Assembly (NCBI RefSeq): GCF_016863295.1
Contig: NZ_BOOP01000022.1
Location: forward strand, 124,001-188,000
DNA from: Planotetraspora phitsanulokensis
Lineage (GTDB): Bacteria; Actinomycetota; Actinomycetes; Streptosporangiales; Streptosporangiaceae
Length of the DNA stretch: 64,000 nucleotides
Direction of reading: 5' to 3'
The position numbers were made by a program, and so were the translations under genes. How positions within the stretch are numbered: the stretch's first letter is position 1; each line of letters starts with the position of its first letter. The notes under the pieces are model-generated. The model was not told where the DNA came from, ran no database searches, and saw nothing but the letters and a program-made list of their open reading frames with translations. This document shows, one piece after another, positions 1 through 64,000 of this stretch.

Positions 1-654
1 GGCGCCGCCGCCGGAACATGGCTGCTGGTCAACGTGCCCATCATGTTGATCAGCTTCGACGGCTGGAAGCGGTTCTACACGTTCAGCAGCGAACGCGGAG
101 CCGACTGGGGCGGCCTGTGGTTCTTCTTCCAGAGGAAGGACTGGGGCGTCCTCGCGGATCCGGATCTGCTGAACAGGCTGGCGATGGGCGCGCTGGCCGT
201 GCTCCTGCTCGGCGTGGCCGCGCTCGCGCTCTTCGCGCCGCGCAGGCCCCGGCTCATGCAGTTATGCTTCCTCGCGCTCGCCGCATTCATGATCACCAAC
301 AAGGTCTGGTCACCGCAGTACGTGCTGTGGCTGGTGCCGTTCGCGGTGCTGGCCAGGCCCAAGTGGGGTGCGCTGGTGGCCTGGCAGGTGGCCGAGTGCT
401 GGTACTTCTTCTCGATCTGGCTCTACCTCGTCTCCCAGGACCCGGAGCACGCGAACCTCGGCATCGGCGACACCCCGTACTTCCTGTCGATGTGGGCGAG
501 GGCGCTCACGATCGCCGTCCTGATGGCGCTGGTGGTCAGGGACGTTCTGCGGCCGGAGTCGGACGTCGTCCGCAAGAACGGGGCCGACGACCCGTCCGGC
601 GGGGTCTACGACGGCGCACCCGATCGTTTCGTCCTGCCGCCCCGTCTCGCCTGA
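1..654 (+). CDS. GT87-type membrane glycosyltransferase, C-terminal part
   Basis: The reading frame is open from base 1, so the start lies outside the window; 217 residues are visible. They form several hydrophobic membrane segments and contain the motif NKVWSPQYVLW, whose SPQY core also occurs in the next gene (LSPQYMTW). That pattern is typical of the GT87/DUF2029 polyprenol-phosphate-mannose-dependent mannosyltransferases of actinobacteria, which add sugars outside the membrane. The last 40 residues are polar and probably cytoplasmic. It lies 123 bases upstream of a second member of the same family. The acceptor and sugar cannot be told from sequence. Confidence 0.75.
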   Translation, partial: GAAAGTWLLVNVPIMLISFDGWKRFYTFSSERGADWGGLWFFFQRKDWGVLADPDLLNRLAMGALAVLLLGVAALALFAPRRPRLMQLCFLALAAFMITNKVWSPQYVLWLVPFAVLARPKWGALVAWQVAECWYFFSIWLYLVSQDPEHANLGIGDTPYFLSMWARALTIAVLMALVVRDVLRPESDVVRKNGADDPSGGVYDGAPDRFVLPPRLA

Positions 655-777
655 CCCGTTCGTACGGCCAGGCGGGCGGACGGCTCGCCGGCGCAGGCCG
701 CGTGCAGAACGCTCCCCACGGGAGACCAGAGGAGCACACCCTCTGTAGCTGTTTGATTACCGAAAGGCGTTGATCGG

Positions 778-2028
778 ATGCCGGAGGTAAGGCGTCAGGT
801 GCGGAACAGTCTCCCGTGGCGGGTGCTGACCGCCTGGGTGGTGACCCGAGCGGTTCTGCTGCTCGCCGTCACCCAGGTCATCCCCGTCGGCCATGCCGGG
901 CATTTCGAGAACGACGTCGCGCTCTACCGGGACTGGTCGCAGGCCCTGCTCGCCGGACACTTCCCGGCCGGTGACGACAAATGGCAGTACCCCCCGCTCG
1001 CGGCCTTGCCGATGGTCGTCCCTCACCTGCTGCCGTGGACCTACCATCTCGACTTCTATCTCGTCGCGCTGCTCTGCGACCTGGGGATACTGCTCCTCCT
1101 GTGGAGGTTCGCCCACAGGGTCGGCGGCGGCCGCACCGGGCTGTGGGCCTGGACCGTGGGTGCGGCACTCCTGGGACCGCTGCTGCTCTCGCGGTACGAC
1201 CTGTCGGTGACGCTCGTGGCGGTGATGGCGCTGGCCGCGTCGGCCGACCCCGTCATCCGAGGGATGCTGATCGGAGTCGGCCTCGCCGTCAAGGTGTGGC
1301 CGGTCGCGCTGCTCGTGGGGCTCCGGCGCGGTCGTGAGGTCGTCGCCGGCGCCGGATCAGCGCTCGCCGTCGCCGCCGTGGGCTGCGGGGTGGCCGTTCT
1401 GCTGATGCCGAACGCCCTCGACTTCCTAGCAGCCCAGGAGGACAGGGGCCTGCAGATCGAGTCGCCGGCGGCGACCCCGTTCGCGCTAGCACGGGCGCTC
1501 GGCTGGTGGGACGGCTACACCAACTACCAGCACGGCGCGATGGAGGCGGTCGGGCCCGGGGTGGCCACGGCCGAACAGTTGGCCCTGTTCGCGACCCCGG
1601 CGGCTCTCGTGTTGCTGGCCGTGTGGTGGGTGCGGGCGAGACCGGACGCCGCGACGTACTACGACGCGGCGCTCACCGCGGTGCTCTTCCTCGTGGTCAC
1701 CAGCAGGGTGCTTTCACCGCAGTACATGACCTGGGTGGCCGGCGTCGCGGCGGTCGTCCTGACCGTACGGCCGGGCGGACGCGGCACCGGACAGCGACCG
1801 GTCGCATGGCTGGTGCTGTTCGCCACCCTGCTGACGGGGATCATGTATCCGTGGCTGGAACAGGACTACAGCTGGACGGGTGACCTGCCCGGAACGCTCG
1901 TGCTCGCCGCGCGCAACCTCGTCCTGGTCGTCGCCGCGATCGTGTCGTTCGTCCGGCTCTGGCGGGGCACCGGGCATTCGAGATGGGCGTCGGGGAGCCT
2001 CCGCCGCTACGCCGTCCCGACCGCGTGA
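778..2028 (+). CDS. GT87/DUF2029 family integral membrane glycosyltransferase
   Basis: A 416-residue multi-pass membrane protein with about ten hydrophobic segments and the family motif SRVLSPQYMTW near residue 310. An early acidic loop (FENDVALYRDW, about residues 42-52) resembles the first extracytoplasmic loop of GT-C enzymes, where an acidic residue acts as base. The ATG at 778 is chosen because the basic N-terminus (MPEVRRQVRNS) directly precedes the first membrane segment. It is paired with the upstream family member, so the two may act in the same envelope glycan pathway; that is inference. The substrate is unknown. Confidence 0.75.
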   Translation: MPEVRRQVRNSLPWRVLTAWVVTRAVLLLAVTQVIPVGHAGHFENDVALYRDWSQALLAGHFPAGDDKWQYPPLAALPMVVPHLLPWTYHLDFYLVALLCDLGILLLLWRFAHRVGGGRTGLWAWTVGAALLGPLLLSRYDLSVTLVAVMALAASADPVIRGMLIGVGLAVKVWPVALLVGLRRGREVVAGAGSALAVAAVGCGVAVLLMPNALDFLAAQEDRGLQIESPAATPFALARALGWWDGYTNYQHGAMEAVGPGVATAEQLALFATPAALVLLAVWWVRARPDAATYYDAALTAVLFLVVTSRVLSPQYMTWVAGVAAVVLTVRPGGRGTGQRPVAWLVLFATLLTGIMYPWLEQDYSWTGDLPGTLVLAARNLVLVVAAIVSFVRLWRGTGHSRWASGSLRRYAVPTA

Positions 2029-2092
2029 CGTGCGGTCCGGCCGGTGAGGGCCGGAGGCTACCCCATCCCGCCGGGCGTCAATCCAGAGATTG

Positions 2093-2109
2093 ATCCACAG
2101 GCTGTGGAT
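2093..2109. repeat. 17-bp palindrome ATCCACAG-G-CTGTGGAT between convergent genes
   Basis: An exact inverted repeat of 8-base arms around one G, in the 85-base gap between the GT87 gene and nfo, which converge here. Its 15-base core TCCACAGGCTGTGGA occurs again at 63620-63634. Each arm resembles a DnaA box (TCCACA core). It has no T-tract, so a terminator role is less likely. Confidence 0.5.
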
Positions 2110-2113
2110 ATCC

Positions 2114-2908
2114 CTACAGGTGCTTGCGGAGGAAGGCGATGTCGTCGGCCTGGCCCTCGGCCGGCGTCTCCACCACGATCGGCGCCCCTGCGGCGCGGCA
2201 CACGGCGAGGATCGCCTCGGGATCGATCTGGCCGCTGCCGAGGTTGGCGTGCCGGTCGGCCCCCGAGTCGAACGCGTCCCGCGAGTCGTTGCAGTGCACG
2301 AGGTCGATCCGCCCGGTGATCGCCATCACCCTGTCCACGATGCCGAGCAGTTCCTCACCGCCGGCGTGGAAGTGGCAGGTGTCGAGGCAGAACCCGACGA
2401 CCGACGGGTCGGGCGCGCCCGATGTGACCGCGTCCCAGAGGCGGGCGATCCGGTCGAGCTTGCGGGCCATCGCGTTGCCGCCGCCCGCCGTGTTCTCGAT
2501 CAGCACGGGGACGGGGCACTCCATGCGCTCGAAGACCTTGCGCCAGTTGTCGAAACCCGTCTGCGGGTCGTCCGTCGCGTTCACGTGGCCGCCGTGCACG
2601 ATCAGGCCCTTGGCCCCGATCGACGCCGCGGCCTTCAGCTGGCCGTCCAGGAGCTTCCTGCTGGGAATCCGGATCCGGTTGTTCGCGGTCGCGACGTTGA
2701 TCACGTACGGCGCGTGGACGTAGACGTCCACGTCGGAGTCGCGGAGCGCGTCGGCGGAGTCGGGGATGACCGGGCCCTTCCACCCCTGGGGATCGCCGAG
2801 GAAGAACTGGACCACGTCGGCCGAGCGGGAAGCCGCGTGCGCCAGGGGATCGTCCTGGTCGACGTGGGCCCCGATCCGCAGGGACTGGTCACCGTGATGC
2901 GTTTCCAT
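2114..2908 (-). CDS. nfo: Deoxyribonuclease IV (AP endonuclease, Nfo/EndoIV family)
   Basis: Base-excision repair enzyme that cuts the backbone 5' of abasic sites using three metal ions. The 264-residue protein spans the whole TIM-barrel family. Metal-ligand motifs are in order: VHAPY (H65), IVHGGH (H105), IENTAGGG (E138), [11 protein letters not shown] (D176, H179), LVHCNDS (H205), the [10 protein letters not shown] segment (H220) and VVETP (E247). The start at 2908 is preceded by GGAGG at good spacing. It converges on the GT87 gene and does not look co-transcribed with it. Confidence 0.93.
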
Positions 2909-3084
2909 CCGGTTCCTCCATCACTCGCGTGCCACTCGCCGGGTAATCCGGAAGCAACAGGACTCAAAAAGGAAAGTGCCGAACCCTAGACGTCTTCCAA
3001 GAGCGTTTCAAGGGGGCACACCCGGGCAGTCGCACTGTCGCACGCGCCCTGCGACCCGCGCGCCGATGATACAAGGAGACGAGC

Positions 3085-3264
3085 ATGCGATATCGGCTGG
3101 GAAGCTTCCTCTTACTCATCTACATCCTGGTCGGCCTCTACGTGGCGTGGGTGCACGACTACCTCACCCCCACCCTGCTGAGGCAGATCGCCCAGGCCCT
3201 GCTCGCGATCTTCCTGTGGTTCCTCATCCTCCTCGGCGTGGACCTGCACATCGGCGGAGGGTGA
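3085..3264 (+). CDS. Small two-helix membrane protein with a TTA codon
   Basis: A 59-residue frame starting MRYRLGSFLLL and ending LGVDLHIGGG. It has two hydrophobic helices (about residues 7-23 and 37-53) separated by the polar turn HDYLTPTLLRQ. A near-perfect ribosome site (AAGGAGAC) sits 8 bases before the ATG, which is the main support for it being a real gene. Codon 10 (3112-3114) is TTA, rare in such GC-rich genomes and in streptomycetes read by the bldA tRNA; whether that control holds here is unknown. No function is recognised. Confidence 0.75.
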   Translation: MRYRLGSFLLLIYILVGLYVAWVHDYLTPTLLRQIAQALLAIFLWFLILLGVDLHIGGG

Positions 3265-3332
3265 CGGCTGACGACGTCGTCATACGCCGGGCCCCGGACC
3301 TGCACCGGGGCCCGGTGCGTACCGCGGCCCGA

Positions 3333-3662
3333 TCAGGGGCCGGGTACGAAGCCGCCGTGGTAGATGCCGAGCGCCACCCCGACGAACGACGCCACGATGC
3401 CGACGATGATGAGGCTCCGCTGGGCCGTCGTCGCCGAGATGTACTGGGTGTAAAGGCCGCCGAGGAATCCGATCGCGCCCGCCCAGGAGGCGATCATGTG
3501 GGCCCTCACGATGAAACCCGTGACGAACGCCAGGAGGCCGATCAGCAGGGTCGCCACCGTCATGACGTTCTCCGCGGGGTGCCTGACCCCGTCGGTGTTG
3601 AGCGTGAACCTGCCGGGTGCGCGTCCGGCGGCGTTACCGGCGGGGCCAAGAACGTTTCGCAT
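3333..3662 (-). CDS. Small conserved-looking membrane protein
   Basis: A 109-residue protein. The frame is open further upstream, but the ATG at 3662 is chosen because GGAGGAAGGAGAGGGGG lies just before it and the upstream residues look like non-coding translation. After a basic 30-residue N-terminus come three hydrophobic segments (about residues 33-50, 55-75 and 82-105). It is read toward the small membrane gene at 3085-3264 and away from rpsF, so its upstream region shares the roughly 180-base divergent gap with the rpsF promoter. Function unknown. Confidence 0.7.
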   Translation of the reverse strand: MRNVLGPAGNAAGRAPGRFTLNTDGVRHPAENVMTVATLLIGLLAFVTGFIVRAHMIASWAGAIGFLGGLYTQYISATTAQRSLIIVGIVASFVGVALGIYHGGFVPGP

Positions 3663-3840
3663 CGAGGCCACCCCCTCTCCTTCCTCCAGTTTGCCGCGCA
3701 TGGCGAGGTACGGCCAGGTGCCTGGTAGCCTTGTTCGGCTGCGTCTGATATAGGCCGGGATCATTCCGGGCCTCGCGCAGTGTCCTCCTGTCACGGCAAG
3801 GCGTCGTGACCGCAAGAGTCCAGAGGAGGTTGGATTCCAC

Positions 3841-4131
3841 ATGCGTCGTTACGAGATGATGGTCATTCTCGACCCGTCCCTCGATGAGCGCACCGTGCAG
3901 CCCTCGCTCGACCAGTTCCTCACCGTCGTGCGCAACGACGGCGGAAGCGTCGAGAAGGTCGACGTCTGGGGACGTCGCCGGCTGTCCTACGACATCGCCA
4001 AGAAGTCCGAGGGCATCTACGCCGTCGTCGACCTCAGCGCGGAGCCCGCCACGGTCAAGGAGCTGGACCGTCAGCTCAACCTGAACGAGGGCATCCTCCG
4101 CACCAAGGTCATCCGCCCCGAGCTTCACTGA
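3841..4131 (+). CDS. rpsF: 30S ribosomal protein S6
   Basis: 96 residues, the normal bacterial length, beginning [16 protein letters not shown] with the family core [11 protein letters not shown]6 binds S18 and the central domain of 16S rRNA in the 30S platform. A strong ribosome site (AGAGGAGG) precedes the ATG. It is the first gene of the rpsF-ssb-rpsR-rplI operon, in the order seen across actinobacteria. Confidence 0.98.
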
Positions 4132-4224
4132 CCAGTGACGCGAAGCCCGGCGGTTTGTCGGGCGATAGCCGTACTCTGAGCCCCTGAAGGCTCGGCCGGC
4201 GGGATAGGAAGGCGAAAGCGACCG

Positions 4225-4761
4225 ATGGCAGCAGGCGACACCACGATCACCATTGTCGGCAACCTTGTCGACGATCCGGAGCTGCGCTTCACCCCGACGG
4301 GGCAAGCCGTGGCCCGATTCCGCATCGCGTCCACTCCGAGGTTCCTCGACAGGCAGACCAACGAGTGGAAAGACGGCGAAGGCCTGTTCCTGACTTGCAA
4401 CGTGTGGCGCCAGGCGGCGGAGAACGTCGCCGAGAGCCTGCAGCGTGGCATGCGGGTCATCGTGCAGGGACGGCTGCGCCAACGGTCGTATGAGACCAAG
4501 GAAGGCGAGAAGCGCACGGTCTACGAGGTCGAGGTCGACGAGGTCGGCCCCTCGCTGCGCAACGCCACCGCCAAGGTGAACAAGACCACTCGTCAGGGCG
4601 GTCAGGGCGGCGGCGGCGGCGGTTTCGGCGGCGGCCCCGCGGGCGACCCGTGGGCGACGGCCTCCCCGTCGCCTCAGGGCGGCGGCTACAACCAGGGCGG
4701 CCAGGGTGGCCAGGGTGGCGGCTTCGGTGGCGGCGACTTCAGCGACGAACCGCCCTTCTAA
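4225..4761 (+). CDS. ssb: Single-stranded DNA-binding protein
   Basis: 178 residues: an OB-fold domain (about 1-115) beginning [20 protein letters not shown], then a glycine/glutamine-rich flexible linker (about 125-167) and the acidic tip DFSDEPPF, which in this family recruits replication and repair partners. It coats single-stranded DNA as a tetramer. Lies 93 bases after rpsF and before rpsR, the usual actinobacterial order. Confidence 0.98.
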
Positions 4762-4853
4762 CCCTCACCTGATCTCGCGTCTCTCGTCACATCACCACTA
4801 GTAAACCGACCGACCATTCCCGCATCATGCGGGGCTCTGAAAGGAGCACCACG

Positions 4854-5090
4854 ATGGCGAAGCCGGCACTGCGCAAGCCGAAGAAGAAGGTTTGCCTGTT
4901 CTGCCACGACAAGATCTCCTACGTCGACTACAAGGACACGGCGCTGCTGCGGAAGTTCATCTCCGACCGCGGCAAGATCCGTGCTCGCCGGGTGACGGGC
5001 AACTGCACCCAGCACCAGCGCGACGTGGCCACCGCTATCAAGAACGCTCGTGAGATGGCCCTGCTGCCGTACACGAGCACCGCGCGCTAA
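4854..5090 (+). CDS. rpsR: 30S ribosomal protein S18
   Basis: 78 residues from [12 protein letters not shown]; the frame is open nine codons earlier, but AAGGAG 7 bases before the ATG at 4854 and the family N-terminus fix this start. It carries cysteines at CLFC plus one in GNCTQHQRD, like the cysteine-bearing (C+) S18 form of actinobacteria, which may bind zinc; many of these genomes hold a second, cysteine-free S18 elsewhere. The RNA-binding core RARRVTG and the ending LLPYTSTAR are standard. Confidence 0.97.
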
Positions 5091-5107
5091 GAAAGGAGTC
5101 TCAGGAC

Positions 5108-5554
5108 ATGAAGCTCATTCTCACCACTGAGGTCTCCGGTCTCGGCACCCCTGGCGACATCGTCGAGGTCAAGGACGGCTACGGCCGCAACTACCTGATC
5201 CCGCGTGGTTTCGCGATCCGCTGGACGCGCGGCGCCGAGTCCCAGATCGCCTCGATCAAGAAGGCGCGCGACGCTCGCGAGATCCGCGACCTGGGCACCG
5301 CCAAGGAGGTCGCCGGCCAGCTCGGCGCGCTCAAGGTCAAGCTCAAGACCCGTGCCGGCGAGGCCGGCCGGCTCTTCGGCTCGGTGACGACGGGTGACAT
5401 CGCCGACGCGGTCAAGGCCGCCGGCGGCCCGCAGCTCGACCGTCGCCGCATCGAGATCGGCAACGCGATCAAGAGCCTGGGCACCCACCGGGTCAGCGTC
5501 AAGCTGCACCCCGAGGTGGCCGCCACGGTCGAGGTCGAGATCGTCGCCGGCTGA
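5108..5554 (+). CDS. rplI: 50S ribosomal protein L9
   Basis: 148 residues, full length. The N-terminal rRNA-binding domain has [13 protein letters not shown] (about 24-36), followed by the long connecting helix and a C-terminal domain ending [22 protein letters not shown] precedes the ATG, 17 bases after rpsR. Last gene of the operon; a strong hairpin terminator follows 20 bases later. Confidence 0.98.
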
Positions 5555-5573
5555 TCCGGCAGCGGTTCCACGA

Positions 5574-5606
5574 AGACCCCTTCCCGGTCGCGGGAGGGGG
5601 TCTTTT
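5574..5606 (+). terminator. Intrinsic terminator of the rpsF-rplI operon
   Basis: A 13-base stem (AGACCCCTTCCCG with CGGGAGGGGGTCT, one G-U pair) closes a GTCG loop and runs into TTTT. It lies 20 bases after the rplI stop. Confidence 0.9.
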
Positions 5607-5745
5607 CGTGTCTCCGGGGAGGATGCCAGGCGATGATGTCAGGCGATGACAAATCCCCCCAGGTAAAGCGGGGTACTACGGAACGCTAGTATCTTCCCAT
5701 TCAATTTCGCGGATTTCGTGGAAGATCATGCTGGTGGAGGCTGGA

Positions 5746-6618
5746 ATGCGCCGTACTTCGAAGTTGCTGGCATTCGGTGTACTGGCGCTGGCGGCGGCCG
5801 CGTGCGCACCGGCGAACGACACCTCCACGGCGAGTCCGGGCGGCGCAAGTCCGGCGGCCTCCGCGACCTGCGCGAAGGACCAGCTGCCGCTGACCACGCC
5901 GGGCAAGCTCACGATCGGCACCGACAAGCCCGCCTTCGAGCCCTGGTTCAAGAACGACGATCCGTCCAACGGGCAGGGCTTCGAGAGCGCCGTGGCCTAC
6001 GCGGTGGCGCAGAAGCTCGGCTTCACCAAGGACGAGGTCACCTGGGCGGTCGTGCCGTTCGACTCCTCGTTCGCGCCGGGGCCGAAGAAGTTCGACTTCG
6101 ACGTCAACCAGATCTCCATCTCGCCCGAACGTCAGAAGGCCGTCGACTTCAGTCAGGGCTACTACGCGGTCAAGCAGGCCGTGGTCGCCCTCGACGGCTC
6201 CAAGTTCGCCGGCGCCACGACCCTGGCCGAGCTCAAGGACGCCAAGATCGGCGTGCAGGCGGGCACCACCTCACTGCAGGCCGTCCAGCGGGTCATCCAG
6301 CCGACCTCCGACCCGAGCGTCTACAACCAGCAGATCGACGCGATCAGCGCGCTGAAGAACAAGCAGATCGACGCGATCGTGGTGGACCTGCCGACCGGGT
6401 TCTACGTGACCGCGGCCCAGGTGGAGAACTCAAAGATCGTCGGCCAGTTCGCGGCGACCGGAGAGACGCCGGAGGAGTTCGGCCTGCTGCTGCAGAAGGG
6501 CAGCGGCCTGACCTCCTGCGTGGACAAGGCCGTCGGCGACCTCAAGGCGTCCGGTGAGCTGGCCACCATCGAGACCCAGTGGCTGACCGGCAGCGCCGGT
6601 GCGCCGGAGCTGAAGTGA
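5746..6618 (+). CDS. Polar amino acid ABC transporter, substrate-binding lipoprotein
   Basis: 290 residues. The start at 5746 is preferred over the in-frame ATG at 5728 because GGTGGAGG lies between them at ribosome-site distance. The signal peptide ends in a lipobox (LAAAAC, Cys20), so the protein is anchored outside the membrane. The rest is a type II periplasmic-binding fold (about 45-285), with PAFEPWF, ISISPERQKAVDFSQGYY and IGVQAGTTS, characteristic of SBP_bac_3 proteins for glutamine, arginine and similar amino acids. Its stop overlaps the GTG of the permease gene, so the three genes form one operon. The ligand is not certain. Confidence 0.92.
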   Translation: MRRTSKLLAFGVLALAAAACAPANDTSTASPGGASPAASATCAKDQLPLTTPGKLTIGTDKPAFEPWFKNDDPSNGQGFESAVAYAVAQKLGFTKDEVTWAVVPFDSSFAPGPKKFDFDVNQISISPERQKAVDFSQGYYAVKQAVVALDGSKFAGATTLAELKDAKIGVQAGTTSLQAVQRVIQPTSDPSVYNQQIDAISALKNKQIDAIVVDLPTGFYVTAAQVENSKIVGQFAATGETPEEFGLLLQKGSGLTSCVDKAVGDLKASGELATIETQWLTGSAGAPELK

Positions 6619-7634
6619 CCGGAGGAGAGGCGTCCCCGGGCGCTCCCACCCCCTCCGACGACTCGGCCGCGTCTGTCGCTCCCGAAGTTCCCACCGGCTC
6701 TGACGGCCCGGTCGCGTCCGCCACCTCTGAGGGCCCGGCCGCGTCCGCCGCTGCCTCCGAGGGCTCCGCCGTTCCCCCGGCTCTGGCCGAATGGACGAAG
6801 AGCGATCGGCAGATTCGCCGGGAGGCCGACCTGCGGCGGCGCGCGAGGCGGTCGACGTCGGTCGCCACCGCGTCCACCATCGTGGTCGCCACGGTCCTGA
6901 TCGTGGGCGTGACCGCGTCCCCCGGGTGGCCGCGCGTCCAGGAGACCTTCTTCAGCCCCTCGCAGTTCGTCGACGCGTTCCCCGACGTGTGGCGGGGGTT
7001 CCTGCTCAACGTCAAGATTTTCTTGATCGCGGAGCCGCTGATCCTGATCGTCGGCCTCGTCGTCGCGCTCGTGCGGACCTTGCGGTCACCGGTGTTCTTC
7101 CCGCTCCGGGCGGTCGCCGTCTTCTACACCGACATCTTCCGCGGCATCCCGACCATTCTGCTGATCTATCTGTTCGGCTTCGGCATCCCCGCGCTGGCGT
7201 TGCAGGGTGCGCCGAGCGACCCGGTGACGCTCGGCATCATCGGACTCGTGCTGTCCTACGGCGCATACGTCGCAGAGGTGTTCCGTTCAGGCATCGAGTC
7301 GGTCCATCCCAGCCAGCGCGCGGCCGCGCGTTCGCTGGCGCTCAGTCACGGGCAGACGATGAGGTACGTCGTCGTTCCCCAGGCCGCCCGCCGGGTGATC
7401 CCGCCGCTGCTCAACGACTTCGTCTCGCTGCAGAAGGACACCGCGCTCGTCGCCGTGCTCGGCCCGCTCGAGGCGCTGCGTCAGGCGTCGATCCATGCCG
7501 CCGAGACGTTCAACTACACGCCTTACATGTGCGCGGCGCTGGTGTTCATCGCGCTCACCGTGCCGATGGCCCGGCTCACCGACCATCTCGCCGCGCGGAC
7601 AGCCCGACGCCAGATGGCGGGAGGACACCTGTGA
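6615..7634 (+). CDS. Polar amino acid ABC transporter, permease
   Basis: 339 residues from the GTG at 6615, which overlaps the stop of the binding-protein gene by four bases. The first 65 residues are a low-complexity Ala/Ser/Pro/Glu-rich tail, unusual for the family and probably cytoplasmic. After that come about six membrane segments and the cytoplasmic coupling loop AARSLALSHGQTMRYVVVPQ (EAA motif of the HisMQ/GlnP class). It forms the membrane channel with the ATPase encoded next, again by a four-base GTGA overlap. Confidence 0.92.
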   Translation: MTGGEASPGAPTPSDDSAASVAPEVPTGSDGPVASATSEGPAASAAASEGSAVPPALAEWTKSDRQIRREADLRRRARRSTSVATASTIVVATVLIVGVTASPGWPRVQETFFSPSQFVDAFPDVWRGFLLNVKIFLIAEPLILIVGLVVALVRTLRSPVFFPLRAVAVFYTDIFRGIPTILLIYLFGFGIPALALQGAPSDPVTLGIIGLVLSYGAYVAEVFRSGIESVHPSQRAAARSLALSHGQTMRYVVVPQAARRVIPPLLNDFVSLQKDTALVAVLGPLEALRQASIHAAETFNYTPYMCAALVFIALTVPMARLTDHLAARTARRQMAGGHL

Positions 7635-8374
7635 GCCTGCTGACCGTCGAGGGTGTGTGGAAGAACTACCACCACCACAGCGTGCTGCGCGGGATCGATC
7701 TCGAGGTGGCTCCGCACGAGGTGGTCTGCCTGATCGGGGCCTCCGGCTCGGGGAAGTCGACCCTCCTGCGCTGCGTCAACCTGCTGGAGTCGATCGACGA
7801 CGGGGCGATCTACCTCGACGGCTCGGAGATCACGGACGTGCGGATCGACCCGGACGACGTCCGCAAGCGGATCGGCATGGTCTTCCAGTCCTACAACCTG
7901 TTCCCGCACATGACCGTGCTGGACAACGTCACCCTCGCACCGCGCAAGGTGCACAAGGTCCGTCCCGAGCAGGCGGAGGCCGAGGCCAGGGAGTTGCTCG
8001 CCCGCTTCGGCCTCGCGGACAAGGCCGGCGAGTATCCCGACCGGCTCTCCGGGGGTCAGCAGCAGCGGGTCGCCATCGTCCGGTCGCTGGCCACCCAGCC
8101 GCGACTGCTCCTGCTCGACGAGGTCACCTCCGCGCTCGACCCGACGCTGGTGACGGAGGTGTTGTCCGTCATCCGTGAACTCAAGGACGCGGGCATGACG
8201 ATGATCATCGCGACTCACGAGATGAGCTTCGCCCGGGACATCGCCGACGCGGTCTGCTTCCTCGAGGGCGGGGTGTTGCTGGAGCACGGATCGCCCGAGC
8301 AGATCTTCACCGCTCCTGAGCACCCTCGCACGCGCGGGTTCCTGCAGCGGGTGCTCGACGCCGGTCGGCTGTGA
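7631..8374 (+). CDS. Polar amino acid ABC transporter, ATP-binding protein
   Basis: 247 residues, full length for GlnQ/HisP-type ATPases. Visible motifs: Walker A GASGSGKST (about 38-46), Q-loop MVFQSYNLFPH, signature LSGGQQQR, Walker B LLLLDEVTSALD and the switch histidine in ATHEMSF. The GTG start overlaps the permease stop. It powers uptake of the amino acid captured by the lipoprotein two genes upstream. Confidence 0.95.
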   Translation: MSLLTVEGVWKNYHHHSVLRGIDLEVAPHEVVCLIGASGSGKSTLLRCVNLLESIDDGAIYLDGSEITDVRIDPDDVRKRIGMVFQSYNLFPHMTVLDNVTLAPRKVHKVRPEQAEAEARELLARFGLADKAGEYPDRLSGGQQQRVAIVRSLATQPRLLLLDEVTSALDPTLVTEVLSVIRELKDAGMTMIIATHEMSFARDIADAVCFLEGGVLLEHGSPEQIFTAPEHPRTRGFLQRVLDAGRL

Positions 8375-8385
8375 CCACTCGCTGA

Positions 8386-9711
8386 TCAGGCCCCGGTCAC
8401 CAGCCAGGCCCTGCCGTACGCGCGGGTTCCCAGGGTGATCATGCGCGCCACCATCCACGCGCCGAGTGCGAGCCACAACACGAGTAGGTTCCCCGCGAAC
8501 GCGGCGAACGGCAGGTAGACGAGGGTCGACCACAGCGACGCCCAGGCGAGATAACGCCGGTCGCCGGCTCCGATCAGCACGCCGTCCAGGACGAAGACGA
8601 CGCCCGCGATCGGCTGAAGGAGTGCCACCGGCCACAACACCGCCATCAACTGGGCGCCGACCGCGGCGTCGGCGTCGAACAGCCCGGGGATGGCCGGTCG
8701 CGCCAGGATTACGGCGACGCCGAAAACGACGCCGGACACAATGCCCCACATGACCATGCGTTTGGTGGCCGTCCTCGTGGCCACGACGTCCCCCGCCCCG
8801 AGCGCGCGGCCGGTGATGGCCTGGCCGGCGATGGCGATGGCGTCAAGGGAGAACGCCAGGAACGTCCAGAGCCGGGCCGCGATGGTGTGCGCCTCGATCT
8901 GGTCCTCACCCATCCTCGTGGCGAGCGACGTCGCGACGAGGAGCACGAGTTGGAGGCATGCCGTACGGATGACGAGGGCGAAGCCCGCGGCGCCGGCGGC
9001 TCGCATGCCGGGCAGGTCGGGCCGCAGTGGGGCGCCGTGCCGCCGCGCCGCCCGCACGACGAGCGTGAGGTAGATGGCGGCGGACAGTGTCTGCGCGACC
9101 ACCGTCCCCCATGCGGATCCGGCGATCCCCCACCCCAGACCCAGGACGAACCAGAAGTTCAGCAGTCCGTTGAGCACGAACGAGCCGACCGACACCAGGA
9201 GCGGCGTCCGGGTGTCCTGCATTCCGCGCAGCACACCCGTCCCCGCGAGGACGATCAGCATGCCCGGTGTGCCCAGCAGGCTGACCCGCATGAACGTGAC
9301 GGCCAGCGCGGCGAGCTCTTCCGTCGCTCCGAACAGGTGTACGATAAATGGCGCAAGAGGCCAGCAGGCCACGCTGATCGCCACACCGATGGCGGCCGCC
9401 AGCCAGATGCCGTCGACGCCCTGGCGCATCGCCCGCCGCAGGTCGCCCGCCCCGAGTTGCCGGGCCACGGCGGCGGTGGTGGCGTATGCGAGGAAGACGC
9501 ACAGGCCCACGAGGGCGGTGAGGGCCGCGCTGGCGACACCGAGGGCGCCGAGAGCCGGATCGGGAAGGTGGCCGACGATGATCGAATCGGTGAGCAGGAA
9601 CAGCGGTTCGGCCACGAGTGCCCCGAACGCCGGGACGGCCAGCCGCAGGATCTCCTTGTCGTGGACGCGACCCTGCCGGATGTTTCGGCCCATTCCGGTC
9701 GTAAGTGGCAT
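8386..9711 (-). CDS. MATE family multidrug/cation exporter
   Basis: 441 residues with about twelve membrane segments. The N-terminal part (ILRLAVPAFGALVAEPLFLLTDS, beginning about residue 22) and the repeated half-domain layout match DinF/NorM-type MATE antiporters, which expel drugs using proton or sodium gradients. The frame stays open far upstream, but the extension reads antisense to dnaB and is not coding; the ATG at 9711 has a weak AGG before it, and one at 9693 is an alternative. It converges with the ABC operon, the stops being 11 bases apart. Confidence 0.88.
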   Translation of the reverse strand: MPLTTGMGRNIRQGRVHDKEILRLAVPAFGALVAEPLFLLTDSIIVGHLPDPALGALGVASAALTALVGLCVFLAYATTAAVARQLGAGDLRRAMRQGVDGIWLAAAIGVAISVACWPLAPFIVHLFGATEELAALAVTFMRVSLLGTPGMLIVLAGTGVLRGMQDTRTPLLVSVGSFVLNGLLNFWFVLGLGWGIAGSAWGTVVAQTLSAAIYLTLVVRAARRHGAPLRPDLPGMRAAGAAGFALVIRTACLQLVLLVATSLATRMGEDQIEAHTIAARLWTFLAFSLDAIAIAGQAITGRALGAGDVVATRTATKRMVMWGIVSGVVFGVAVILARPAIPGLFDADAAVGAQLMAVLWPVALLQPIAGVVFVLDGVLIGAGDRRYLAWASLWSTLVYLPFAAFAGNLLVLWLALGAWMVARMITLGTRAYGRAWLVTGA

Positions 9712-9839
9712 GAACCTATTTTGCAACTTACTGGCGTATGCCCAATCGGTATCGGCCGCCGGGGCGGACTTTCTTTCCTCCACAGCCGGTGGACACCAAG
9801 GTCCCTGGTCAGCCGGGGTTTCCTCCGGAGAGATCGTGC

Positions 9840-9916
9840 TCGTCCACAGGCTTGTCCCCAGGGTTCCCACATCTGACCAGCAGAGATCGCACAGGTTGTC
9901 CACAACCTTGTCGACA
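9840..9916 (+). promoter_or_regulatory. Cluster of four DnaA-box-like sites upstream of dnaB
   Basis: In the 300-base gap between the MATE gene and dnaB lie four same-strand 9-mers: TCGTCCACA (9840), TTGTCCCCA (9852), TTGTCCACA (9896) and TTGTCGACA (9908). The third is an exact match to the actinobacterial DnaA box; the others differ at one base. They form two pairs, each with a 12-base start-to-start distance. The exact box also sits in the palindrome GGTTGTCCACAACC (9894-9907). The rest of the gap holds no gene that I can see. Confidence 0.6.
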
Positions 9917-10011
9917 GGTCGAGTTGCCGTCAGGTGGCCGGGGCCGGGAAACTGTCGGACTCGGCCACTACAACTTGGGGATGGTGGGGCCGCTGGGTAG
10001 GGGGTGTGAGA

Positions 10012-11379
10012 ATGAGCGTGATCGACTTCCCGGGCGGTCCCGGGGATTCGGACTCGACGTTCGAGCGGACCCCGCCGAACAACATCGAGGCCGAGCAGTC
10101 CGTGCTCGGCGGCATGTTGTTGTCGAAGGACGCCATCGCAGACGTGGTCGAGGTGCTGCGGTCCGACGACTTCTACCGGCCGGCCCATCAGATCATCTTC
10201 GACGTCATCATCGACCTCTACGGCCGTGGTGAGCCCGCGGACTCCGTAACGGTCCTCGACGACCTGCTCAAGCGGGGTGAGGTCGCCCGCGTCGGCGGCG
10301 GCGCGTACCTGCACACGCTGACGGCGATCGTCCCCACGGCCGCCAACGCCGGCTACTACGCCAAGATCGTGCGAGAGCAGGCGGTGTTGCGGCGCCTGAT
10401 CGAGGCCGGCACCAGGATCGCCTCCTACGGGTACGGCGGGCAGGGTGAGGAGGTCGACGACCTCGTCGACCGCGCCCAGGCCGAGATCTACAAGGTCACC
10501 GAGCGCCGCACGTCGGAGGACTACCTCCCCCTCTCGGAGATCATGCCCGCCGCGCTCGACGAGATCGAGGCGATCGGCAGCCGCGGCGGCCAGATGGTCG
10601 GCGTCCCCACCGGCTTCCAGGACCTCGACGCCCTGACGAACGGCCTGCACCCGGGCCAGATGATCGTCGTGGCGGCTCGACCTGCCATCGGCAAGTCGAC
10701 TCTGGGTTTGGACTTCGCGCGGTCCGCGGCAATCAAGAACGGCATGACCACCGTCATCTTCTCGCTGGAAATGTCGCGCAACGAGATCACGATGCGACTG
10801 CTCTCCGCCGAGGCCCGGGTCGCGCTGCACACCATGCGCTCCGGAATGATGAGCGACGACGACTGGACCCGGATGGCCCGGCGGATGGGGGAGGTCGCCG
10901 AGGCGCCCCTGTTCATCGACGACTCCCCGAACATGTCGATGATGGAGATCCGGGCCAAGTGTCGCCGGCTCAAGCAGCGCAACGATCTCCGCTTCGTGAT
11001 CATCGACTATCTCCAGCTGATGAGCTCGCCCAAGAAGACCGAGAGCCGCCAGCAGGAGGTCTCGGAGCTGTCGCGTGCCCTCAAGCTGCTCGCCAAGGAG
11101 CTCGAGGTCCCGGTCATCGCGATCTCACAGCTCAACCGTGGTCCCGAGCAACGCACCGACAAGCGGCCCCAGGTGTCCGACCTGCGTGAGTCCGGGTCCA
11201 TCGAGCAGGACGCGGACATGGTCATCCTGCTGCACCGGGAAGACGCCTACGAGCGTGAGTCCCCCAGGGCCGGAGAAGCCGACCTGATCGTGGCCAAGCA
11301 CCGTAACGGCCCCACGGCCACGGTCACGGTCGCCTTCCAGGGCCACTACAGCCGTTTCGTCGACATGGCCACCCACTGA
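10012..11379 (+). CDS. dnaB: Replicative DNA helicase DnaB
   Basis: 455 residues from MSVIDFPGGPGDSD; the frame is open earlier but this ATG starts the family-like N-terminus. The DnaB N-terminal domain begins at NNIEAEQSVLGGML (about 22-35), and the RecA-like motor has Walker A ARPAIGKST (about 224-232), the Walker B strand RFVIIDYLQLM and the loop DLRESGSIEQDAD. The hexamer unwinds DNA at the fork. There is no intein, although many actinobacterial dnaB genes carry one. DnaA-box-like sites lie just upstream. Confidence 0.97.
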   Translation: MSVIDFPGGPGDSDSTFERTPPNNIEAEQSVLGGMLLSKDAIADVVEVLRSDDFYRPAHQIIFDVIIDLYGRGEPADSVTVLDDLLKRGEVARVGGGAYLHTLTAIVPTAANAGYYAKIVREQAVLRRLIEAGTRIASYGYGGQGEEVDDLVDRAQAEIYKVTERRTSEDYLPLSEIMPAALDEIEAIGSRGGQMVGVPTGFQDLDALTNGLHPGQMIVVAARPAIGKSTLGLDFARSAAIKNGMTTVIFSLEMSRNEITMRLLSAEARVALHTMRSGMMSDDDWTRMARRMGEVAEAPLFIDDSPNMSMMEIRAKCRRLKQRNDLRFVIIDYLQLMSSPKKTESRQQEVSELSRALKLLAKELEVPVIAISQLNRGPEQRTDKRPQVSDLRESGSIEQDADMVILLHREDAYERESPRAGEADLIVAKHRNGPTATVTVAFQGHYSRFVDMATH

Positions 11380-11517
11380 CCGATAATGCGCAGCACGAGC
11401 TCAGGAGTCCCTACCGCGCTGATCTGTGGTTAGACCGCTACTTTGCGGCTCGCCGTAGCTTCGGGAGTTCTCGGCCATGTAGATAAGACGCCCGAGAGGG
11501 GATGAACGGGCGGGCAT

Positions 11518-12513
11518 TCACGAAATCGGCGTTCTTTGAGGATTCAGGTATCGCCGGGCCGCCACGATCAACTTCCTGCTCGCGACGAACGCGGCCTCCT
11601 TCTTCTCCTGGAGCGTGTCGTCGGGGTCGCCCTGGCGTAGGACCACCCCGAGGATCAGCCGGTCGCGGTCCCCGGAAGTGGGACGGACGGCCCACAGCAG
11701 CGCTCCGCCCGCCGGCGTGCTGGTGCCGGTCTTGAGACCGACTACCCCAGGCAGCCTGAGCAGCTTGTTGGTGTTGACGATCTCGCCCGCGATGCCCGGG
11801 ATGGTGATCTTGGCGGTGGCGACGATGTCACGCAGCACTGGGTTCTTCATGGCCTGCCTGGCCAGCTTGAGCTGATCCACCGCCGTGCTGACCGTAGTGG
11901 GTTCATATCCGCTCGCGCCGGTGTAGGTGGTGTTCTTCATGCCCAGCTTGGCGGCGGCCGCGTTCATCTTTATGGCGAAGGCCCGCTCCGAGCCGGCGTC
12001 CCAGCGGGCCAGCAGACGTGCGGCGTTGTTCCCCGAGGGGATCAGCATCAACTTGAGAAGCTGCCGCTCGGTGAAGCTCTGGCCCTCGGCGATCGGCACC
12101 GTGGACTCCTCTCGGTTGCCTGATTCGATCGCCGCCTGCCGGTCGACCCGGATGGACGGCCCTGCGGCGTTCCTGGCGAGCGGGTGGTCGCGAAGAATCA
12201 CCAGAGCAGTCATCACCTTGGTGACGCTCGCGATCGGCACGGGCCGCTGCTCGCCGTGCACCCTGAGGCTGTCTGCTTGCCCGGTGACCTCGACCGCCGC
12301 CTGTCCCCTCGACGGCCAGGGCAGAGCAGACGGCCGAGGCAGAGCAGACGGCCGGGCCGTCTGCCGGGCCGGGGTGCTCGGCGCCGGCCCGGAGTTCGGC
12401 AACGACGCCGGCTGGGTCTGCGCGCCGCTGTAGACCAGCCAGCCTCCGGCGGCGAGGACGGCGGACACGACGACGCCGAGCACCCGCGTAGTGGGAGAAA
12501 GACGAGACAGCAA
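11518..12513 (-). CDS. D-alanyl-D-alanine carboxypeptidase, peptidase S11 family
   Basis: A penicillin-binding-type serine enzyme that removes the terminal D-alanine of peptidoglycan stem peptides. The TTG at 12513 is chosen because GGAGGTG lies 8 bases upstream; the open frame further upstream overlaps the M15 gene fragment in another frame. From this start it has 331 residues: an N-terminal membrane segment (about 11-30), a Pro/Ala/Ser-rich linker with a short tandem repeat (RPSALPRPSALPWPS), then the catalytic motifs SVTK (S95, K98), SGN (S159) and KTGT (K260). It lies 7 bases after the M15 fragment and probably belongs to the same transcript. Confidence 0.88.
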   Translation of the reverse strand: MLSRLSPTTRVLGVVVSAVLAAGGWLVYSGAQTQPASLPNSGPAPSTPARQTARPSALPRPSALPWPSRGQAAVEVTGQADSLRVHGEQRPVPIASVTKVMTALVILRDHPLARNAAGPSIRVDRQAAIESGNREESTVPIAEGQSFTERQLLKLMLIPSGNNAARLLARWDAGSERAFAIKMNAAAAKLGMKNTTYTGASGYEPTTVSTAVDQLKLARQAMKNPVLRDIVATAKITIPGIAGEIVNTNKLLRLPGVVGLKTGTSTPAGGALLWAVRPTSGDRDRLILGVVLRQGDPDDTLQEKKEAAFVASRKLIVAARRYLNPQRTPIS

Positions 12514-12520
12514 GGGCTGT

Positions 12521-12853
12521 TCACCTCCGGGAGACCGGGGCGCGCTTCTCGCGCCCACCTGGACCGTGCGTAGGGTCGGCGTACATGGGCGGGCAGCTGT
12601 CATCGATGGCTGAGGGGCGCAGTTCGTAGTGCCAGGGTTCGTTGCTGTAGATCTGACACAGCCCGTGCTCGGCGCCGTGCTCGGACAGCCACGCCGTGGC
12701 ATCGAAGGGCCCCATGTCGACCGCGTCCCCCGACACGTGAGCAGACGTGTCCGCGGTGGCCACCCACCGGGCGGCTTCCTGTTCGGATCCGTACTCGGAA
12801 ACCGCCTCACGAAGAGGCTGATTCTGATACTCCGGGGAACGCCCAGATCTCAC
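12521..12853 (-). pseudogene. Truncated M15 (VanY-like) D,D-carboxypeptidase
   Basis: 110 residues from a GTG with no clear ribosome site. They match only the C-terminal two thirds of an M15 carboxypeptidase: SGRSPEYQ, then HVSGDAVDMG (H39, D46) and NEPWHYELRP (E72, H75), so all zinc-site residues are kept. The N-terminal part with the membrane anchor is missing: the frame runs upstream without family sequence until the in-frame stop of the neighbouring M15 gene. It may be a decayed paralogue or a fragment from recombination. It could still be translated, but a soluble truncated product is doubtful. Confidence 0.65.
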
Positions 12854-12964
12854 GCGATCGACAGCCCGGCGCCGAGGTGACGAGGTGCCTCCGCGGCTGG
12901 TTGTGCCGCCATCGGGATCCCGTGCGGCGCTCGGGGCCGCGAGCGCCCCACGGGGTGGGGCGGG

Positions 12965-13687
12965 TCAGTATCCGGGGAGGTGTAGCTGGAACCGTCGGCC
13001 GTCGAGTGTGCCGGTGATCGCCGCGATGACGACTAGCGGGCCGGCGACAAGGATCCCGGGAATCCAACGGGTTGTTGTTCGTGCCGGCTCGCTGTGGCTC
13101 ATGCCTCCAGTCAGCGCAGTGCGGTGTTGCCAGCACCTTACGTAGCCCACGCCGGGGTGGGGTCGTCGTCGTGGTGGCGTGCCGCCGCTGTCTGGGCGGT
13201 GCTCGAAGTGCCACCACTCGTTGTCGTAGATGCGGTAGAGGTCGTAGCGGGCGCCGTGTTCCTCCAGCCAGCGCGCGCCTTCGTGCGGGCGCACGTCCAG
13301 CGCGATGCCCTGGACGTGGTTGGATTCCGCCGGTGGTAGCACGAGCAAGCGTGCCGAGGCCGGGGAACCGGAGCGGCGCACCTCCTCGTCGAACATCCGT
13401 TGTTGGACAAGGGGATCGCGGTATCCCGAGGTGAGGCCGATGAGCTGGCCGTGACGCCAGAGCGCCTCGGTGCGCGCTGCGGTGAACGCCGCCATGGCGT
13501 CGTCGGTGAGCCCGGTGAGGTCCTCGGCCGGGAACCGCATCCCCAACGCCCAGCGGCAGGCCAGTTCGCGGGCGCGGCCGGGACGGCGAACGAACGCCGC
13601 AGGCAGCAGGAGCACGGCGAGCACCAGCGTGATCGCGGCAAACAGCCGGTCACGGGGCCGAGGCGGGATCGTGCGTGGCTCGTTCAT
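12965..13687 (-). CDS. Membrane-anchored M15 D,D-carboxypeptidase, VanY-like
   Basis: 240 residues from MNEPRTIPPR. One membrane helix (about 14-33) is followed by an extracytoplasmic M15B domain: LTSGYRDPLVQQRMF (about 85-99), SNHVQGIALDV (H124, D131) and NEWWHFE (E157, H160), the zinc and catalytic residues of VanY-type enzymes. These cleave the last D-Ala of pentapeptide stems and so remove the glycopeptide target; Nonomuraea VanYn is the known relative. Unusually, there is a second hydrophobic helix at the C-terminus (about 209-227). It is divergent from a VanRS-like two-component system 175 bases away, which suggests control by it. Confidence 0.85.
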   Translation of the reverse strand: MNEPRTIPPRPRDRLFAAITLVLAVLLLPAAFVRRPGRARELACRWALGMRFPAEDLTGLTDDAMAAFTAARTEALWRHGQLIGLTSGYRDPLVQQRMFDEEVRRSGSPASARLLVLPPAESNHVQGIALDVRPHEGARWLEEHGARYDLYRIYDNEWWHFEHRPDSGGTPPRRRPHPGVGYVRCWQHRTALTGGMSHSEPARTTTRWIPGILVAGPLVVIAAITGTLDGRRFQLHLPGY

Positions 13688-13862
13688 GACGAATACGATT
13701 GGCGCCGAATGTGTGCGCGTTGTCCGCCGCATGTCACCGTTTCTCGACGGCGGCGACCGTCGGTGCGACCGTGACACAACCATGACACGGCGCGGACGAG
13801 GCGGGGACACGGCCGGCCGACAGTGGATGGGGTTGACCGGCGGGCGAGTTACGGAGCGTGCT

Positions 13863-14549
13863 GTGATACGCGGCGTGTCGCGAGTGTTGTTGATCGAGGA
13901 TGACCCGGCCGTGCGGGAGGGCCTTGAGCTGGCCCTGACCCGGCATGGGCACCGGGTGCGCGCGGTGGAGTCCGGCGAGCAGGGCCTGGACCGGCTGCGT
14001 ACGGACCTTCCCGACGTCGTCGTGCTCGATCTGATGTTGCCTGGCATGGACGGGTTCGAGGTCTGCCGCCGCATCCGCGCCGTCGGGGAGGTACCGATCA
14101 TCATGCTGACCGCGCGCGGCGACGACATGGACGTGGTGGCCGGGTTGGAGGCGGGCGCTGACGACTACGTGGTCAAGCCGGTGCAGCCCAGGGTTCTCGA
14201 GGCACGCATCGGCGCAGTGCTCCGGCGGATCGGCCGGGACCAGGCGGAGCTGGAGCGGCACGGGGACCTGACCATCGATCGGGCCGGGCTGGTGGTCGCC
14301 AAACGCGGCGTGCCGGTCAGCCTCGCCCCGACCGAGCTGCGCCTGCTGCTCGAGCTCTCCGGCACGCCGGGCCGGGTGCACAGCCGCCAGCAGCTGCTGG
14401 AGTCGGTGTGGGAGCACGGGTATTTCGGCGACTCGCGTCTCGTGGACGCGTGCGTGCAGCGGTTGCGCGCGAAGATCGAGGACGACTCGGCGGCGCCCGT
14501 CTACGTGCAGACGGTGCGTGGGTTCGGGTACCGGTTCGGGCCGGTGTGA
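13863..14549 (+). CDS. OmpR-family response regulator, VanR-like
   Basis: 228 residues. The receiver domain shows the acidic pair (IEDD), the phosphorylated aspartate in VVVLDLMLPGMDG, the TARGDD switch threonine and the VKPVQP lysine; a winged-helix DNA-binding domain follows, ending VQTVRGFGYRFGPV. GTG at 13863 has CGGAG 7 bases before it. The histidine kinase begins 7 bases after its stop. Being divergent from two M15 genes and an S11 gene, it is a good candidate for the activator of a cell-wall stress or glycopeptide response. Confidence 0.9.
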   Translation: MIRGVSRVLLIEDDPAVREGLELALTRHGHRVRAVESGEQGLDRLRTDLPDVVVLDLMLPGMDGFEVCRRIRAVGEVPIIMLTARGDDMDVVAGLEAGADDYVVKPVQPRVLEARIGAVLRRIGRDQAELERHGDLTIDRAGLVVAKRGVPVSLAPTELRLLLELSGTPGRVHSRQQLLESVWEHGYFGDSRLVDACVQRLRAKIEDDSAAPVYVQTVRGFGYRFGPV

Positions 14550-14556
14550 GCCGCCG

Positions 14557-16071
14557 GTGGCACCTCGGCCGAGCCTGGGGCTGCGTGCCCGGCTGTTGTT
14601 CGCTTTCGCACTGCTGTGTGTGGTCACCGCGGCGGCGGTGGCCGGCGGGATCTACGTCCAGGCCCGCAACGACATCCTGCAGCGGGCCCAGGATGCCGCG
14701 GTTCAGGCGATGAGAGGCCGCGTGGAGGAGCTCTTCCCGCTGCGGACCGCGACGCCGGGCCCGGACGAGCTCTCCGACATGGCCGAAACCGTGTCCGACC
14801 AGAGCGGCCTCGCGATCGCCTTCTACAACGGCGTGCACGCGACGGCGGGGAGCCAGAGGCCGCCGGGCCAGAACGCGCCGAATCTGGATCCCGGGGTGAT
14901 TCCACCGCCGCGGCCGGGCCGAAACCCGCCGGTTCTGGATCCCGGGGCGATTCCGCTGTCGCTGCGGGAGAAAGTGGCCGGGGGCGACATCGCGTGGCAA
15001 CGCGTGGTGTGGCAGGGCGAGCCGTACCTGGTCATCGGAGCGCCGGTGGTGATCGTCGAGCAGGACGAGAAGACGCAGGTGTCCGGCATCGAGGTCTACG
15101 CCCTGCACAGCCTGCTTGCCGAAAAGCACAGCATCGACGGGCTCGCCGTGTCCGCCTGGCTCATCGGCGGGGCGGCCCTGGCGTTCGCGGTCGTCCTGGC
15201 GTTGCTGGCCACCCGTGGCGTGCTGCGCCCGGTGCGCGAGCTCGGCCGGGCGGCACGCCTGCTGGGGGAGGGCGAGATGCGGACCAGGATCGCGGTGCGC
15301 GGCTCCGACGAGCTGGCCGACGTGGCACGCACGTTCAACAACACCGCCGCGGAGCTGGAACGGCACGTCAAGCAACTCCGCGAGATGGAGGCCGACGCCC
15401 GCCGGTTCGTGGCCGACGTGTCCCACGAGCTGCGCACCCCGCTGGCCGCGCTCGCCGCGGTCGCCGATGTCCTCGACGAGGAGGCGGCCCGGCTGCCCGA
15501 GCCCGCCGGCAGGGCCGCCAGGCTGGTCAGCCAGGAGACGCTCAACCTCACCGGGCTGGTGAACGACCTCATCGAGATCAGCAGGTTCGACTCCGGCGTC
15601 GCGGCCCTCGCGCTGAACGAGGTCGACGTGGCCGAGCTGGTGCGCGCGACCCTGCGTGCCCGGGGCTGGTCGGAGCTGGTGCACACCGAGCTTCCACCTG
15701 CGGTGACGGCACGGCTGGACCCGCGCCGAGTGGACGTCATCCTCGCGAACCTGGTCGGCAACGCCCTGCGGCACGGCGAGCCACCGGTGTCGGTACGGCT
15801 TTGCGCCGACCCGCACTGGATCGCTCTCGAGGTCCGCGACCACGGACCGGGGCTGGACGAAGCGGTGCTGCTGCACGTGTTCGACCGGTTCTACAAGGCC
15901 AGCGCGGCCAGGGCCAGGTCCGAGGGCAGCGGCCTGGGCCTGGCCATCGCGCGGGAGAACGCGCGCCTGCACCGAGGCGACCTCACCGTCGCCAACGCCC
16001 CGGACGGCGGCGCCATGTTCACGCTGCGCCTGCCACGCTGGGCACACGATCCGGACGGAGGCCCCGAGTGA
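14557..16071 (+). CDS. Sensor histidine kinase, VanS-like
   Basis: 504 residues from the GTG at 14557 (an in-frame GTG at 14518 lies inside the regulator gene). Order: first membrane helix (about 10-30), an extracytoplasmic sensor of about 160 residues with a duplicated proline-rich piece ([13 protein letters not shown] and [10 protein letters not shown]), second membrane helix (about 195-217), HAMP linker, HisKA box [12 protein letters not shown] with the phosphorylated histidine, and an ATPase domain ([25 protein letters not shown]). The sensed signal is unknown; the neighbours point to cell-wall damage or antibiotics. Its stop overlaps the lipoprotein start by four bases. Confidence 0.9.
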
Positions 16072-16568
16072 GGACCGGGCTCGCCCGCCGCGTGCTCGCC
16101 GCGGGCCTCATATCGCTCGTCGCCGTGGCCGGCTGCGGCGTGCGACCCAGCGACGCCATACCCGCCGGCGACCCGCCGAGCGGAGCCGTCGCACCAACCA
16201 CGACGATCACCCTCTACCTGGTCAAGAACGGCCGACTCAGCGCGGTAACGCGGCCCGTGCCCGGGGCCGGTGGTCGTCCACTGTTCCAAGCGGACACGCT
16301 CGCGCTGCTGGCAGCCGGACCCACCGCGAGGGAACAGGCGCACGGACTCACCACCGACGTCCCGCCCGAAGCCGGCCCGTTCTCGGTGACCGCCAAGCCG
16401 GCCGGCCACTTGGTGGTGACCGTGTCCACTCCGGTCGGCGAACTGTCCACACTGGCCGTCGAGCAGATCGTGTGCACGGCCGCCGCCGCCCCGGCGCCGG
16501 AAAGCCCTGCCCAGGTCACCGTCGTCGGTGCTGGGCAGAGCGTCGGCCCCCGGAACTGCCCGGGGTAA
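16068..16568 (+). CDS. GerMN-domain lipoprotein
   Basis: 166 residues from a GTG overlapping the kinase stop (GTGA). The signal peptide ends in the lipobox VAVAGC (Cys about 22). The remaining domain (about 45-160), with [12 protein letters not shown] and [18 protein letters not shown], fits the GerMN fold found in spore-germination and LpqB-type lipoproteins. In actinobacteria such proteins often accompany sensor kinases and may act as signal partners outside the cell; here that is inference from the tight overlap. Confidence 0.82.
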
Positions 16569-16605
16569 CCGGCGGCCTCGGGGAACAGCGGTACAGCCGT
16601 TGGCG

Positions 16606-16920
16606 CTAAGGAAGGATCTTGTGCAGAGGCTGTGGGACTCGAAGTGAATTGGAACGAGATCTGGCGTCAGCGGGATCCATCGTGTTCCATTCGCCCACGT
16701 AGCTCTCGCGTCGGGCGCGGGCCGAGCCGAGCAGGTCGAGACAGATGCGACTGGCGACCCTCGTCAGCCGGCCGCCGGGGGATTCGATGGCCTCCCGCTG
16801 CTGCTGGGGCATGGCGTACCAGCGGGCATAGGTCTCCTGGACGACGTCCTCGGCCTCGGCCAGGGATCCGACGAGCCTGTACGCGAGACCGATGAGCTGA
16901 CGCCGCTCGCTCATGATCAC
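16606..16920 (-). pseudogene. Truncated SigJ-like ECF sigma factor
   Basis: 104 residues. About residues 1-79 match the sigma-2 region of SigJ-type factors (LIGLAYRLVGSLAEAEDVVQETYARW, then GGRLTRVASRICLDLLGSAR and YVGEW). After YVGEW the sequence leaves the family and stops within 26 residues; the sigma-4 DNA-binding region and the usual SnoaL-like tail, about 200 residues, are gone. The tail sequence is unlike its neighbours and may mark a recombination junction. Unlikely to be a working sigma factor. Confidence 0.75.
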
Positions 16921-17174
16921 GCTCCGACCCGGATCGGATGTGGTGTTGCGGCTCCCCTGATCGCATCCGTGCTCACCGATTCAACGACACAGCCCCTTCG
17001 AATGTGGGGTCGGCGTCGCCACCGTCTGCCCACCAACGACGCACCTCGGCGACACACCGACCTCACAGTCCGAGGGGCTATCTCGTTGGTAACTACCGAG
17101 ACGCCCGGTTTCACGGCCAGGCGTCCCATCGTGAGCATCTATGACCGCATCATCGCGATCTAAGGAGAGGCGAC

Positions 17175-17609
17175 ATGTCAACGGCGCAGGAAGCACGCAA
17201 CAAGGAGACGTACCACCGCTTCCACGAGGCGATCAACAGCCGCGACCTGGAGATCATCTCGAAGGCGATCGACGAGTTCATTCACCCGGACGGGCGGTTC
17301 CACGCGGCGGAGCGGACTGACGTGACCGCGGTGCAGGCACAAAAGCGCGTATGGGAGATCCTCCTGCGCGCGTTTCCCGACATTCGCGTAACGGTCGAGG
17401 ACCTGATCGCCGCGGGTGACAAGATCGTCGCCCGGCAGACGGTCACCGGGACCAACTCCGGTGAATACCGGGGCATGCCCCCGACCGGCAGATCCGTCAC
17501 CTATAACGAGATCTTCATCGCCCGCTTCGCCGACGGCCGGGTCACCGACGTCTGGGGAGTCGTCGACGTCTACTCACAGCTGCGGCAACTCGGCCTCATC
17601 CAGGCGTAG
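17175..17609 (+). CDS. SnoaL-like polyketide-cyclase/ester cyclase family protein
   Basis: 144 residues, a single SnoaL-type alpha+beta barrel domain with AINSRDLEIISKAIDEFIHPD and the family core ARQTVTGTNSGEYRGMPPTGR. TAAGGAGAGG precedes the ATG. Such proteins may act as hydratases or cyclases or only bind small molecules; no polyketide genes are nearby, so no pathway is assigned. It is divergent from the truncated sigma factor with about 250 bases between them, in which I see no further gene. Confidence 0.8.
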   Translation: MSTAQEARNKETYHRFHEAINSRDLEIISKAIDEFIHPDGRFHAAERTDVTAVQAQKRVWEILLRAFPDIRVTVEDLIAAGDKIVARQTVTGTNSGEYRGMPPTGRSVTYNEIFIARFADGRVTDVWGVVDVYSQLRQLGLIQA

Positions 17610-17766
17610 TACCTCGAGCTGCACCTGACCGGCTCGCGAGGGGCCGCTGGACTGCCTTCCGCGGGCCGGATACCCGGCGGTGGCGTCGGTGAAGATGACC
17701 ATGGAGCAAACTCAGGGGCATCCGAAAGTCATATATCTGACATTACGGCATGACACCATCGTCCCC

Positions 17767-18720
17767 GTGAGCATCACAGGGCACACCTACAGCGTCGGCG
17801 ATCGCCTCATCCGCGTTTCCATGACGGTCGTGGTCCTGGGAGTGGCCGCGGTGGCCGGATGGGTCAGCTACTGGCACGCCGTCGCCGTCATCGAGCGATA
17901 CGGCGCCGAGGATGAGCTCTCGGCGCACCTGGTCCCGGTCACCGTCGACGGCATGATCTATGCCAGCTCGATGGTGTTGTTGTGGTGCGCCCGCTATCAG
18001 CTGAAGGTGCCCGCGCTCGCTCGATGGGCGCTCGCCCTCGGGATCGCCGCCACGCTCGCGGCGAACGTCCTGCACGGAATCGAGCGCGGTGCGCTCGCCG
18101 CGGCGCTTGCGGCGTGGCCGGCGATCGCCCTTGTGATCGCCTATGAGCTCACGATGTGGGTGATCCGGTCCGGCCGGGAGGTGTCCGAGCGCGTGGCCGT
18201 CGCGGTCGAGGAGTCGGTCGCGGCGACGAGACCGCTCGCGGTACCGGATGCTGTGGACGATGTCTCCGCTCCGCAGGCCCCAGGCGAGCGGCCGGTCGTG
18301 GGCGATCGTGAGCTGATGGGCAGGGGCGGGCTCGCAGGTCAGGCCAGGCGGGCATTCGCCGCCAGCCTCACCGACTCCTCGGCGGTGCAGGATCGGGTGT
18401 CCGATCGCGCCGATCGCGCCGATCGCGCTGAATCGGCCGATCGCGCTGAACGGGCTGAGCGCGGTGAACGGGTTGAGCGCACCGCGGTCCGTGAACACAT
18501 GCCCTCCGCGATCGGGCCCTGGGACGAGCGGCCCGATCGGCAGGGCAAGGCCGTACCGGAAGAGGAGCAGGCGAGCGGCGATCGCCGTACACAGGTGGCC
18601 GCACTGCTCGCGCAGGACCCGCAGATGACCGGGGCGGCGATCGGCCGTGCGCTCGGCCTGTCCGAGCCGCACGGGCGCAGGTTGCGCAGAGAGGTGCTCA
18701 ACGACACCAAGGACGGCTGA
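17767..18720 (+). CDS. DUF2637 membrane protein with C-terminal helix-turn-helix
   Basis: 317 residues from the GTG at 17767. The frame is open from 17680, but that extension has rare codons (ATA, TAT, TTA) and promoter-like base content, so it is rejected. Residues about 15-130 form four membrane helices with LVPVTVDGMIYASSM, the signature of DUF2637, a family found beside plasmid and integrative-element transfer genes. A charged repeat (RADRADRAE-type, coded by 18403-18480) and a C-terminal winged-helix-like piece (MTGAAIGRALGLSEPHGRRLRRE) follow. No transfer or replication genes adjoin it, so it is an orphan. Function unknown. Confidence 0.75.
   Translation: MSITGHTYSVGDRLIRVSMTVVVLGVAAVAGWVSYWHAVAVIERYGAEDELSAHLVPVTVDGMIYASSMVLLWCARYQLKVPALARWALALGIAATLAANVLHGIERGALAAALAAWPAIALVIAYELTMWVIRSGREVSERVAVAVEESVAATRPLAVPDAVDDVSAPQAPGERPVVGDRELMGRGGLAGQARRAFAASLTDSSAVQDRVSDRADRADRAESADRAERAERGERVERTAVREHMPSAIGPWDERPDRQGKAVPEEEQASGDRRTQVAALLAQDPQMTGAAIGRALGLSEPHGRRLRREVLNDTKDG
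18403..18480 (+). repeat. Degenerate 9-base tandem repeats inside the DUF2637 gene
   Basis: Units such as GATCGCGCC repeat about eight times with drift, coding a run of Arg-Ala-Asp/Glu triplets between the membrane part and the helix-turn-helix. Probably a flexible charged linker prone to length change. Confidence 0.75.
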
Positions 18721-18722
18721 AG

Positions 18723-19457
18723 TCAGGGCACCGGGCGGTAGTGCGTCGTGACCCGGCCGTCGTCGAGCAGGTGGATGGCGATGGCCGGAGGAAGGGTGAG
18801 GTCGACGGGCGGGAGCGCGTCGGTTTCGAACGGCAGCAGCCCCGTGTTGACCACGCCCGGTGCGACGAGGAGCGGCAGTCCGGCGAACGTGGTGGCGGCG
18901 GCCGTGTGCGCGTGCCCGGCGAGCACCGCCACGACATGGTCGTGGCGGCCCAGCACCCGGGCGAGCCGCTCAGGCTCGCGGAGCCGGATGTCGTCGACGT
19001 ACGGGATGCCCAGTTCGGCGGCGGGATGGTGCATGCCGACGAAGGCGGGGACACCCGGAGTGGCGCTCAGCACTCCGTCGAGCCAGTCGAGCGTGTCGTC
19101 GTCGAGCCGTCCCTCCGGACGGCCCGGGATGCTGGAGTCGCACAGCGCGATCGTGGCGTCGTCGAGGTTGAGCGCCTGGTTGGCCGGGTGGTCCCCGTCG
19201 AGGCCGAGCAGCACCTTCCGCAGGTTGCCGCGGGCGTCGTGGTTGCCGGGACACAGCACGAGGGGGACGTCGTCGCCCTCGATCAGCTCTCGTACGATCT
19301 CGTACTCCTCGACCGCGCCGTGGTCCGCGATGTCCCCTGTGAGCAGGATCGCGTCGGGGTGCAGCGCCCTGGCGTAGTCGAGCGCGCGGGCGGCCCGTTC
19401 GGTGCTCCGTTCGGATCCGTCGATGTGGATGTCACTCACATGGGCGAGCACGAGCAT
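18723..19457 (-). CDS. Calcineurin-like metallophosphoesterase (CpdA-type)
   Basis: 244 residues with the complete metallophosphoesterase motif set: ahVSDIHID (D9, H11), LLTGDIADHG (D42), CPGNHDARG (N72, H73), the MHHP histidine and AGHAHTAAA. Family members hydrolyse 3',5'-cyclic nucleotides or other phosphoesters using two metal ions. GGAGG lies before the ATG at 19457. It stands next to, and converges with, the DUF2637 gene (2 bases apart). The substrate is not shown by the sequence. Confidence 0.88.
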   Translation of the reverse strand: MLVLAHVSDIHIDGSERSTERAARALDYARALHPDAILLTGDIADHGAVEEYEIVRELIEGDDVPLVLCPGNHDARGNLRKVLLGLDGDHPANQALNLDDATIALCDSSIPGRPEGRLDDDTLDWLDGVLSATPGVPAFVGMHHPAAELGIPYVDDIRLREPERLARVLGRHDHVVAVLAGHAHTAAATTFAGLPLLVAPGVVNTGLLPFETDALPPVDLTLPPAIAIHLLDDGRVTTHYRPVP

Positions 19458-19492
19458 GGGGGATACCTCCGCTGATCGGTCTCCTCAGACTC

Positions 19493-19960
19493 TCACGCGA
19501 CAGGCCGTGTGCCAGAGGCCGCCGCCCCCGACATCCGCTCGGCCAGGATGCGGGCGCGGGCGAGTTGCACCTTGCGCGCCTCGCCGGCGGCGAACCCGAC
19601 GAGGATCCACGGGGCCGTCATGTCCAGCCGGTCGTGCACCCGCGTGCCCGTGCCGTCCGCCTCGAGGTCGAAGTGGTAGGCCATCCGGATGCGCCCGGGG
19701 CTGCGCACCTCGCCGTGCACCGACAGGCCGTCGGTGCGAAGGGCGACCCTGATGGGGTTGTCGTGGGTGATCACCCACAGGAACCGGAACCGTTCGACGG
19801 CCGTGTATCTGATGACCCCCGGCTCCGAACGGTCCACGTCGCTGACGGCGACCACGAGCGGCGACAGGCCGATGTAGTTCTCGGGAGTGGTCAGGTGCTC
19901 GAACACCTTCTCCGGCGCGGCCTCCACGTGGAATTCGTGGGTCAGCACCCTGTTCGACAC
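19493..19960 (-). CDS. SRPBCC (START-like) domain protein
   Basis: 155 residues, GTG start with AGGAGG upstream. One SRPBCC ligand-binding domain: HEFHVEAAPEKVFEHLTTPENYIGL at the N-terminus, a long beta-sheet segment and the C-terminal helix RKVQLARARILAER. Such proteins bind hydrophobic ligands or act as cyclase/aromatase-like domains; nothing nearby defines a ligand. It lies upstream of the phosphoesterase gene on the same strand, 35 bases away, so the two may be co-transcribed. Confidence 0.8.
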   Translation of the reverse strand: MSNRVLTHEFHVEAAPEKVFEHLTTPENYIGLSPLVVAVSDVDRSEPGVIRYTAVERFRFLWVITHDNPIRVALRTDGLSVHGEVRSPGRIRMAYHFDLEADGTGTRVHDRLDMTAPWILVGFAAGEARKVQLARARILAERMSGAAASGTRPVA

Positions 19961-20034
19961 TCGGCCTCCTGATTAAGCGTGATATGTCCTGAAATTGTGA
20001 CAAGATCCGCCGTTTTCGGGGAAGCGCGAGATGA

Positions 20035-20844
20035 TCACAAAGGGGTGTCGCGCAGGAAGGCCGCCGTGTCCGGATCGGCGGGGAAGAACGACTCGATCGC
20101 GAGCTCGGCGACCGTGACGTCGAGCGGGGTCCCGAACGTCGCGACGACGCTGAAGAACGACAACTCCCGGTCCCCGAGCCTGACGCGCAGTGGGACGAGG
20201 ATGTCGCCGGGGCCCGGCAGCTCGACCTCGGGCTCGGGCTGGTCGCAGGGGTAGTCGAGCAGCTCCGCGTACAACTCGCCCAGTTCGGGATCGGCAGTCT
20301 GGGTGATCTGCCGCCTGAGCCGTCCGAGCAGGTGGGCGCGCCACTCGCCCAGATTGACGATGTGCGGGGCGAGCCCGTCGGGATGCAGGCTCGCCCGCAG
20401 GACGTTCCCGAGCAGATCGGGATCGATCCCTTCGGTGAGCCGGCCGATGCCCTCGTTGGCGTCGACGAGGTTCCAACCGCGGTCCACCACGACGGCGGGG
20501 TACGGCTCGTGCGCGGTGAGCAGTTGGCGGATCGCCGCGCAGACGGCGGCCATATGTGGAGAGTCCAGGGGCGATTCGGTGTACACCGGTGCATAGCCGG
20601 CGGCCAGCAACAGGTGGTTGCGCTCACGCAGTGGAAGCGACAGGTGCTCACCGAGATGCAGCACCATGTCGCGGCTGGGCTTGGCGCGGCCGGTCTCCAG
20701 GAAGCTGACGTGCCGGGTGGAGATCTCGGCCTGAAGCGAGAGCTCGAGCTGACTCAGCCGCCGGTGTTCCCGCCATTGACGGAGCAGTTCGCCGAACGGC
20801 CGCTGGTGGAGCTGCGTTGCGGTCACGCCCCAGACGCTATCCAT
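20035..20844 (-). CDS. XRE-family regulator with MmyB-like ligand domain
   Basis: 269 residues from the ATG at 20844, which has GGGAG at good spacing. The N-terminal helix-turn-helix (about 14-70) reads ELLRQWREHRRLSQLELSLQAEISTRHVSFLETGR. The rest (about 95-265) is the MmyB-like ligand-binding domain (YPAVVVDRGWNLVDANEGIGRL, then LRVRLGDRELSFFSVVATFGTPLDV), a PAS-like fold found next to flavin or fatty-acid-related enzymes. The SRPBCC gene downstream on the same strand may be its target; inference. Confidence 0.88.
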   Translation of the reverse strand: MDSVWGVTATQLHQRPFGELLRQWREHRRLSQLELSLQAEISTRHVSFLETGRAKPSRDMVLHLGEHLSLPLRERNHLLLAAGYAPVYTESPLDSPHMAAVCAAIRQLLTAHEPYPAVVVDRGWNLVDANEGIGRLTEGIDPDLLGNVLRASLHPDGLAPHIVNLGEWRAHLLGRLRRQITQTADPELGELYAELLDYPCDQPEPEVELPGPGDILVPLRVRLGDRELSFFSVVATFGTPLDVTVAELAIESFFPADPDTAAFLRDTPL

Positions 20845-20912
20845 CGACCCCGCTCCCAATCGATTACCTCACAGGTAACCCCCGCGTGATCACGCCCCTG
20901 CGGGAGGGGGGG

Positions 20913-21677
20913 TCATTGCCAGCGGAAGGAGCGGGCGGCCGCGATGACCGCGACCACGGCCCAACCGGCCATCACGGCCAGGTGCAGGGCCGACGGAGCA
21001 TGCCCGCCCAGCGTGTCGACCAGTCCCTGACCGAACGCCCCGGTCGGCGTGAAGTCGCTCACCCGCCGCAGCGCCTCGGGCATGAGGTCGCGCGGCAGCC
21101 ACATGCCGGCGAAGAACAGCAGCGGGAAGAGCGCCCCCGCACCCACCCCCTGCACGATCCGCGAATTCGGCGCGACCGCCGCGAGGAACAGGCCGAGGGC
21201 GAACATGGCCACCGCGCCGAGCACCACGACCACCGTGAAGCCGAACAGCGCCCGAGGGAACGGCGCGTCCAGGACGAGGTGGCCCAGCACCAGCGTCAGA
21301 GTCGTCGCGACGACCGCCACCACCGCGTTGATCCCGAGCTGTACGGCGAGCAGGGCTGCGGGCCGCACCGGAGTGGTGGACATGCGCCGCAACACGCCGC
21401 GCTCACGGTAGACGACCAGGGCGGTCGGCAGCGTGCTGAGTGCGAGCGTCGCCACCGACAGCAGGACCATCATCCCGGGGAGCTGCGCGTCGACCGGCCG
21501 GAGGCCGCCCAGTTCGGGGCTGGGGTCGCGGAAGCTGGGGATCGCGCTGCCCAGGATCAGCAGGAGCGCGGCCGGAAGACCGATCGCGAAGAACACCGCG
21601 AGAGGCTCGCGGAGGAACAGCCGGCTCTCGACGGCGGCCAGGCGGCCGAGGCCGGGGGTACGGATGATCGTCGTCAT
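20913..21677 (-). CDS. ABC-2 type exporter permease
   Basis: 254 residues with six membrane segments; the N-terminus (RLAAVESRLFLREPLAVFFAIGLPAALLLILG) and the last segments (LFPLLFFAGMWLPRDLMPEALRRVSDFTPTGAFGQGL) are typical of DrrB/YhaP-type ABC-2 exporters. It follows its ATPase gene by 11 bases. With the divergent NarL-type two-component system it forms a self-contained four-gene module like BceAB/LiaRS-style antimicrobial-response sets. The substrate is unknown. Confidence 0.88.
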   Translation of the reverse strand: MTTIIRTPGLGRLAAVESRLFLREPLAVFFAIGLPAALLLILGSAIPSFRDPSPELGGLRPVDAQLPGMMVLLSVATLALSTLPTALVVYRERGVLRRMSTTPVRPAALLAVQLGINAVVAVVATTLTLVLGHLVLDAPFPRALFGFTVVVVLGAVAMFALGLFLAAVAPNSRIVQGVGAGALFPLLFFAGMWLPRDLMPEALRRVSDFTPTGAFGQGLVDTLGGHAPSALHLAVMAGWAVVAVIAAARSFRWQ

Positions 21678-21688
21678 GGTGGTGTCTC

Positions 21689-22552
21689 CTAGGAGGCCGG
21701 CTGGCCGGTCAGGGTGAGGAAGGCGTCGTCGAGGGTGGTCCGGTCCATGCGGAGACCGGACATCTGGGAGGCGGGCAGCACGTTCACGACTGCGGTCAGG
21801 ACGTCGGCGGTTCCGGTGACGACGACCTCGTCGCCGTCCACGGTGACCCCCGTCACCTCAGGGAGCGACTTGAGCGGCTCCACGGAGGACGAGGTCCGGA
21901 AGACGATCCGCTGCCCGCCGCTCACCTGCGCGACCAGTCCGGCGGGGGTGTCCAGCGCGAGCACCCGGCCCCCGGAGATCACCGCGACGCGGTCGCACAG
22001 GCGCTCGACCTCCTCCATGAAGTGCGAGACGAGAATGACGGTCACGCCGCGGTCTCTCATCCGCGTGATGAGCTCCCAGGTGTCCCGCCGTGCCTGCGGA
22101 TCGAGACCGGTGGTCAGCTCGTCGAGGATCGCGATGCGCGGGTTCCCCACCAGGGCGAGCGCGATCGACAGTCGTTGCCGCTGGCCGCCGGAGAGCTTGG
22201 CGAAGGACTTACGCGGATCGAGGCCGACCTCGGCGAGCAACTCACGCCAGTCGGCCGGACGGGCGTAGAACGAGGCGTAGAGCGCCATCGCCTCGCCGAC
22301 TCGGATCTTGTCGGGCAGCGAGCAGTCCTGCAGCTGGACGCCGACCTGCTGCTTGAGGTCCGCGTCGACGTTGACGGTCCCGGAGGAGGGGGTGCGCAGG
22401 CCGGCGATGCACTCGACCGTGGTCGTCTTCCCCGCTCCGTTGCGGCCCACGATGCCGAAGATCTCGCCCTCGTCGACGGAGAACGAGACGTCGTCGACCG
22501 CCACCCGCGTGCCGTACGTCTTGTGGAGGTTTTCCACCGTGATGATTGCCAT
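21689..22552 (-). CDS. ABC exporter ATP-binding protein
   Basis: 287 residues from the ATG at 22552 (MAIITVENLHKTYG); the open frame upstream runs into the divergent promoter region and the kinase gene and is rejected. Motifs: Walker A GRNGAGKTT (about 39-47), signature LSGGQRQR, Walker B AILDELTTGLD, switch histidine in VSHFMEE, and a DrrA-type C-terminal domain ending DRTTLDDAFLTLTGQ. Partner of the permease gene just downstream. Confidence 0.93.
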   Translation of the reverse strand: MAIITVENLHKTYGTRVAVDDVSFSVDEGEIFGIVGRNGAGKTTTVECIAGLRTPSSGTVNVDADLKQQVGVQLQDCSLPDKIRVGEAMALYASFYARPADWRELLAEVGLDPRKSFAKLSGGQRQRLSIALALVGNPRIAILDELTTGLDPQARRDTWELITRMRDRGVTVILVSHFMEEVERLCDRVAVISGGRVLALDTPAGLVAQVSGGQRIVFRTSSSVEPLKSLPEVTGVTVDGDEVVVTGTADVLTAVVNVLPASQMSGLRMDRTTLDDAFLTLTGQPAS

Positions 22553-22685
22553 GCCGACGACGTTAGAAATCGCGATCGACGCCGGGAATGCGGTTGAAGA
22601 CCCACTAGGGGTGCACCTAACCCCACCTCCGCCGGGCGCCTGGCGCCACTGTCCAACGACGCCTCCCTGTCCCAGACTGACGAGC

Positions 22686-24191
22686 ATGAACGAGAGCGGG
22701 ACGGGCTTGAGAACGGTACGGGCGCTGGCGACGGGCACCGCCCTGTTCGGTGTGGCGTTGTTCGGCGAACTGGTCGCCGCGGTCGCGCTCGTCGGAATGG
22801 TGTTGAGCTCGGTGCTCGGCCTGATCTTCCTCGTCCCGCCGGTCGTCCGGCTGGTACGGCGGATGACCAGGCTGAACCGGCGGCTGGCCCACGAGTGGTC
22901 CGGTGTCGAGATCGACGAGCCCTACCTTCCCGAGCCCCAACCGCCTGTGCCACTCGCCGACGGCTGGTACCGGGACGGCCGTTCCCTCTACCGGACGCCC
23001 AGGATTCCCGCGTTCAACCGCCGGCTGAGCTGGCTGCTGAAGGATTCGGCGACGTGGCGTGACTTCGGGTTCCTCGCGGCGGACGTGTGGGCGGGCGGAC
23101 TGCTCGCGGGCGCTCCCGCGATCCTCATCGTGGTCGGCGTCGTCCAGGTGGCCGGCGGCAGCCTGCTCGGTCTCCTCTGGCTGCTGCTCGCGCTCGGCTC
23201 CGCCCGCTGGTACGCCCCCTGGGCGGTGCACACGCACGGAGTGATCGCCAGGGTGATGCTGGGCTCGACCGAGAAGGCCAGACTCGCGCGGCAGGTCGAC
23301 CGCCTGGCCCGGGCTCGTACGGACGTCGTCGACTCCCAGGCGGCCGAACTGCGCAGGATCGAGCGCGATCTGCACGACGGCGCACAGGCCCGCCTCGTCG
23401 CGGTCGGCATGACGATCGGTGCGGCCGAGGAGCTGATGGAGTCCGACCCTGCCGCCGCGAAGGCCCTGCTCGCCAAGGCCAGAGACGCCTCCTCGACGGC
23501 GTTGCAGGAGCTCCGTCAGCTGGTGCGCGGCATCCATCCTCCGGTGCTCGCCGAGCGCGGCCTCGCGGACGCCGTCCGCGCCCTCGCCCTGGACACCCCT
23601 CTCCGGGCGCACGTGACCGTGGAGCTGCCCAGCAGGCTCGACGCCCCGTTGGAGTCGGCCGCGTACTTCGCGGTGAGTGAGCTGCTCACCAACGCCGTAC
23701 GGCACAGCGGTGCGACGCAGGCGTGGATCGACATCAGCAGTGCGGGCGACAAGCTGCGGATCACGGTGACCGACGACGGCCACGGCGGCGCGGACGCCTC
23801 GCGCGGCACCGGTCTGGCAGGCATCGAGCGACGGCTGGCCGCGTTCGACGGCGTACTCGCGCTGAACAGCCCGGTGGGCGGCCCGACGACGGCCGTGATC
23901 GAGCTGCCGCGGGCGCTCCAGGTCGAACGTCCCCCGCTCACCTGGAAGACGGTGACGATGGGGATATGCTGGTCGCTCTGCTGGCTTCCCCTCTTTCCGC
24001 AGGGTTTCGTCGCGATGATCCTCAAGCTGGTGGGCATGAAGGAGAAATCCTGGTTTCTCGCCCTTCACATGCCTCCGTCGCTCCAGTGGCCGACCATCAT
24101 CGGCATGATCCTTCTGGGCACCGGGATGCTCGCCACCGCGGCCACCCTGTCGGCGCAACACCGGAAGGCGAATGAGGTCGCGTGCGCGTAG
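22686..24191 (+). CDS. Sensor histidine kinase, NarL/LiaS type
   Basis: 501 residues from MNESGTG. It has two N-terminal membrane helices (about 18-60), two more (about 130-175), a HisKA_3 dimerisation helix with the phosphorylated histidine in RRIERDLHDGAQARLVAVG, and an ATPase domain (ELLTNAVRHSG, GTGLAGIERRLAAF). Two further C-terminal hydrophobic segments (about 425-445 and 465-490) after the kinase core are unusual. Its gene overlaps the response regulator by 10 bases and is divergent from the ABC-2 exporter, its probable target. Confidence 0.92.
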   Translation: MNESGTGLRTVRALATGTALFGVALFGELVAAVALVGMVLSSVLGLIFLVPPVVRLVRRMTRLNRRLAHEWSGVEIDEPYLPEPQPPVPLADGWYRDGRSLYRTPRIPAFNRRLSWLLKDSATWRDFGFLAADVWAGGLLAGAPAILIVVGVVQVAGGSLLGLLWLLLALGSARWYAPWAVHTHGVIARVMLGSTEKARLARQVDRLARARTDVVDSQAAELRRIERDLHDGAQARLVAVGMTIGAAEELMESDPAAAKALLAKARDASSTALQELRQLVRGIHPPVLAERGLADAVRALALDTPLRAHVTVELPSRLDAPLESAAYFAVSELLTNAVRHSGATQAWIDISSAGDKLRITVTDDGHGGADASRGTGLAGIERRLAAFDGVLALNSPVGGPTTAVIELPRALQVERPPLTWKTVTMGICWSLCWLPLFPQGFVAMILKLVGMKEKSWFLALHMPPSLQWPTIIGMILLGTGMLATAATLSAQHRKANEVACA

Positions 24192-24829
24192 CCATCGCGG
24201 AAGACCTGCATCTGCTCAGGGAAGGGCTCGTTCATCTGCTGCGCGCCCACAAGTTCGACGTCGTGGCCGCGGTCGAGTCCGGGCCCGAACTGCTCGAGGC
24301 CCTGGTCACCGAACGCCCCGACGTCGCGGTCGTCGACGTACGGCTCCCGCCGACGTTCACCGACGAGGGTCTGCAGGCGGCGCTCGCGGCGCGCAAGCGG
24401 GTCCCCGGGTTGCCCGTCCTCGTCCTGTCGCAGCACGTCGAGCAGTTGTACGCCAGGGAGTTGCTGGCCGACGGTTCGGGCGGCATCGGCTATCTGCTGA
24501 AGGACCGCGTGTTCAACGGCGAGCAGTTCATCGACGCCGTGCGGCGCGTGGCTGCGGGAGGCACGGCGATGGACCCCGAGGTCATCGCCAAACTGCTGGC
24601 CAGCAACGCGCGCAACGAACCCGTCGGACGGCTCACGCCGCGCGAGCGCGAGGTGCTGGAGCTCATGGCGGAGGGCAGGTCGAACGCCGCGATCGGCCAG
24701 CGGCTGTTCCTCAGCGAGAGCGCGGTCGGAAAGCACACCGCGAACATCTTCGCCAAACTCGACCTGGCCCCGTCGGACGACGACAACCGCCGCGTGCTTG
24801 CCGTCCTGGCCTTCCTGAACGAGAAGTAG
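24182..24829 (+). CDS. NarL/LuxR-family response regulator
   Basis: 215 residues, GTG start overlapping the kinase gene. Receiver domain with the acidic pair (AED), the phosphorylated aspartate in VAVVDVRLPPTF and the lysine in YLLKDRV; then a LuxR-type helix-turn-helix (LTPREREVLELMAEGRSNAAI, about 147-205). With the kinase it most likely controls the divergent ABC-2 exporter genes. Confidence 0.93.
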   Translation: MRVAIAEDLHLLREGLVHLLRAHKFDVVAAVESGPELLEALVTERPDVAVVDVRLPPTFTDEGLQAALAARKRVPGLPVLVLSQHVEQLYARELLADGSGGIGYLLKDRVFNGEQFIDAVRRVAAGGTAMDPEVIAKLLASNARNEPVGRLTPREREVLELMAEGRSNAAIGQRLFLSESAVGKHTANIFAKLDLAPSDDDNRRVLAVLAFLNEK

Positions 24830-24941
24830 CGCCGCCTCCGGGGCGCCGCCGGTGGCACACTGGGGCGACGGCTGTTTCTGTCGGTCGCGCGCGTTACCTT
24901 CGGCGAGGTACGGCCCGGTGTGGACAGTCGCAGGAGGTCTT

Positions 24942-26033
24942 GTGAAGTTCCAGGTGAACCGCGATGTTCTCGCTGACGCGGTGGCGTGGACGGCTCGAGT
25001 GCTGCCGGGCCGCCCGGCCGTTCCCGCGCTGTCGGGCCTGCTGCTCGAGGCCGGCGACGACCTGCGCATCTCCGCGTTCGACTACGACGTCTCCGCCCGT
25101 GCCGACGTCGAGGCGGAGGTGGCGGAGCCGGGGCGGGTGCTGATCCCCGGCAAGGTTCTCGCCGAGATCACCCGGAGTCTGCCGAGCCGACCTGTGGAGA
25201 TCGTCAGGAGCGGGTCCGAGGCGGTGCTGACCTGCGGAAGTGCCGAGTTCGGCCTGCTCACGCTGCCGGATGAGGATTTCCCGACGGTGCCCGCGATGCC
25301 GTCGAGGGTCGGGATGGTCGGCGGCGGGGTCTTCGCCACCGCCGTCGGGCAGGTGGCGGCCGCCGCGAGCCGCGACGACACGCTGCCCATGTTGACCGGC
25401 ATCCGCATCGACATCGACGGTGTTCAGATGTCGATGGCCGCGACCGACCGTTACCGGATCGCGGCCAGGGAGTTCCTCTGGCATCCGGAGCGTCAGGACG
25501 AGAGCCGGGCGGCGATGGTGCCCGCCCGGGTGCTGGTCGAGGTGGCCCGCTCCCTGCGCGGCGGTGAGGTCGTGATCGGTCTCGACGGCAACGTGGCCGG
25601 CTTCGAGAGCCAGGGGCGCACCACCACGGTCCGGCTGCTCGACGACCAGTTCATCGACTACCGCTCCCGGCTGTCGGAGCAGTGGGCGATCCACGCCGAC
25701 GTGGAGGCCGCCCCGTTCGTCGAGGCCATCAAGCGGGTGGCGCTGGTGGCGGAGCGCAACACAGCGGTGCGTCTGTCGTTCTCACAGGGACAGGTGCTGA
25801 TCCAGGCCGGAGGCGGTGAGATCGGGCGCGGAGCCGAGGTCCTGGAGGCCGAGCTCGACGGCGCCGACATCCAGATCGCCTTCCAGCCCCACTTCCTGTT
25901 GGACGGGCTGGCCGGAGTGGAGACCGAGCGCGTCCGGCTCAACATGGACTCGCCGACTCGCCCGGCGTTGATCGCCAACGAGGGGGACGATCCCGACTTC
26001 CGCTACCTGGTGATGTCCCTGCGGCTCGCCTGA
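24942..26033 (+). CDS. DNA polymerase III beta-subunit (sliding clamp) family protein
   Basis: 363 residues from a GTG with AGGAGG before it. All three clamp domains are present (about 1-118, 125-240, 243-363), with PALSGLLLEA, MLTGIRIDIDGVQMSMAATDRYRIA and FQPHFLLDGLAGV, and the end YLVMSLRLA resembles the MPxR/L tail of clamps. dnaN is normally beside dnaA at the origin; here neither dnaA nor recF is adjacent, so this is probably a second DnaN-type protein, as other actinobacteria carry. It is near the lower end of clamp length. A DnaA-box-like 9-mer (CTGTCCACA on the minus strand, 24919-24927) lies 15 bases upstream of the start. Confidence 0.88.
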   Translation: MKFQVNRDVLADAVAWTARVLPGRPAVPALSGLLLEAGDDLRISAFDYDVSARADVEAEVAEPGRVLIPGKVLAEITRSLPSRPVEIVRSGSEAVLTCGSAEFGLLTLPDEDFPTVPAMPSRVGMVGGGVFATAVGQVAAAASRDDTLPMLTGIRIDIDGVQMSMAATDRYRIAAREFLWHPERQDESRAAMVPARVLVEVARSLRGGEVVIGLDGNVAGFESQGRTTTVRLLDDQFIDYRSRLSEQWAIHADVEAAPFVEAIKRVALVAERNTAVRLSFSQGQVLIQAGGGEIGRGAEVLEAELDGADIQIAFQPHFLLDGLAGVETERVRLNMDSPTRPALIANEGDDPDFRYLVMSLRLA

Positions 26034-26088
26034 CCCGGCACTCGGCCGGGCCTGCCCGCGGGCGGGGTGGATCAGGCGATGGGGTGGA

Positions 26089-26802
26089 TCAGGCGGTCAG
26101 ATCCTGCGACTCGGTCAGCGCGATGAGGATGTGCTCCATGCACGCGTGGCCCGCGCGCTCGGCCGCGGTCGCGTCACCCGCGACGATCGCTCTGAAGATC
26201 GAGTCGTGGGGGATGTAGTTCTGCTCCAGGGAGCCGCCTGCGGCCGCGATGCTCGCCCGCAGCGCCGCGGAGAAGTCGACGTAGAGGTCGGTCAGCACGC
26301 TGTTGTGCGTCGCCTCCACGACCGCGACGTGGAATGCGAGGTCCGACTCGACGAAGGCGTCGGGCTCGCCGCTCGCCCAGGCCTTCTCTCGCTCGGCCAG
26401 CGCCGCCTCGATGGCGAGGATGTCCTTCTCGGTGCGCCTGGTCGCGGCGAGCCTGGCGGCCTCGACTTCGAGAGCGCGCCGCACCTCGAGGATCTCGAGT
26501 TGCTCGGCGGCACGCAGCCGTCGAGCCATGGCGCCCGACAACTCGCTGGTGGCCCGGACATAGGTGCCGTCGCCTTGACGGCACTCCAGCAGCCCGGCGT
26601 GGGTCAGCGCCCGAACGGCCTCACGGACCGTGTTCCGGCCGACACCGAGGTGCTCGGCCAGCACGGTCTCCGTAGGGATCTTGCCGTTCATCGGCCAGGA
26701 GCCCGAAGTGATCTGCTCCTTCAGCTGGTCGATCACTTGGTCGACGAGAGACGCTCGCTGCGCCGTCCGCAGACTCACAGTCCGCCTCCTCTTGGGAAAC
26801 AC
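26089..26802 (-). CDS. FadR-subfamily GntR transcription regulator
   Basis: 237 residues. N-terminal winged helix (about 15-82) with IPTETVLAEHLGVGRNTVREAVRALTHAGLLE and the wing GDGTYV, then the all-helical FCD ligand domain (about 95-230) with the conserved D-x3-H pattern (ESDLAFHVAVVEATHN). FCD proteins bind carboxylates, often with a metal, and usually repress catabolic genes; no obvious target adjoins it. It converges on the clamp gene. Confidence 0.9.
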   Translation of the reverse strand: MFPKRRRTVSLRTAQRASLVDQVIDQLKEQITSGSWPMNGKIPTETVLAEHLGVGRNTVREAVRALTHAGLLECRQGDGTYVRATSELSGAMARRLRAAEQLEILEVRRALEVEAARLAATRRTEKDILAIEAALAEREKAWASGEPDAFVESDLAFHVAVVEATHNSVLTDLYVDFSAALRASIAAAGGSLEQNYIPHDSIFRAIVAGDATAAERAGHACMEHILIALTESQDLTA

Positions 26803-26877
26803 CAGTCATCCCATGATTGAATGACTGGCCAACCCCAATTATTCCAGAGCCACCGGAACGCCGGAGCTCCAGGGAGG

Positions 26878-28206
26878 CTAACGGGTGAGTACCGCCGCGG
26901 CGGTGGAGCCCGGAATGTTCACGTGGATGCCGACGGCCTCCAGCGCCTTACGATATGCCCCCGCCTGTCGATCAATCGATCCGGCCTGTCCCCACAGGTC
27001 GCCGAGCTTGCGCCAGGCCTGTGCGGTCTCCCGGTCGAGTCCTTCGGAGCAGGCGTTGAGCAGATCCTCGGCGCGTTGGAGCGAGGCAGAGGCGTCGTCT
27101 GAGCGTGCCATCGTGATCTCGGCCAGAACCAGATGCGCGTCCGCCGTCGCCGCCCCACGGGAATCGGCGAGCACGTCCAATGCCTGACCTGCGGAAACCA
27201 GCGCCGCCTCCGCCTCGCCTGCGCGAAGTCGCACGTGCGAGAGCGCCACGAGGCTGCGGCCGTGCTCCAGTTTTTCGTCAGGGAAGACGGCGAAGACGCG
27301 GCTCGCCGACAGGGCGAGCTCGTTGGCTCGATCCAAATCGGCGCCTTCGGAACGTGCCGCCGTGAGGCGAGCCCACTGGGTGGCGGTCTTGGCGCTGCGG
27401 ATGGCCATGCGCGCGGGGCGCCCGGCTGCGAGGGCGTCGTCCGCGAGCTGCACGGCCAGTGCGGAGTCCTCTCCGTCGGCCGCGGTCACGCTGGCCCGCC
27501 AGAGACCGAGGGTCTCCGCGGTGCGATCGGTCGCCGCCGGGACTCCCGACTCCGTCAGGACCCGCTCGACGAACGGCAGGCCGGTCTGGGTCTCCACCAG
27601 CGCGAGGGCCAGTTCGACCGCGATCTCGCCGTGGACGAAACCGAGCCGCTCGACCTGGGACAGCGCGTGGGCGCCGAGGTCGCGGGCGCGGAGCGTGTCG
27701 CCGGCCCTCTGGTAGCACCGGCAGAGCGCCACCGTGAGGGGAAGGTCGGCCAGACGCTCGGGGTGCGCGGCGGCCTCACGGCGGAGCCGCTCGTACGCCT
27801 CGACGGCACGGCCGGTCTTGCCCTGTGCGTCGAGCGCACGAGCCCTGCCGAGCCGCGCGTGCGCGGCGAGCATGGCGTTGTCGTCGCCCGCCGCTTTGAC
27901 GATGTCTCCGAACCGCTCGGCCGCCACGGTGGGATCACCGTGATACAGCTCGAGCTCGGCGTGACGCAGGCCGAGCTCGGTGTCGATGCGCTGCCGAGGT
28001 TCGATCCCGTGAAGCAGGAACTCGGTGGTGCATCCGAGGCGCTCGGCGAGCAGCCGCGCGACGACCGGCGTTGGCGTCCGCTTTCCGGACTCGATGAGTG
28101 AGACATAACTGTCAGACAGGTCAGGCCCGGCCAACTGGGCCTGCGACATGCGCCTGCTCAACCGCAATCCGCGGACGCGGTCACCGATGGTTCCCTGACT
28201 CGGCAT
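26878..28206 (-). CDS. XRE-type regulator with long TPR-like helical domain
   Basis: 442 residues from MPSQGTIGDRV; the frame is open earlier but this start places the helix-turn-helix normally (about 7-65: VRGLRLSRRMSQAQLAG, SDSYVSLIESGKRTP). The rest consists of TPR-like helical repeats (AELELYHGDPTVAAERFGD, ARALDAQGKTGRAVEAYERL and similar) covering about residues 80-430. This architecture occurs in actinobacterial regulators that sense peptides or control secondary metabolism. Neighbours do not reveal a target. Confidence 0.85.
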   Translation of the reverse strand: MPSQGTIGDRVRGLRLSRRMSQAQLAGPDLSDSYVSLIESGKRTPTPVVARLLAERLGCTTEFLLHGIEPRQRIDTELGLRHAELELYHGDPTVAAERFGDIVKAAGDDNAMLAAHARLGRARALDAQGKTGRAVEAYERLRREAAAHPERLADLPLTVALCRCYQRAGDTLRARDLGAHALSQVERLGFVHGEIAVELALALVETQTGLPFVERVLTESGVPAATDRTAETLGLWRASVTAADGEDSALAVQLADDALAAGRPARMAIRSAKTATQWARLTAARSEGADLDRANELALSASRVFAVFPDEKLEHGRSLVALSHVRLRAGEAEAALVSAGQALDVLADSRGAATADAHLVLAEITMARSDDASASLQRAEDLLNACSEGLDRETAQAWRKLGDLWGQAGSIDRQAGAYRKALEAVGIHVNIPGSTAAAVLTR

Positions 28207-28342
28207 TGGTTCTCTCAGGGCGGGGGAATGGTCAATGGTCTCGCCATAATGGCACGAAGCGACCGAATCGTGTAACCCTCCGTCAAGAATCACGACGATG
28301 AAGGTTCGATCACGAGACGCTGTGCGTAAGCGGTTCGGCCCG

Positions 28343-28870
28343 TCAGTCGTCGTCATCCTTGCTGGGGAAGATCATCTGGCAGACCTCCAGGTACAAGGTC
28401 TCCGGATAGGGGATGTAGGGGACCGACCGAAGTGCCTGGTCCTGGCCTGCAGACTCCAGGACGAACTCTCCGTAGCCGAGCAGCCGGCCGAGCAGTGACC
28501 GCTGGAAGCTCATGTCGGTGACCTTGCCCAGCGGCATCATCGCGACTTTGCGGGTGATGAGGCCGGTGGTGAGGAGCATGCGCTGCGACGTGACGACGAA
28601 GTAGTCGACCGACCACTCGGCCACTTTCCAGACGAAACGGATGAGCAGCAGCAGCCAGGCCCACCAGATGATGACAAGGGCCTCGCTGCCCCCCGTGCCG
28701 CTCAGCCACTTGCTGAGCAGCCCCGCGAGGATCAGCCCGCCGAAGATCTCGGCCACGGGCCGGAGAAGTACGGCGGGATGACGACGGACCATGATGACTT
28801 GTTGTTCGTGGGGGAGGAGGTAACGGTTGACCGACGACGGGGCCGAGTCCCCGTGGGTCACAAGTCTCAT
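28343..28870 (-). CDS. PH-domain (bPH/DUF304) membrane protein
   Basis: 175 residues: a cytoplasmic N-terminus (HEQQVIMVRRHPAVLLRPVAEI), two membrane helices (about 44-80) and a bacterial PH domain (about 82-170) with WSVDYFVVTSQRMLLTTGLITRKVAMMPLGKVTD. The domain is common in actinobacterial membrane proteins; its ligand is generally unknown. Its ATG overlaps the stop of the tiny upstream gene by four bases, so the two are translationally linked. Confidence 0.88.
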   Translation of the reverse strand: MRLVTHGDSAPSSVNRYLLPHEQQVIMVRRHPAVLLRPVAEIFGGLILAGLLSKWLSGTGGSEALVIIWWAWLLLLIRFVWKVAEWSVDYFVVTSQRMLLTTGLITRKVAMMPLGKVTDMSFQRSLLGRLLGYGEFVLESAGQDQALRSVPYIPYPETLYLEVCQMIFPSKDDDD

Positions 28871-29043
28871 GTCAGCTGCGCGAAGAACTGCGCCATCGAG
28901 TTGCCCGCGCTCACCAGGCCGTTGTAGGCCCCGTGGACCGTCTGCGCCGCGTCAGCGGGCTTGGACAAGAGGTAGAAGGCCGCCATCCCGATGGCTCCCC
29001 ACTTGATTACTTTCTTGGCCTGCACTGCCGTCACCACTCCCAT
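28867..29043 (-). CDS. 58-residue protein coupled to the PH-domain gene
   Basis: A short frame, MGVVTAVQAKKVIKWGAIGM... ending MAQFFAQLT, with one weakly hydrophobic helix (about 14-26) and an amphipathic C-terminal half. Its TGA overlaps the ATG of the PH-domain gene (ATGA), the main evidence that it is translated. The ATG at 29043 lacks a clear ribosome site; the GTG codons at 29037 or 29034 are possible starts, with GGGAG just upstream. Function unknown. Confidence 0.65.
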   Translation of the reverse strand: MGVVTAVQAKKVIKWGAIGMAAFYLLSKPADAAQTVHGAYNGLVSAGNSMAQFFAQLT

Positions 29044-29121
29044 GAGCTATACATTACCCAGGCCGCTAGTTCGGTAAAGCGGCAAAATATGAATGTCGGG
29101 CCATGTCGATATAGAGCGTCA

Positions 29122-29340
29122 TCACCCCCGCTCCGCCGCCGCGGTCGCGAGTACCTGGAGGTGCTTGCGCGCGATGCGCTCCACCAGGCTCGGAGGGGCG
29201 TGGCCCGTCACTTCCACCGCACCGTGGTGCGCGGCCTGGACGCAGCGATTGACGGTGGCCGCCGGGTGAATGCCGGCGAACTCGTCCCTGAGCATGGCCT
29301 CGACCTGCTCGTACTGCTCACTGTCCGGAAGCTGACTCAT
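29122..29340 (-). CDS. Small helical protein, three-helix-bundle type
   Basis: 72 residues, predicted all-helical: EQYEQVEAMLRDEFAGIHPAATVNRCV, then PPSLVERIARKHLQVLA. The pattern resembles the three-helix-bundle dimerisation domain seen alone or fused to arsenate-reductase-like proteins in actinobacteria. No cysteine-based active site is present (one Cys only). It stands alone between upp and the PH-domain pair; function unknown. Confidence 0.6.
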   Translation of the reverse strand: MSQLPDSEQYEQVEAMLRDEFAGIHPAATVNRCVQAAHHGAVEVTGHAPPSLVERIARKHLQVLATAAAERG

Positions 29341-29453
29341 GACTCTCCCCGCTGGCGCGTCCGCTCGCGTGAACGCGAGGCGACGTCGTTGTCACTCTGC
29401 GTACCCGAAAGGGCGCGCAGTGTAACTATGGCGCGGGGAGGCGCGAAGGGGGA

Positions 29454-30092
29454 TCAGACCACGCCGTAAAGGCGGTCTCCGGCGTCACCGAGGCCCGGCA
29501 TGATGTAGCCCTGCTCGTTCAGCCGCTCGTCGAGCGCGGCGGTGACGAGGCGGACGGGCCTGCCGGACCCCTTGAAGGCGTCGTCCATGTGCGCGATGCC
29601 CTCGGGAGCGGCCAGCAGGCAGATCGCGGTCACGTCGTCGGCGCCGCGGTCGAACAGGAACTGGACCGCCGCGGCCAGCGTGCCGCCGGTGGCGAGCATC
29701 GGGTCGAGCACGTAGCACTGGCGCCCGGACAGATCCTCGGGCAGCCGGGTGGCGTACGTCTGGGCCTTGAGCGTGGACTCGTCGCGGATCATGCCGAGGA
29801 AGCCGACCTCCGCGGTGGGCAGGAGACGGGTCATCCCGTCGAGCATCCCCAGCCCGGCGCGCAGGATCGGCACGACGAGCGGCGCCGGCCGGGCCAGCCG
29901 TACGCCGTGGGCCGGGGCGAGGGGGGTGTCGACCGTCTGGTCGATGACGCGGACGTCGCGCGTGGCCTCATAGGCGAGCAGGGTGACGAGCTCGTCGGCC
30001 AGGCGGCGGAACGTCGGCGAGTCGGTCCGGACGTCGCGAAGCGCGGTCAGCTTGTGGGCGACGAGCGGATGATCGACTACCAGGGTCTCCAT
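29454..30092 (-). CDS. upp: Uracil phosphoribosyltransferase
   Basis: 212 residues from [15 protein letters not shown], the usual family N-terminus (the frame is open 20 codons earlier). It makes UMP from uracil and PRPP in pyrimidine salvage. The PRPP-binding loop is [13 protein letters not shown] (about 129-141), and the uracil-binding end [19 protein letters not shown] is intact. It is divergent from the tRNA-deaminase-associated genes, with about 120 bases between. Confidence 0.96.
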
Positions 30093-30215
30093 GGTTAAAG
30101 AAGTTACCGTCCCCTGGTGGAGTCTTCGACGCCGCCTGACTCTTTTGATCACAATTTGGGGAGAGCGCCGGACGGTGGGACTCCGAGTCTGGGACCATTA
30201 CATGACGTGAGGACC

Positions 30216-30722
30216 ATGCCCGTAGGGATGACGATGACAGACGTGGACGCGCTTGACTTCGCCATCGTGGTCTACCGCGAAGACGATCAATGGGAGGCCG
30301 AGATGCTTCCCGTGGCGCTCACCTCCGACCTGCGTGGCTTGATTCACGCCTTGCGGCAGACCCCGAGCATGGGGACCACGATTGGCCTGGTCGCCGTGGG
30401 GGATGACTTCTTCGTGGCATTACGGATCTTTGGCGAAGAGGTAGGAATTTTCCTCTCCGACATCACCGCCTCCTGGGACTGGCCGCTCGCGCAGCAGGTG
30501 CTCGAGTACCTCGACGTGCCCGTCCCCGAGGAGGAGGAGCTCGACAGCGTCCTTCCCGCGGGAGATCTGTCGATCTTCGCCGACCTGGGGCTGGACGAGA
30601 TGGAGCTCGGAGCCCTCTCCGGAGATCTCGACCTGCTGCCGGACGAGGTGCTTTCGAGCATCGCCGCCCGGCTGGGGTTCTCCCAGCCGTTCGAACGCGC
30701 CGTCGACGCCGCCCTCGGCTGA
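30216..30722 (+). CDS. tRNA adenosine deaminase-associated protein (first copy)
   Basis: 168 residues from the ATG at 30216, which has TGAGGA upstream (ATGs at 30228 and 30234 are alternatives). A conserved actinobacterial family found beside tadA: FAIVVYREDDQWEAEMLPV, an acidic middle part and the C-terminal helix SSIAARLGFSQPFERAVDAAL. Its biochemical role is not established. It is followed 14 bases later by a diverged second copy and then tadA. Confidence 0.82.
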   Translation: MPVGMTMTDVDALDFAIVVYREDDQWEAEMLPVALTSDLRGLIHALRQTPSMGTTIGLVAVGDDFFVALRIFGEEVGIFLSDITASWDWPLAQQVLEYLDVPVPEEEELDSVLPAGDLSIFADLGLDEMELGALSGDLDLLPDEVLSSIAARLGFSQPFERAVDAALG

Positions 30723-30736
30723 GTCGGGAGACGGGC

Positions 30737-31219
30737 ATGCCCTCCAGACCGAATCTCTTCTCCGCCGCCTTCGCGAAGATCAACGGTGGGTGGAGCGGGA
30801 CAGAGGTGGATCTCAGCGATGTCGAGATCGCCGACGATCTGACCGACTCCGTCCAGGAGGCGCTGGGGCTCAACGGCGACGAGCTGGCGCTGCTCTGCGT
30901 GGAGATCGAGGACGAGTGGTTCGCGATCGTCCGCTACGACGGAGACGCCGATCCCCGGCTCTTCCTCTCCGACGCGCACGCCGCGCAGGCCGACCCCCTC
31001 GGAGAGATCTTCGCCGAGCTCGCCGGCGTGGCCGTGGAGAAGGACACCCCCGATCTCGGGGTACGGCCGGCGGGCGACTTCGAGCTGCTGGCCGACTTCT
31101 CGCTGAGCGCCGACGAGCTGCTGGAGCTCAGCATGGAGGAGGGCGCGCTCCCCGCGGACGTCCTCGCCGTGATCGCCGAACGCCTCTCCTTCGCCGACGA
31201 GTTCGACCGGCTGCGGTGA
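30737..31219 (+). CDS. tRNA adenosine deaminase-associated protein (second copy)
   Basis: 160 residues, a paralogue of the preceding protein with the same plan: EDEWFAIVRYDGDADPRLFLSD, an acidic stretch and the ending VIAERLSFADEFDRL. Strongly acidic, no membrane segment. Its stop overlaps the GTG of tadA (GTGA), so it is translationally coupled to the deaminase and may be a partner of it; that partnership is inference. Confidence 0.82.
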   Translation: MPSRPNLFSAAFAKINGGWSGTEVDLSDVEIADDLTDSVQEALGLNGDELALLCVEIEDEWFAIVRYDGDADPRLFLSDAHAAQADPLGEIFAELAGVAVEKDTPDLGVRPAGDFELLADFSLSADELLELSMEEGALPADVLAVIAERLSFADEFDRLR

Positions 31220-31686
31220 ACGGCTCGTTCCTGGAGGACTTCGAGCCCGCCATGCGGCTCGCCCTGGCGGAGGCCGTACGGGCCGGACAGCGTGGTGAGG
31301 TTCCTGTCGGCGCGGTCGTGGTGGACCGGGACGGCTCGGTGTTGTCGGCCGCGGGGAACGACCGGGAGGCGAGCGGCGACCCGACGGCCCATGCCGAGGT
31401 GCTCGCCCTTCGCGCCGCCGCCGAGGCCGCCGGGCAGTGGCGGTTGTCCGGCTGCACGCTCCTGGTCACGCTGGAGCCCTGCACCATGTGCGCCGGCGCC
31501 GCGGTGCTCGCCCGGGTCGACCGGGTCGTGTACGGCGCGGCCGACGAGAAGGCAGGGGCCGCGGGTTCCCTCTGGGACGTGATCAGGGATCGCCGGCTCA
31601 ATCACCGTCCCGAGGTCGTCATGGGCGTGCTGGCGGACGAGTGCGCCGCCGTCCTCAGGGACTTCTTCGCCGACCGCCGTCCCTGA
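31216..31686 (+). CDS. tadA: tRNA-specific adenosine deaminase
   Basis: 156 residues from the GTG overlapping the preceding stop. It converts A34 to inosine in tRNA-Arg(ACG). The zinc site is complete: TAHAEVLAL (His ligand and catalytic Glu) and PCTMCAGA (two Cys ligands); the tail NHRPEVVMGVLADECAAVLRDFF fits TadA. Last protein gene before tRNA-Ser(CGA). Confidence 0.95.
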   Translation: MNGSFLEDFEPAMRLALAEAVRAGQRGEVPVGAVVVDRDGSVLSAAGNDREASGDPTAHAEVLALRAAAEAAGQWRLSGCTLLVTLEPCTMCAGAAVLARVDRVVYGAADEKAGAAGSLWDVIRDRRLNHRPEVVMGVLADECAAVLRDFFADRRP

Positions 31687-31780
31687 CCCTCCCGATCCTC
31701 AGGCGGCGCCGCCGTTCGCGGAGGCCGCACCGGTTCAACGGAGGCGCGGGCAGGTGGGTTCGTCCGGTAAGCTGCTGCGC

Positions 31781-31870
31781 GGTGGAGTCGCCTAGTGGCC
31801 GAGGGCGCACGCCTCGAAAGCGTGTGATGGGGCAACCTATCCGTGGGTTCAAATCCCACCTCCACCGCCA
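31781..31870 (+). tRNA. tRNA-Ser(CGA)
   Basis: A full cloverleaf with the long variable arm of serine tRNAs. The acceptor stem GGTGGAG pairs with CTCCACC, followed by discriminator G and an encoded CCA (31868-31870). The anticodon CGA (31815-31817) in loop CTCGAAA reads UCG; the T-arm is GTGGG-TTCAAAT-CCCAC. A terminator hairpin follows 8 bases later. Confidence 0.96.
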
Positions 31871-31878
31871 CCGAAATT

Positions 31879-31916
31879 GAGCCGCTGACCTGCGTGTACA
31901 GGTCGGCGGCTCTTTT
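31879..31916 (+). terminator. Terminator after tRNA-Ser(CGA)
   Basis: A 14-base stem (GAGCCGCTGACCTG with CAGGTCGGCGGCTC, one G-U pair) followed by TTTTG. A near-identical hairpin occurs at 35481-35513. Confidence 0.85.
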
Positions 31917-32183
31917 GTTTCCCGTGTCGGCGCGGGGCGGTACCCGTGGCGGGGCAGGGGACCGCGAGACGTACGACGACGAAGCCACAGGGGGCCCAGG
32001 CGCACCGGCGAGCGCTCGTGGCCTCCATGTGATCATGTATCCGTGGGAACACGGAATTCCCGCAGCTCCCTAAGAGGAGATGTGGGAGATGAGAGACCAA
32101 ACCGATACGGGAACGATCCAAACGGATCAATAGGCCCCAACTAGGCTGCGGCTCGCACTTGATGTCCAAGACCAGGAGTCCCT

Positions 32184-33359
32184 GTGCTGAAAGAGGACGG
32201 CATGCTCCGCGTGCGACAGGGGCTGGAGACTCCCGCGTCTCCGGATACTCCTCCCGTCGTCGGCGGGTCGGCCAAAGGGCTCCGGCTCGTCGAACTGGAC
32301 GCGTTACGGTTCGTCGCCGCGTTCGCTGTCGTCTCGTTCCACTTCATGGCGGCCAGTCACGCCCTCTGGGGCGTCTGGCCGGCGGCCGACGTCTTCCCGG
32401 CCGTCGGCCGGGTCACGACGCTGGGCATCCTCGGGGTGGAGCTGTTCTTCCTCATCAGCGGCTTCGTGATCCTGATGAGCGTCTGGGGTCGCACCATCGG
32501 CGAGTTCGCGATCTCTCGGGTGTCGCGGCTCTATCCGACCTACTGGTACGCGATCATCGTGATCTTCGTCTTGTACCGGTTCAGCGGCGTCGACGTCTTC
32601 GATCCTCACCTGACGACTGGGAAATACCTCGTCAACCTGACCTTGCTGCAGGAGGCGTTCGGCGTCGGCCATGCCAGCGGCGTCATCTGGTCACTATGGG
32701 CAGAGCTGCGGTTCTACGCCCTGGTCGCGGTGTTCTCCCTGTTCGGGATCACAGCGCGGCGGTGCCTGGTCTTCATGTCGGTGTGGATCGTTCTCGCGGT
32801 CGTCGCCGAGATCACCAAATTCGGCGTACTCACCTTCGTGTTCATGCCGCGGCAGGCGCCGTACTTCATCGCCGGCATGGCCTTCTATCTGATCTACCGG
32901 TTCCGGTCGGTCGCAGCCTGGGCCGTCGTGGCCGTCGCGTACGGCATGTCCATCTATGTCGCCCTGCTGCGAATCCAGGATCGCGTGGACGCGCTCACCC
33001 TCAAGTACTTCCCTGCTCCCCCGGCGGCCGTGGTCATCGCGGTGACGCTGATCTTCACGCTGATGGCCGCGGTCGCCCTTGGCTGGCTCCGGTGGCTGCG
33101 CTGGCGGCCCCTCGTCACCATCGGCGCCCTCACCTACCCGCTGTACCTGCTCCACCAGTCGGTGTCCGCCGTCCTGATTCCCACGTATCGGCGTGAGATG
33201 AACCATTGGTTGCTCGTCGCCATCACCATCGCCGTCTCGATCGCGATCGCCTACCTCGTGTATCGGCTCGTCGACAAGCCTGGGCAGAAGTGGCTCCGCG
33301 CTCGCCTGAGTGGGATCTTCCTGAGCCGGGCACGAAAGAACGCCCCGCAGCTCTCGTAG
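32184..33359 (+). CDS. Acyltransferase 3 family membrane protein
   Basis: 391 residues, GTG start with CAGGAG upstream. About ten membrane segments with the acyltransferase-3 entry motif LVELDALRFVAAFAVVSFHF (catalytic-type His in SFHF) and GVELFFLISGFVI. These enzymes O-acylate exported sugars, peptidoglycan, lipids or antibiotics using acyl-CoA. No sugar or antibiotic pathway genes adjoin it, so the acceptor is unknown. It stands alone after the tRNA-Ser(CGA) terminator, in the accessory stretch. Confidence 0.88.
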   Translation: MLKEDGMLRVRQGLETPASPDTPPVVGGSAKGLRLVELDALRFVAAFAVVSFHFMAASHALWGVWPAADVFPAVGRVTTLGILGVELFFLISGFVILMSVWGRTIGEFAISRVSRLYPTYWYAIIVIFVLYRFSGVDVFDPHLTTGKYLVNLTLLQEAFGVGHASGVIWSLWAELRFYALVAVFSLFGITARRCLVFMSVWIVLAVVAEITKFGVLTFVFMPRQAPYFIAGMAFYLIYRFRSVAAWAVVAVAYGMSIYVALLRIQDRVDALTLKYFPAPPAAVVIAVTLIFTLMAAVALGWLRWLRWRPLVTIGALTYPLYLLHQSVSAVLIPTYRREMNHWLLVAITIAVSIAIAYLVYRLVDKPGQKWLRARLSGIFLSRARKNAPQLS

Positions 33360-33419
33360 GAGATGCCGGACGTCGGCGGGGGAGTTCCGCGATCCACTTC
33401 ACGGCCCCGCCGGTTGAGG

Positions 33420-34220
33420 TCAGATCCAGCCGGAGGCCATCAGGGACAGCGCCTTCTCCGTCGGCGTGCCGATCTCGGGCTCCAACGTGAAGATGAACAT
33501 GTCGGCGTCGGCGACGAGCAACGTCTCGCGTTCCAGCGTCAGGTCGCCCAACCCGCGATAGCGCAGGCGCAGGGGGCCGGGCTTGATCAGTCCAACGTCG
33601 TAACGCCTCCAAAGTTCGTGGAAGCGCCTGCTCTCGCTCGAGAGCTCTTCGACCAGCTCGGCGGCGAAGGAGTGGCCGGAGACGCCGGTCGTGGCGCGGA
33701 GGTGAGCCACGTGGAGGGCGGCCTCCTGATCCCACTCCAGGATGCCCTCGTGTGCCACGGGGTTGAGGAAGAGCATGCGCATGAGGTTGTCGCCGTGCCG
33801 CAGTCCCCCGTGGAGGACGGTGGCCATGTGGTTCCTGGCCAGCACGTCCATACGGCGGTTGAGCGCGATCGCCGGCCAGTGCAGCTTGTCCACGAGCCGT
33901 GTGGCTCTCGCCTCCGGAGGGTCCGCGGCCGGTGGTTCGCCGGTGCACGGGTTGGCGAGGCGGTGCAGATATCGGGTGGCCTCCGAATCGAGGCGAAGGA
34001 CCTGTGCCAGAGCCTCGAGCACCCGGTGGGAGGGGTGCGGCACCCGGCCCTGTTCGATCCGGACGTAGTAGTCGTGACTGATGCCGGCCAGGTGGGCGAC
34101 CTCCACGCGGCTCAGCCCCGACGCGTTCCGCCGGCCGCCCGGCTGGAGCCCCGCCTGATCGCGGGACGTCACCTTCCGCCGCGCGGTAAGGAACGCGCCC
34201 AGCTGTCGCCCATCACGCAT
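33420..34220 (-). CDS. XRE-family regulator with MmyB-like domain
   Basis: 266 residues. Helix-turn-helix region (about 28-75: RNASGLSRVEVAHLAGISHDYYVRIEQGR, then PHPSHRVLEALAQVLRL), followed by an MmyB-like ligand-binding domain (about 100-260: WPAIALNRRMDVLARNHMA, LRLRYRGLGDLTLERETLLVADADMF). It is divergent from a methyltransferase gene, with a 7-base-arm inverted repeat in the gap, the usual layout of a local regulator and its target. Confidence 0.88.
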   Translation of the reverse strand: MRDGRQLGAFLTARRKVTSRDQAGLQPGGRRNASGLSRVEVAHLAGISHDYYVRIEQGRVPHPSHRVLEALAQVLRLDSEATRYLHRLANPCTGEPPAADPPEARATRLVDKLHWPAIALNRRMDVLARNHMATVLHGGLRHGDNLMRMLFLNPVAHEGILEWDQEAALHVAHLRATTGVSGHSFAAELVEELSSESRRFHELWRRYDVGLIKPGPLRLRYRGLGDLTLERETLLVADADMFIFTLEPEIGTPTEKALSLMASGWI

Positions 34221-34294
34221 TTCGCCAGGTTACAGCCGCGAAGTGGACGGCAGGCGCGGCCTCCCGGGCCCGCGTATCAGTACGGGTGCCTTAC

Positions 34295-34311
34295 AGGGGT
34301 GGCACACCCCT
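34295..34311. promoter_or_regulatory. Candidate operator between regulator and methyltransferase
   Basis: The inverted repeat AGGGGTG-gca-CACCCCT lies in the 204-base gap between the divergent XRE regulator and methyltransferase genes, just before an AT-rich stretch (34313-34342) that is promoter-like. A binding role is inferred from position and symmetry only. Confidence 0.4.
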
Positions 34312-34424
34312 ATGACAAAAAAGTCCACTTATATCCCATATGTGCACGCTGTTAGCGTCCGACCGGAATTTGCTCGGGCCGGTGCCCCCTCTTCGTGACG
34401 CCGGAAGACACCTATGAGGAGAAG

Positions 34425-35453
34425 ATGATGACGACGGCTCAGACGCCCGATCCGGCTCCGGTGATGGCGGACTACGGGCGGATGATGTCCATGGTCACCG
34501 GTTTCTGGGTGAGCCAGGTGGTACGTGCCGCGGCGGTGTTCAACATCGCCGAGCACGTGGCAGGCGGTCGGACGACCGCGGCCGAGATCGCCGAGGCGGA
34601 GTCCGCCGACCCGGACGCCGTCCGGCGGCTGCTGCGCACCTGGGCGTCGCTGGGCCTGCTCACCTCCGGCGACGGTGTGCACTTCGCGGGCACGAGCCTG
34701 CTGGCCACTCTGCACCCGGACAGTCCGCACTCCCTTCACCACCTCGCGCTCTCCCAGGCGGCCCCGGGTCACTGGCAGCCCTGGGGCCGGTTCCCCGACG
34801 CCGTCCGCTCCGGAGCGACGCAGGGTCCCGCCGCCTACGGAAGCGAAGTCTGGGACTACCTGGCCGGGAACCCGGAGGAGGCCCTCTACTTCACCCGGTC
34901 GCTGGCGAACATCACGGCGATGACCAACGCCGAGGTGGCCCGCCAGATCGGCGGGGCCGGCCTGACCGTGGACGTGGGCGGCGCGGACGGCTCGCTCATC
35001 CGCGAGCTCATGCGGAATCACCCCGGCATGCGGGGCGTGGTCCTCGACCGGCCCGACGTGGTTCCGGCCGCGCTGGAGGCGGCCAAGGCGGACGGCCTCG
35101 ATGACCGGTTCGACGTCGTGGGCGGCGACTTCTTCCAGGACGTTCCCCCCGCCGACCTCTACCTGCTGCGGTACATCGTCCACGACTGGGACGACGAGCA
35201 GGCCGTCCGCATCCTGGCGAACTGCAGGGGGTCCCTCAACGAGGGTGGCCGGGTGGCCGTGGTGGAACTCCTGGTCGGACCGGTCGGCACCCCTGGCCTC
35301 GCGCCGGTGATGGACGCCAACATGCTGGTCATGACCGGAGGGCGCGAGCGCGACCTCGCCGAGTACGACGCGCTCTTCACCCAGGCCGGGCTTCGCCGGA
35401 CCCGGGTGGCGGAGGCGGGGAACATGGTGGTCATCGAGGCTGTGGCCGTCTGA
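34425..35453 (+). CDS. SAM-dependent O-methyltransferase (Methyltransf_2 type)
   Basis: 342 residues from the ATG at 34425 with AGGAG upstream (GTG at 34395 is the earlier option). The N-terminal winged-helix dimerisation domain (about 15-95: SQVVRAAAVFNIAEHVAGG, DPDAVRRLLRTWASLGLL) is followed by the class I methyltransferase fold with the SAM loop TVDVGGADG, VLDRPDVV, GDFF and the catalytic-region motif YIVHDWDDEQAVRIL. Such enzymes methylate hydroxyls of polyketides, flavonoid-like and other small molecules. With no biosynthetic genes next to it, it may modify a scavenged compound or a resistance substrate. Confidence 0.9.
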   Translation: MMTTAQTPDPAPVMADYGRMMSMVTGFWVSQVVRAAAVFNIAEHVAGGRTTAAEIAEAESADPDAVRRLLRTWASLGLLTSGDGVHFAGTSLLATLHPDSPHSLHHLALSQAAPGHWQPWGRFPDAVRSGATQGPAAYGSEVWDYLAGNPEEALYFTRSLANITAMTNAEVARQIGGAGLTVDVGGADGSLIRELMRNHPGMRGVVLDRPDVVPAALEAAKADGLDDRFDVVGGDFFQDVPPADLYLLRYIVHDWDDEQAVRILANCRGSLNEGGRVAVVELLVGPVGTPGLAPVMDANMLVMTGGRERDLAEYDALFTQAGLRRTRVAEAGNMVVIEAVAV

Positions 35454-35480
35454 CGAAGCGACCCGATCGCCGCTGCATTC

Positions 35481-35513
35481 GAGCCGCTGACCTGCGCGGA
35501 AGGTCGGCGGCTC
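35481..35513 (+). terminator. Terminator after the methyltransferase gene
   Basis: A 13-base stem (GAGCCGCTGACCT with AGGTCGGCGGCTC) 27 bases after the stop. It is nearly the same hairpin as the one after tRNA-Ser(CGA) at 31879, but lacks the T-run, having AGTTGTT. Confidence 0.65.
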
Positions 35514-35524
35514 AGTTGTTCGGA

Positions 35525-35824
35525 CTATCGCGCCCTCGGTTCGGCGAACGCGTTCAACCTGGACAGCGCCCGCTCGGAGTCGCTGCCGGGCTCCGCCTGG
35601 CAGACGACGAGTTTCTGGCCGGGGGCGTTGTCCACGCTGAAGACGTCACAGGAGAGGGTGAGCTCGCCGACGCGGCGGTGGCGGAATCGGATCGTGTCGT
35701 GGGTCTTGGCCCTCACGTCGTGGCGTGCCCACATCTGGCGGAAGTCGTCGCTCGCGTGCGAGAGCTCCTCGACCAGTTCGAGCAGGGCGTGCAGCGTAGA
35801 AAATATAGATTCAAATCTTCGCAA
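35525..35824 (-). pseudogene. C-terminal fragment of an XRE/MmyB-type regulator
   Basis: 99 residues matching only the last third of MmyB-like regulators: LVEELSHASDDFRQMWARHDVR, TIRFRHRRVGELTLSCDVFSVD and SERALSRLNAF. The helix-turn-helix and most of the ligand domain are missing. At the break (35795-35835) the DNA turns AT-rich and unlike its surroundings (AAAATATAGATTCAAATC), suggesting a deletion or insertion junction. Confidence 0.75.
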
Positions 35825-35884
35825 AGTGGGCTATTTGCAGGCGTCACTCTGCGTCCGGCTCCGGCCTCCGAGGGGCGGGATCGC

Positions 35885-36181
35885 TCAGGACGGGAGGTCG
35901 AGGATCCTGGCGTGCAGGACCGACCGCTGGTGCAGCGCCGCCCGCAGGGCGCGGTGCAGGCCGTCCTCGAGGTAGAGCTCGCCGTTCCACTGGACGACGT
36001 GCGGAAACAGGTCGCCGTAGAACGTGGAGTCCTTGGCGAGCAACGAGTGGAGGTCCAGCACCGCCTTCGTGGTGATCAGGGTGTCCAGCCTGACCTGTCG
36101 CGGCGGGATCTGCGCCCACTCGCGATGGGACAGGCCGTGTTCAGGGTAAGGCCGTCCGTCACCGACCAACTTAAAGATCAC
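35885..36181 (-). CDS. Conserved-looking 98-residue actinobacterial protein, possibly leaderless
   Basis: 98 residues from the GTG at 36181: IFKLVGDGRPYPEHGLSHREW, then VRLDTLITTKAVLDLHSLL, DSTFYGDLFPHVV and LYLEDGLHRALRAAL. Soluble, no membrane segment. I recognise it as a kind of small protein often kept in actinomycetes but cannot assign a function. No ribosome site precedes the GTG; instead a -10-like TAAACT ends 7 bases before it, which would fit a leaderless transcript. Confidence 0.75.
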   Translation of the reverse strand: MIFKLVGDGRPYPEHGLSHREWAQIPPRQVRLDTLITTKAVLDLHSLLAKDSTFYGDLFPHVVQWNGELYLEDGLHRALRAALHQRSVLHARILDLPS

Positions 36182-36245
36182 GGTACGTAGTTTAAGAGAG
36201 GAATGCCGTCGATTTCCTCCGGGCCGGTTCCTTCGGCCTGCCACA

Positions 36246-37106
36246 TCAGATGCCTCCGGAGAAGGTGTCGCAGCGAGCGGGGTCGCCGGACTCGTATCCG
36301 TTCTTGAACCACTTGGTCCGCTGAGCCGACGTTCCGTGTGTGAAGGCGTCGCGGTCGATGCGCCCGGTCGCCTGCTCCTGGATGCGGTCGTCGCCGACCG
36401 CCGACGCCGCGTCGAGCGCCTCACGGATGTCGGCGTCGCTGAACGGCTTGGCGTAGAAACCCGTGCCCACCGCGTTGTGGGCCCAGATTCCGGCGTAGCA
36501 GTCCGCCTGGAGTTCGAGCCGTACGGAGGCGCCCTCGGCGCCCCGGCCCTGGCCGAACCTCTGCATGGTGCCGAGCAGGTCCTGCACGTGGTGTCCGTAC
36601 TCGTGAGCGATGACGTAGGCCTGGGCGAACGGCCCGCCCTCGGCGCCGAACCGCGTCCGAAGGTCGTTGAAGAAGCCGAGGTCCAGGTAGACCTTCTGAT
36701 CGGCCGGGCAGTAGAACGGGCCGACCGAGGAGTCGGCGGTGCCGCATGCCGTCCGGACGGCGCCCGAGAACAGGACGGTCTTGGCGGGGGTGTATCCGTC
36801 GATCCTTTGCCCCCAGTAGTTCTGGATGCTGTTGACCACTCCGACGACCCGGCACTTCTCGGACTGGTCGGCGTCGGCCCCGGTACGGCACTGCTGCGTC
36901 AGGTCGGAACCCGGCTGAAGAGCGGGCTGCTCGGCTCCGCCGGTGATGTCGCCGGGATTGAGGCCGAAGATGAGGGCCAGGATGAGAGCGATGATTCCGG
37001 CGGCCCCGCCGCCGATCGCGATCCCCCCGCGTGGCATGCCGCCGCGCCGCCCGCCGACGTCTTCCACCTGCGACGCGTCGAGTCGCGCATCGTCATCGAA
37101 ATCCAT
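36246..37106 (-). CDS. Neutral zinc metallopeptidase, YpfJ family
   Basis: 286 residues from MDFDDDARLD, with GGGAG before the ATG (the longer open frame is rejected). A glycine-rich stretch and one membrane helix (about 32-50) anchor an outside domain. The zinc-binding motif is HEYGHHVQ (168-175), with the third ligand probably in RLELQADCYAG (about 196-206). The family is widespread, with no established substrate. Divergent from the O-mannosyltransferase gene across 243 bases. Confidence 0.9.
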   Translation of the reverse strand: MDFDDDARLDASQVEDVGGRRGGMPRGGIAIGGGAAGIIALILALIFGLNPGDITGGAEQPALQPGSDLTQQCRTGADADQSEKCRVVGVVNSIQNYWGQRIDGYTPAKTVLFSGAVRTACGTADSSVGPFYCPADQKVYLDLGFFNDLRTRFGAEGGPFAQAYVIAHEYGHHVQDLLGTMQRFGQGRGAEGASVRLELQADCYAGIWAHNAVGTGFYAKPFSDADIREALDAASAVGDDRIQEQATGRIDRDAFTHGTSAQRTKWFKNGYESGDPARCDTFSGGI

Positions 37107-37349
37107 CTTTGACGCTCCCAAGGTGGGCGCGCTGATCGCGCGGTAGATGTTGTCGCTTCGCGCGTTCTGCCCGCGAAAGGGAAGACCACTCACCTCGGGG
37201 AATCCCGGCGGGCGCGGTGGCCTCGGTGCGACACGCGCCTTCCGGACCGTTTCCCGATGAATTGCCAGGCCATGCGGGAATGTCATCGCCCGCAGTGGAT
37301 CGTTCCGATTATTGGCCATTTATGTAAGGGTTTGTGACACGATGCCGGT

Positions 37350-38939
37350 GTGGCGCAGACTTTCGAACGGGCGGTTGGAAAACCCGGCGGGAGTGCGCCG
37401 CTGTCGGTCAGGGACCGGCTCGTGCCGCCGATGCCCGGGAGCCGTCTGTGGGGATGGCTCGGACCGCTGATCGTCGCGGTCTTCGGAGGGATCCTCCGGT
37501 TCGACCGGCTCGGCACCCCGAACGCGGTCGTGTTCGACGAGACCTACTACGCCAAGGACGCCTTCTCCACGATCACCCATGGCGTCGAGCGGCAGTTCGT
37601 CGACGGGGCCGACGCCCTGATGCTCGGCGGGAACACGCAGATCTTCAAGACGTGCGCCCAGGCCGAGCAGTGCGGGGCCTTCGTCGCGCATCCCCCTCTC
37701 GGCAAGTGGATGATCGGCGTCGGCGAGTGGCTGTTCGGTCTCACGCCGTTCGGCTGGCGGTTCATGGCCGCTCTGGTGGGCACCGCCTCGCTGTTCGTCC
37801 TGGCCCGGGTGGCCCGGCGCCTGACGCGCTCCACCCTGCTCGGCTGTCTCGCCGGCTTCCTGCTCGCGCTGGACGGCCTGCACTTCGTCCTGTCGCGTAC
37901 GGCACTGCTCGACGTCTTCCTGATGTTCTGGGTGCTCGCCGGGTTCGGCTGCCTGGTGGTCGACCGGGACCGCGCCAGGGAACGGCTCGTCGACTGGTAC
38001 CAGAGCTCCGCCGTGACCGCGCCGTGGCCCCGGCTGGGCCTGCGGCCGTGGCGCCTGGCCGCCGGGCTCTGCCTGGGGGCCGCGCTGGCCACCAAGTGGA
38101 CGGGCGCGTTCTTCATCCTGGCTTTCACGATCATGACCCTGGTGTGGGACGCGGGCGCCCGCCGGGCGATCGGCCTGCCGCGGCCCTACCGGACGGCGTG
38201 GCGCCTCGACTGGCCGCTCGGCGTCGCCTGGACGCTCGCCGTGCCCGTGGTCACGTGGGTCGGCTCGTACGCCGGGTGGTTCGCCACGGACAAGGGCTGG
38301 GGCCGCAACTGGGAACAGGCGACGTCGAACGGATGGGCCTTCTTCGTCTTCGACTCGCTCCGGTCATGGATGGGTTACCAGGACCAGGTGCTCGGCTTCC
38401 ACGAAGGACTGACCGTGCACCACGACTACCAGTCGTGGCCCTGGCAGTGGCCGTTGCTGCTCAGGCCGGTGTCGTTCCACTACCAGACGCCGACCGGCGG
38501 TTGCGGCGCGGACACCTGCACCTCTGCCGTGCTGGCGACCGGCACCCCGGTGATCTGGCTCGGGGCGCTGGCAGCGCTGATCGTGCTGGTCGTGTGGTAC
38601 TTCAACACGCGCGACTGGCGGGCGGGAGCCGTCCTCGGCGCCTATCTGGCCGGGTGGCTGCCATGGTTCTACTTCGCCATGGCCGATCACCGGACCATGT
38701 TCCTGTTCTACGCACTCCCGATGGTGCCGTTCATGATCCTGGCGCTCGTGCTGGTGGCCGGACTGATCATCGGCCCTGTGGGCGCGTCCGCGAGACGCCG
38801 GATCGCGGGCACCTCGGTGGTGGGCGCGTTCGCGCTGCTGGCCCTGGTGAACTTCTGGTGGTTGTCGCCCGTCTTCACTGCGACGACCATCTCCTATCAG
38901 GAGTGGCTGTGGCGCATGATCCCGCGCAGCTGGGTCTGA
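37350..38939 (+). CDS. pmt: Protein O-mannosyltransferase (GT39, Pmt type)
   Basis: 529 residues, GTG start. A GT-C membrane enzyme that transfers mannose from polyprenyl phosphate to Ser/Thr of exported proteins as they cross the membrane. The essential acidic pair is visible in VFDETYYAKD (D63, E64), along with HPPLGKWMIG and the C-terminal DHRTMFLFYALPMVPFM. About ten membrane segments. In actinobacteria this gene provides glycosylation of secreted proteins and lipoproteins and is sometimes a phage-receptor determinant. Confidence 0.93.
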   Translation: MAQTFERAVGKPGGSAPLSVRDRLVPPMPGSRLWGWLGPLIVAVFGGILRFDRLGTPNAVVFDETYYAKDAFSTITHGVERQFVDGADALMLGGNTQIFKTCAQAEQCGAFVAHPPLGKWMIGVGEWLFGLTPFGWRFMAALVGTASLFVLARVARRLTRSTLLGCLAGFLLALDGLHFVLSRTALLDVFLMFWVLAGFGCLVVDRDRARERLVDWYQSSAVTAPWPRLGLRPWRLAAGLCLGAALATKWTGAFFILAFTIMTLVWDAGARRAIGLPRPYRTAWRLDWPLGVAWTLAVPVVTWVGSYAGWFATDKGWGRNWEQATSNGWAFFVFDSLRSWMGYQDQVLGFHEGLTVHHDYQSWPWQWPLLLRPVSFHYQTPTGGCGADTCTSAVLATGTPVIWLGALAALIVLVVWYFNTRDWRAGAVLGAYLAGWLPWFYFAMADHRTMFLFYALPMVPFMILALVLVAGLIIGPVGASARRRIAGTSVVGAFALLALVNFWWLSPVFTATTISYQEWLWRMIPRSWV

Positions 38940-38957
38940 CCGATTACGGTCGTCGCC

Positions 38958-39611
38958 ATGGTCGAATCTGCAGAAACCGGACCCTCCGTCCAGCCCGTGA
39001 CCGCTGACGACCTCGAGCGGGCCGTCCGGCTCGCCGTCGACGTCCTCACGGACGTTCCGGAGGACTCGTGGGACCGGAGGGCCGGCTCGCTGGAGTGGAC
39101 GTGCTGGGAAACCGTCGAGCATCTCGCCGACGACCTGTTCGCCTACGCCGCCCAGCTGGGCCCAAGGAAGCCGCCCCAGGACACGCACGTGCCGTTCACC
39201 TGGGAGAGGCGAAGGCCGGAAGGTCCCGTGAACACCATCTTCGCCAAGCGCGAGGCCGGGCGTGACGGACTGTTGCAGGTGCTCGAGGCGTGCGGCGCGA
39301 TGCTGGTCGGCGTGGTGCGCATGACGCCGCCGGGAGTGCTCGCGCACCACGTCTTCGGCGCCTCGGACGCCGAGGGCTTCGCCGCGATGGGGACCGTGGA
39401 GACCCTGGTGCACACCCACGATCTGGCCGAGGGGCTCGGGCTGACCTGGAACCCGCCCGCCGATCTCTGCTCACGGGTGCTCCACCGGCTGTTCCCCGGC
39501 ACAGTGGTGACCGCGGATCCGTGGACCACCCTGTTGTGGGCCACGGGGCGCGCCGAGCTTCCCGGCCGCCCGCGCCTGACCACCTGGCGCTGGTACGGCA
39601 CGCCCCGTTGA
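38958..39611 (+). CDS. DinB/maleylpyruvate isomerase-like (mycothiol-fold) protein
   Basis: 217 residues. The N-terminal four-helix bundle (about 17-165) with LEWTCWETVEHLADDLFAYA and the later TVETLVHTHDLAEGLGL carries the three histidines (WETVEH, VETLVH and THD) that bind metal in mycothiol-dependent maleylpyruvate isomerase and related DinB-like enzymes of actinobacteria. A small C-terminal domain follows. Reaction unknown. It starts 18 bases after pmt and may be co-transcribed. Confidence 0.8.
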   Translation: MVESAETGPSVQPVTADDLERAVRLAVDVLTDVPEDSWDRRAGSLEWTCWETVEHLADDLFAYAAQLGPRKPPQDTHVPFTWERRRPEGPVNTIFAKREAGRDGLLQVLEACGAMLVGVVRMTPPGVLAHHVFGASDAEGFAAMGTVETLVHTHDLAEGLGLTWNPPADLCSRVLHRLFPGTVVTADPWTTLLWATGRAELPGRPRLTTWRWYGTPR

Positions 39612-39705
39612 GGTGACGCCGGCGCGCCTCGCCGCCCACGCCCCCGTGGTGCGGACGGACGAGGCGCCGGGTGTCTCGCCTCTGCCTGGAGCCCGTTCGA
39701 AGGAA

Positions 39706-40878
39706 TCAGGTGAACGGCAGTTCGGCCGGGGGCTTCGGCTTGGTGTCGGTCCACTGCGCCGAGCGGAGGGTCCAGTAGTTGATGACGAAGCCCGGCTTCA
39801 TCTCCGCGTACGGGCCGCCGGGCCGCGTCAGCTCCTCATGCTCGGACAGCACCGCTCCGGTGCGCTCATCGAAGACGATCACGGCTCGGGAGCGGTAGGT
39901 CCCCTGCTCGGCTTTCGGCGCGCCGAACTCGCCGGTGACCGTTATGGCGCGGTCGTCGGCGGCCAGTGCGACCCCCCGGCGACCCAGCGGGTCGGTCACG
40001 CCGCCGATCGAGTGGATGCCCGGCTGGTCGGCCAGCGCCCGCATCAGACCCGCTCGGACCTTCGGCGGCAACGGGCCGGCCAGGAGTGAGGCGACCCTCA
40101 TGATCTCGGCCATGGGGGTCTGTGCCTGATGGGTGGGATTCTTCGGCGGTTTGCCCGCCCCCTTGACCATCTCCGTCTCGCTCAGGAACCTGTCAGCGAG
40201 CTCGGCCGGGTCGGTCGGCAGGTTCCGCAGGTCCTCGGCCGACGTCCCGCCAGGGAACTCCCCGCCGCCGGCGGCGTTCGGCCGGTCCGCCTGCCACTTC
40301 GTCGCCTTGGCGGTGTAGGTGTAGTAGTGATCGTTCGACCAGACGCGGAAGCTCGACGGCGACCCCGCCGTGCGCCACCGTGCCGCGTCCCGCGCCGTCG
40401 GCGGGCGGGCCGGCAGGTCACGTCCGTAGTACGCCTCACCCATGCCGGGCTTCGCGCCCCACCAGCTGAACATCTCGCTGTGCGCACCGGTGATCGCGTA
40501 GGTCCCCGTCTTCGGACGCATGATGTAGGACTGGCCCTGGATCAGGTCGGTGGACCAGTACTTGCCGATCGGCTGCTGTTCCGCCTTCTCCGCTGCCGCG
40601 AGGATCGCCGCCTTGCCGTCCAGGTGCAACGGGGCGGGCTGCGCGGGCGCGTTCCCCCCGCCGGGTGTGTTCCCGCTGACGACCGTGTTGCCTCCGGCCA
40701 GCGTGATCGCCACGGTCGCCGCCGCGGCCGCCGCGAGCGCACCGCTCAGCCCCCACCGCAGCCGGGGCAGTGAACGGCGGGGCGGCTCGTCCAGCAGTGC
40801 CTTCGCCCTGGCGATCGCCGTGGCGGTGGGTGGGGCGGGCTCGGGGTAGCCGTCCCGGACCATCCGGACCTCATCCAT
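39706..40878 (-). CDS. CU044_5270-type membrane-anchored protein paired with an ECF sigma factor
   Basis: 390 residues from MDEVRMVRDG. A short cytoplasmic segment (about 1-44), one membrane helix (about 45-64) and a large outside domain. The layout, and the 8-base overlap with the sigma-factor gene upstream, are those of the CU044_5270 family, often found after ECF sigma genes and thought to work like anti-sigma or sensor partners. The cytoplasmic part is short for a classical anti-sigma domain, so its role is inferred from position. Confidence 0.8.
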   Translation of the reverse strand: MDEVRMVRDGYPEPAPPTATAIARAKALLDEPPRRSLPRLRWGLSGALAAAAAATVAITLAGGNTVVSGNTPGGGNAPAQPAPLHLDGKAAILAAAEKAEQQPIGKYWSTDLIQGQSYIMRPKTGTYAITGAHSEMFSWWGAKPGMGEAYYGRDLPARPPTARDAARWRTAGSPSSFRVWSNDHYYTYTAKATKWQADRPNAAGGGEFPGGTSAEDLRNLPTDPAELADRFLSETEMVKGAGKPPKNPTHQAQTPMAEIMRVASLLAGPLPPKVRAGLMRALADQPGIHSIGGVTDPLGRRGVALAADDRAITVTGEFGAPKAEQGTYRSRAVIVFDERTGAVLSEHEELTRPGGPYAEMKPGFVINYWTLRSAQWTDTKPKPPAELPFT

Positions 40879-41428
40879 GCTGTTCCTCCAAAGTGAGCAT
40901 CGGATTGGTTCCGCCAAGCGCCTTGCGCAGCGTGGTTCGGGCACGGTTCAGCCGGGAGCCGACCGTGCCATAGGAGATCCCCAGCGCCGCCGCGACCTCG
41001 TCGTGGCGGAGGTCGGCCAGGGCCACGAGCAGCAACACGTCGCGTTGCCCTCGCGGCAGCGCCGCGATCGCCCCGGCGAGCTCGCCCCGCAGGCCCTGGG
41101 CGCTGACCCGCGCGTCGACCCGTTCGGCGTGCTCCTCGGCGAGGCGGCCCGGGCCGAGGCGCGCGCCCGCCCGCAGCGCGCGGACTTCGGCCCGCTGGTG
41201 CCGGCCGATCACCTTCGTCGCGATGCCGTACAGCCAGGTGCGCACGCCCGCGCGTTCCGGGTCGTAGCGCCGGCGCTGCCGGAACGCCTCAAGGAACGTC
41301 TGCGCCGCGACGTCGTCGGCGGCGTCCGGACCGAGCCGCTTGGCCGCGTACCGGTGGATCTCGGCGAAGTAGACGTCGAAGACCTCGTCGAAACGCTCGG
41401 CCGGGCGAGGCGGGGGGTCCCCTGTCAT
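40871..41428 (-). CDS. ECF-type RNA polymerase sigma factor
   Basis: 185 residues from MTGDPPPRPAERFDEV; GGAAAGG precedes this ATG, whereas the earlier ATG at 41461 has nothing convincing. Sigma-2 (about 13-80: VYFAEIHRYAAKRLGPDAADDVAAQTFLEAF, RTWLYGIATKVIGRHQR) and sigma-4 (about 115-170: LPRGQRDVLLLVALADLRHDEVAAALGISYGTVGSRLNRAR) are complete. It directs RNA polymerase to a small stress regulon, probably including its own operon with the membrane-anchored partner. Confidence 0.92.
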   Translation of the reverse strand: MTGDPPPRPAERFDEVFDVYFAEIHRYAAKRLGPDAADDVAAQTFLEAFRQRRRYDPERAGVRTWLYGIATKVIGRHQRAEVRALRAGARLGPGRLAEEHAERVDARVSAQGLRGELAGAIAALPRGQRDVLLLVALADLRHDEVAAALGISYGTVGSRLNRARTTLRKALGGTNPMLTLEEQHG

Positions 41429-41573
41429 GTGGTGCCTTTCCATAGAGCGGATGGCGGTCACATGGGTATCAACCGCAGGCCGCCTCTGCTTTCCCGCTCC
41501 CGCCGTCGTCGGGGTCGGCCGCCTCGCGTTCCGATCGCGCGCGAGGACGGGGGAACGCCGCCCGACAGACAGT

Positions 41574-41611
41574 ACGTAGTGCCCGTCCGGTGCTCCGGAC
41601 GGGCACTACGT
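41574..41611 (-). terminator. Strong hairpin after the hydrolase gene
   Basis: A perfect 17-base inverted repeat (ACGTAGTGCCCGTCCGG and its complement) around a 4-base loop, 9 bases beyond the stop of the minus-strand hydrolase. There is little T-tract, but the stem is very stable. Confidence 0.8.
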
Positions 41612-41620
41612 GTTCTCCCT

Positions 41621-42877
41621 TCAGTGCTTCTGCAACTGCTGGAACCAGCGCAGGACCAAGGGCAGGGATCGGAAGGCCGAGGTGTTGTGGTCGACGTCGC
41701 CCACGTTGGTCAGCGACACGTCAGCGCCGTGGGCGCGCAGGTCTCGCAGGCAGTGTTCGGCGTTGGCGAAGGCGACGTCCCCGTCGCCCTTCGCCCCGTA
41801 GAGGCGTACCGGCACGCGGGGACGCCAGTCGGTGCAGGTGGTGTCGTTGACGCGGATGGCCTGAAGCAGGGTTCCGGTGGGCTGCTCGAGCCGTCGGAGG
41901 AAGTCCTCGGTGAGCAACTCCCGGGGGTTCGGCGGCAGCCCGGCCGCGATGTCCTCGAACGCGTGGTCGCCGTCGAACAACTTCTCCATCGTCGTGTCGT
42001 ACGGCGCGCGGTACACCTGGTCGGGGGTGTCGTAGAAGTGATACAGGCGGTTCATCGAGACGATCCAGTAGGCGAGGTAGAACGTCGAGCTGAGCGGGTC
42101 CAGGTCACCGGAGAGCGCGGCGGGCAGTTCGGCCCCCTCCACGTCGTAGGGACCGCTGATCGGTGCGAGCGCGGTCAGTCGCAGGCGACCGTCGGCGCCA
42201 CGCTGCAGCTCGCGGCCGAGGGCCATGGCCGCCTGGCCTCCCTGGGAGAACCCGGTGACCAAAACCTGGCCGTTCAGCCTCTGCCCGTGGCGCGCGGCCA
42301 TCGTGCGCGCCGCACGCAGGAGGTCGACGGACGCCGTCGCCTCTGACTCGGCGTGCATGTAGGGATGGAACCCCGGGCCGCTTCCCAGGCCGAGGTAGTC
42401 GGGGGCGACGCCCGCGAAACCCGCCGAGGCGAAGGCGATCGGTATCGCCTGGCCGTCACTCTCGCCGTCCAGGGACGGTGCGTCGTTCCGCGTGGCCATG
42501 GTGCCGTGTTCGTAGATCACTGTCTGGAGGTCGCGCCGACGCTTCTGCGGCAGGGCCACCACCCCGCTGGCCGTCGTCGGCTTCCCGTCGACCGTGACGG
42601 TGCCGTACACGAGGGTGTAGAGGTCGACGCCTCCGACGGTCTTGGGGGCGGGGAACCCGGTCTTGTGCAGATAGGCCGCCACCTGCTTGCTCGAAAGACG
42701 TCCCACGCCGGTGGCGGACACCACCTCGCCGCGGTCGGGAACGGCCGCGACCGCCTGCGGCCGTGCGGCGGTGGGGGAGGCGGCGGCCATGGCGATCGTC
42801 GCGGCGGGGACTGTGAGGAGGGTGGCGGCGCATGCCAGGGCCAGAAGACGGCGGGTGAAGGAAAGGCGTGATCGCAT
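41621..42877 (-). CDS. Secreted lipase-like alpha/beta hydrolase
   Basis: 418 residues. A signal peptide (RRLLALACAATLLTVPAATIAMAAA) is followed by an alpha/beta-hydrolase fold: VIYEHGTMATRND (oxyanion side), LVTGFSQGGQAAMAL with the nucleophilic serine (about residue 210), the DGDVAFANAEHC region with a candidate acid, and DVDHNTSAF with a candidate catalytic histidine near the end. This is the secretory lipase / LIP type. Four or so cysteines include CTDW and EHC. The substrate is unknown. Followed by a strong terminator. Confidence 0.85.
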   Translation of the reverse strand: MRSRLSFTRRLLALACAATLLTVPAATIAMAAASPTAARPQAVAAVPDRGEVVSATGVGRLSSKQVAAYLHKTGFPAPKTVGGVDLYTLVYGTVTVDGKPTTASGVVALPQKRRRDLQTVIYEHGTMATRNDAPSLDGESDGQAIPIAFASAGFAGVAPDYLGLGSGPGFHPYMHAESEATASVDLLRAARTMAARHGQRLNGQVLVTGFSQGGQAAMALGRELQRGADGRLRLTALAPISGPYDVEGAELPAALSGDLDPLSSTFYLAYWIVSMNRLYHFYDTPDQVYRAPYDTTMEKLFDGDHAFEDIAAGLPPNPRELLTEDFLRRLEQPTGTLLQAIRVNDTTCTDWRPRVPVRLYGAKGDGDVAFANAEHCLRDLRAHGADVSLTNVGDVDHNTSAFRSLPLVLRWFQQLQKH

Positions 42878-43045
42878 GATCCCGACATTAGGGACGAAGG
42901 TGATCACGGCCCCAGCCTGCGCGCACCCATATCCGAGGTAGTGCCTGCCCCACCTCCGCACTGCCCCTCGGCTTCCAACGGCCCCGGTTGTAGACGCGGC
43001 CGCCTGCTTCCTCCCTTCGACGTCATCGGTGACGGCTTCTGGCAC

Positions 43046-44539
43046 CTATGAGCGACTCGCCTCGTAGCCGGGGAGTGCGGCCGGGGTGGTGCGGGTCGCC
43101 GGGCGCATGCTCAGGATCAGAACGGCCAGCCCGGCGAAGATGACCGCGGCGACGACGCCGGTGACGTGCAGGCCGGCGGTGAACGCCTCCCGCGCGGTGT
43201 GCAGCAGTACCGCGCCCTGTTCGGCGGGAAGGTGCCGGCCGGCGTCGACCGCGCCGGCCAGCGAGTCGGACGTGCCGTCCATCCGGCTGCGGTAGACCAC
43301 CGCGGCCAGCACGCCGAGCAGCGCGAAGCCGAGCGAACCGCCGAGGTAGTTGCCGGTCTCCGACATCGACGCCGCCGAACCGGCGCGCTCGGGCGGGACG
43401 GACCCGACGACCAGCCCGGTGCCCAGCGCGAACAGCGGGCCGGTGCCCAGCGCCAGCACGGTGATGCCGATCATCACCAGCGGCAGGGCGCTCGCACCGT
43501 CGACGCCGACCAGCAGCAGGCTGCCCAGCGCCGACCCCGCCAGCCCGCCGGCGATCGCGGTCGTCTGCTTCATCCGCCGGGCCAGCGCCGGCGCGGCCAT
43601 GGTGCCGATCGCCACGCCCAGGCCCATTGGGGCGAACAGCACCGCCGACGCGACCGGCGAGTAGCCCAGCACGCTCTGCAGGTACTGGGTCACCAGCAGG
43701 CCCGTACCGGCCATGGCGATGCCTGCGAAGACCAGTGCGATGAGCACGGCCGCGAACGGGCGGTTGCGCAGCAGCCGCAGGTCCAGCAGCGGCGTCTCCA
43801 GCCGAAGTTGCCGGCGTACGAACAGGAACCCGATGGCCGCGCCGGCCACGAGGGCAGCAGCCGGCACGACCGGCACGCTCTCGACGGTCAGCTGCTTGAT
43901 GCCGTAGACCATGGAAAGCACCGCCACGATCGACAGCCCGACGCTCGCCGGGTCCAGCCGGCCGGCCTGGTCGCTGCGGAACTCCGGCAGCAGGACCGGC
44001 CCGGCGAGCAGCAGCAACGCCATCGCCGGCACGGCGACCAGGAACACCGATCCCCACCAGAAGTGCTGGAGCAGGAGCCCGGCGAGCACGGGGCCGAGCG
44101 CGCCGCCGGTGAACTGGCAGGTCGCCCAGATCGCGATGGCCTTCCCGCGCTGTCGTTCGTCGCGGAACATGTTGGTGATCAGGGCGAGTGTGGACGGCGC
44201 CAGGGTCGCCCCGGCGACTCCCAGCAGCGCACGCGCGACGATCAGCATCAGCGGGCTGACCGCGAAGGCGGCCACGACCGACAACACCGCGAACGCCGCT
44301 CCGCCGATCATCAGCAGCCGCCGGCGGCCGATCCGGTCGCCGAGCGTCCCCATTGTGATGACCAGGCCGGCCACCATGAATCCGTAGCTGTCACTGATCC
44401 ACAGCTGCTGGACGTTGGTGGCCCCCAGGTCGGCGCTCAGCCGTGGCAGCGCGAGGAGCAACGCCGTCGCGTCGATCGCGACGAGCAATGTCGGCAGCGC
44501 CAGGACGACCAGTCCCAGCCACGCCCGGTTGACTCGCAT
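43046..44539 (-). CDS. MFS drug exporter, DHA2 (14-helix, EmrB/QacA) type
   Basis: 497 residues from MRVNRAWLG, with AGGAAG upstream; the longer open frame covers the divergent promoter region and is rejected. Fourteen membrane segments with LLVAIDATALLLALPRLSADL in helix 1, the motif-A loop GTLGDRIGRRRLL and WISDSYGF. Proton-driven multidrug export is the family role. It is divergent from the DGPF/ECF sigma pair, so the 244-base gap between them may carry regulated promoters for both. Confidence 0.92.
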   Translation of the reverse strand: MRVNRAWLGLVVLALPTLLVAIDATALLLALPRLSADLGATNVQQLWISDSYGFMVAGLVITMGTLGDRIGRRRLLMIGGAAFAVLSVVAAFAVSPLMLIVARALLGVAGATLAPSTLALITNMFRDERQRGKAIAIWATCQFTGGALGPVLAGLLLQHFWWGSVFLVAVPAMALLLLAGPVLLPEFRSDQAGRLDPASVGLSIVAVLSMVYGIKQLTVESVPVVPAAALVAGAAIGFLFVRRQLRLETPLLDLRLLRNRPFAAVLIALVFAGIAMAGTGLLVTQYLQSVLGYSPVASAVLFAPMGLGVAIGTMAAPALARRMKQTTAIAGGLAGSALGSLLLVGVDGASALPLVMIGITVLALGTGPLFALGTGLVVGSVPPERAGSAASMSETGNYLGGSLGFALLGVLAAVVYRSRMDGTSDSLAGAVDAGRHLPAEQGAVLLHTAREAFTAGLHVTGVVAAVIFAGLAVLILSMRPATRTTPAALPGYEASRS

Positions 44540-44783
44540 ATCCGAACTTCCTGTTCTCTCGACGTCTCGCCGGTTGGTCGGAGCGGCCGAGAGCTTCTTG
44601 ACATCGGTGCGGACGAATCTCTCGCGTCTGCCACGGTGGGAGCACCAGAGATGACGACCTCCGGGCGATGCGGCGGCGAAACTCATGCGAGAGTTTTCGG
44701 CGGGGGATGTCAAGACGACGGCGGTGGCTCCGACCAACCGGTCGAAGGGCCCGTCCGGGGCTCGCGATCCCGAGGAGTACGAG

Positions 44784-45155
44784 ATGAAGTTCCTGATCAG
44801 CCTGCACATCAACCCGGCCGTGCTGGACGCGCTGACCGACGAGGAGAGGGCGGCGATCGGCGACGGCCACAGCAGGTTCCTCGACGCGCTGAAGAAGTCC
44901 GGCGAGCTGATCAGTACGCAGGCGCTGGTCGATCCGTCACAGGCCGCCGTGGTGGCCGTACGCAACGGCCAGCCGGTGGTGACCGACGGGCCCTTCCTGG
45001 AGGCCAAGGAGTATCTGGGCGGCTTCTACCTGATCGACTGCGAGAACAAGGAGCGGGCGATCGAGCTGGCATCACAGATCCCGGACACCGCGATCGAGGG
45101 TCTGGGTGTCGAGGTGCGGCAGGTGATGTTCGCTGACGGACAATTGGAGGCATGA
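44784..45155 (+). CDS. YCII-related (DGPF) protein
   Basis: 123 residues from the ATG at 44784, with GAGGAG upstream. Single YCII-like domain with MKFLISLHINP, VVTDGPFLEAKEYLGGFYLIDC (the DGPF motif) and the ending VEVRQVMFADG. DGPF proteins are the hallmark partners of ECF42-type sigma factors; the next gene is such a factor and overlaps by four bases. Their role in sigma control is not established. Confidence 0.88.
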   Translation: MKFLISLHINPAVLDALTDEERAAIGDGHSRFLDALKKSGELISTQALVDPSQAAVVAVRNGQPVVTDGPFLEAKEYLGGFYLIDCENKERAIELASQIPDTAIEGLGVEVRQVMFADGQLEA

Positions 45156-46363
45156 CCGCACCAGCCATCGAGGACCTGCTGCGTGAGCTCACGCCGCAGG
45201 TCCTCGGCGCGTTGGTACGCCGGCACGGCGAGTTCGAAGGGTGTGAGGACGCCGTACAGGAGGCCGTCCTCGCCGCCACCGTGCAGTGGCCGGCCGAGGG
45301 ATTGCCGGACAACCCGCGCGGCTGGCTGGTGACTGTCGCGTCCCGGCGGCTCATCGACCAGATGCGCAGTGACCACGCGCGCCGCGAGCGGGAGGCGGCG
45401 ACGTTCGCCGAGGCGGTGTCCGAGGACGTGCCGGACACCGACGACACGCTCGTCCTGCTGTTCCTGTGCTGCCATCCGACGCTGACCGCGGCCTCCCAGA
45501 CCGCCCTGACGCTGCGGGCGGTCGGCGGTCTGACCACTGCCGAGATCGCCCGCGCGTTCCTGGTGCCGGAGGCCACGATGGCGGCCAGGATCAGCCGGGC
45601 CAAGCAGCGCATCAAGGGCGCCGGCAGCTCGTTCAGCCTGCCGGACGGCGCGGAGCGCGAGGAGCGGCTACGGGTCGTCCTGCACGTGCTCTACCTGATC
45701 TTCAACGAGGGTTACACCGCCTCCTCGGGCAGCGAGTTGGACCGCGCCGACCTCGCGCGCGAGGCGATCCGGCTGGCCAGGATGGTGCACGCGCAGCTGC
45801 CCGAGGACGACGAGGTGACCGGGCTGCTCGCGCTGATGTTGCTGACCCACGCCCGCCGGGAGGCGCGTACGACGGCGGCCGGCGACCTGGTTCCGCTGGA
45901 TGAGCAGGACCGCACGAAGTGGGACCGCGGGCTGATCGACGAGGGCACCGAGCTGGTCAAGGCGTCGCTGGCCGGCCCGGCCCTGGGGCCCTACCAGCTG
46001 CAGGCCGCCATCGCCGCCACGCACGCCGACGCGGCCACGGTCGAGGAGACCGACTGGCCGCAGGTGCACGCGCTTTACCTGATCCTGGAACGGATCGCGC
46101 CCAACCCGATGGTCACCCTCAACCGGGCGATCGCGCTCGCCGAGACCGAGGGCCCGCCGGCCGGGCTGGCCCTGCTGTCCACATTGGACGGTGACGAGCG
46201 GATGGCCGGGCATCACCGGCTGCTGTCCGTACGGGCGCACCTGCTGGAGAAGACCGGCGACACGGCCGGGGCGTACGAGCACTACCGGCGCGCCGCGAGG
46301 GCCACCGCCAGCCTCGCCGAGCGGCGCTACCTGGAGTCCCGGGCCAGCCGGTTGAGAACGTAG
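45152..46363 (+). CDS. ECF42-type RNA polymerase sigma factor with TPR-like extension
   Basis: 403 residues, more than twice the length of a plain ECF factor. Sigma-2 (about 10-75: ALVRRHGEFEGCEDAVQEAVLAA, NPRGWLVTVASRRLIDQMR) and sigma-4 (about 110-155: ALTLRAVGGLTTAEIARAFLVPEATMAARISRAKQRIK) are followed by a long helical TPR-like domain (LYLIFNEGY, NRAIALAETEGPPAGLALL) to the end. This plan and the coupled DGPF gene define group ECF42, which lacks a classical anti-sigma; the extension is thought to be required for activity. Confidence 0.92.
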   Translation: MTAPAIEDLLRELTPQVLGALVRRHGEFEGCEDAVQEAVLAATVQWPAEGLPDNPRGWLVTVASRRLIDQMRSDHARREREAATFAEAVSEDVPDTDDTLVLLFLCCHPTLTAASQTALTLRAVGGLTTAEIARAFLVPEATMAARISRAKQRIKGAGSSFSLPDGAEREERLRVVLHVLYLIFNEGYTASSGSELDRADLAREAIRLARMVHAQLPEDDEVTGLLALMLLTHARREARTTAAGDLVPLDEQDRTKWDRGLIDEGTELVKASLAGPALGPYQLQAAIAATHADAATVEETDWPQVHALYLILERIAPNPMVTLNRAIALAETEGPPAGLALLSTLDGDERMAGHHRLLSVRAHLLEKTGDTAGAYEHYRRAARATASLAERRYLESRASRLRT

Positions 46364-46427
46364 ATCCTGGTGGTTCGTAGGCGCCCGATACGGTGGTGCG
46401 ACGGCAGTGGAGATGGGGCGTGGCGTG

Positions 46428-47420
46428 ATGACGGGGGAAGAAGGCTTCGATCGTCGGATCGAACCGTTCCGGACGGAGCTGCTGGCGTACTGCTACCGGA
46501 TGCTCGGCTCGGCTCACGACGCAGAGGACCTGGTCCAGGACACGTACCTGAGGGCGTGGCGGGCGCAGGAGCAGTACGACGATACTCGCAGCTCACTGCG
46601 CACCTGGCTCTACCGGATCGCGACGAACGCCTGCCTGACCGCCCTGGAGGTTCGCGGCCGCCGCCCGCTGCCGTCGGGGCTGGTGGCCGCGTCGGATCCG
46701 CTCGAGCCGCTCGTCCAGGGAGAGCACGCCGCCTGGCTCCAGCCCTTGCCGGACTCGTTGCTGGACGCGGGCGATCCGGCTGGGGCCGTGATCGGCCGCA
46801 GCAGCCTGCGCTTGGCGTTCGCCGCCGCCCTGCAGCACCTGTCGGCGCGTCAGCGCGGTGCCCTGATCCTGCGTGACGTGCTCAGCTTCTCCGCGTCCGA
46901 GACGGCGGAAATCCTCGGCACCACCGTCGTGTCGGTGAACAGTTCCCTGCAGCGGGCGCGTACCCGCGTGAAGGAGGTCGGGGTCCGGCAGGAACGGGTC
47001 GGCGAGCCGTCCACGGCCGAGCAGCGCGCCTGGGTCGAGCGCTACATGAAGGCGTTCGAGCTCGCCGACGTCGAGGGCCTCAAGCGGCTGCTCACCGAGG
47101 ACGTGCTCATGGAGATGCCGCCGATGCTCAACTGGTTCTCCGGCCGCAGCAACTACGGCCTGTTCATGGGATGGGTCTTCGAGAAAGCCGGGAAGGACTG
47201 GCTCCTCAAGGAGGTCACGGCCAACGGCGGCCAGCCCGGATTCGCCGCCTATCGGCGCGTCGGTGGCGGATACGAGCTGCACACGCTCCAGATCTTCACC
47301 GTCACCGCCGAGGGCATCAGCCGGAATTCGGTGTTCCAGGGTTCCGAGGTCTTCGCGGCTTTCGGTCTGGCGGCCAGACTCGACGCCCAGGGGCCTGTCG
47401 ACGTCGGGGATGGTGTTTAG
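46428..47420 (+). CDS. ECF sigma factor with SnoaL-like C-terminal domain (SigG/SigX5 type)
   Basis: 330 residues from MTGEEGF (ATG at 46413 or GTG at 46407 are alternatives). Sigma-2 (about 12-80: FRTELLAYCYRMLGSAHDAEDLVQDTYLRAW, RTWLYRIATNACLTAL), sigma-4 (about 135-190: LSARQRGALILRDVLSFSASETAEILGT) and a SnoaL-like domain (about 205-325: WVERYMKAFELADVEGLKRLLTEDVLMEMPP). In such factors the fused domain appears to modulate sigma activity, possibly by binding a small molecule. It is transcribed in the same direction as the ECF42 gene, 64 bases later. Confidence 0.9.
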   Translation: MTGEEGFDRRIEPFRTELLAYCYRMLGSAHDAEDLVQDTYLRAWRAQEQYDDTRSSLRTWLYRIATNACLTALEVRGRRPLPSGLVAASDPLEPLVQGEHAAWLQPLPDSLLDAGDPAGAVIGRSSLRLAFAAALQHLSARQRGALILRDVLSFSASETAEILGTTVVSVNSSLQRARTRVKEVGVRQERVGEPSTAEQRAWVERYMKAFELADVEGLKRLLTEDVLMEMPPMLNWFSGRSNYGLFMGWVFEKAGKDWLLKEVTANGGQPGFAAYRRVGGGYELHTLQIFTVTAEGISRNSVFQGSEVFAAFGLAARLDAQGPVDVGDGV

Positions 47421-47618
47421 CCGGGCGAGGGGGATGACACCCACTCCCGCAACCTGCGTATCCATTGCTGACGCGGCCACTGCTACGGCAGCTTCTCCCT
47501 GTCGAGCACGCCTCGAGATCTCCTGACCGCGGGCGCGATGAGTTCCGGCCCCGCCGCCGGTATGTATCGGCGAGTTCGCCGGAATACCTCGGGCGAGCCG
47601 ATCACAAGGGAGAATCCG

Positions 47619-48032
47619 ATGTCGAACACTCGTACGGAAGACGAGGCCGCGATCCAGGCCGTGCTGGTTGATTCCTACAAGGCGTGGGAGGCCGGCGACG
47701 CCGACGGCATGGTCGCCAACTACACCGCGGACGCGACCGCCATCATGACCGGCTCGCTCCGCGACGGCCGCGACGTGATCCGTCAGAACATGGCCCTGGG
47801 CTTCGAGGGGCCGCTCAAGGGCAGCTCGACCTACAACGAGCAGCTCAGCATCCGCTTCGTCGGCAGGGACGGCGCGATCGTCATCAGCGAATCCGCCATC
47901 CTGTTCGCCGGCGAGACCGAGGTTCCGGACGACCGGCGTAAGGTGAACGCGACCTGGGTCTTCGAGAAGCGGGACGGCCAGTGGCTGATCGCCGCTTATC
48001 ACAACAGCCCGGTGCTGGCGCCTGAGCGGTGA
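47619..48032 (+). CDS. SnoaL/DUF4440-like (SgcJ/EcaC family) protein
   Basis: 137 residues from MSNTRTEDEAAIQ, with AAGGGAG upstream. One NTF2-like domain: VDSYKAWEAGDADGMVANYTADATAIM, then VNATWVFEKRDGQWLIAAYHNSPV. Family members are small-molecule binding or isomerising proteins of uncertain reaction. As the last gene of the sigma-rich run it may be a target of one of the two factors; inference. Confidence 0.82.
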   Translation: MSNTRTEDEAAIQAVLVDSYKAWEAGDADGMVANYTADATAIMTGSLRDGRDVIRQNMALGFEGPLKGSSTYNEQLSIRFVGRDGAIVISESAILFAGETEVPDDRRKVNATWVFEKRDGQWLIAAYHNSPVLAPER

Positions 48033-48039
48033 GCCGCGG

Positions 48040-48131
48040 CCGCGCGGCGCGAAGTGAGCCCCGGGACGTTCGATACTGAGCCGGTCGTTGAGCGTTTCGA
48101 TCACCGATTCCACAGGCCGGCGCAGCCACAT
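48040..48131 (-). pseudogene. Probable transposase remnant
   Basis: The minus strand reads MWLRRPVESVIETLNDRLSIERP, which resembles the C-terminal RRxIESVNxTLK...LERH segment of DDE (IS982-like) transposases. Only about 30 residues remain and there is no partner frame, so it is a scrap of an old insertion sequence. It lies just left of the tRNA-derived repeat. Identification rests on a short motif. Confidence 0.35.
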
Positions 48132-48191
48132 CGGTCGCGGTGAGCGACACCGGCGTTAGGCGCCCAGGCGGATCGGTTCTGGCAGGCGAGA

Positions 48192-48310
48192 CCCGGACAG
48201 CAAGAAGGGGCCGACTTGGATGGGGTCGGCCCCTGCTGCTTACTGCCTCAACCAGGCGCGGAGGATAGGAGATTCGAACTCCTGAGGGGTTGCCCCCAAC
48301 ACGCTTTCCA
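48192..48310 (-). repeat. Left 119-bp direct repeat: displaced 3' half of tRNA-Ser(GGA) with terminator
   Basis: Identical to 52183-52301 by eye. On the minus strand it begins at TGGAAAGCGTG (second base of the anticodon loop), covers the variable arm, T-arm and acceptor 3' strand, and runs on through the tRNA terminator hairpin (48206-48234). The 5' half of the tRNA is absent, so it cannot make a tRNA. Just beyond it a further CGAGA matches after a 1-base difference. Confidence 0.9.
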
Positions 48311-48353
48311 CGTCTGCGGACTCCCGCGGGTTGAGCAGGACGCTCGTCGGGAT

Positions 48354-49130
48354 CTAGCGGGCGGGGTCGCGGTTGTAGAGCTTCCTGGCCCACAGGTAGC
48401 CGACCAGGGCGATGCCGGCGCCCCAGGCGATGGCGACGGTCGCGTTGTCGCCCATCGGGGTGCCGAGCAGCAGGGATCGCAGGGTCTCGATGAGCGGGGT
48501 GAACGGCTGGTGCTCGGCGAACCAGCGCAGCGGGCCGGGCATGGAGTCGGTGGGGACGAACCCGCTACCGAACAGCGGCAGGAACATCAGCGGCATGGGG
48601 ATGTTGCTGGCGATCTCGACAGTGGGAGAGACCAGGCCGAGCGCGGCCGACAACCAGGTGAGGCCGAGGACGAACAGGGTCAGGATGCCGAGCGCGGCGA
48701 GCCACTGCAGAGGGCCGGTGGTCGAGCGGAATCCGAGCAGTACGGCGACGCCGCCGACGACGGCGACCCCGAGCAGGGTCTGGATCATGCTGCCGAGCAC
48801 GTGACCGGTCGGGACGGAGGCGCGGGCGATGGCCATGGTCCGGAAGCGGGCGACGATGCCCTCGGTCATGTCGGTTGCGACGGTCACCGCGGTGGCGGTG
48901 GCGGCCGAGGCGACCGTCATCAGGATGATGCCGGGGGTGACGTAGGCGAGGTAGTCGGCGCGGCCGCCGGCCTGGCCGAGCCCCGCGCCGAGGGTGCCGC
49001 CGAAGACGTAGACGAACAGCAGCAGGAAGATGATCGGCATGCCGATGATCATGAGGGTGAGGGTGGGGTAGCGGAGCATGTGCCGCAGGTTGCGGCGCAG
49101 CATCGTGGCCGAGTCGTGGAGCGCGTTCAT
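48354..49130 (-). CDS. ABC-2 type exporter permease, DrrB-like
   Basis: 258 residues with six membrane segments: ATMLRRNLRHMLRYPTLTLMIIGMPIIFLLLF, YVTPGIILMTVASAA, and the end WFAEHQPFTPLIETLRSLLLG, typical of daunorubicin-resistance DrrB-type permeases. It overlaps the ATPase gene by four bases and shares its fate. Lies inside the tRNA-bounded segment. It is intact, but its partner gene is frameshifted. Confidence 0.9.
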   Translation of the reverse strand: MNALHDSATMLRRNLRHMLRYPTLTLMIIGMPIIFLLLFVYVFGGTLGAGLGQAGGRADYLAYVTPGIILMTVASAATATAVTVATDMTEGIVARFRTMAIARASVPTGHVLGSMIQTLLGVAVVGGVAVLLGFRSTTGPLQWLAALGILTLFVLGLTWLSAALGLVSPTVEIASNIPMPLMFLPLFGSGFVPTDSMPGPLRWFAEHQPFTPLIETLRSLLLGTPMGDNATVAIAWGAGIALVGYLWARKLYNRDPAR

Positions 49131-50067
49131 CGGGCGGGTTCGCTTTCCTGGGTGAGGGCGAGGAAGACGTCGTCGAGGTCGGGGGCGTGGACGGCCAGTT
49201 CGTCGATGGTGACGGAGGCGCCGTCGAGCCAGTCGAGCAGCGCTCGCAGCGATCTGACGCCGCCGTCGCTTGGGACGTGCAGGGTGAGCGTCTCCTCTTC
49301 GCGCGAGATCGGGCGCAGCCCTTGGGACGCCGTCTCGAAGCCGTGTGGGTCGGCGAAGCGCAGGCTGACGTGGCCGCCGGGGACCAGGCGTTTAAGTTCT
49401 TCTGCGGTGCCCCGGGCGACCATCTTGCCGTGGTTCAGCACGGCGATCCGGTGGGCGAGCTGGTCGGCTTCTTCCAGGTACTGGGTGGTGAGGAAGATGG
49501 TGACGCCGTGGTCGGCGACCAGTCCGCGGATGATCTGCCACATGGTGCGGCGGCTGCGCGGGTCCAAGCCGGTGGTGGGTTCGTCGAGGAAGATGATGCG
49601 GGGGTCGCCGACGAGGGTCATGGCGAGATCGAGCCGACGTCGCATGCCGCCGGAGTAGGTCGCGGCGGGTTTGCCGGCGGCCTCGGTCAGGTCGAACCGC
49701 TCGAGCAGTTCCCGCGCCCGCTCGCGGCCCCGGGATCGGCCCAGGTGGCGCAGGTCGGCCATGAGGCGGAGGTTCTCCTCGCCGGTGAGCAGGCCGTCCA
49801 CCGCGGAGTATTGGCCGGTGACGCCGATCGCGGCGCGTACGGCCTGCGCTTCCCTGGTCAGGTGGTGGCCGGCCACCCGGACGTCGCCGCCGTCGGCGGA
49901 GATGAGAGCGTGGAGAGGATCTTCACCATGGTGGTCTTGCCTGCGCCGTTGGGGCCGAGGAGGGAGAAGATGGTGCCGGCCGGGATGTCCAGGTCGACGC
50001 CGTCGAGGACTAGGTGTTTGCCGTAGGTCTTGCGCAGGCCGGTGGCGGAGATCGCCGGGTCGGTCAT
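49127..50067 (-). pseudogene. ABC exporter ATPase, DrrA-like, broken by a frameshift
   Basis: From the ATG at 50067 the frame reads MTDPAISATGLRKTYG and Walker A GPNGAGKTT (about 36-44), then leaves the family sequence after KILSTL near 49905. In the next frame the protein resumes at ISADGGDVRVAGHHL and is intact to the end: YSGGMRRRLDLAM, IIFLDEPTTGLDP, TTQYLEEAD, DDVFLALTQ. The break falls in CTCTC where CTC would keep the frame, i.e. a 2-base gain at about 49904-49909. It may be a real mutation, a switch by slippage, or a sequencing error. Joined, it would be about 313 residues, normal for DrrA. Confidence 0.85.
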
Positions 50068-50109
50068 GATCGGGTCCTTGAGGGTCGGGTGTGGGCTCGG
50101 GGCGGCGTT

Positions 50110-51087
50110 TCAGGCTGAGGTGGAGATCAGCGGGCGAGGCCCCGCGTCGGCGGCCTGCCGTACGGCTCGCCTGGCCGCGATGATCGTCCAGGCGGCGGCG
50201 AGCGCGGTGACCAGCGCCGTCGCGGCGAAGGCGGCGAGGGTGGCCGCGTCGGGGTGGATCAGGGACTGGCCGCGTGCGGCCTGCCAGGTCACGACGGCGT
50301 CCAGGCCGCTGTAACCGAGGGCCGCGGTGCCCACCAGGCGGGCACGCACCCGCTCGTCCCGCAACCAGGCGTACCGGGTGGCCAGGGCGGCCAGGACCGC
50401 GGTGAGGACGAGTAGCACCTGGATGCCGTGCAGGCCGAAGAAGTGCGGGACGCGGAAGTCCCCGCCGGTGACGCTCCAGTTGGTGAGGGGCATGCCGTGG
50501 CCGTCGGGGTCGCCGATGCCGTGGCCCTGGAACATGGGGATCCGGGCGCCGTTGGCGTCGGTGACCGTACGGGGGTGGATGTCGGTGGCCAACCAGTAGA
50601 GCGGGACGAGCATGCCGACGGTGGCCAGTCCCAGCCCGGCGCGGATCGCGCGGGTGAGTGCCGGGCCGGCGGTGCGCTGGATCAGCACCATGATCCCGAT
50701 GATCAGCTGCGCGATCAGGATGATCATTACGCCGTAGGTGAGGAACGGGACCAGCGCCACGGTGATGGGATCGCTCTGGTCGGCGTTGAAGTGGCTGATG
50801 GTGCCACGCCCCGCCTGCAGGGTGATGACGCCGACCTCGACGGTTGCGGCGACGGCGAACACGGTGCCGACCCACCAGCCCAGCCGCCTGCCCTTGGTCA
50901 GCTTCGACAGCAGCCAGGCGAGTGTTCCGGCGTAGAGGCCGAAGGCGAAGCCGAACTTCAACGGTTTGAGCCACACCGACTCGCCCAGCAGCGTGCGGTC
51001 GTCGATCAGCAAACCGGCAAGGCAGACGAACATCAGGGCGCACATGAGGCCCGCGCAGATCAGCAGCGGACGATGCCAGGACTTCAC
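50110..51087 (-). CDS. Multi-pass membrane protein of unknown function
   Basis: 325 residues from a GTG with GGAG upstream (VKSWHRPLLICAGLM). Eight or nine membrane segments, plus a conserved-looking polar loop GDPDGHGMPLTNWS and VPHFFGLHGIQVLLVL with several histidines, which could bind heme or metal. I do not recognise the family with confidence. It is first in the leftward run of three genes in the island, and its promoter overlaps a perfect inverted repeat likely bound by the divergent regulator. Confidence 0.75.
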   Translation of the reverse strand: MKSWHRPLLICAGLMCALMFVCLAGLLIDDRTLLGESVWLKPLKFGFAFGLYAGTLAWLLSKLTKGRRLGWWVGTVFAVAATVEVGVITLQAGRGTISHFNADQSDPITVALVPFLTYGVMIILIAQLIIGIMVLIQRTAGPALTRAIRAGLGLATVGMLVPLYWLATDIHPRTVTDANGARIPMFQGHGIGDPDGHGMPLTNWSVTGGDFRVPHFFGLHGIQVLLVLTAVLAALATRYAWLRDERVRARLVGTAALGYSGLDAVVTWQAARGQSLIHPDAATLAAFAATALVTALAAAWTIIAARRAVRQAADAGPRPLISTSA

Positions 51088-51124
51088 AGGAACTCCGATC
51101 CAGCTCGTCGTTTCGACATGCGAA

Positions 51125-51153
51125 AAGCTAGCTTGCATTCAGCTTTTCGTCAA
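51125..51153 (-). promoter_or_regulatory. Promoter with overlapping operator for the island genes
   Basis: On the minus strand, TTGACG (51153-51148) and TAGCTT (51130-51125) are separated by exactly 17 bases, a good housekeeping-type promoter for the membrane-protein gene starting at 51087. A perfect 9-base-arm inverted repeat (CGAAAAGCT at 51121-51129, AGCTTTTCG at 51141-51149) overlaps both elements, as expected of a repressor site. Confidence 0.65.
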
Positions 51154-51180
51154 CGCTGAATCTGCTGGTTGAGTGGGCAA

Positions 51181-51270
51181 ATAGGAGTCACTTGCAATGG
51201 CTTGTCGATGAACGCAAGTGGTTGACTTGCAATGAGGTGGGGGTGGATGCAAGACTGCCCGTCCGCGTAG
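51181..51270. repeat. Repeated TTGCA/TGCAA motifs in the divergent promoter region
   Basis: Between the membrane-protein and regulator genes lie CACTTGCAATGG (about 51189), CGCAAGTGG in the opposite sense (about 51213), GACTTGCAATGA (about 51223) and GGATGCAAGAC (about 51245); a further GCTTGCATTC sits inside the promoter at 51131-51140. Their spacing and both orientations suggest multiple binding sites for the adjacent regulator. Confidence 0.5.
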
Positions 51271-51292
51271 GCGCGACCAGGAAGGCACACCC

Positions 51293-51982
51293 ATGCCCGG
51301 AGGCAGGCTGACCCACCAGGACCGCCGGCAGATCGCCGACGGCCTGGCGGAAGGGCTCACCTATACCGAGATCGCCGCCCGCCTGGACCGGCCGCTGTCC
51401 ACTGTCACGCGCGAGGTGGCCCGCAACGGCGGACCCGAGGGCTACCGGGCCGACCAGGCGCACGAGGCCACCCGGGAACGCGCCAAGAGGAGCCAGCCTG
51501 CCCCTGGGGAACGCGACGTCGAGGCGGTCGACGCCGTGGAGGAGCAGTTCACCGAGATCATGGTCAGCACCGGTCTGTCGCGGATGACCGCCCGCGTGCT
51601 CGCCAGCCTCTACCTCACCGACAGCGGCAGCCTTACCGCCGCCGAACTCACCCGGCACCTCCAGGTCAGCCCGGCCTCCGTCTCCAAGGCCATCGGCGAG
51701 CTCGAACAGCAGGAGATGGTCCGCCGCGAACGCGACCCGCGCCGGCGCCGCGACCGCTACATCATCGACGCCGACGCGCTCTTCCGCGCCTGGATGGCCG
51801 GCGCTCGCCAGAACGCCCTGCTGGCCGACTTCGCCCGCGGGGCGGCTGAGACCCTCGGGGCCGCCTCGCCCGCCGGGGGCCGGCTGCGGGACGTCGGCGA
51901 CTTCTTCGACCACGTCGGCCAGGCCATGCTGCAGGCGGCCGAGCAGTGGCGCGAGGCCTACAACGCCAAGCAAGAGCTGTGA
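51293..51982 (+). CDS. GbsR/MarR-like regulator with extra N-terminal helix-turn-helix
   Basis: 229 residues. The first 45 residues (LTHQDRRQIADGLAEGLTYTEIAARLDRPLSTVTREVARNGG) are a helix-turn-helix of the kind found in IS30 transposases. They are followed by a MarR/GbsR-type winged helix (about 95-165: MTARVLASLYLTDSGSLTAAELTRHLQVSPASVSKAIGELEQQEMV, then RDPRRRRDRY) and a helical C-terminus. Two DNA-binding domains in one chain is notable. Divergent from the ABC/membrane-protein genes and flanked by repeated TTGCA sites, it is probably their repressor. Confidence 0.88.
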   Translation: MPGGRLTHQDRRQIADGLAEGLTYTEIAARLDRPLSTVTREVARNGGPEGYRADQAHEATRERAKRSQPAPGERDVEAVDAVEEQFTEIMVSTGLSRMTARVLASLYLTDSGSLTAAELTRHLQVSPASVSKAIGELEQQEMVRRERDPRRRRDRYIIDADALFRAWMAGARQNALLADFARGAAETLGAASPAGGRLRDVGDFFDHVGQAMLQAAEQWREAYNAKQEL

Positions 51983-52182
51983 ACGGCCGGTTCGGCTTCA
52001 TCGGGTGTTGTGACCAGACATGATCATCGGTTCGTTCGTAGTCCGAACCACTCCCGATCACCGTTCCCGCTGTCACCCGATCGCAAGGATGATCCGTACA
52101 GACGGCATCGCTGTGGCGGCGAGATGCTGGAAGCCGATCTTCGGCGAGCCGTTGGTGGGAAGGCTTTCCGGCCCACCGAGAC

Positions 52183-52301
52183 CCCGGACAGCAAGAAGGG
52201 GCCGACTTGGATGGGGTCGGCCCCTGCTGCTTACTGCCTCAACCAGGCGCGGAGGATAGGAGATTCGAACTCCTGAGGGGTTGCCCCCAACACGCTTTCC
52301 A
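52183..52301 (-). repeat. Right 119-bp direct repeat within tRNA-Ser(GGA) and its terminator
   Basis: The partner of 48192-48310. Its right edge lies in the anticodon loop of the intact tRNA gene (loop 52296-52302), its left edge about 14 bases past the terminator stem. Confidence 0.9.
52197..52225 (-). terminator. Terminator of tRNA-Ser(GGA)
   Basis: A 10-base perfect stem (AGGGGCCGAC with GTCGGCCCCT) around a 9-base loop, 25 bases beyond the tRNA 3' end on the minus strand, followed there by TCTTGCT. The same hairpin is present in the left repeat at 48206-48234. Confidence 0.8.
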
Positions 52302-52335
52302 AGCGTGCGCCCTAGGCCAACTAGGCGAATCCTCC
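52250..52335 (-). tRNA. tRNA-Ser(GGA)
   Basis: An intact serine-type cloverleaf: acceptor GGAGGAT/ATCCTCC, discriminator G, anticodon stem CACGC/GCGTG with loop TTGGAAA (anticodon GGA at 52298-52300, reads UCC), long variable arm TGGGGGCAACCCCTC and T-arm AGGAG-TTCGAAT-CTCCT. CCA is not encoded, unlike in tRNA-Ser(CGA). Its 3' half is duplicated at 48192-48310. Confidence 0.95.
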
Positions 52336-52432
52336 GTCGAACAGCTTAGCGGACGTTCAGCTGTGTGGTGACCGTGGTTTTCGCGGGATTTCACGGCCTG
52401 CGCACACGCCCGGAGTGGTTAGACTGTGGCTC

Positions 52433-52522
52433 GGACCCCTCGCGCGGCGTCATCCTGTGAACCTCCCCAGGGCCGGAAGGCAGCAAGGATAAGCGGGCTC
52501 TGGCGGGTGCGCGAGGGGTTCT
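52433..52522 (+). ncRNA. ffs: Signal recognition particle RNA (4.5S-type)
   Basis: Carries the universal SRP domain IV signature (GTGAACC, CCAGGGCCGGAAGGCAGCAAGG). The ends pair as GACCCCTCGCGC with GCGCGAGGGGTTC, closing one long hairpin of about 90 bases, and TTTT follows. It binds Ffh to target membrane proteins. Its place between tRNA-Ser and dnaX is conserved in actinobacteria. Confidence 0.95.
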
Positions 52523-52570
52523 TTTCAGTTAGCGGGACCGCCCGCCGGGTTGAACCCCCGAGGAGACGGC

Positions 52571-55030
52571 ATGAGCCTTGCGCTGTACCGCAAGTACAGG
52601 CCCGGGACGTTCGCCGAGGTCAAGGGGCAAGAACACGTAACGGAGCCGCTGCGCCAGGCGCTGCGCAGCGGTCGGATCAACCACGCCTACCTGTTCAGCG
52701 GTCCTCGCGGTTGCGGCAAGACCTCCAGCGCCCGCATCCTCGCCCGGTCTCTGAACTGCGAGAAGGGCCCCACGCCCGATCCGTGCGGCGAGTGCGAATC
52801 CTGCGTCGCCCTCGCCCCCACCGGGCCCGGTCACCTCGACGTCATCGAGATCGACGCCGCCTCCCACGGTGGTGTGGACGACGCCCGCGACCTTCGTGAG
52901 CGGGCCTTCTTCGCCCCGGTCGCCGCGCGTTTCAAGATCTACATCATCGACGAGGCCCACATGGTCACGCGTGAGGGCTTCAACGCGCTCCTCAAGCTCG
53001 TCGAAGAGCCTCCGCCGCACCTGAAGTTCGTCTTCGCGACCACCGAGCCGGAGAAGGTCATCGGGACGATCAAGTCCCGCACCCACCACTATCCCTTCCG
53101 GCTCATGCCGCCGACCACGCTCCGGCAGCTCATGGAGGAGATCCTCGACTCGGAGGCGGTGCCGTACGAACAGGCCGCGCTGCCGTTGGTGGTCCGCGCG
53201 GGGGCGGGGTCGGCCCGAGACTCCCTCTCGATCCTCGATCAGCTCCTGGCGGGGGCCGACGAGGGGGGAATCACCTACCAGCGTGCGGTCTCCCTGCTCG
53301 GCTACACCGACGGGGGCCTGCTCGACGAGGTGATCGACGCCTTCGCCAAGCACGACGGCGCGCAGGTCTTCCAGACGCTGAACCGCGTCATCGAGGGGGG
53401 ACACGACCCCCGGCGCTTCGCCATGGACCTGCTGGAGCGTTTCCGCGACCTGGTGATCCTCGCGAACGTCCCCGAGGCCGCGGGCAACGGCCTTCTCGAC
53501 CGTCCCGCCGACGAACTGGCGAGTCTGCAGGCCCAGGCCGCCTCGATGGGGCCGGCCGAGCTGACCCGGGCCGCCGAGGTCTTCAACGCCGGGCTGACCG
53601 AGATGCGCGGGGCGACGTCCCCTCGGCTGCTCCTCGAGTTGATGTGCGCCCGCGTCCTGCTGCCCGCCGTCGACCACGGCGAGACCGCGCTGCTCACGCG
53701 CCTCGAACGTCTCGAGCGCGGCGGAGTGTCCGCGGCGGCCTTCGCCGCACCGGTCGCCCAGCCGGCTGTGCCGCAGGTGCCCGTCCAGACCCATCCCCAG
53801 GCCGCCCCGCCCGCCCCGGCTCCGCGACCTGAGCCCTCCGCTCCGGCCATGTCGGTCCCGGTTGCGGTGGCCGCCGGTGCGGAGCCGTCCGCCGTTCAGG
53901 GCGCCGACGACTGGCCGGCGCCCGCGGGACCGGCCACCCAGGCGGCGGCGCCCGAGTCCGCGCAGGCCGGGCCCGATCCCGTCGGCGGTGCCGGGGGGCC
54001 GGTGCATCAGGCCTGGCCGCGGGTCCTGGAAGCGATCAAGAACAGGCAGCGGGTCGCCTGGATGATCCTCAACGCCCAGGGCCGGTTGCTGGGGGTCGAG
54101 GGCAACGTCGTCACCGTGGGCTTCGAGAAGCCGGGCGACGTCCAGGGATTCCTCAAGGGCAAGCGCGACGAGGTGGTGGCCGCGGCGCTCGGGGACGTGC
54201 TCGGCGGCAAGTGGCGCGTCGACGTGGTCGTCGGCGGCGCCGGTCCCAGCGGCGGCATGGGTGCGCGCGGTCCCGCGGGCCCGTCCGGTGGAAGCGGCCC
54301 GGCGGGCGGCTCCGGAGCGCCCAACGGCCATGGCCCAGGACCGGGCACCGGATCTCCCGCGAGCGGGCCGGCGGACGGCGGGACGGCGGGAGGCCAGGAG
54401 CCGGAGGCGCGAGGGTCCGGTCCGGCCTCCGCGGTGTCGCCGGATACGGCCGCTGGCCAGGACGCCGCCCCGGCCGGCGCATCCGCGAACAGCCCGGCAC
54501 AGAGCGGCCAAGGGCAGAACGGTTCGGCACAGAACGGTTCGGCGCAGAACGGCGCGGCAGAGAACGGCTCAGGGCAGAACGGCTCAGGGCAGAACGGTTC
54601 CGGGCAGAACGGTTCCGGGCAGAACGGTTCCGGGCAGAACGGCTCGGGCGCGACGCGCCGGGCGCAGGCCACCCGGAACGGGGCGAGCCAGGCCGCCTCC
54701 GGTTCGGCCGGGGTGACCGACGAGTCCTGGCCGGACGAGCCGTCTGACGACGACGAGGGCCCGGGAATGGCCATGGCCGGCGCGAGAGGCGGCCGGGTGT
54801 CCAGCCCCGGCCTGGCCGCCGCGAAGTCGGCCGCGAGAGCCGCCGCTCAGGCGGGACCCCGCCAGGCGTGGCCCGAGTCGGTGCCGAGCCGCAAAGGCGC
54901 GTCCGCGTCCGAGGCCGACGACGTCGACCCGTTGAACGACGCCAACGCCGAGGCGAGCGAGCTCAGCGGCATGGCGCTCATCCAGCGTGAGCTCGGCGGC
55001 CGGATCATCGAGGAGATCGACCACTCCTGA
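52571..55030 (+). CDS. dnaX: DNA polymerase III gamma/tau subunit
   Basis: 819 residues from MSLALYRKYRPGTF, with GGAG upstream. The AAA+ clamp-loader part (about 1-370) has Walker A GPRGCGKTS (45-53), the zinc module CEKGPTPDPCGECESC, Walker B IYIIDEAHM and the sensor motif GSARDSLSILDQ. A Pro/Ala-rich linker leads to a tau-like domain (VLEAIKNRQRVAWMILNAQGRLLGVEGNVVTVGFEKPGDV) and a very long disordered Gly/Ser/Asn/Gln tail that includes a nine-unit QNGSG-like repeat. I see no A-rich slippery site of the kind that makes gamma in E. coli. Confidence 0.95.
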   Translation: MSLALYRKYRPGTFAEVKGQEHVTEPLRQALRSGRINHAYLFSGPRGCGKTSSARILARSLNCEKGPTPDPCGECESCVALAPTGPGHLDVIEIDAASHGGVDDARDLRERAFFAPVAARFKIYIIDEAHMVTREGFNALLKLVEEPPPHLKFVFATTEPEKVIGTIKSRTHHYPFRLMPPTTLRQLMEEILDSEAVPYEQAALPLVVRAGAGSARDSLSILDQLLAGADEGGITYQRAVSLLGYTDGGLLDEVIDAFAKHDGAQVFQTLNRVIEGGHDPRRFAMDLLERFRDLVILANVPEAAGNGLLDRPADELASLQAQAASMGPAELTRAAEVFNAGLTEMRGATSPRLLLELMCARVLLPAVDHGETALLTRLERLERGGVSAAAFAAPVAQPAVPQVPVQTHPQAAPPAPAPRPEPSAPAMSVPVAVAAGAEPSAVQGADDWPAPAGPATQAAAPESAQAGPDPVGGAGGPVHQAWPRVLEAIKNRQRVAWMILNAQGRLLGVEGNVVTVGFEKPGDVQGFLKGKRDEVVAAALGDVLGGKWRVDVVVGGAGPSGGMGARGPAGPSGGSGPAGGSGAPNGHGPGPGTGSPASGPADGGTAGGQEPEARGSGPASAVSPDTAAGQDAAPAGASANSPAQSGQGQNGSAQNGSAQNGAAENGSGQNGSGQNGSGQNGSGQNGSGQNGSGATRRAQATRNGASQAASGSAGVTDESWPDEPSDDDEGPGMAMAGARGGRVSSPGLAAAKSAARAAAQAGPRQAWPESVPSRKGASASEADDVDPLNDANAEASELSGMALIQRELGGRIIEEIDHS
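54515..54649 (+). repeat. Nine 15-base tandem units in the dnaX tail
   Basis: Units of the form CAGAACGGNTCNGGN encode QNGSA, QNGSA, QNGAA, ENGSG and five QNGSG in a row. The DNA units differ slightly, the last ones being most alike, which suggests recent expansion by slippage. The reading frame is kept. Confidence 0.9.
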
Positions 55031-55036
55031 CGGGGG

Positions 55037-56446
55037 TCACTCGTCGAGGCTGAGCCGTACCGACGCGGCGGCGTGGCGCTCGTCCCATTCCGGAAGCGCC
55101 GACACGAGGCGTTCGAGCACCTCGACGTCGTCGTGCCCGGTCGTGGTCTGGGCGTAGGTCCACAGGTCGTCGATCGTGCCCCTCGTCAGCAGTCCGATGC
55201 GGACCCGGGCCTCCAGCTCGTCTCGCGTCTGCCGGATGGCCGGGGCCTCCGAACGGGGAAGCAGCGGCCCCTGATACTGGCGGGCGACGGTCGCGAGGTC
55301 GCCGGCCGCGAGCGCCTGCCGTACGGTCAGGAAATCCCCGGAGACCTCGCAGGTCAGCCTGTACGGCTTGGCGGCGATGGCCCTGGTCAGCTGGGACCGG
55401 AGGCGGTGGATCTCGGCCCGGATCGTCACCGGGTTGCCGTCGTCGCCGTACAGCAGGTAGGAGAGTCTCTCGGCGGTCAGGCCGCGCGGGTGGCAGGCCA
55501 GCAGCGTGAGGATCTCCGCGTGCCTGAGCGACAGCGGGACCCGGATGCCGTCGAGGTAGGCGAAGGGGTGGTCGGCCCCGAGCAGGTTCAGCGTGAGCCG
55601 GGGGACGGGGGACGAGTCCAGGGTGTGGAGCCGGTAGGCGTCCCCGAGAGGCTCGAGGAGGACGACGCGGCCGTCCGGCAGCACCATCCGGTCGCCGTGG
55701 TCGGGAAGCCGCACCCGCGCCCCGAGCCGCCGGTCGCCGGCGATGATCCGGCCGGTCAGGGTGACGAGAGTGCCGGAGCGGCCGGGGCGGTGGTAGCGCG
55801 CACGCAGCCGCTCGTCGTGCTCGCGCATCCACAACATGAGATGGCTCTCCGCCAGACGGGCCGCAGCGGCGACCAGGGCGACGGACGCGGGGTGGAGGGC
55901 GCGGGAGGTCCCGGTGATGTCGAGGCAGCCGAGCACGCCGCCCGAGTCGGGGTCGACGACGGGCGCGCCGGCGCAGGACCAGTCGTGCAGCGCGAGGGCC
56001 AGATGCTCGGCCGCGTAGACGTGCGCCGGCTTCTTCATGGCCAGCGCCGTGCCGATGCCGTTGGTGCCCACCGCCTGCTCCGACCAGTGGAAGCCGTCGG
56101 CCAGGCCGATCGTGTCGGCCTTCCTGCGGACCTGGTGGTGTCCCTCGCGCCACAGGACCAGGCCGTCGGCGTCGGTGATCACCATGATGTGCGCGGCCTC
56201 GTCGGCGATCTGCACCAGCGTGTGGCGGAGCATCGGGAGCAGCCGGCTCATCGGGTGGCTCGCCCGCGCGTCGCCGATCTCGTCGGTGTCGTAGACCAGT
56301 GGGGCCGCGTGCCGGTCGGGATCGATGCCGGCGTCGAGGGACCGGCGCCAGGACTCCAAGATGACCTTGCGCGGCCCGTCTTCGCCGGTGCGGTCACCCC
56401 TCATCACCGCCTCGTGGAACCGGCGGACTGACAGGTCCGGCATCAA
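55037..56446 (-). CDS. GAF-domain transcription regulator (AcoR-like without the AAA+ domain)
   Basis: 469 residues. The N-terminal part (VILESWRRSLDAGIDPD, then the GAF region about 60-215 with SEQAVGTNGIGTALAMKKPAHVYAAEHL and GVLGCLDITGTSRALHP) matches sigma-54-activator-type sensors, but no ATPase domain follows. Instead the C-terminal half has a winged-helix-like region (PLSLRHAEILTLLACHPRGLTAERLSYLLYGDDGNPVTIRAEIHRLRSQL). This arrangement is common in actinobacteria beside aldehyde or alcohol dehydrogenase genes; none is adjacent here. It converges on dnaX. Confidence 0.85.
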   Translation of the reverse strand: MMPDLSVRRFHEAVMRGDRTGEDGPRKVILESWRRSLDAGIDPDRHAAPLVYDTDEIGDARASHPMSRLLPMLRHTLVQIADEAAHIMVITDADGLVLWREGHHQVRRKADTIGLADGFHWSEQAVGTNGIGTALAMKKPAHVYAAEHLALALHDWSCAGAPVVDPDSGGVLGCLDITGTSRALHPASVALVAAAARLAESHLMLWMREHDERLRARYHRPGRSGTLVTLTGRIIAGDRRLGARVRLPDHGDRMVLPDGRVVLLEPLGDAYRLHTLDSSPVPRLTLNLLGADHPFAYLDGIRVPLSLRHAEILTLLACHPRGLTAERLSYLLYGDDGNPVTIRAEIHRLRSQLTRAIAAKPYRLTCEVSGDFLTVRQALAAGDLATVARQYQGPLLPRSEAPAIRQTRDELEARVRIGLLTRGTIDDLWTYAQTTTGHDDVEVLERLVSALPEWDERHAAASVRLSLDE

Positions 56447-56963
56447 GCACCCCCGGGTCTGTCGGGTGAAGCGTATGGAGGACGTCTCGACAACTGCCTA
56501 ACATCCGAGACGGCATTTGCCAATCTCCAGGAGTAACCATTTGATCGCAACCTGTATGCAACGTAAGGCCGGTTACGTTTCTCTCGTCACGTCGGACGGC
56601 GACGACCAGGCGTGATGGGAAGGGCGACTCCCTGCCGCTGGAGGGGGGACGGGAATCGGCCGGACCAGGATTCCGCATGGATGGGAACTGTGGGGGTAGC
56701 GCGGTTCCCATCCATGCGGTTCCTTCTGTCATTTCCGGTTAATGCCTCTTTTCCCGTTCATCGAACCTGTGGGGCGAGGCTGCCGAGAGGCCCGGTTGGC
56801 GCGCGTGTTGCGTACCCCTGCCTGCGCCTACGGCTCTTGACCTTCGTTTGTGATTGCGCTGCCGATTGCGGGGAACACGCAGGCGCGCCAGTGCCAGAAC
56901 GGCCGCGAACCCCGTAGGCTCGTCGCGACGAACACGTCGCAGGACGCTGAGGAGCGCACGATT
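56447..56963. other. 517-base intergenic region with a large inverted repeat
   Basis: No gene is supported here. The main structure is a perfect 16-base inverted repeat, CCGCATGGATGGGAAC (56673-56688) and its complement (56704-56719), around a 15-base loop. It sits midway between the divergent GAF regulator and ybaB genes, lacks a T-tract, and could be a regulator site or an RNA hairpin. The part before ybaB (56830-56960) is less GC-rich and probably holds its promoter. Confidence 0.55.
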
Positions 56964-57311
56964 GTGAACCCAGGGGATGTCAACCTCCAGCAGTTGCTGG
57001 AGCAGGCTCAGCTGATGCAGCAGCAGCTCGTCTCCGCACAGCAGGAGCTCAGCGATGCGGAGGTCGAGGGCAGCGCGGGGGGCGGCCTCGTGGTCGCGAC
57101 CGTGAACGGCAGCGGCGAGTTGCTCGAGCTCGAGATCAGCCCGAACGCCATCGACGCGGGCGACCCGCAGGAGACCGCGGAGACGATCGCCGACCTCGTG
57201 CTCGCCGCCGTGCGAGACGCCGTCCGCGCGGCCGCGGAGCTGCAGCAGGAGAAACTCGGCCCGCTCGCACAGGGGCTCGGCGGTGGCCTCGGCCAGCTGC
57301 CGGGATTCTAG
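56964..57311 (+). CDS. YbaB/EbfC nucleoid-associated protein
   Basis: 115 residues from a GTG with GAGGAG upstream. The fold is typical: an N-terminal helix ([36 protein letters not shown]) and the core [22 protein letters not shown], with a short Gly-rich tail. It binds DNA as a dimer and lies directly before recR in nearly all bacteria, as here (5 bases). Confidence 0.95.
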
Positions 57312-57316
57312 AAGCC

Positions 57317-57916
57317 ATGTACGAAGGGGTCGTCCAGAATCTGATCGACGAGCTCGGGCTGCTGCCCGGCGTCGGTCCCAAGAGCGCGCAGCGCATCGCC
57401 TTCCATCTGCTCGCCGCCGAGCCGGCGGATGTGAAGCGGCTTGCGCACGCGTTGCTCGAGGTCAAGGAGAAGGTCCGCTTCTGCCGGATCTGCGGCAACG
57501 TCGCCGCGGAGGCGGAGTGCCGGATCTGCCGGGACCAGCGGCGCGACCCGCATGTGATCTGTGTCGTCGAGGAGTCGAAAGACGTCGTGGCGGTCGAGAA
57601 GACCCGCGAGTTCCGTGGTCGCTACCACGTCCTCGGCGGGGCGATCAGCCCGATCGACGGCGTGGGTCCCGATGATCTGAAGATCCGCGAGCTGATGGCG
57701 CGCCTGGCCGACGGCCAGGTCACCGAACTGATCCTCGCGACCGACCCGAACCTCGAGGGCGAGGCGACGGCCACCTACCTGGCCAGGCTCGTCAAGCCCC
57801 TCGGGCTGAAAGTGACACGACTGGCCAGCGGTCTGCCTGTAGGCGGTGACCTCGAGTACGCCGACGAGGTCACCTTGGGCCGCGCTTTCGAAGGACGGAG
57901 GCTGCTGGATGTCTGA
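57317..57916 (+). CDS. recR: Recombination protein RecR
   Basis: 199 residues, full length. Helix-hairpin-helix ([18 protein letters not shown], about 14-31), four-cysteine zinc finger ([16 protein letters not shown]), Toprim domain ([15 protein letters not shown]) and the C-terminal motif [26 protein letters not shown]. It helps RecA load on gapped DNA in the RecFOR pathway. Overlaps the next gene by 8 bases. Confidence 0.97.
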
Positions 57917-58439
57917 AGAGCTGAACAACCTGGCCGAACGGGTTGCCGGACACGCCCAGAACTACATCGACGGGCTGACCCGCCTGGCGGGCGGCGAGGG
58001 CGGCGACGCCATCCTGCCCCTGCTCCTGGTGGAGGTGGCGCAGGTCAGTCTCGCGGGCACCCAGCTCGGAGCCATGGAGGACGTGATCCTCAAGGGCAAC
58101 GTCGAGCCCGCGCTGAGCGACGACCCCGACATCGACCCGCTCCGTACGGCTCTCGCCACGCGCCTCGGGCCGGTGGACGACTACGCCGAGGTGTTCGACC
58201 CGTACAAGGACACGGGCGTCACGCCGTACCGGCTGTCGGACGACCTGTCCGCGGTCGCGGCCGACCTGATCCACGGGCTGCGGCACTACTGGGCGGGCCG
58301 GCCGCTCGAGGCGCTGTGGTGGTGGCAGTACTCCTACTTCAACACGTGGGGGAATCACGCGGGCGCCGCGCTGCGCGCACTGCACGCGCTGGTCGCGCAC
58401 ACCCGTCTGGACGTGGTCGAGGAGAGCACGGTCGTCTGA
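57909..58439 (+). CDS. DUF5063 family protein
   Basis: 176 residues from the ATG overlapping recR. Predicted mostly helical and acidic, with [31 protein letters not shown] and [33 protein letters not shown]. The family follows recR in many actinobacteria, pointing to a linked but unknown role. No catalytic motif is recognised. Confidence 0.85.
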
Positions 58440-58526
58440 TCGTCCATATGCTGATCTCGTCTGATCGGGTTTTGGGACCCCCAAGTACACTGTGAGCTCC
58501 ACGTCCTGATTCGTTCGGAGATTCCT

Positions 58527-59801
58527 GTGGCGCTCGTTGTCCAGAAATACGGTGGTTCCTCCGTCGCCGACGCCGCCTGCATCAAGCGGGTCGCCCAGCG
58601 GATCGTGGCGACGAAAAAAGCCGGCAACGACGTCGTCGTGATCGTCTCCGCGATGGGCGACACCACCGACGAACTCCTCGAGCTGGCCAAGCAGGTGTCC
58701 CCGCTGCCTCCGGGCCGCGAACTCGACATGCTGCTCACCTCCGGAGAGCGGATCTCGATGGCGCTGCTGGCGATGGCGATCGCCAACCTGGGTCAGGAGG
58801 CGCGCAGCTTCACCGGATCCCAGGCGGGTGTCATCACCGACTCCTCGCACGGCAAGGCGCGCATCATCGACGTGACGCCCGGCCGGATCAGGGGGGCCCT
58901 CGACGCCGGGCAGATCGCGATCGTGGCCGGATTCCAGGGCGTGTCCCAGGACACCAAGGACATCACGACACTCGGCCGGGGCGGCTCGGACACCACCGCC
59001 GTCGCCCTGGCGGCCGCGCTCGGCGCGGACGTGTGCGAGATCTACACCGACGTGGACGGCATCTTCACCGCCGACCCGCGCATCGTCAGAACGGCCCGCC
59101 AGATCCCGCGGATCTCCTACGAGGAGACGCTGGAGATGGCCGCCTGCGGCGCCAAGATCCTCCACCTGCGATGCGTGGAGTACGCGCGGCGGTTCGGCCT
59201 GCCGATTCACGTCAGAAGCTCGTTCAGCACCAGGGAAGGCACGTGGGTCGTCTCCGACCCCAAGATCGAAGGAACCGAGATGGAGCAGCCCATCATCTCC
59301 GGCGTCGCACACGACCGGAGCGAGGCCAAGATCACTGTGGTCGGCGTGCCGGACAAGGTCGGCGAGGCTGCGGCCATCTTCCGTACGCTGGCCGACGCCG
59401 AGATCAACATCGACATGATCGTCCAGAACGTCTCGGCCGCCGCCACCGGGCGGACGGACATCTCGTTCACGCTGCCGACCAACGACAGCCAGACGGCGCT
59501 CACCGCGCTGAACAAGATGCAGAGCCAGGTCGGCTTCGAGAAGCTGCTCTACGACGACCAGATCGGCAAGGTCTCGCTGATCGGCGCCGGGATGCGGTCG
59601 CACCCGGGCGTCACCGCCCAGTTCTTCGGCGCACTCGCCGACGCCGGGGTGAACATCGAGATGATCTCGACCTCCGAGATCCGCATCTCCGTCGTCGTCG
59701 GGCAGAACGATGTGGACTCGGCCGTCAACGCCGCGCACCGGGCGTTCGACCTCGACTCCGACCAGGTCGAGGCCGTGGTTTACGGAGGTACCGGACGATG
59801 A
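58527..59801 (+). CDS. lysC: Aspartate kinase
   Basis: 424 residues, GTG start. First step of lysine, threonine, methionine and diaminopimelate synthesis. The kinase domain begins [20 protein letters not shown] and has [32 protein letters not shown] (about 152-183); two ACT domains (about 265-420) with [16 protein letters not shown] and [18 protein letters not shown] bind feedback inhibitors. In this family an internal start often also yields the beta subunit made of the ACT half. Overlaps asd by four bases. Confidence 0.97.
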
Positions 59802-60868
59802 GCCGCAAGCCCACGCTGGCCGTGGTCGGTGCCACCGGAGCCGTCGGCACCGTCATGCTCGACATCCTGACCAACCGGTCCGACCTCTCCGAGGCGTACG
59901 GGGAGATCCGGCTGATCGCCTCTCCGCGCTCGGCGGGGAAGGTGCTCCAGGTCCGCGGTGAGGACGTCGTCGTCCAGGCGCTGGCCCCCGAGGCGTTCGA
60001 CGGGGTCGACATCGCGATGTTCGACGTGCCCGACGAGGTGTCCGCCGAGTGGGCGCCGATCGTCGCCTCGCGCGGCGCGGTCGCGGTGGACAACTCCGGC
60101 GCCTTCCGGATGGACCCCGACGTGCCGCTCGTGGTCCCCGAGTGCAACCCGGAGAAGGCGCTCGAGCGACCCAGGGGGATCATCGCCAACCCCAACTGCA
60201 CGACCTTGTCGATGATGGCCGCCATGGGCGCCCTGCATCGGCAGTACGGCCTGCGCGAACTGGTGGTCGCGTCATACCAGGCGGTCTCCGGAGCCGGGAT
60301 GATCGGCCCCGAGCGGCTCTACCAGGAGATCGAGGCCGTCGCGGGCGACCGGACGATGGGCACCGTCGCGGGTGACGTGCGCAAGGCCGTGCCCGACCTC
60401 GAGGGCTCGCCGTTCCCCGCTCCGCTGGTCCTCAACGTTGTGCCGTGGGCCGGCTCGCTCAAGGACGACGGCTGGTCGTCGGAGGAGCTCAAGGTCCGCA
60501 ACGAGTCGCGCAAGATCCTCGGCATTCCGGATCTGAAGGTGTCGGCGACCTGCGTCCGCGTTCCGGTCGTGACCACCCATTCGCTGGCGGTCCACGCGAC
60601 GTTCGAGCAGGAGATCACGGTGGAGGGCGCCCGGCAGGTGCTGGACGCCGCTCCGACCGTCGTGGTGCTGGACGACCCGGCGAACGGCGTCTTCCCGACT
60701 CCCGCCGACGTCGTGGGAACCGACCCGACCTACGTCGGCCGGATCCGCCAGGCGCTCGATTTCCCGAACACCCTGGATCTGTTCGTGTGCGGCGACAACC
60801 TCCGCAAGGGGGCGGCCCTGAACACCGCCGAAATCGCCGCCCTGGTAGCCGCCGAATTCTCGGCGTGA
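59798..60868 (+). CDS. asd: Aspartate-semialdehyde dehydrogenase
   Basis: 356 residues. Reduces aspartyl phosphate with NADPH, directly after LysC in the pathway and translationally coupled to it. NADP loop [13 protein letters not shown] (about 9-21), phosphate-binding DNSGAFRM, the catalytic cysteine in NPNCTTLSM (C134) and the C-terminal histidine region [17 protein letters not shown] hairpin follows the stop. Confidence 0.97.
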
Positions 60869-60885
60869 TCATGCAAAGATTCGCG

Positions 60886-60916
60886 CACAAGGGGTGTGAC
60901 CAGCACACCCCTTGTG
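60886..60916. terminator. Bidirectional hairpin between asd and the secreted-protein gene
   Basis: A perfect 13-base stem (CACAAGGGGTGTG with CACACCCCTTGTG) around a 5-base loop, between two convergent genes, 17 bases after the asd stop. Confidence 0.8.
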
Positions 60917-60935
60917 TGTGATCACGCTGGATTGG

Positions 60936-61598
60936 TCAGCGGAAGAGGATGTCCCAGTGGGTGGGTTCGTCGGCGTAGACGTCGAGGGCCGGGCGTGATC
61001 CGGGCATCGGGGGCGGACGGAAGAGATCGGCTCCGTCGCCTCTGACCTTCCAGAACCGGTACGTCCTGGTGATGTAGGAGTCGACGCACGCGTTGTGCGC
61101 GATGTCAACCTTGAAGCCGTGCCCGTGGCTGAAGCGGCCTCCCGCGTGGCCCTTCTCCGTCCCCCCGGTCACGGTGATCGGGCACCCGCTTGCGTATTTC
61201 AGGTCGATCGCCTGCATGAGCGTGCCGTACCTGATGTCCTCCAGCGATGTGCAGGTGCGCCGATCGGCGTCCACGCAGTGCCCGCTCGACTTCCAGCCGA
61301 GGCCGGCGGCCAGGAGGTCGTGCATGGCCTCGGCCTGGTCCATCCGCACGGCCGTGGCGGAGGCGTCCCAGGTCTGGATCGTCGCGGTGAACGTGCCCAC
61401 CAGGGACTCGCTCGGTGGATCGACCCCGCGGGGCAGAGACGGAGGCTGCGGCGCCTCGGCCGTCGCCTGAGGGGCGGCAGCCGCGAGGACGACGGGGGCG
61501 GGTGCCGGAGTGCTCGCGAGGCTCGGCTGCGCGAGCAGGAGTAGCGCGAAGACGCAGGCCGCGCCGGCCAGGACCGACCATGACGGATGTATGCCCAT
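60936..61598 (-). CDS. Secreted protein with an M15-peptidase-like histidine pattern
   Basis: 220 residues: a signal peptide (about 1-29, VLAGAACVFALLLLAQPSLAS), a Pro/Ala-rich linker and a domain from about residue 68. The motif GHAGGRFSHGHGFKVDIA (His and Asp) and the ending DEPTHWDILF resemble the SxHxxGxAxD and ExxHxH zinc-site spacing of M15 carboxypeptidases and endolysin-type peptidases. If so, it would act on peptidoglycan outside the cell. Four cysteines (CVDADRRTC, GCPIT, NACVD) probably form disulfides. The assignment is by pattern only. Confidence 0.6.
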   Translation of the reverse strand: MGIHPSWSVLAGAACVFALLLLAQPSLASTPAPAPVVLAAAAPQATAEAPQPPSLPRGVDPPSESLVGTFTATIQTWDASATAVRMDQAEAMHDLLAAGLGWKSSGHCVDADRRTCTSLEDIRYGTLMQAIDLKYASGCPITVTGGTEKGHAGGRFSHGHGFKVDIAHNACVDSYITRTYRFWKVRGDGADLFRPPPMPGSRPALDVYADEPTHWDILFR

Positions 61599-61764
61599 GT
61601 GCTCCCCGGTGACGGTGTGCTCATCGTGGCGGGGGAGCTCGCCATGATGATCGATGCCACACTCCGCACCCGATCATTCCTGCCCAGGCGGGGAATTTGC
61701 CGGCAGCCGTCGATCATGTGGATGGTCGATGACCGGACACGGGTGAAAGCCGTACAGTGACGAA

Positions 61765-62412
61765 GTGGCCGAGAAGACACGCCAGCTGATCGTCGATACG
61801 GCCCTCCGGCTGTTCAAGGAGCGCGGTTTCGAGGCGACCACCATGCGTGCGATCGCCACAGAAGCCGGCATATCGGTAGGAAACGCCTACTACTACTTCG
61901 CGTCCAAGGAACAGCTCATCCAGGCCTACTACGACCGGGCCCAGGCCGAGCACGAGGCGGCCTGCTGCGAGGTGCTCGCCGTGGAGAGGTCGTTCGCCGG
62001 ACGACTGGGCGGGGTGCTCCGGGAATGGGTGCGGATCTCGGAGCCCTACCACGAGTTCGCCGTGAAGTTCTTCAAGCACGCGGCCGAGCCCAGCAATCCC
62101 CTGAGCCCCTTCAGCCCGGAGTCGGCCCCGGCGCGGGAGTCGGCGATCGGCATCTACCGTCAGGTGGTCGACGGCTCGGACAGCCGCATCGATCCGGCTC
62201 TGCGCGAGGAGTTGCCCGAGCTGCTCTGGTTGTTGTCGATGGGCGTCGTGCTCTTCTGGGTCCACGACACCTCGCCCGGGTGTGAGCGCACCTACCGCCT
62301 GATCGACCGTACGGTCTCCCTGGTCGACCGGCTCGTCGCCCTGTCGTACCTGCCCGGCATCAGGGGAGTGACCAAGGATTTCATCGACGTGGTCCGCGAG
62401 CTGCGCGCATGA
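61765..62412 (+). CDS. TetR-family transcription regulator
   Basis: 215 residues, GTG start. Helix-turn-helix (about 5-50: TRQLIVDTALRLFKERGFEATTMRAIATEAGISVGNAYYYFASKEQLIQAYY) followed by a helical ligand domain with conserved DSRIDPALREELPELLWLLSMGVVLFWVHD. The 64-base gap to the next gene suggests it may control the oxidoreductase downstream. Confidence 0.92.
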   Translation: MAEKTRQLIVDTALRLFKERGFEATTMRAIATEAGISVGNAYYYFASKEQLIQAYYDRAQAEHEAACCEVLAVERSFAGRLGGVLREWVRISEPYHEFAVKFFKHAAEPSNPLSPFSPESAPARESAIGIYRQVVDGSDSRIDPALREELPELLWLLSMGVVLFWVHDTSPGCERTYRLIDRTVSLVDRLVALSYLPGIRGVTKDFIDVVRELRA

Positions 62413-62475
62413 TCCTCCCGGCATACCGGCCGGTTGGTAAGGTCGGGTGAAAACGACTCGGTAAAAGAGGTGGCC

Positions 62476-63435
62476 GTGGACCGCTGGGGCATCACGATTC
62501 CTTTCTTCGACGAGACGCTGATCGAGTCCAGGTCCCTCATCGCGCAGCTGCCCGAGCTGGGTTACACCGACGCGTGGTCGGCCGAGGTGAACGGCACCGA
62601 CGGGTTCGTCCCGCTGGCGCTGGCCGCGGAATGGGCGCCGGCTCTCCGCCTGGGCAGCGCCATCGTGCCGGTGTCGACTCGAGGGCCGGGCCTGCTCGCC
62701 ATGTCCGCCGCGACGATCGCCGACCTGGCGCCCGGGCGGTTCGTCCTCGGAATCGGAGCGTCGTCCCCCGCGATCGTGGAGCACTGGAACGCCGGCGAGT
62801 TCGTCAAGCCGTACGCCCGGACCCGTGACACGTTGCGTTTCCTGCGCGCCGCGCTGGCGGGGGAGAAGGTCACCGAACGCTATGAGACCTTCGCGGTGAA
62901 GGGATTCCGGCTGGAGCGGGCGCCGGCGGTCTCGCCGAAGATCGTGCTGGCCGCGTTGCGCCCCGGCATGTTGCGCCTGGCCGCCCGGGAGGCGGACGGC
63001 GCGATCACCAACTGGCTCTCGCCCCAGGACGTACGGAAGGTCAGGGCCGAGCTCGGAGAGGGGACCGAGCTGATCGCGCGCCTGTTCGTGATGGTCACCC
63101 AGGACGGCGCCAGGGCGCGGGAGGTCGCACGGCGCATGCTGGCGGGCTACCTCACGGTCCCGGTGTACGCCGCCTTCCACGACTGGCTCGGCAGAGGCGA
63201 GGTGCTGCGGCCGATGCACGAGGCGTGGGCGGCCGGCGATCGGCGGGCCGCGGTCAAGGCGATCCCCGACGAGGTCGTCGACGACCTGATCGTGTACGGC
63301 GACGCGGCCACATGCCGGGCCCGCATCAGGGAGTATGTGGCGGGCGGCCTGGACACCCCCGTCCTCGCGCCGCTGTCCGGCGGAGACGTCCCGCTCGACC
63401 AGGTGGTACGGGAGCTGGCGCCCACGCTGGACTGA
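62476..63435 (+). CDS. LLM-class F420-dependent oxidoreductase
   Basis: 319 residues from the GTG at 62476, with AAGAGG upstream. Luciferase-like TIM barrel: WGITIPFFDETL, LGYTDAWSAEVNGTDGFVPLALAA, TRGPGLLAMSAATIADLAPGRFVLGIGAS and ADGAITNWLSPQDV, as in F420-dependent enzymes of actinobacteria. Substrate unknown. Follows the TetR gene on the same strand. Confidence 0.88.
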   Translation: MDRWGITIPFFDETLIESRSLIAQLPELGYTDAWSAEVNGTDGFVPLALAAEWAPALRLGSAIVPVSTRGPGLLAMSAATIADLAPGRFVLGIGASSPAIVEHWNAGEFVKPYARTRDTLRFLRAALAGEKVTERYETFAVKGFRLERAPAVSPKIVLAALRPGMLRLAAREADGAITNWLSPQDVRKVRAELGEGTELIARLFVMVTQDGARAREVARRMLAGYLTVPVYAAFHDWLGRGEVLRPMHEAWAAGDRRAAVKAIPDEVVDDLIVYGDAATCRARIREYVAGGLDTPVLAPLSGGDVPLDQVVRELAPTLD

Positions 63436-63496
63436 CGGTCTCCCGCAGGAGGCCCGAACGCCCATCTGGGGACGCCGACGAGACAGGGAGGCAGGG

Positions 63497-64000
63497 ATGC
63501 GGAGGATCTCGGCCATCCTCGTGGCGATCGGCGTCGTGGCGACCGCGTGCTCGTCCCCCGCTCCCGAACGGCCTGAGCCGTCACAGGCGCAGCCGACGCG
63601 ATCCGTCGCGGGCCTGCCGTCCACAGGCTGTGGACAGTCGGCGCCGACGGGCGGCAGGATCCAGGTGACGGTGGACGGGAGGCGGCTCGACTATCTGCTG
63701 AGCATGCCGGCGGGCTTCACCAACACGACGCCGGCGCCCGTCGTCCTCGACTTCCACGGGCTGGGCTCCAACGCCGCGCAGGAGAACGCGTACACCCGCC
63801 TGTCGATCGCCGGCCCGAACCTGGGCTACGTCGTCGTGACCCCGGAGACGGCATCCGGCCTGGCCGGCTGGATCATCCCGGGCTTCGGCGGGGCCCGGCC
63901 AGGTGACCAGGACGTCGAGGTGAAGGCGGCCGCCGCGCTGCTCGACCACCTCGAGGCGACGCTGTGCGTCGACCGTACCCGCGAGTTCGCCGCCGGCATG
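63497..64000 (+). CDS. Esterase / PHB-depolymerase-like lipoprotein, N-terminal part
   Basis: 168 residues are visible before the window ends. GGGAGG precedes the ATG. The signal peptide ends in a lipobox (GVVATAC, Cys18). After a short Pro-rich linker the alpha/beta-hydrolase part begins: LDYLLSMPAGFTNTTPAPVVLDFHGLGSNA (oxyanion loop) and YVVVTPETA. The visible end, LCVDRTREFAAGM, is the strand leading to the nucleophilic-serine motif, which lies outside. Similar to LpqC / polyhydroxybutyrate depolymerase-type esterases. Confidence 0.82.
   Translation, partial: MRRISAILVAIGVVATACSSPAPERPEPSQAQPTRSVAGLPSTGCGQSAPTGGRIQVTVDGRRLDYLLSMPAGFTNTTPAPVVLDFHGLGSNAAQENAYTRLSIAGPNLGYVVVTPETASGLAGWIIPGFGGARPGDQDVEVKAAAALLDHLEATLCVDRTREFAAGM
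63619..63635. repeat. 17-bp palindrome GTCCACAG-G-CTGTGGAC inside the esterase gene
   Basis: The same 15-base core as at 2094-2108. Here it lies within coding sequence, in the linker after the signal peptide. The arms resemble opposed DnaA boxes. Confidence 0.5.

Follow-up and report, generated by a model that had tools for sequence, protein, structure and literature searches.

Organization of the locus

The DNA analysed here is a 64,000-nt stretch of the Planotetraspora phitsanulokensis genome (hereafter the window). It contains a regulator gene that points rightward and, opposite to it, a leftward operon encoding a membrane-type protein, an ABC transporter ATPase and an ABC-2 permease (Table 1). 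The longest open reading frame of the divergent gene starts at 51138; we infer a GTG start at 51087, preceded by GGAG, which gives an intergenic region of about 205 bp. The ATPase frame breaks shortly past the Walker A (nucleotide-binding) motif and runs on in three congeners, and the break represents either decay or an assembly error. A protein resembling the product of the divergent gene (by eye) is also encoded divergently at two other loci (L053 and L056). Scanning ten divergent genes at other loci identified two beta-lactamase-fold proteins, two DUF4097 proteins, one DUF418 protein, one short-chain dehydrogenase, one P450, one ABC ATPase and two unmatched products, and given this variety the switch appears to be coupled to many targets. 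Just downstream of the regulator lie a tRNA-Ser (GGA) gene (52249-52335, minus strand) and a small SRP RNA gene (Rfam RF00169; 52431-52526, plus strand), which are followed by a DNA polymerase III subunit-like gene (by eye).

Table 1. Genes, domains, inferred promoters and predicted operator sites at the locus (positions within the window)
Feature	Position	Strand	Details
ABC-2 permease, DrrB-like	48354..49130	-	Pfam; NCBIfam Mtu_efflux/drrB below cut-off
ABC transporter ATPase, frame broken	49127..50067	-	Partial Pfam ABC_tran match, C-terminal frame
Divergent gene, membrane-type protein (by eye)	50110..51087	-	No Pfam match
Perfect 9-nt inverted repeat	51121-51129/51141-51149		CGAAAAGCT-N11-AGCTTTTCG; non-conserved
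Divergent promoter, inferred	51125..51153	-	TTGACG-N17-TAGCTT; -35 51153-51148, -10 51130-51125
Site 1, one-sided TTGC-N-TTCA half	51133..51154		Followed by GTCAAC holding the divergent -35
Operator site 2 (predicted)	51192..51217	+	TTGC-N18-GCAA; just upstream of own promoter
Operator site 3 (predicted)	51227..51252	+	TTGC-N18-GCAA; overlapping the inferred promoter of the regulator
Own promoter, inferred	51227..51256	+	TTGCAA 51227-51232, 18 nt, AAGACT 51251-51256
Regulator gene	51293..51982	+	229 aa, HTH_38 + MarR fusion; ORF, Pfam
HTH_38 (IS30-type) codons, residues 5-45	51305..51427	+	Pfam PF13936, E 1.5e-12
MarR winged helix (MarR_2) codons, residues 94-153	51572..51751	+	Pfam PF12802, E 6e-15

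The regulator joins an IS30-type helix-turn-helix to a MarR fold

An earlier note on this DNA had claimed that the regulator joins an IS30-transposase-like helix-turn-helix (HTH) to a MarR winged helix. Profile searches bear this out, since HTH_38 (47.4 bits) and PF12802 (55.6 bits) both exceed their Pfam cut-offs of 27, and both domains were matched in 40/40 members of our alignment A2, window included (E 0.001). The AlphaFold2 model (pLDDT 89.3, pTM 0.61) begins with a three-helix N-terminal domain that a linking helix connects to a MarR fold, with the HTH_38 helices at residues 8-19, 24-31 and 35-44, and the top Foldseek matches were 4nb5 (E 8.8e-8) and 1ku9 (E 1.7e-5). The profile of the GbsR-like choline regulator CudC (NF047500) reached 30.7 bits, under its cut-off of 218, and the DDE transposase profile (NF033563) reached 23.1 bits, under its cut-off of 80; the C-terminal part of the protein is MarR.

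The HTH_38 domain is 49% identical, over residues 6-77, to IS30 elements of another genome in our set (G008). Strong HTH_38 matches in 31 genomes were, where assignable, IS30-type transposases or pieces thereof, or fusions, and the fusion itself is present in 39 of the 196 sampled genomes of the class, its own genome counted. Two IS30-type transposases (L182 and L186) carry MPGSRL and MPGARL before their HTH, comparable to the MPGGRL of the regulator, and could stand near the source of its HTH domain. The regulator's own genome (contig C49) also contains an open frame of 148 residues that includes an IS30-type HTH (L243), probably the remnant of an IS30 element.

A conserved TTGC dyad lies upstream of the regulator

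Six TTGCA/TGCAA matches occur in 51121-51270, at 51133, 51192/51193, 51227/51228 and 51248, of which the two pairs are both strands of TTGCAA. This leaves three separate boxes outside the inverted repeat, together with a CGCAAG variant at 51213-51218, fewer than the "at least four more" originally counted. Six or more matches arose in 2 of 2000 dinucleotide shuffles, and six were found in none of 1277 tiles (150 nt wide, moved in steps of 50, placed without regard to the finding). The boxes pair, as the earlier note had not recognised, into 26-bp dyads of the form TTGC-N18-GCWA, the only two in the window being 51192-51217 (site 2) and 51227-51252 (site 3).

We compared 110 upstream regions, namely the window itself, the full-length rows of a 60-genome set (32 such rows, window included, at 37-100% protein identity) and 79 named rows, the named loci being the 80 best of 538 relatives. 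The N18 dyad was present in 77 of these regions and absent from 33 (shuffle mean 1.4, maximum 6), counts that are not independent, as the upstream regions are mutually related. Two loci, L033 and L099, were left out; for L033 the start had been wrongly assigned, and L099 has no dyad, and counting it as a miss gives 77/111. An N19 spacing was found in 51/110 upstreams (shuffle mean 1.55, maximum 6) and an N13 spacing, which by eye corresponds to the site-1 pair, in 44/110, while the remaining spacings from 8 to 29 occurred in 0-9/110; across N18, N19 and N13 the shuffle means were 0.9-1.75 (maximum 6). A site-1-like element was identified in the divergent promoter of 87/110 orthologue upstreams. 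The TTGC boxes are thus conserved beside orthologues of the regulator, one of the points on which the earlier note had made its proposal depend. In the orthologues, the dyads take up two positions, with median distances of about -105 and -63 relative to the start codon, and the gene-proximal site has the approximate consensus TTGCAATG-N3-TG-N2-GGTGAACGCWA. Our site-3 caller was permissive and made some doubtful picks (L002, L050 and L056, for example), so the consensus and the site tables are approximate.

The earlier note had also proposed searching the whole genome for the same sites. In the 9.17-Mb assembly (95 contigs), the exact full motif occurred twice, at sites 2 and 3 only, and allowing up to two mismatches added 7 matches, against 8 for a backward-read control. 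No regulon emerged from this search; because the exact motif is confined to this locus and near-matches stay at control level, the TTGC dyads are best regarded as a predicted local operator rather than the signature of a regulon.

Proposed mode of action

The 17-base-spaced TTGACG/TAGCTT hexamers that had been described as a promoter are indeed present, on the minus strand. The regulator's own -10 is weak in the window, and orthologues often have TATGGT, TATGCT or AATACT at this place (by eye). Neither promoter was called at threshold by a consensus promoter scan.

Our preferred reading, to which we assign a probability of about 0.7 on comparative sequence evidence, is that the regulator acts as a local autorepressor and as a repressor of the divergent transport operon, that its IS30-derived HTH reads a core resembling an IS30 end, and that domain and motif descended together from an IS30 element. 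According to this model, a dimer held through the MarR part would place each IS30-type HTH on one of the outer TTGC cores, which are 22 bp apart or about two helical turns, and the MarR helices on the inner bases of the operator. The dimer at site 3 would cover the regulator's own promoter from -35 to -10, and at site 1 a half-site would be bound within the spacer of the divergent promoter. The bound protein would then block RNA polymerase at both promoters, so that both would be repressed until a ligand, sensed probably by the MarR part, loosened it.

The predicted operator core resembles IS30 transposon ends

In gel shifts reported in PMC10916398, the HTH of the IS30-family transposase of ISApl1, taken by itself, bound the inverted repeats of that element. 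We collected IS30 loci from actinobacterial genomes and located their ends by matching inverted sequences on either side of the gene. Of 57 loci, 35 were analysed, mostly matches beginning at the profile start (the others were mainly fragments), and 23 of the 35 gave an accepted end pair (score of at least 12, lead of at least 3), some of these being near-copies of one another. GCAA stood in register in both arms of 15 of the 23 accepted pairs; a permutation null, run on a stricter count of 13, had a mean of 0.42 and a maximum of 4.

A matrix was then built without the regulators, from 16 distinct actinobacterial arms, with the transposase locus L182 excluded for the narrow lead of its end pair (22 vs 18.5). 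Its best site outscored 95% of shuffles in 42 of the 50 non-redundant upstreams of fusions, where 5% are expected by construction, and in none of 31 upstreams of relatives that have the MarR part only. With all 18 arms and the full set of 110 upstreams the corresponding counts were 83/110 and 2/31. Within the window, a single half scores high with the IS30-end matrix (12.25), and the runner-up reaches 8.09.

These data bear on a second explanation, in which the operator is truly autoregulatory and its likeness to IS30 ends arose by chance, through convergence on the short TTGC core. The shortness of the common core speaks for it, as do the 8 accepted end pairs of 23 that have no GCAA in register and the actinobacterial IS30 ends themselves, which are mostly unlike the right half of the operator between GGT and GCAA. 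We nevertheless consider convergence unlikely, since none of 300 column-permuted matrices reached the enrichment of the IS30-end matrix, and the E. coli IS30 left end (GGTCAACGCAAC) agrees at 11 of 12 positions with GGTGAACGCAAY, the consensus for the right half of the dyads at sites 2 and 3. For E. coli IS30 the left end alone was read, and the annotation of the copy used marks its C-terminus as incomplete; the ISCfr4 end reads GGTCGATGCAAC.

MarR-only relatives and the contribution of each domain

Relatives of the regulator that have the MarR part without HTH_38 allowed us to ask which domain reads TTGC. TTGC dyads with N18 or N19 spacing occurred in 0/31 of their upstream regions. A 16-mer palindrome like TTCACAAATTTGTGAA (at least 12/16 positions) was found in 23/31 and in 0/620 shuffles, the first count being partly circular, as the consensus was first noticed in 11 of these same upstreams. 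This 16-bp palindrome is likely the operator of the MarR-only family. Because the MarR-only upstreams are devoid of the dyad and carry another palindrome, the TTGC core goes with HTH_38. The fusion may have arisen once, in which case fusion against MarR-only is perhaps a single comparison.

A contribution of the MarR part at the inner bases was also considered. In site 3, the inner GTGAA is as far from the axis as GTGAA in the MarR-only operator, and in a 16-column MarR register the fit was weak for site 3 (p 0.02-0.03) and not significant for site 2 (p 0.3). These observations suggest that MarR contacts perhaps fall on the inner bases; GTGAA beside GCAA could also be part of the IS30-type site.

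In another reading, the MarR winged helix alone would read the TTGC dyad, with an HTH_38 that no longer binds DNA. Such a reading would accord with the position of GTGAA in site 3 and with the common binding of MarR proteins to dyads between divergent genes (PMC12838073; PMC3737563). It is quite unlikely in view of the missing dyad and the different palindrome of the MarR-only relatives, the TTGC core shared with IS30 ends and the high conservation of HTH_38, in which R33, S36, T37, R40, E41 and R44 are invariant in 20 sequences.

We also explored residue-base covariation as support for reading by HTH_38. For the base preceding TTGC in site 3, HTH_38 residues 23 and 35 headed the ranking; for the flanking bases of site 2 and those on the right-hand side, the top columns lay mostly outside HTH_38. 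On the tree, the class of residue 35 changed only twice, against 11 changes for the class of the flanking base. This line of support was rejected as a single-clade effect involving one flanking base only.

The inverted repeat first noticed at the divergent promoter

The perfect 9-base-arm inverted repeat that had first drawn attention to this region is present across the divergent promoter (51121-51149). A repeat of this kind arises in 0.8% of shuffles of the local sequence, yet 25 exist within the 64 kb. A search of 238 loci returned it at the window's own place only, and it is absent from a congener with a 99% identical regulator protein; since it recurs at no other locus, not even in this close congener, we regard it as probably incidental. 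As a candidate operator, it was ruled out by its non-conservation across the 238 loci.

It had further been suggested that the regulator could read two different site types, and the conserved elements instead turned out to be repeats of one operator, TTGC-N18/19-GCWA, and a one-sided version of it. A separate site type for each domain, with the inverted repeat as one and the TTGCA boxes as the other, is very improbable: the protein does have two DNA-binding domains, the repeat is perfect and locally unusual, and the MarR-only-type 16-mer occurs in 6/110 fusion upstreams, above the 5/550 of shuffles, but the repeat was seen nowhere else in the 238 loci and a separate MarR-type operator is missing, at the 12/16 threshold, from 104 of the 110. 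If both domains touch DNA, it is more likely that each operator is shared, with HTH_38 on the outer TTGC and MarR on the inner bases, than that they use separate sites.

Relation to known systems

Autorepressors of the MarR type are known, and so are IS30 ends. Among the closest parallels for the local repressor that we propose is the SCO3205 type of MarR protein, which likewise has a MarR fold, a divergent neighbour and operators before both genes (PMC3737563). The regulator differs from SCO3205 in its extra N-terminal IS30-type HTH, and its 26-bp TTGC dyad differs from the short TTnAAnnnTCAA consensus given there, and also from the 16-bp palindrome found in its MarR-only relatives. With IS30-family transposases it shares HTH_38 and the GCAA core, found in their ends and in its operators; it is set apart from them by a DDE transposase match below cut-off. 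The two TTGC-N18-GCWA dyads of the window both lie upstream of the gene. ZBED6 is likewise a transposon-derived protein reused in gene regulation, whereas the regulator is bacterial, fused to MarR and provided with operators still resembling a transposon end.

Our search of the open-licence literature returned no description of this fusion, nor of an IS30 HTH paired with IS30-end-like operators in a repressor. The locus would exemplify, in a bacterium, the seeming domestication of a transposase DNA-binding domain along with its target motif. It provides a predicted operator for a widespread regulator family on which we found no study in that literature, and yields, as a by-product, a predicted operator for the MarR-only relatives. 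With families that do and do not carry the fusion, the contribution of each DNA-binding domain becomes separable.

Possible origin and distribution

A more specific scenario for the co-descent of domain and motif, which we put forward tentatively and at less than even odds, is that a single event joined an IS30 left end, with its inverted repeat, its promoter and a 5' portion of its transposase gene, to a marR gene, turning transposase binding at the transposon end into a host switch that then spread in Actinomycetota with varied targets. In the fusions, the distance on the coding strand from the right core of site 3 to the start codon has a median of 41 nt (IQR 38-52, range 12-156); the distance from the GCAA core to the start codon, also on the coding strand, is 41 nt in E. 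coli IS30 and 32 nt in ISCfr4. Three compact actinobacterial IS30 elements (L137, L139 and L185) are compatible with this short-leader geometry, and 12 of the 15 actinobacterial elements examined have longer leaders, of 135-303 nt to the HTH. The core-to-start geometry fits the capture of a whole left end without proving it.

The fusion regulator and its TTGC boxes also occur at locus L059, on a contig labelled Singulisphaera sp. GP187. Singulisphaera is a planctomycete, and the occurrence suggests either transfer across phyla or contamination.
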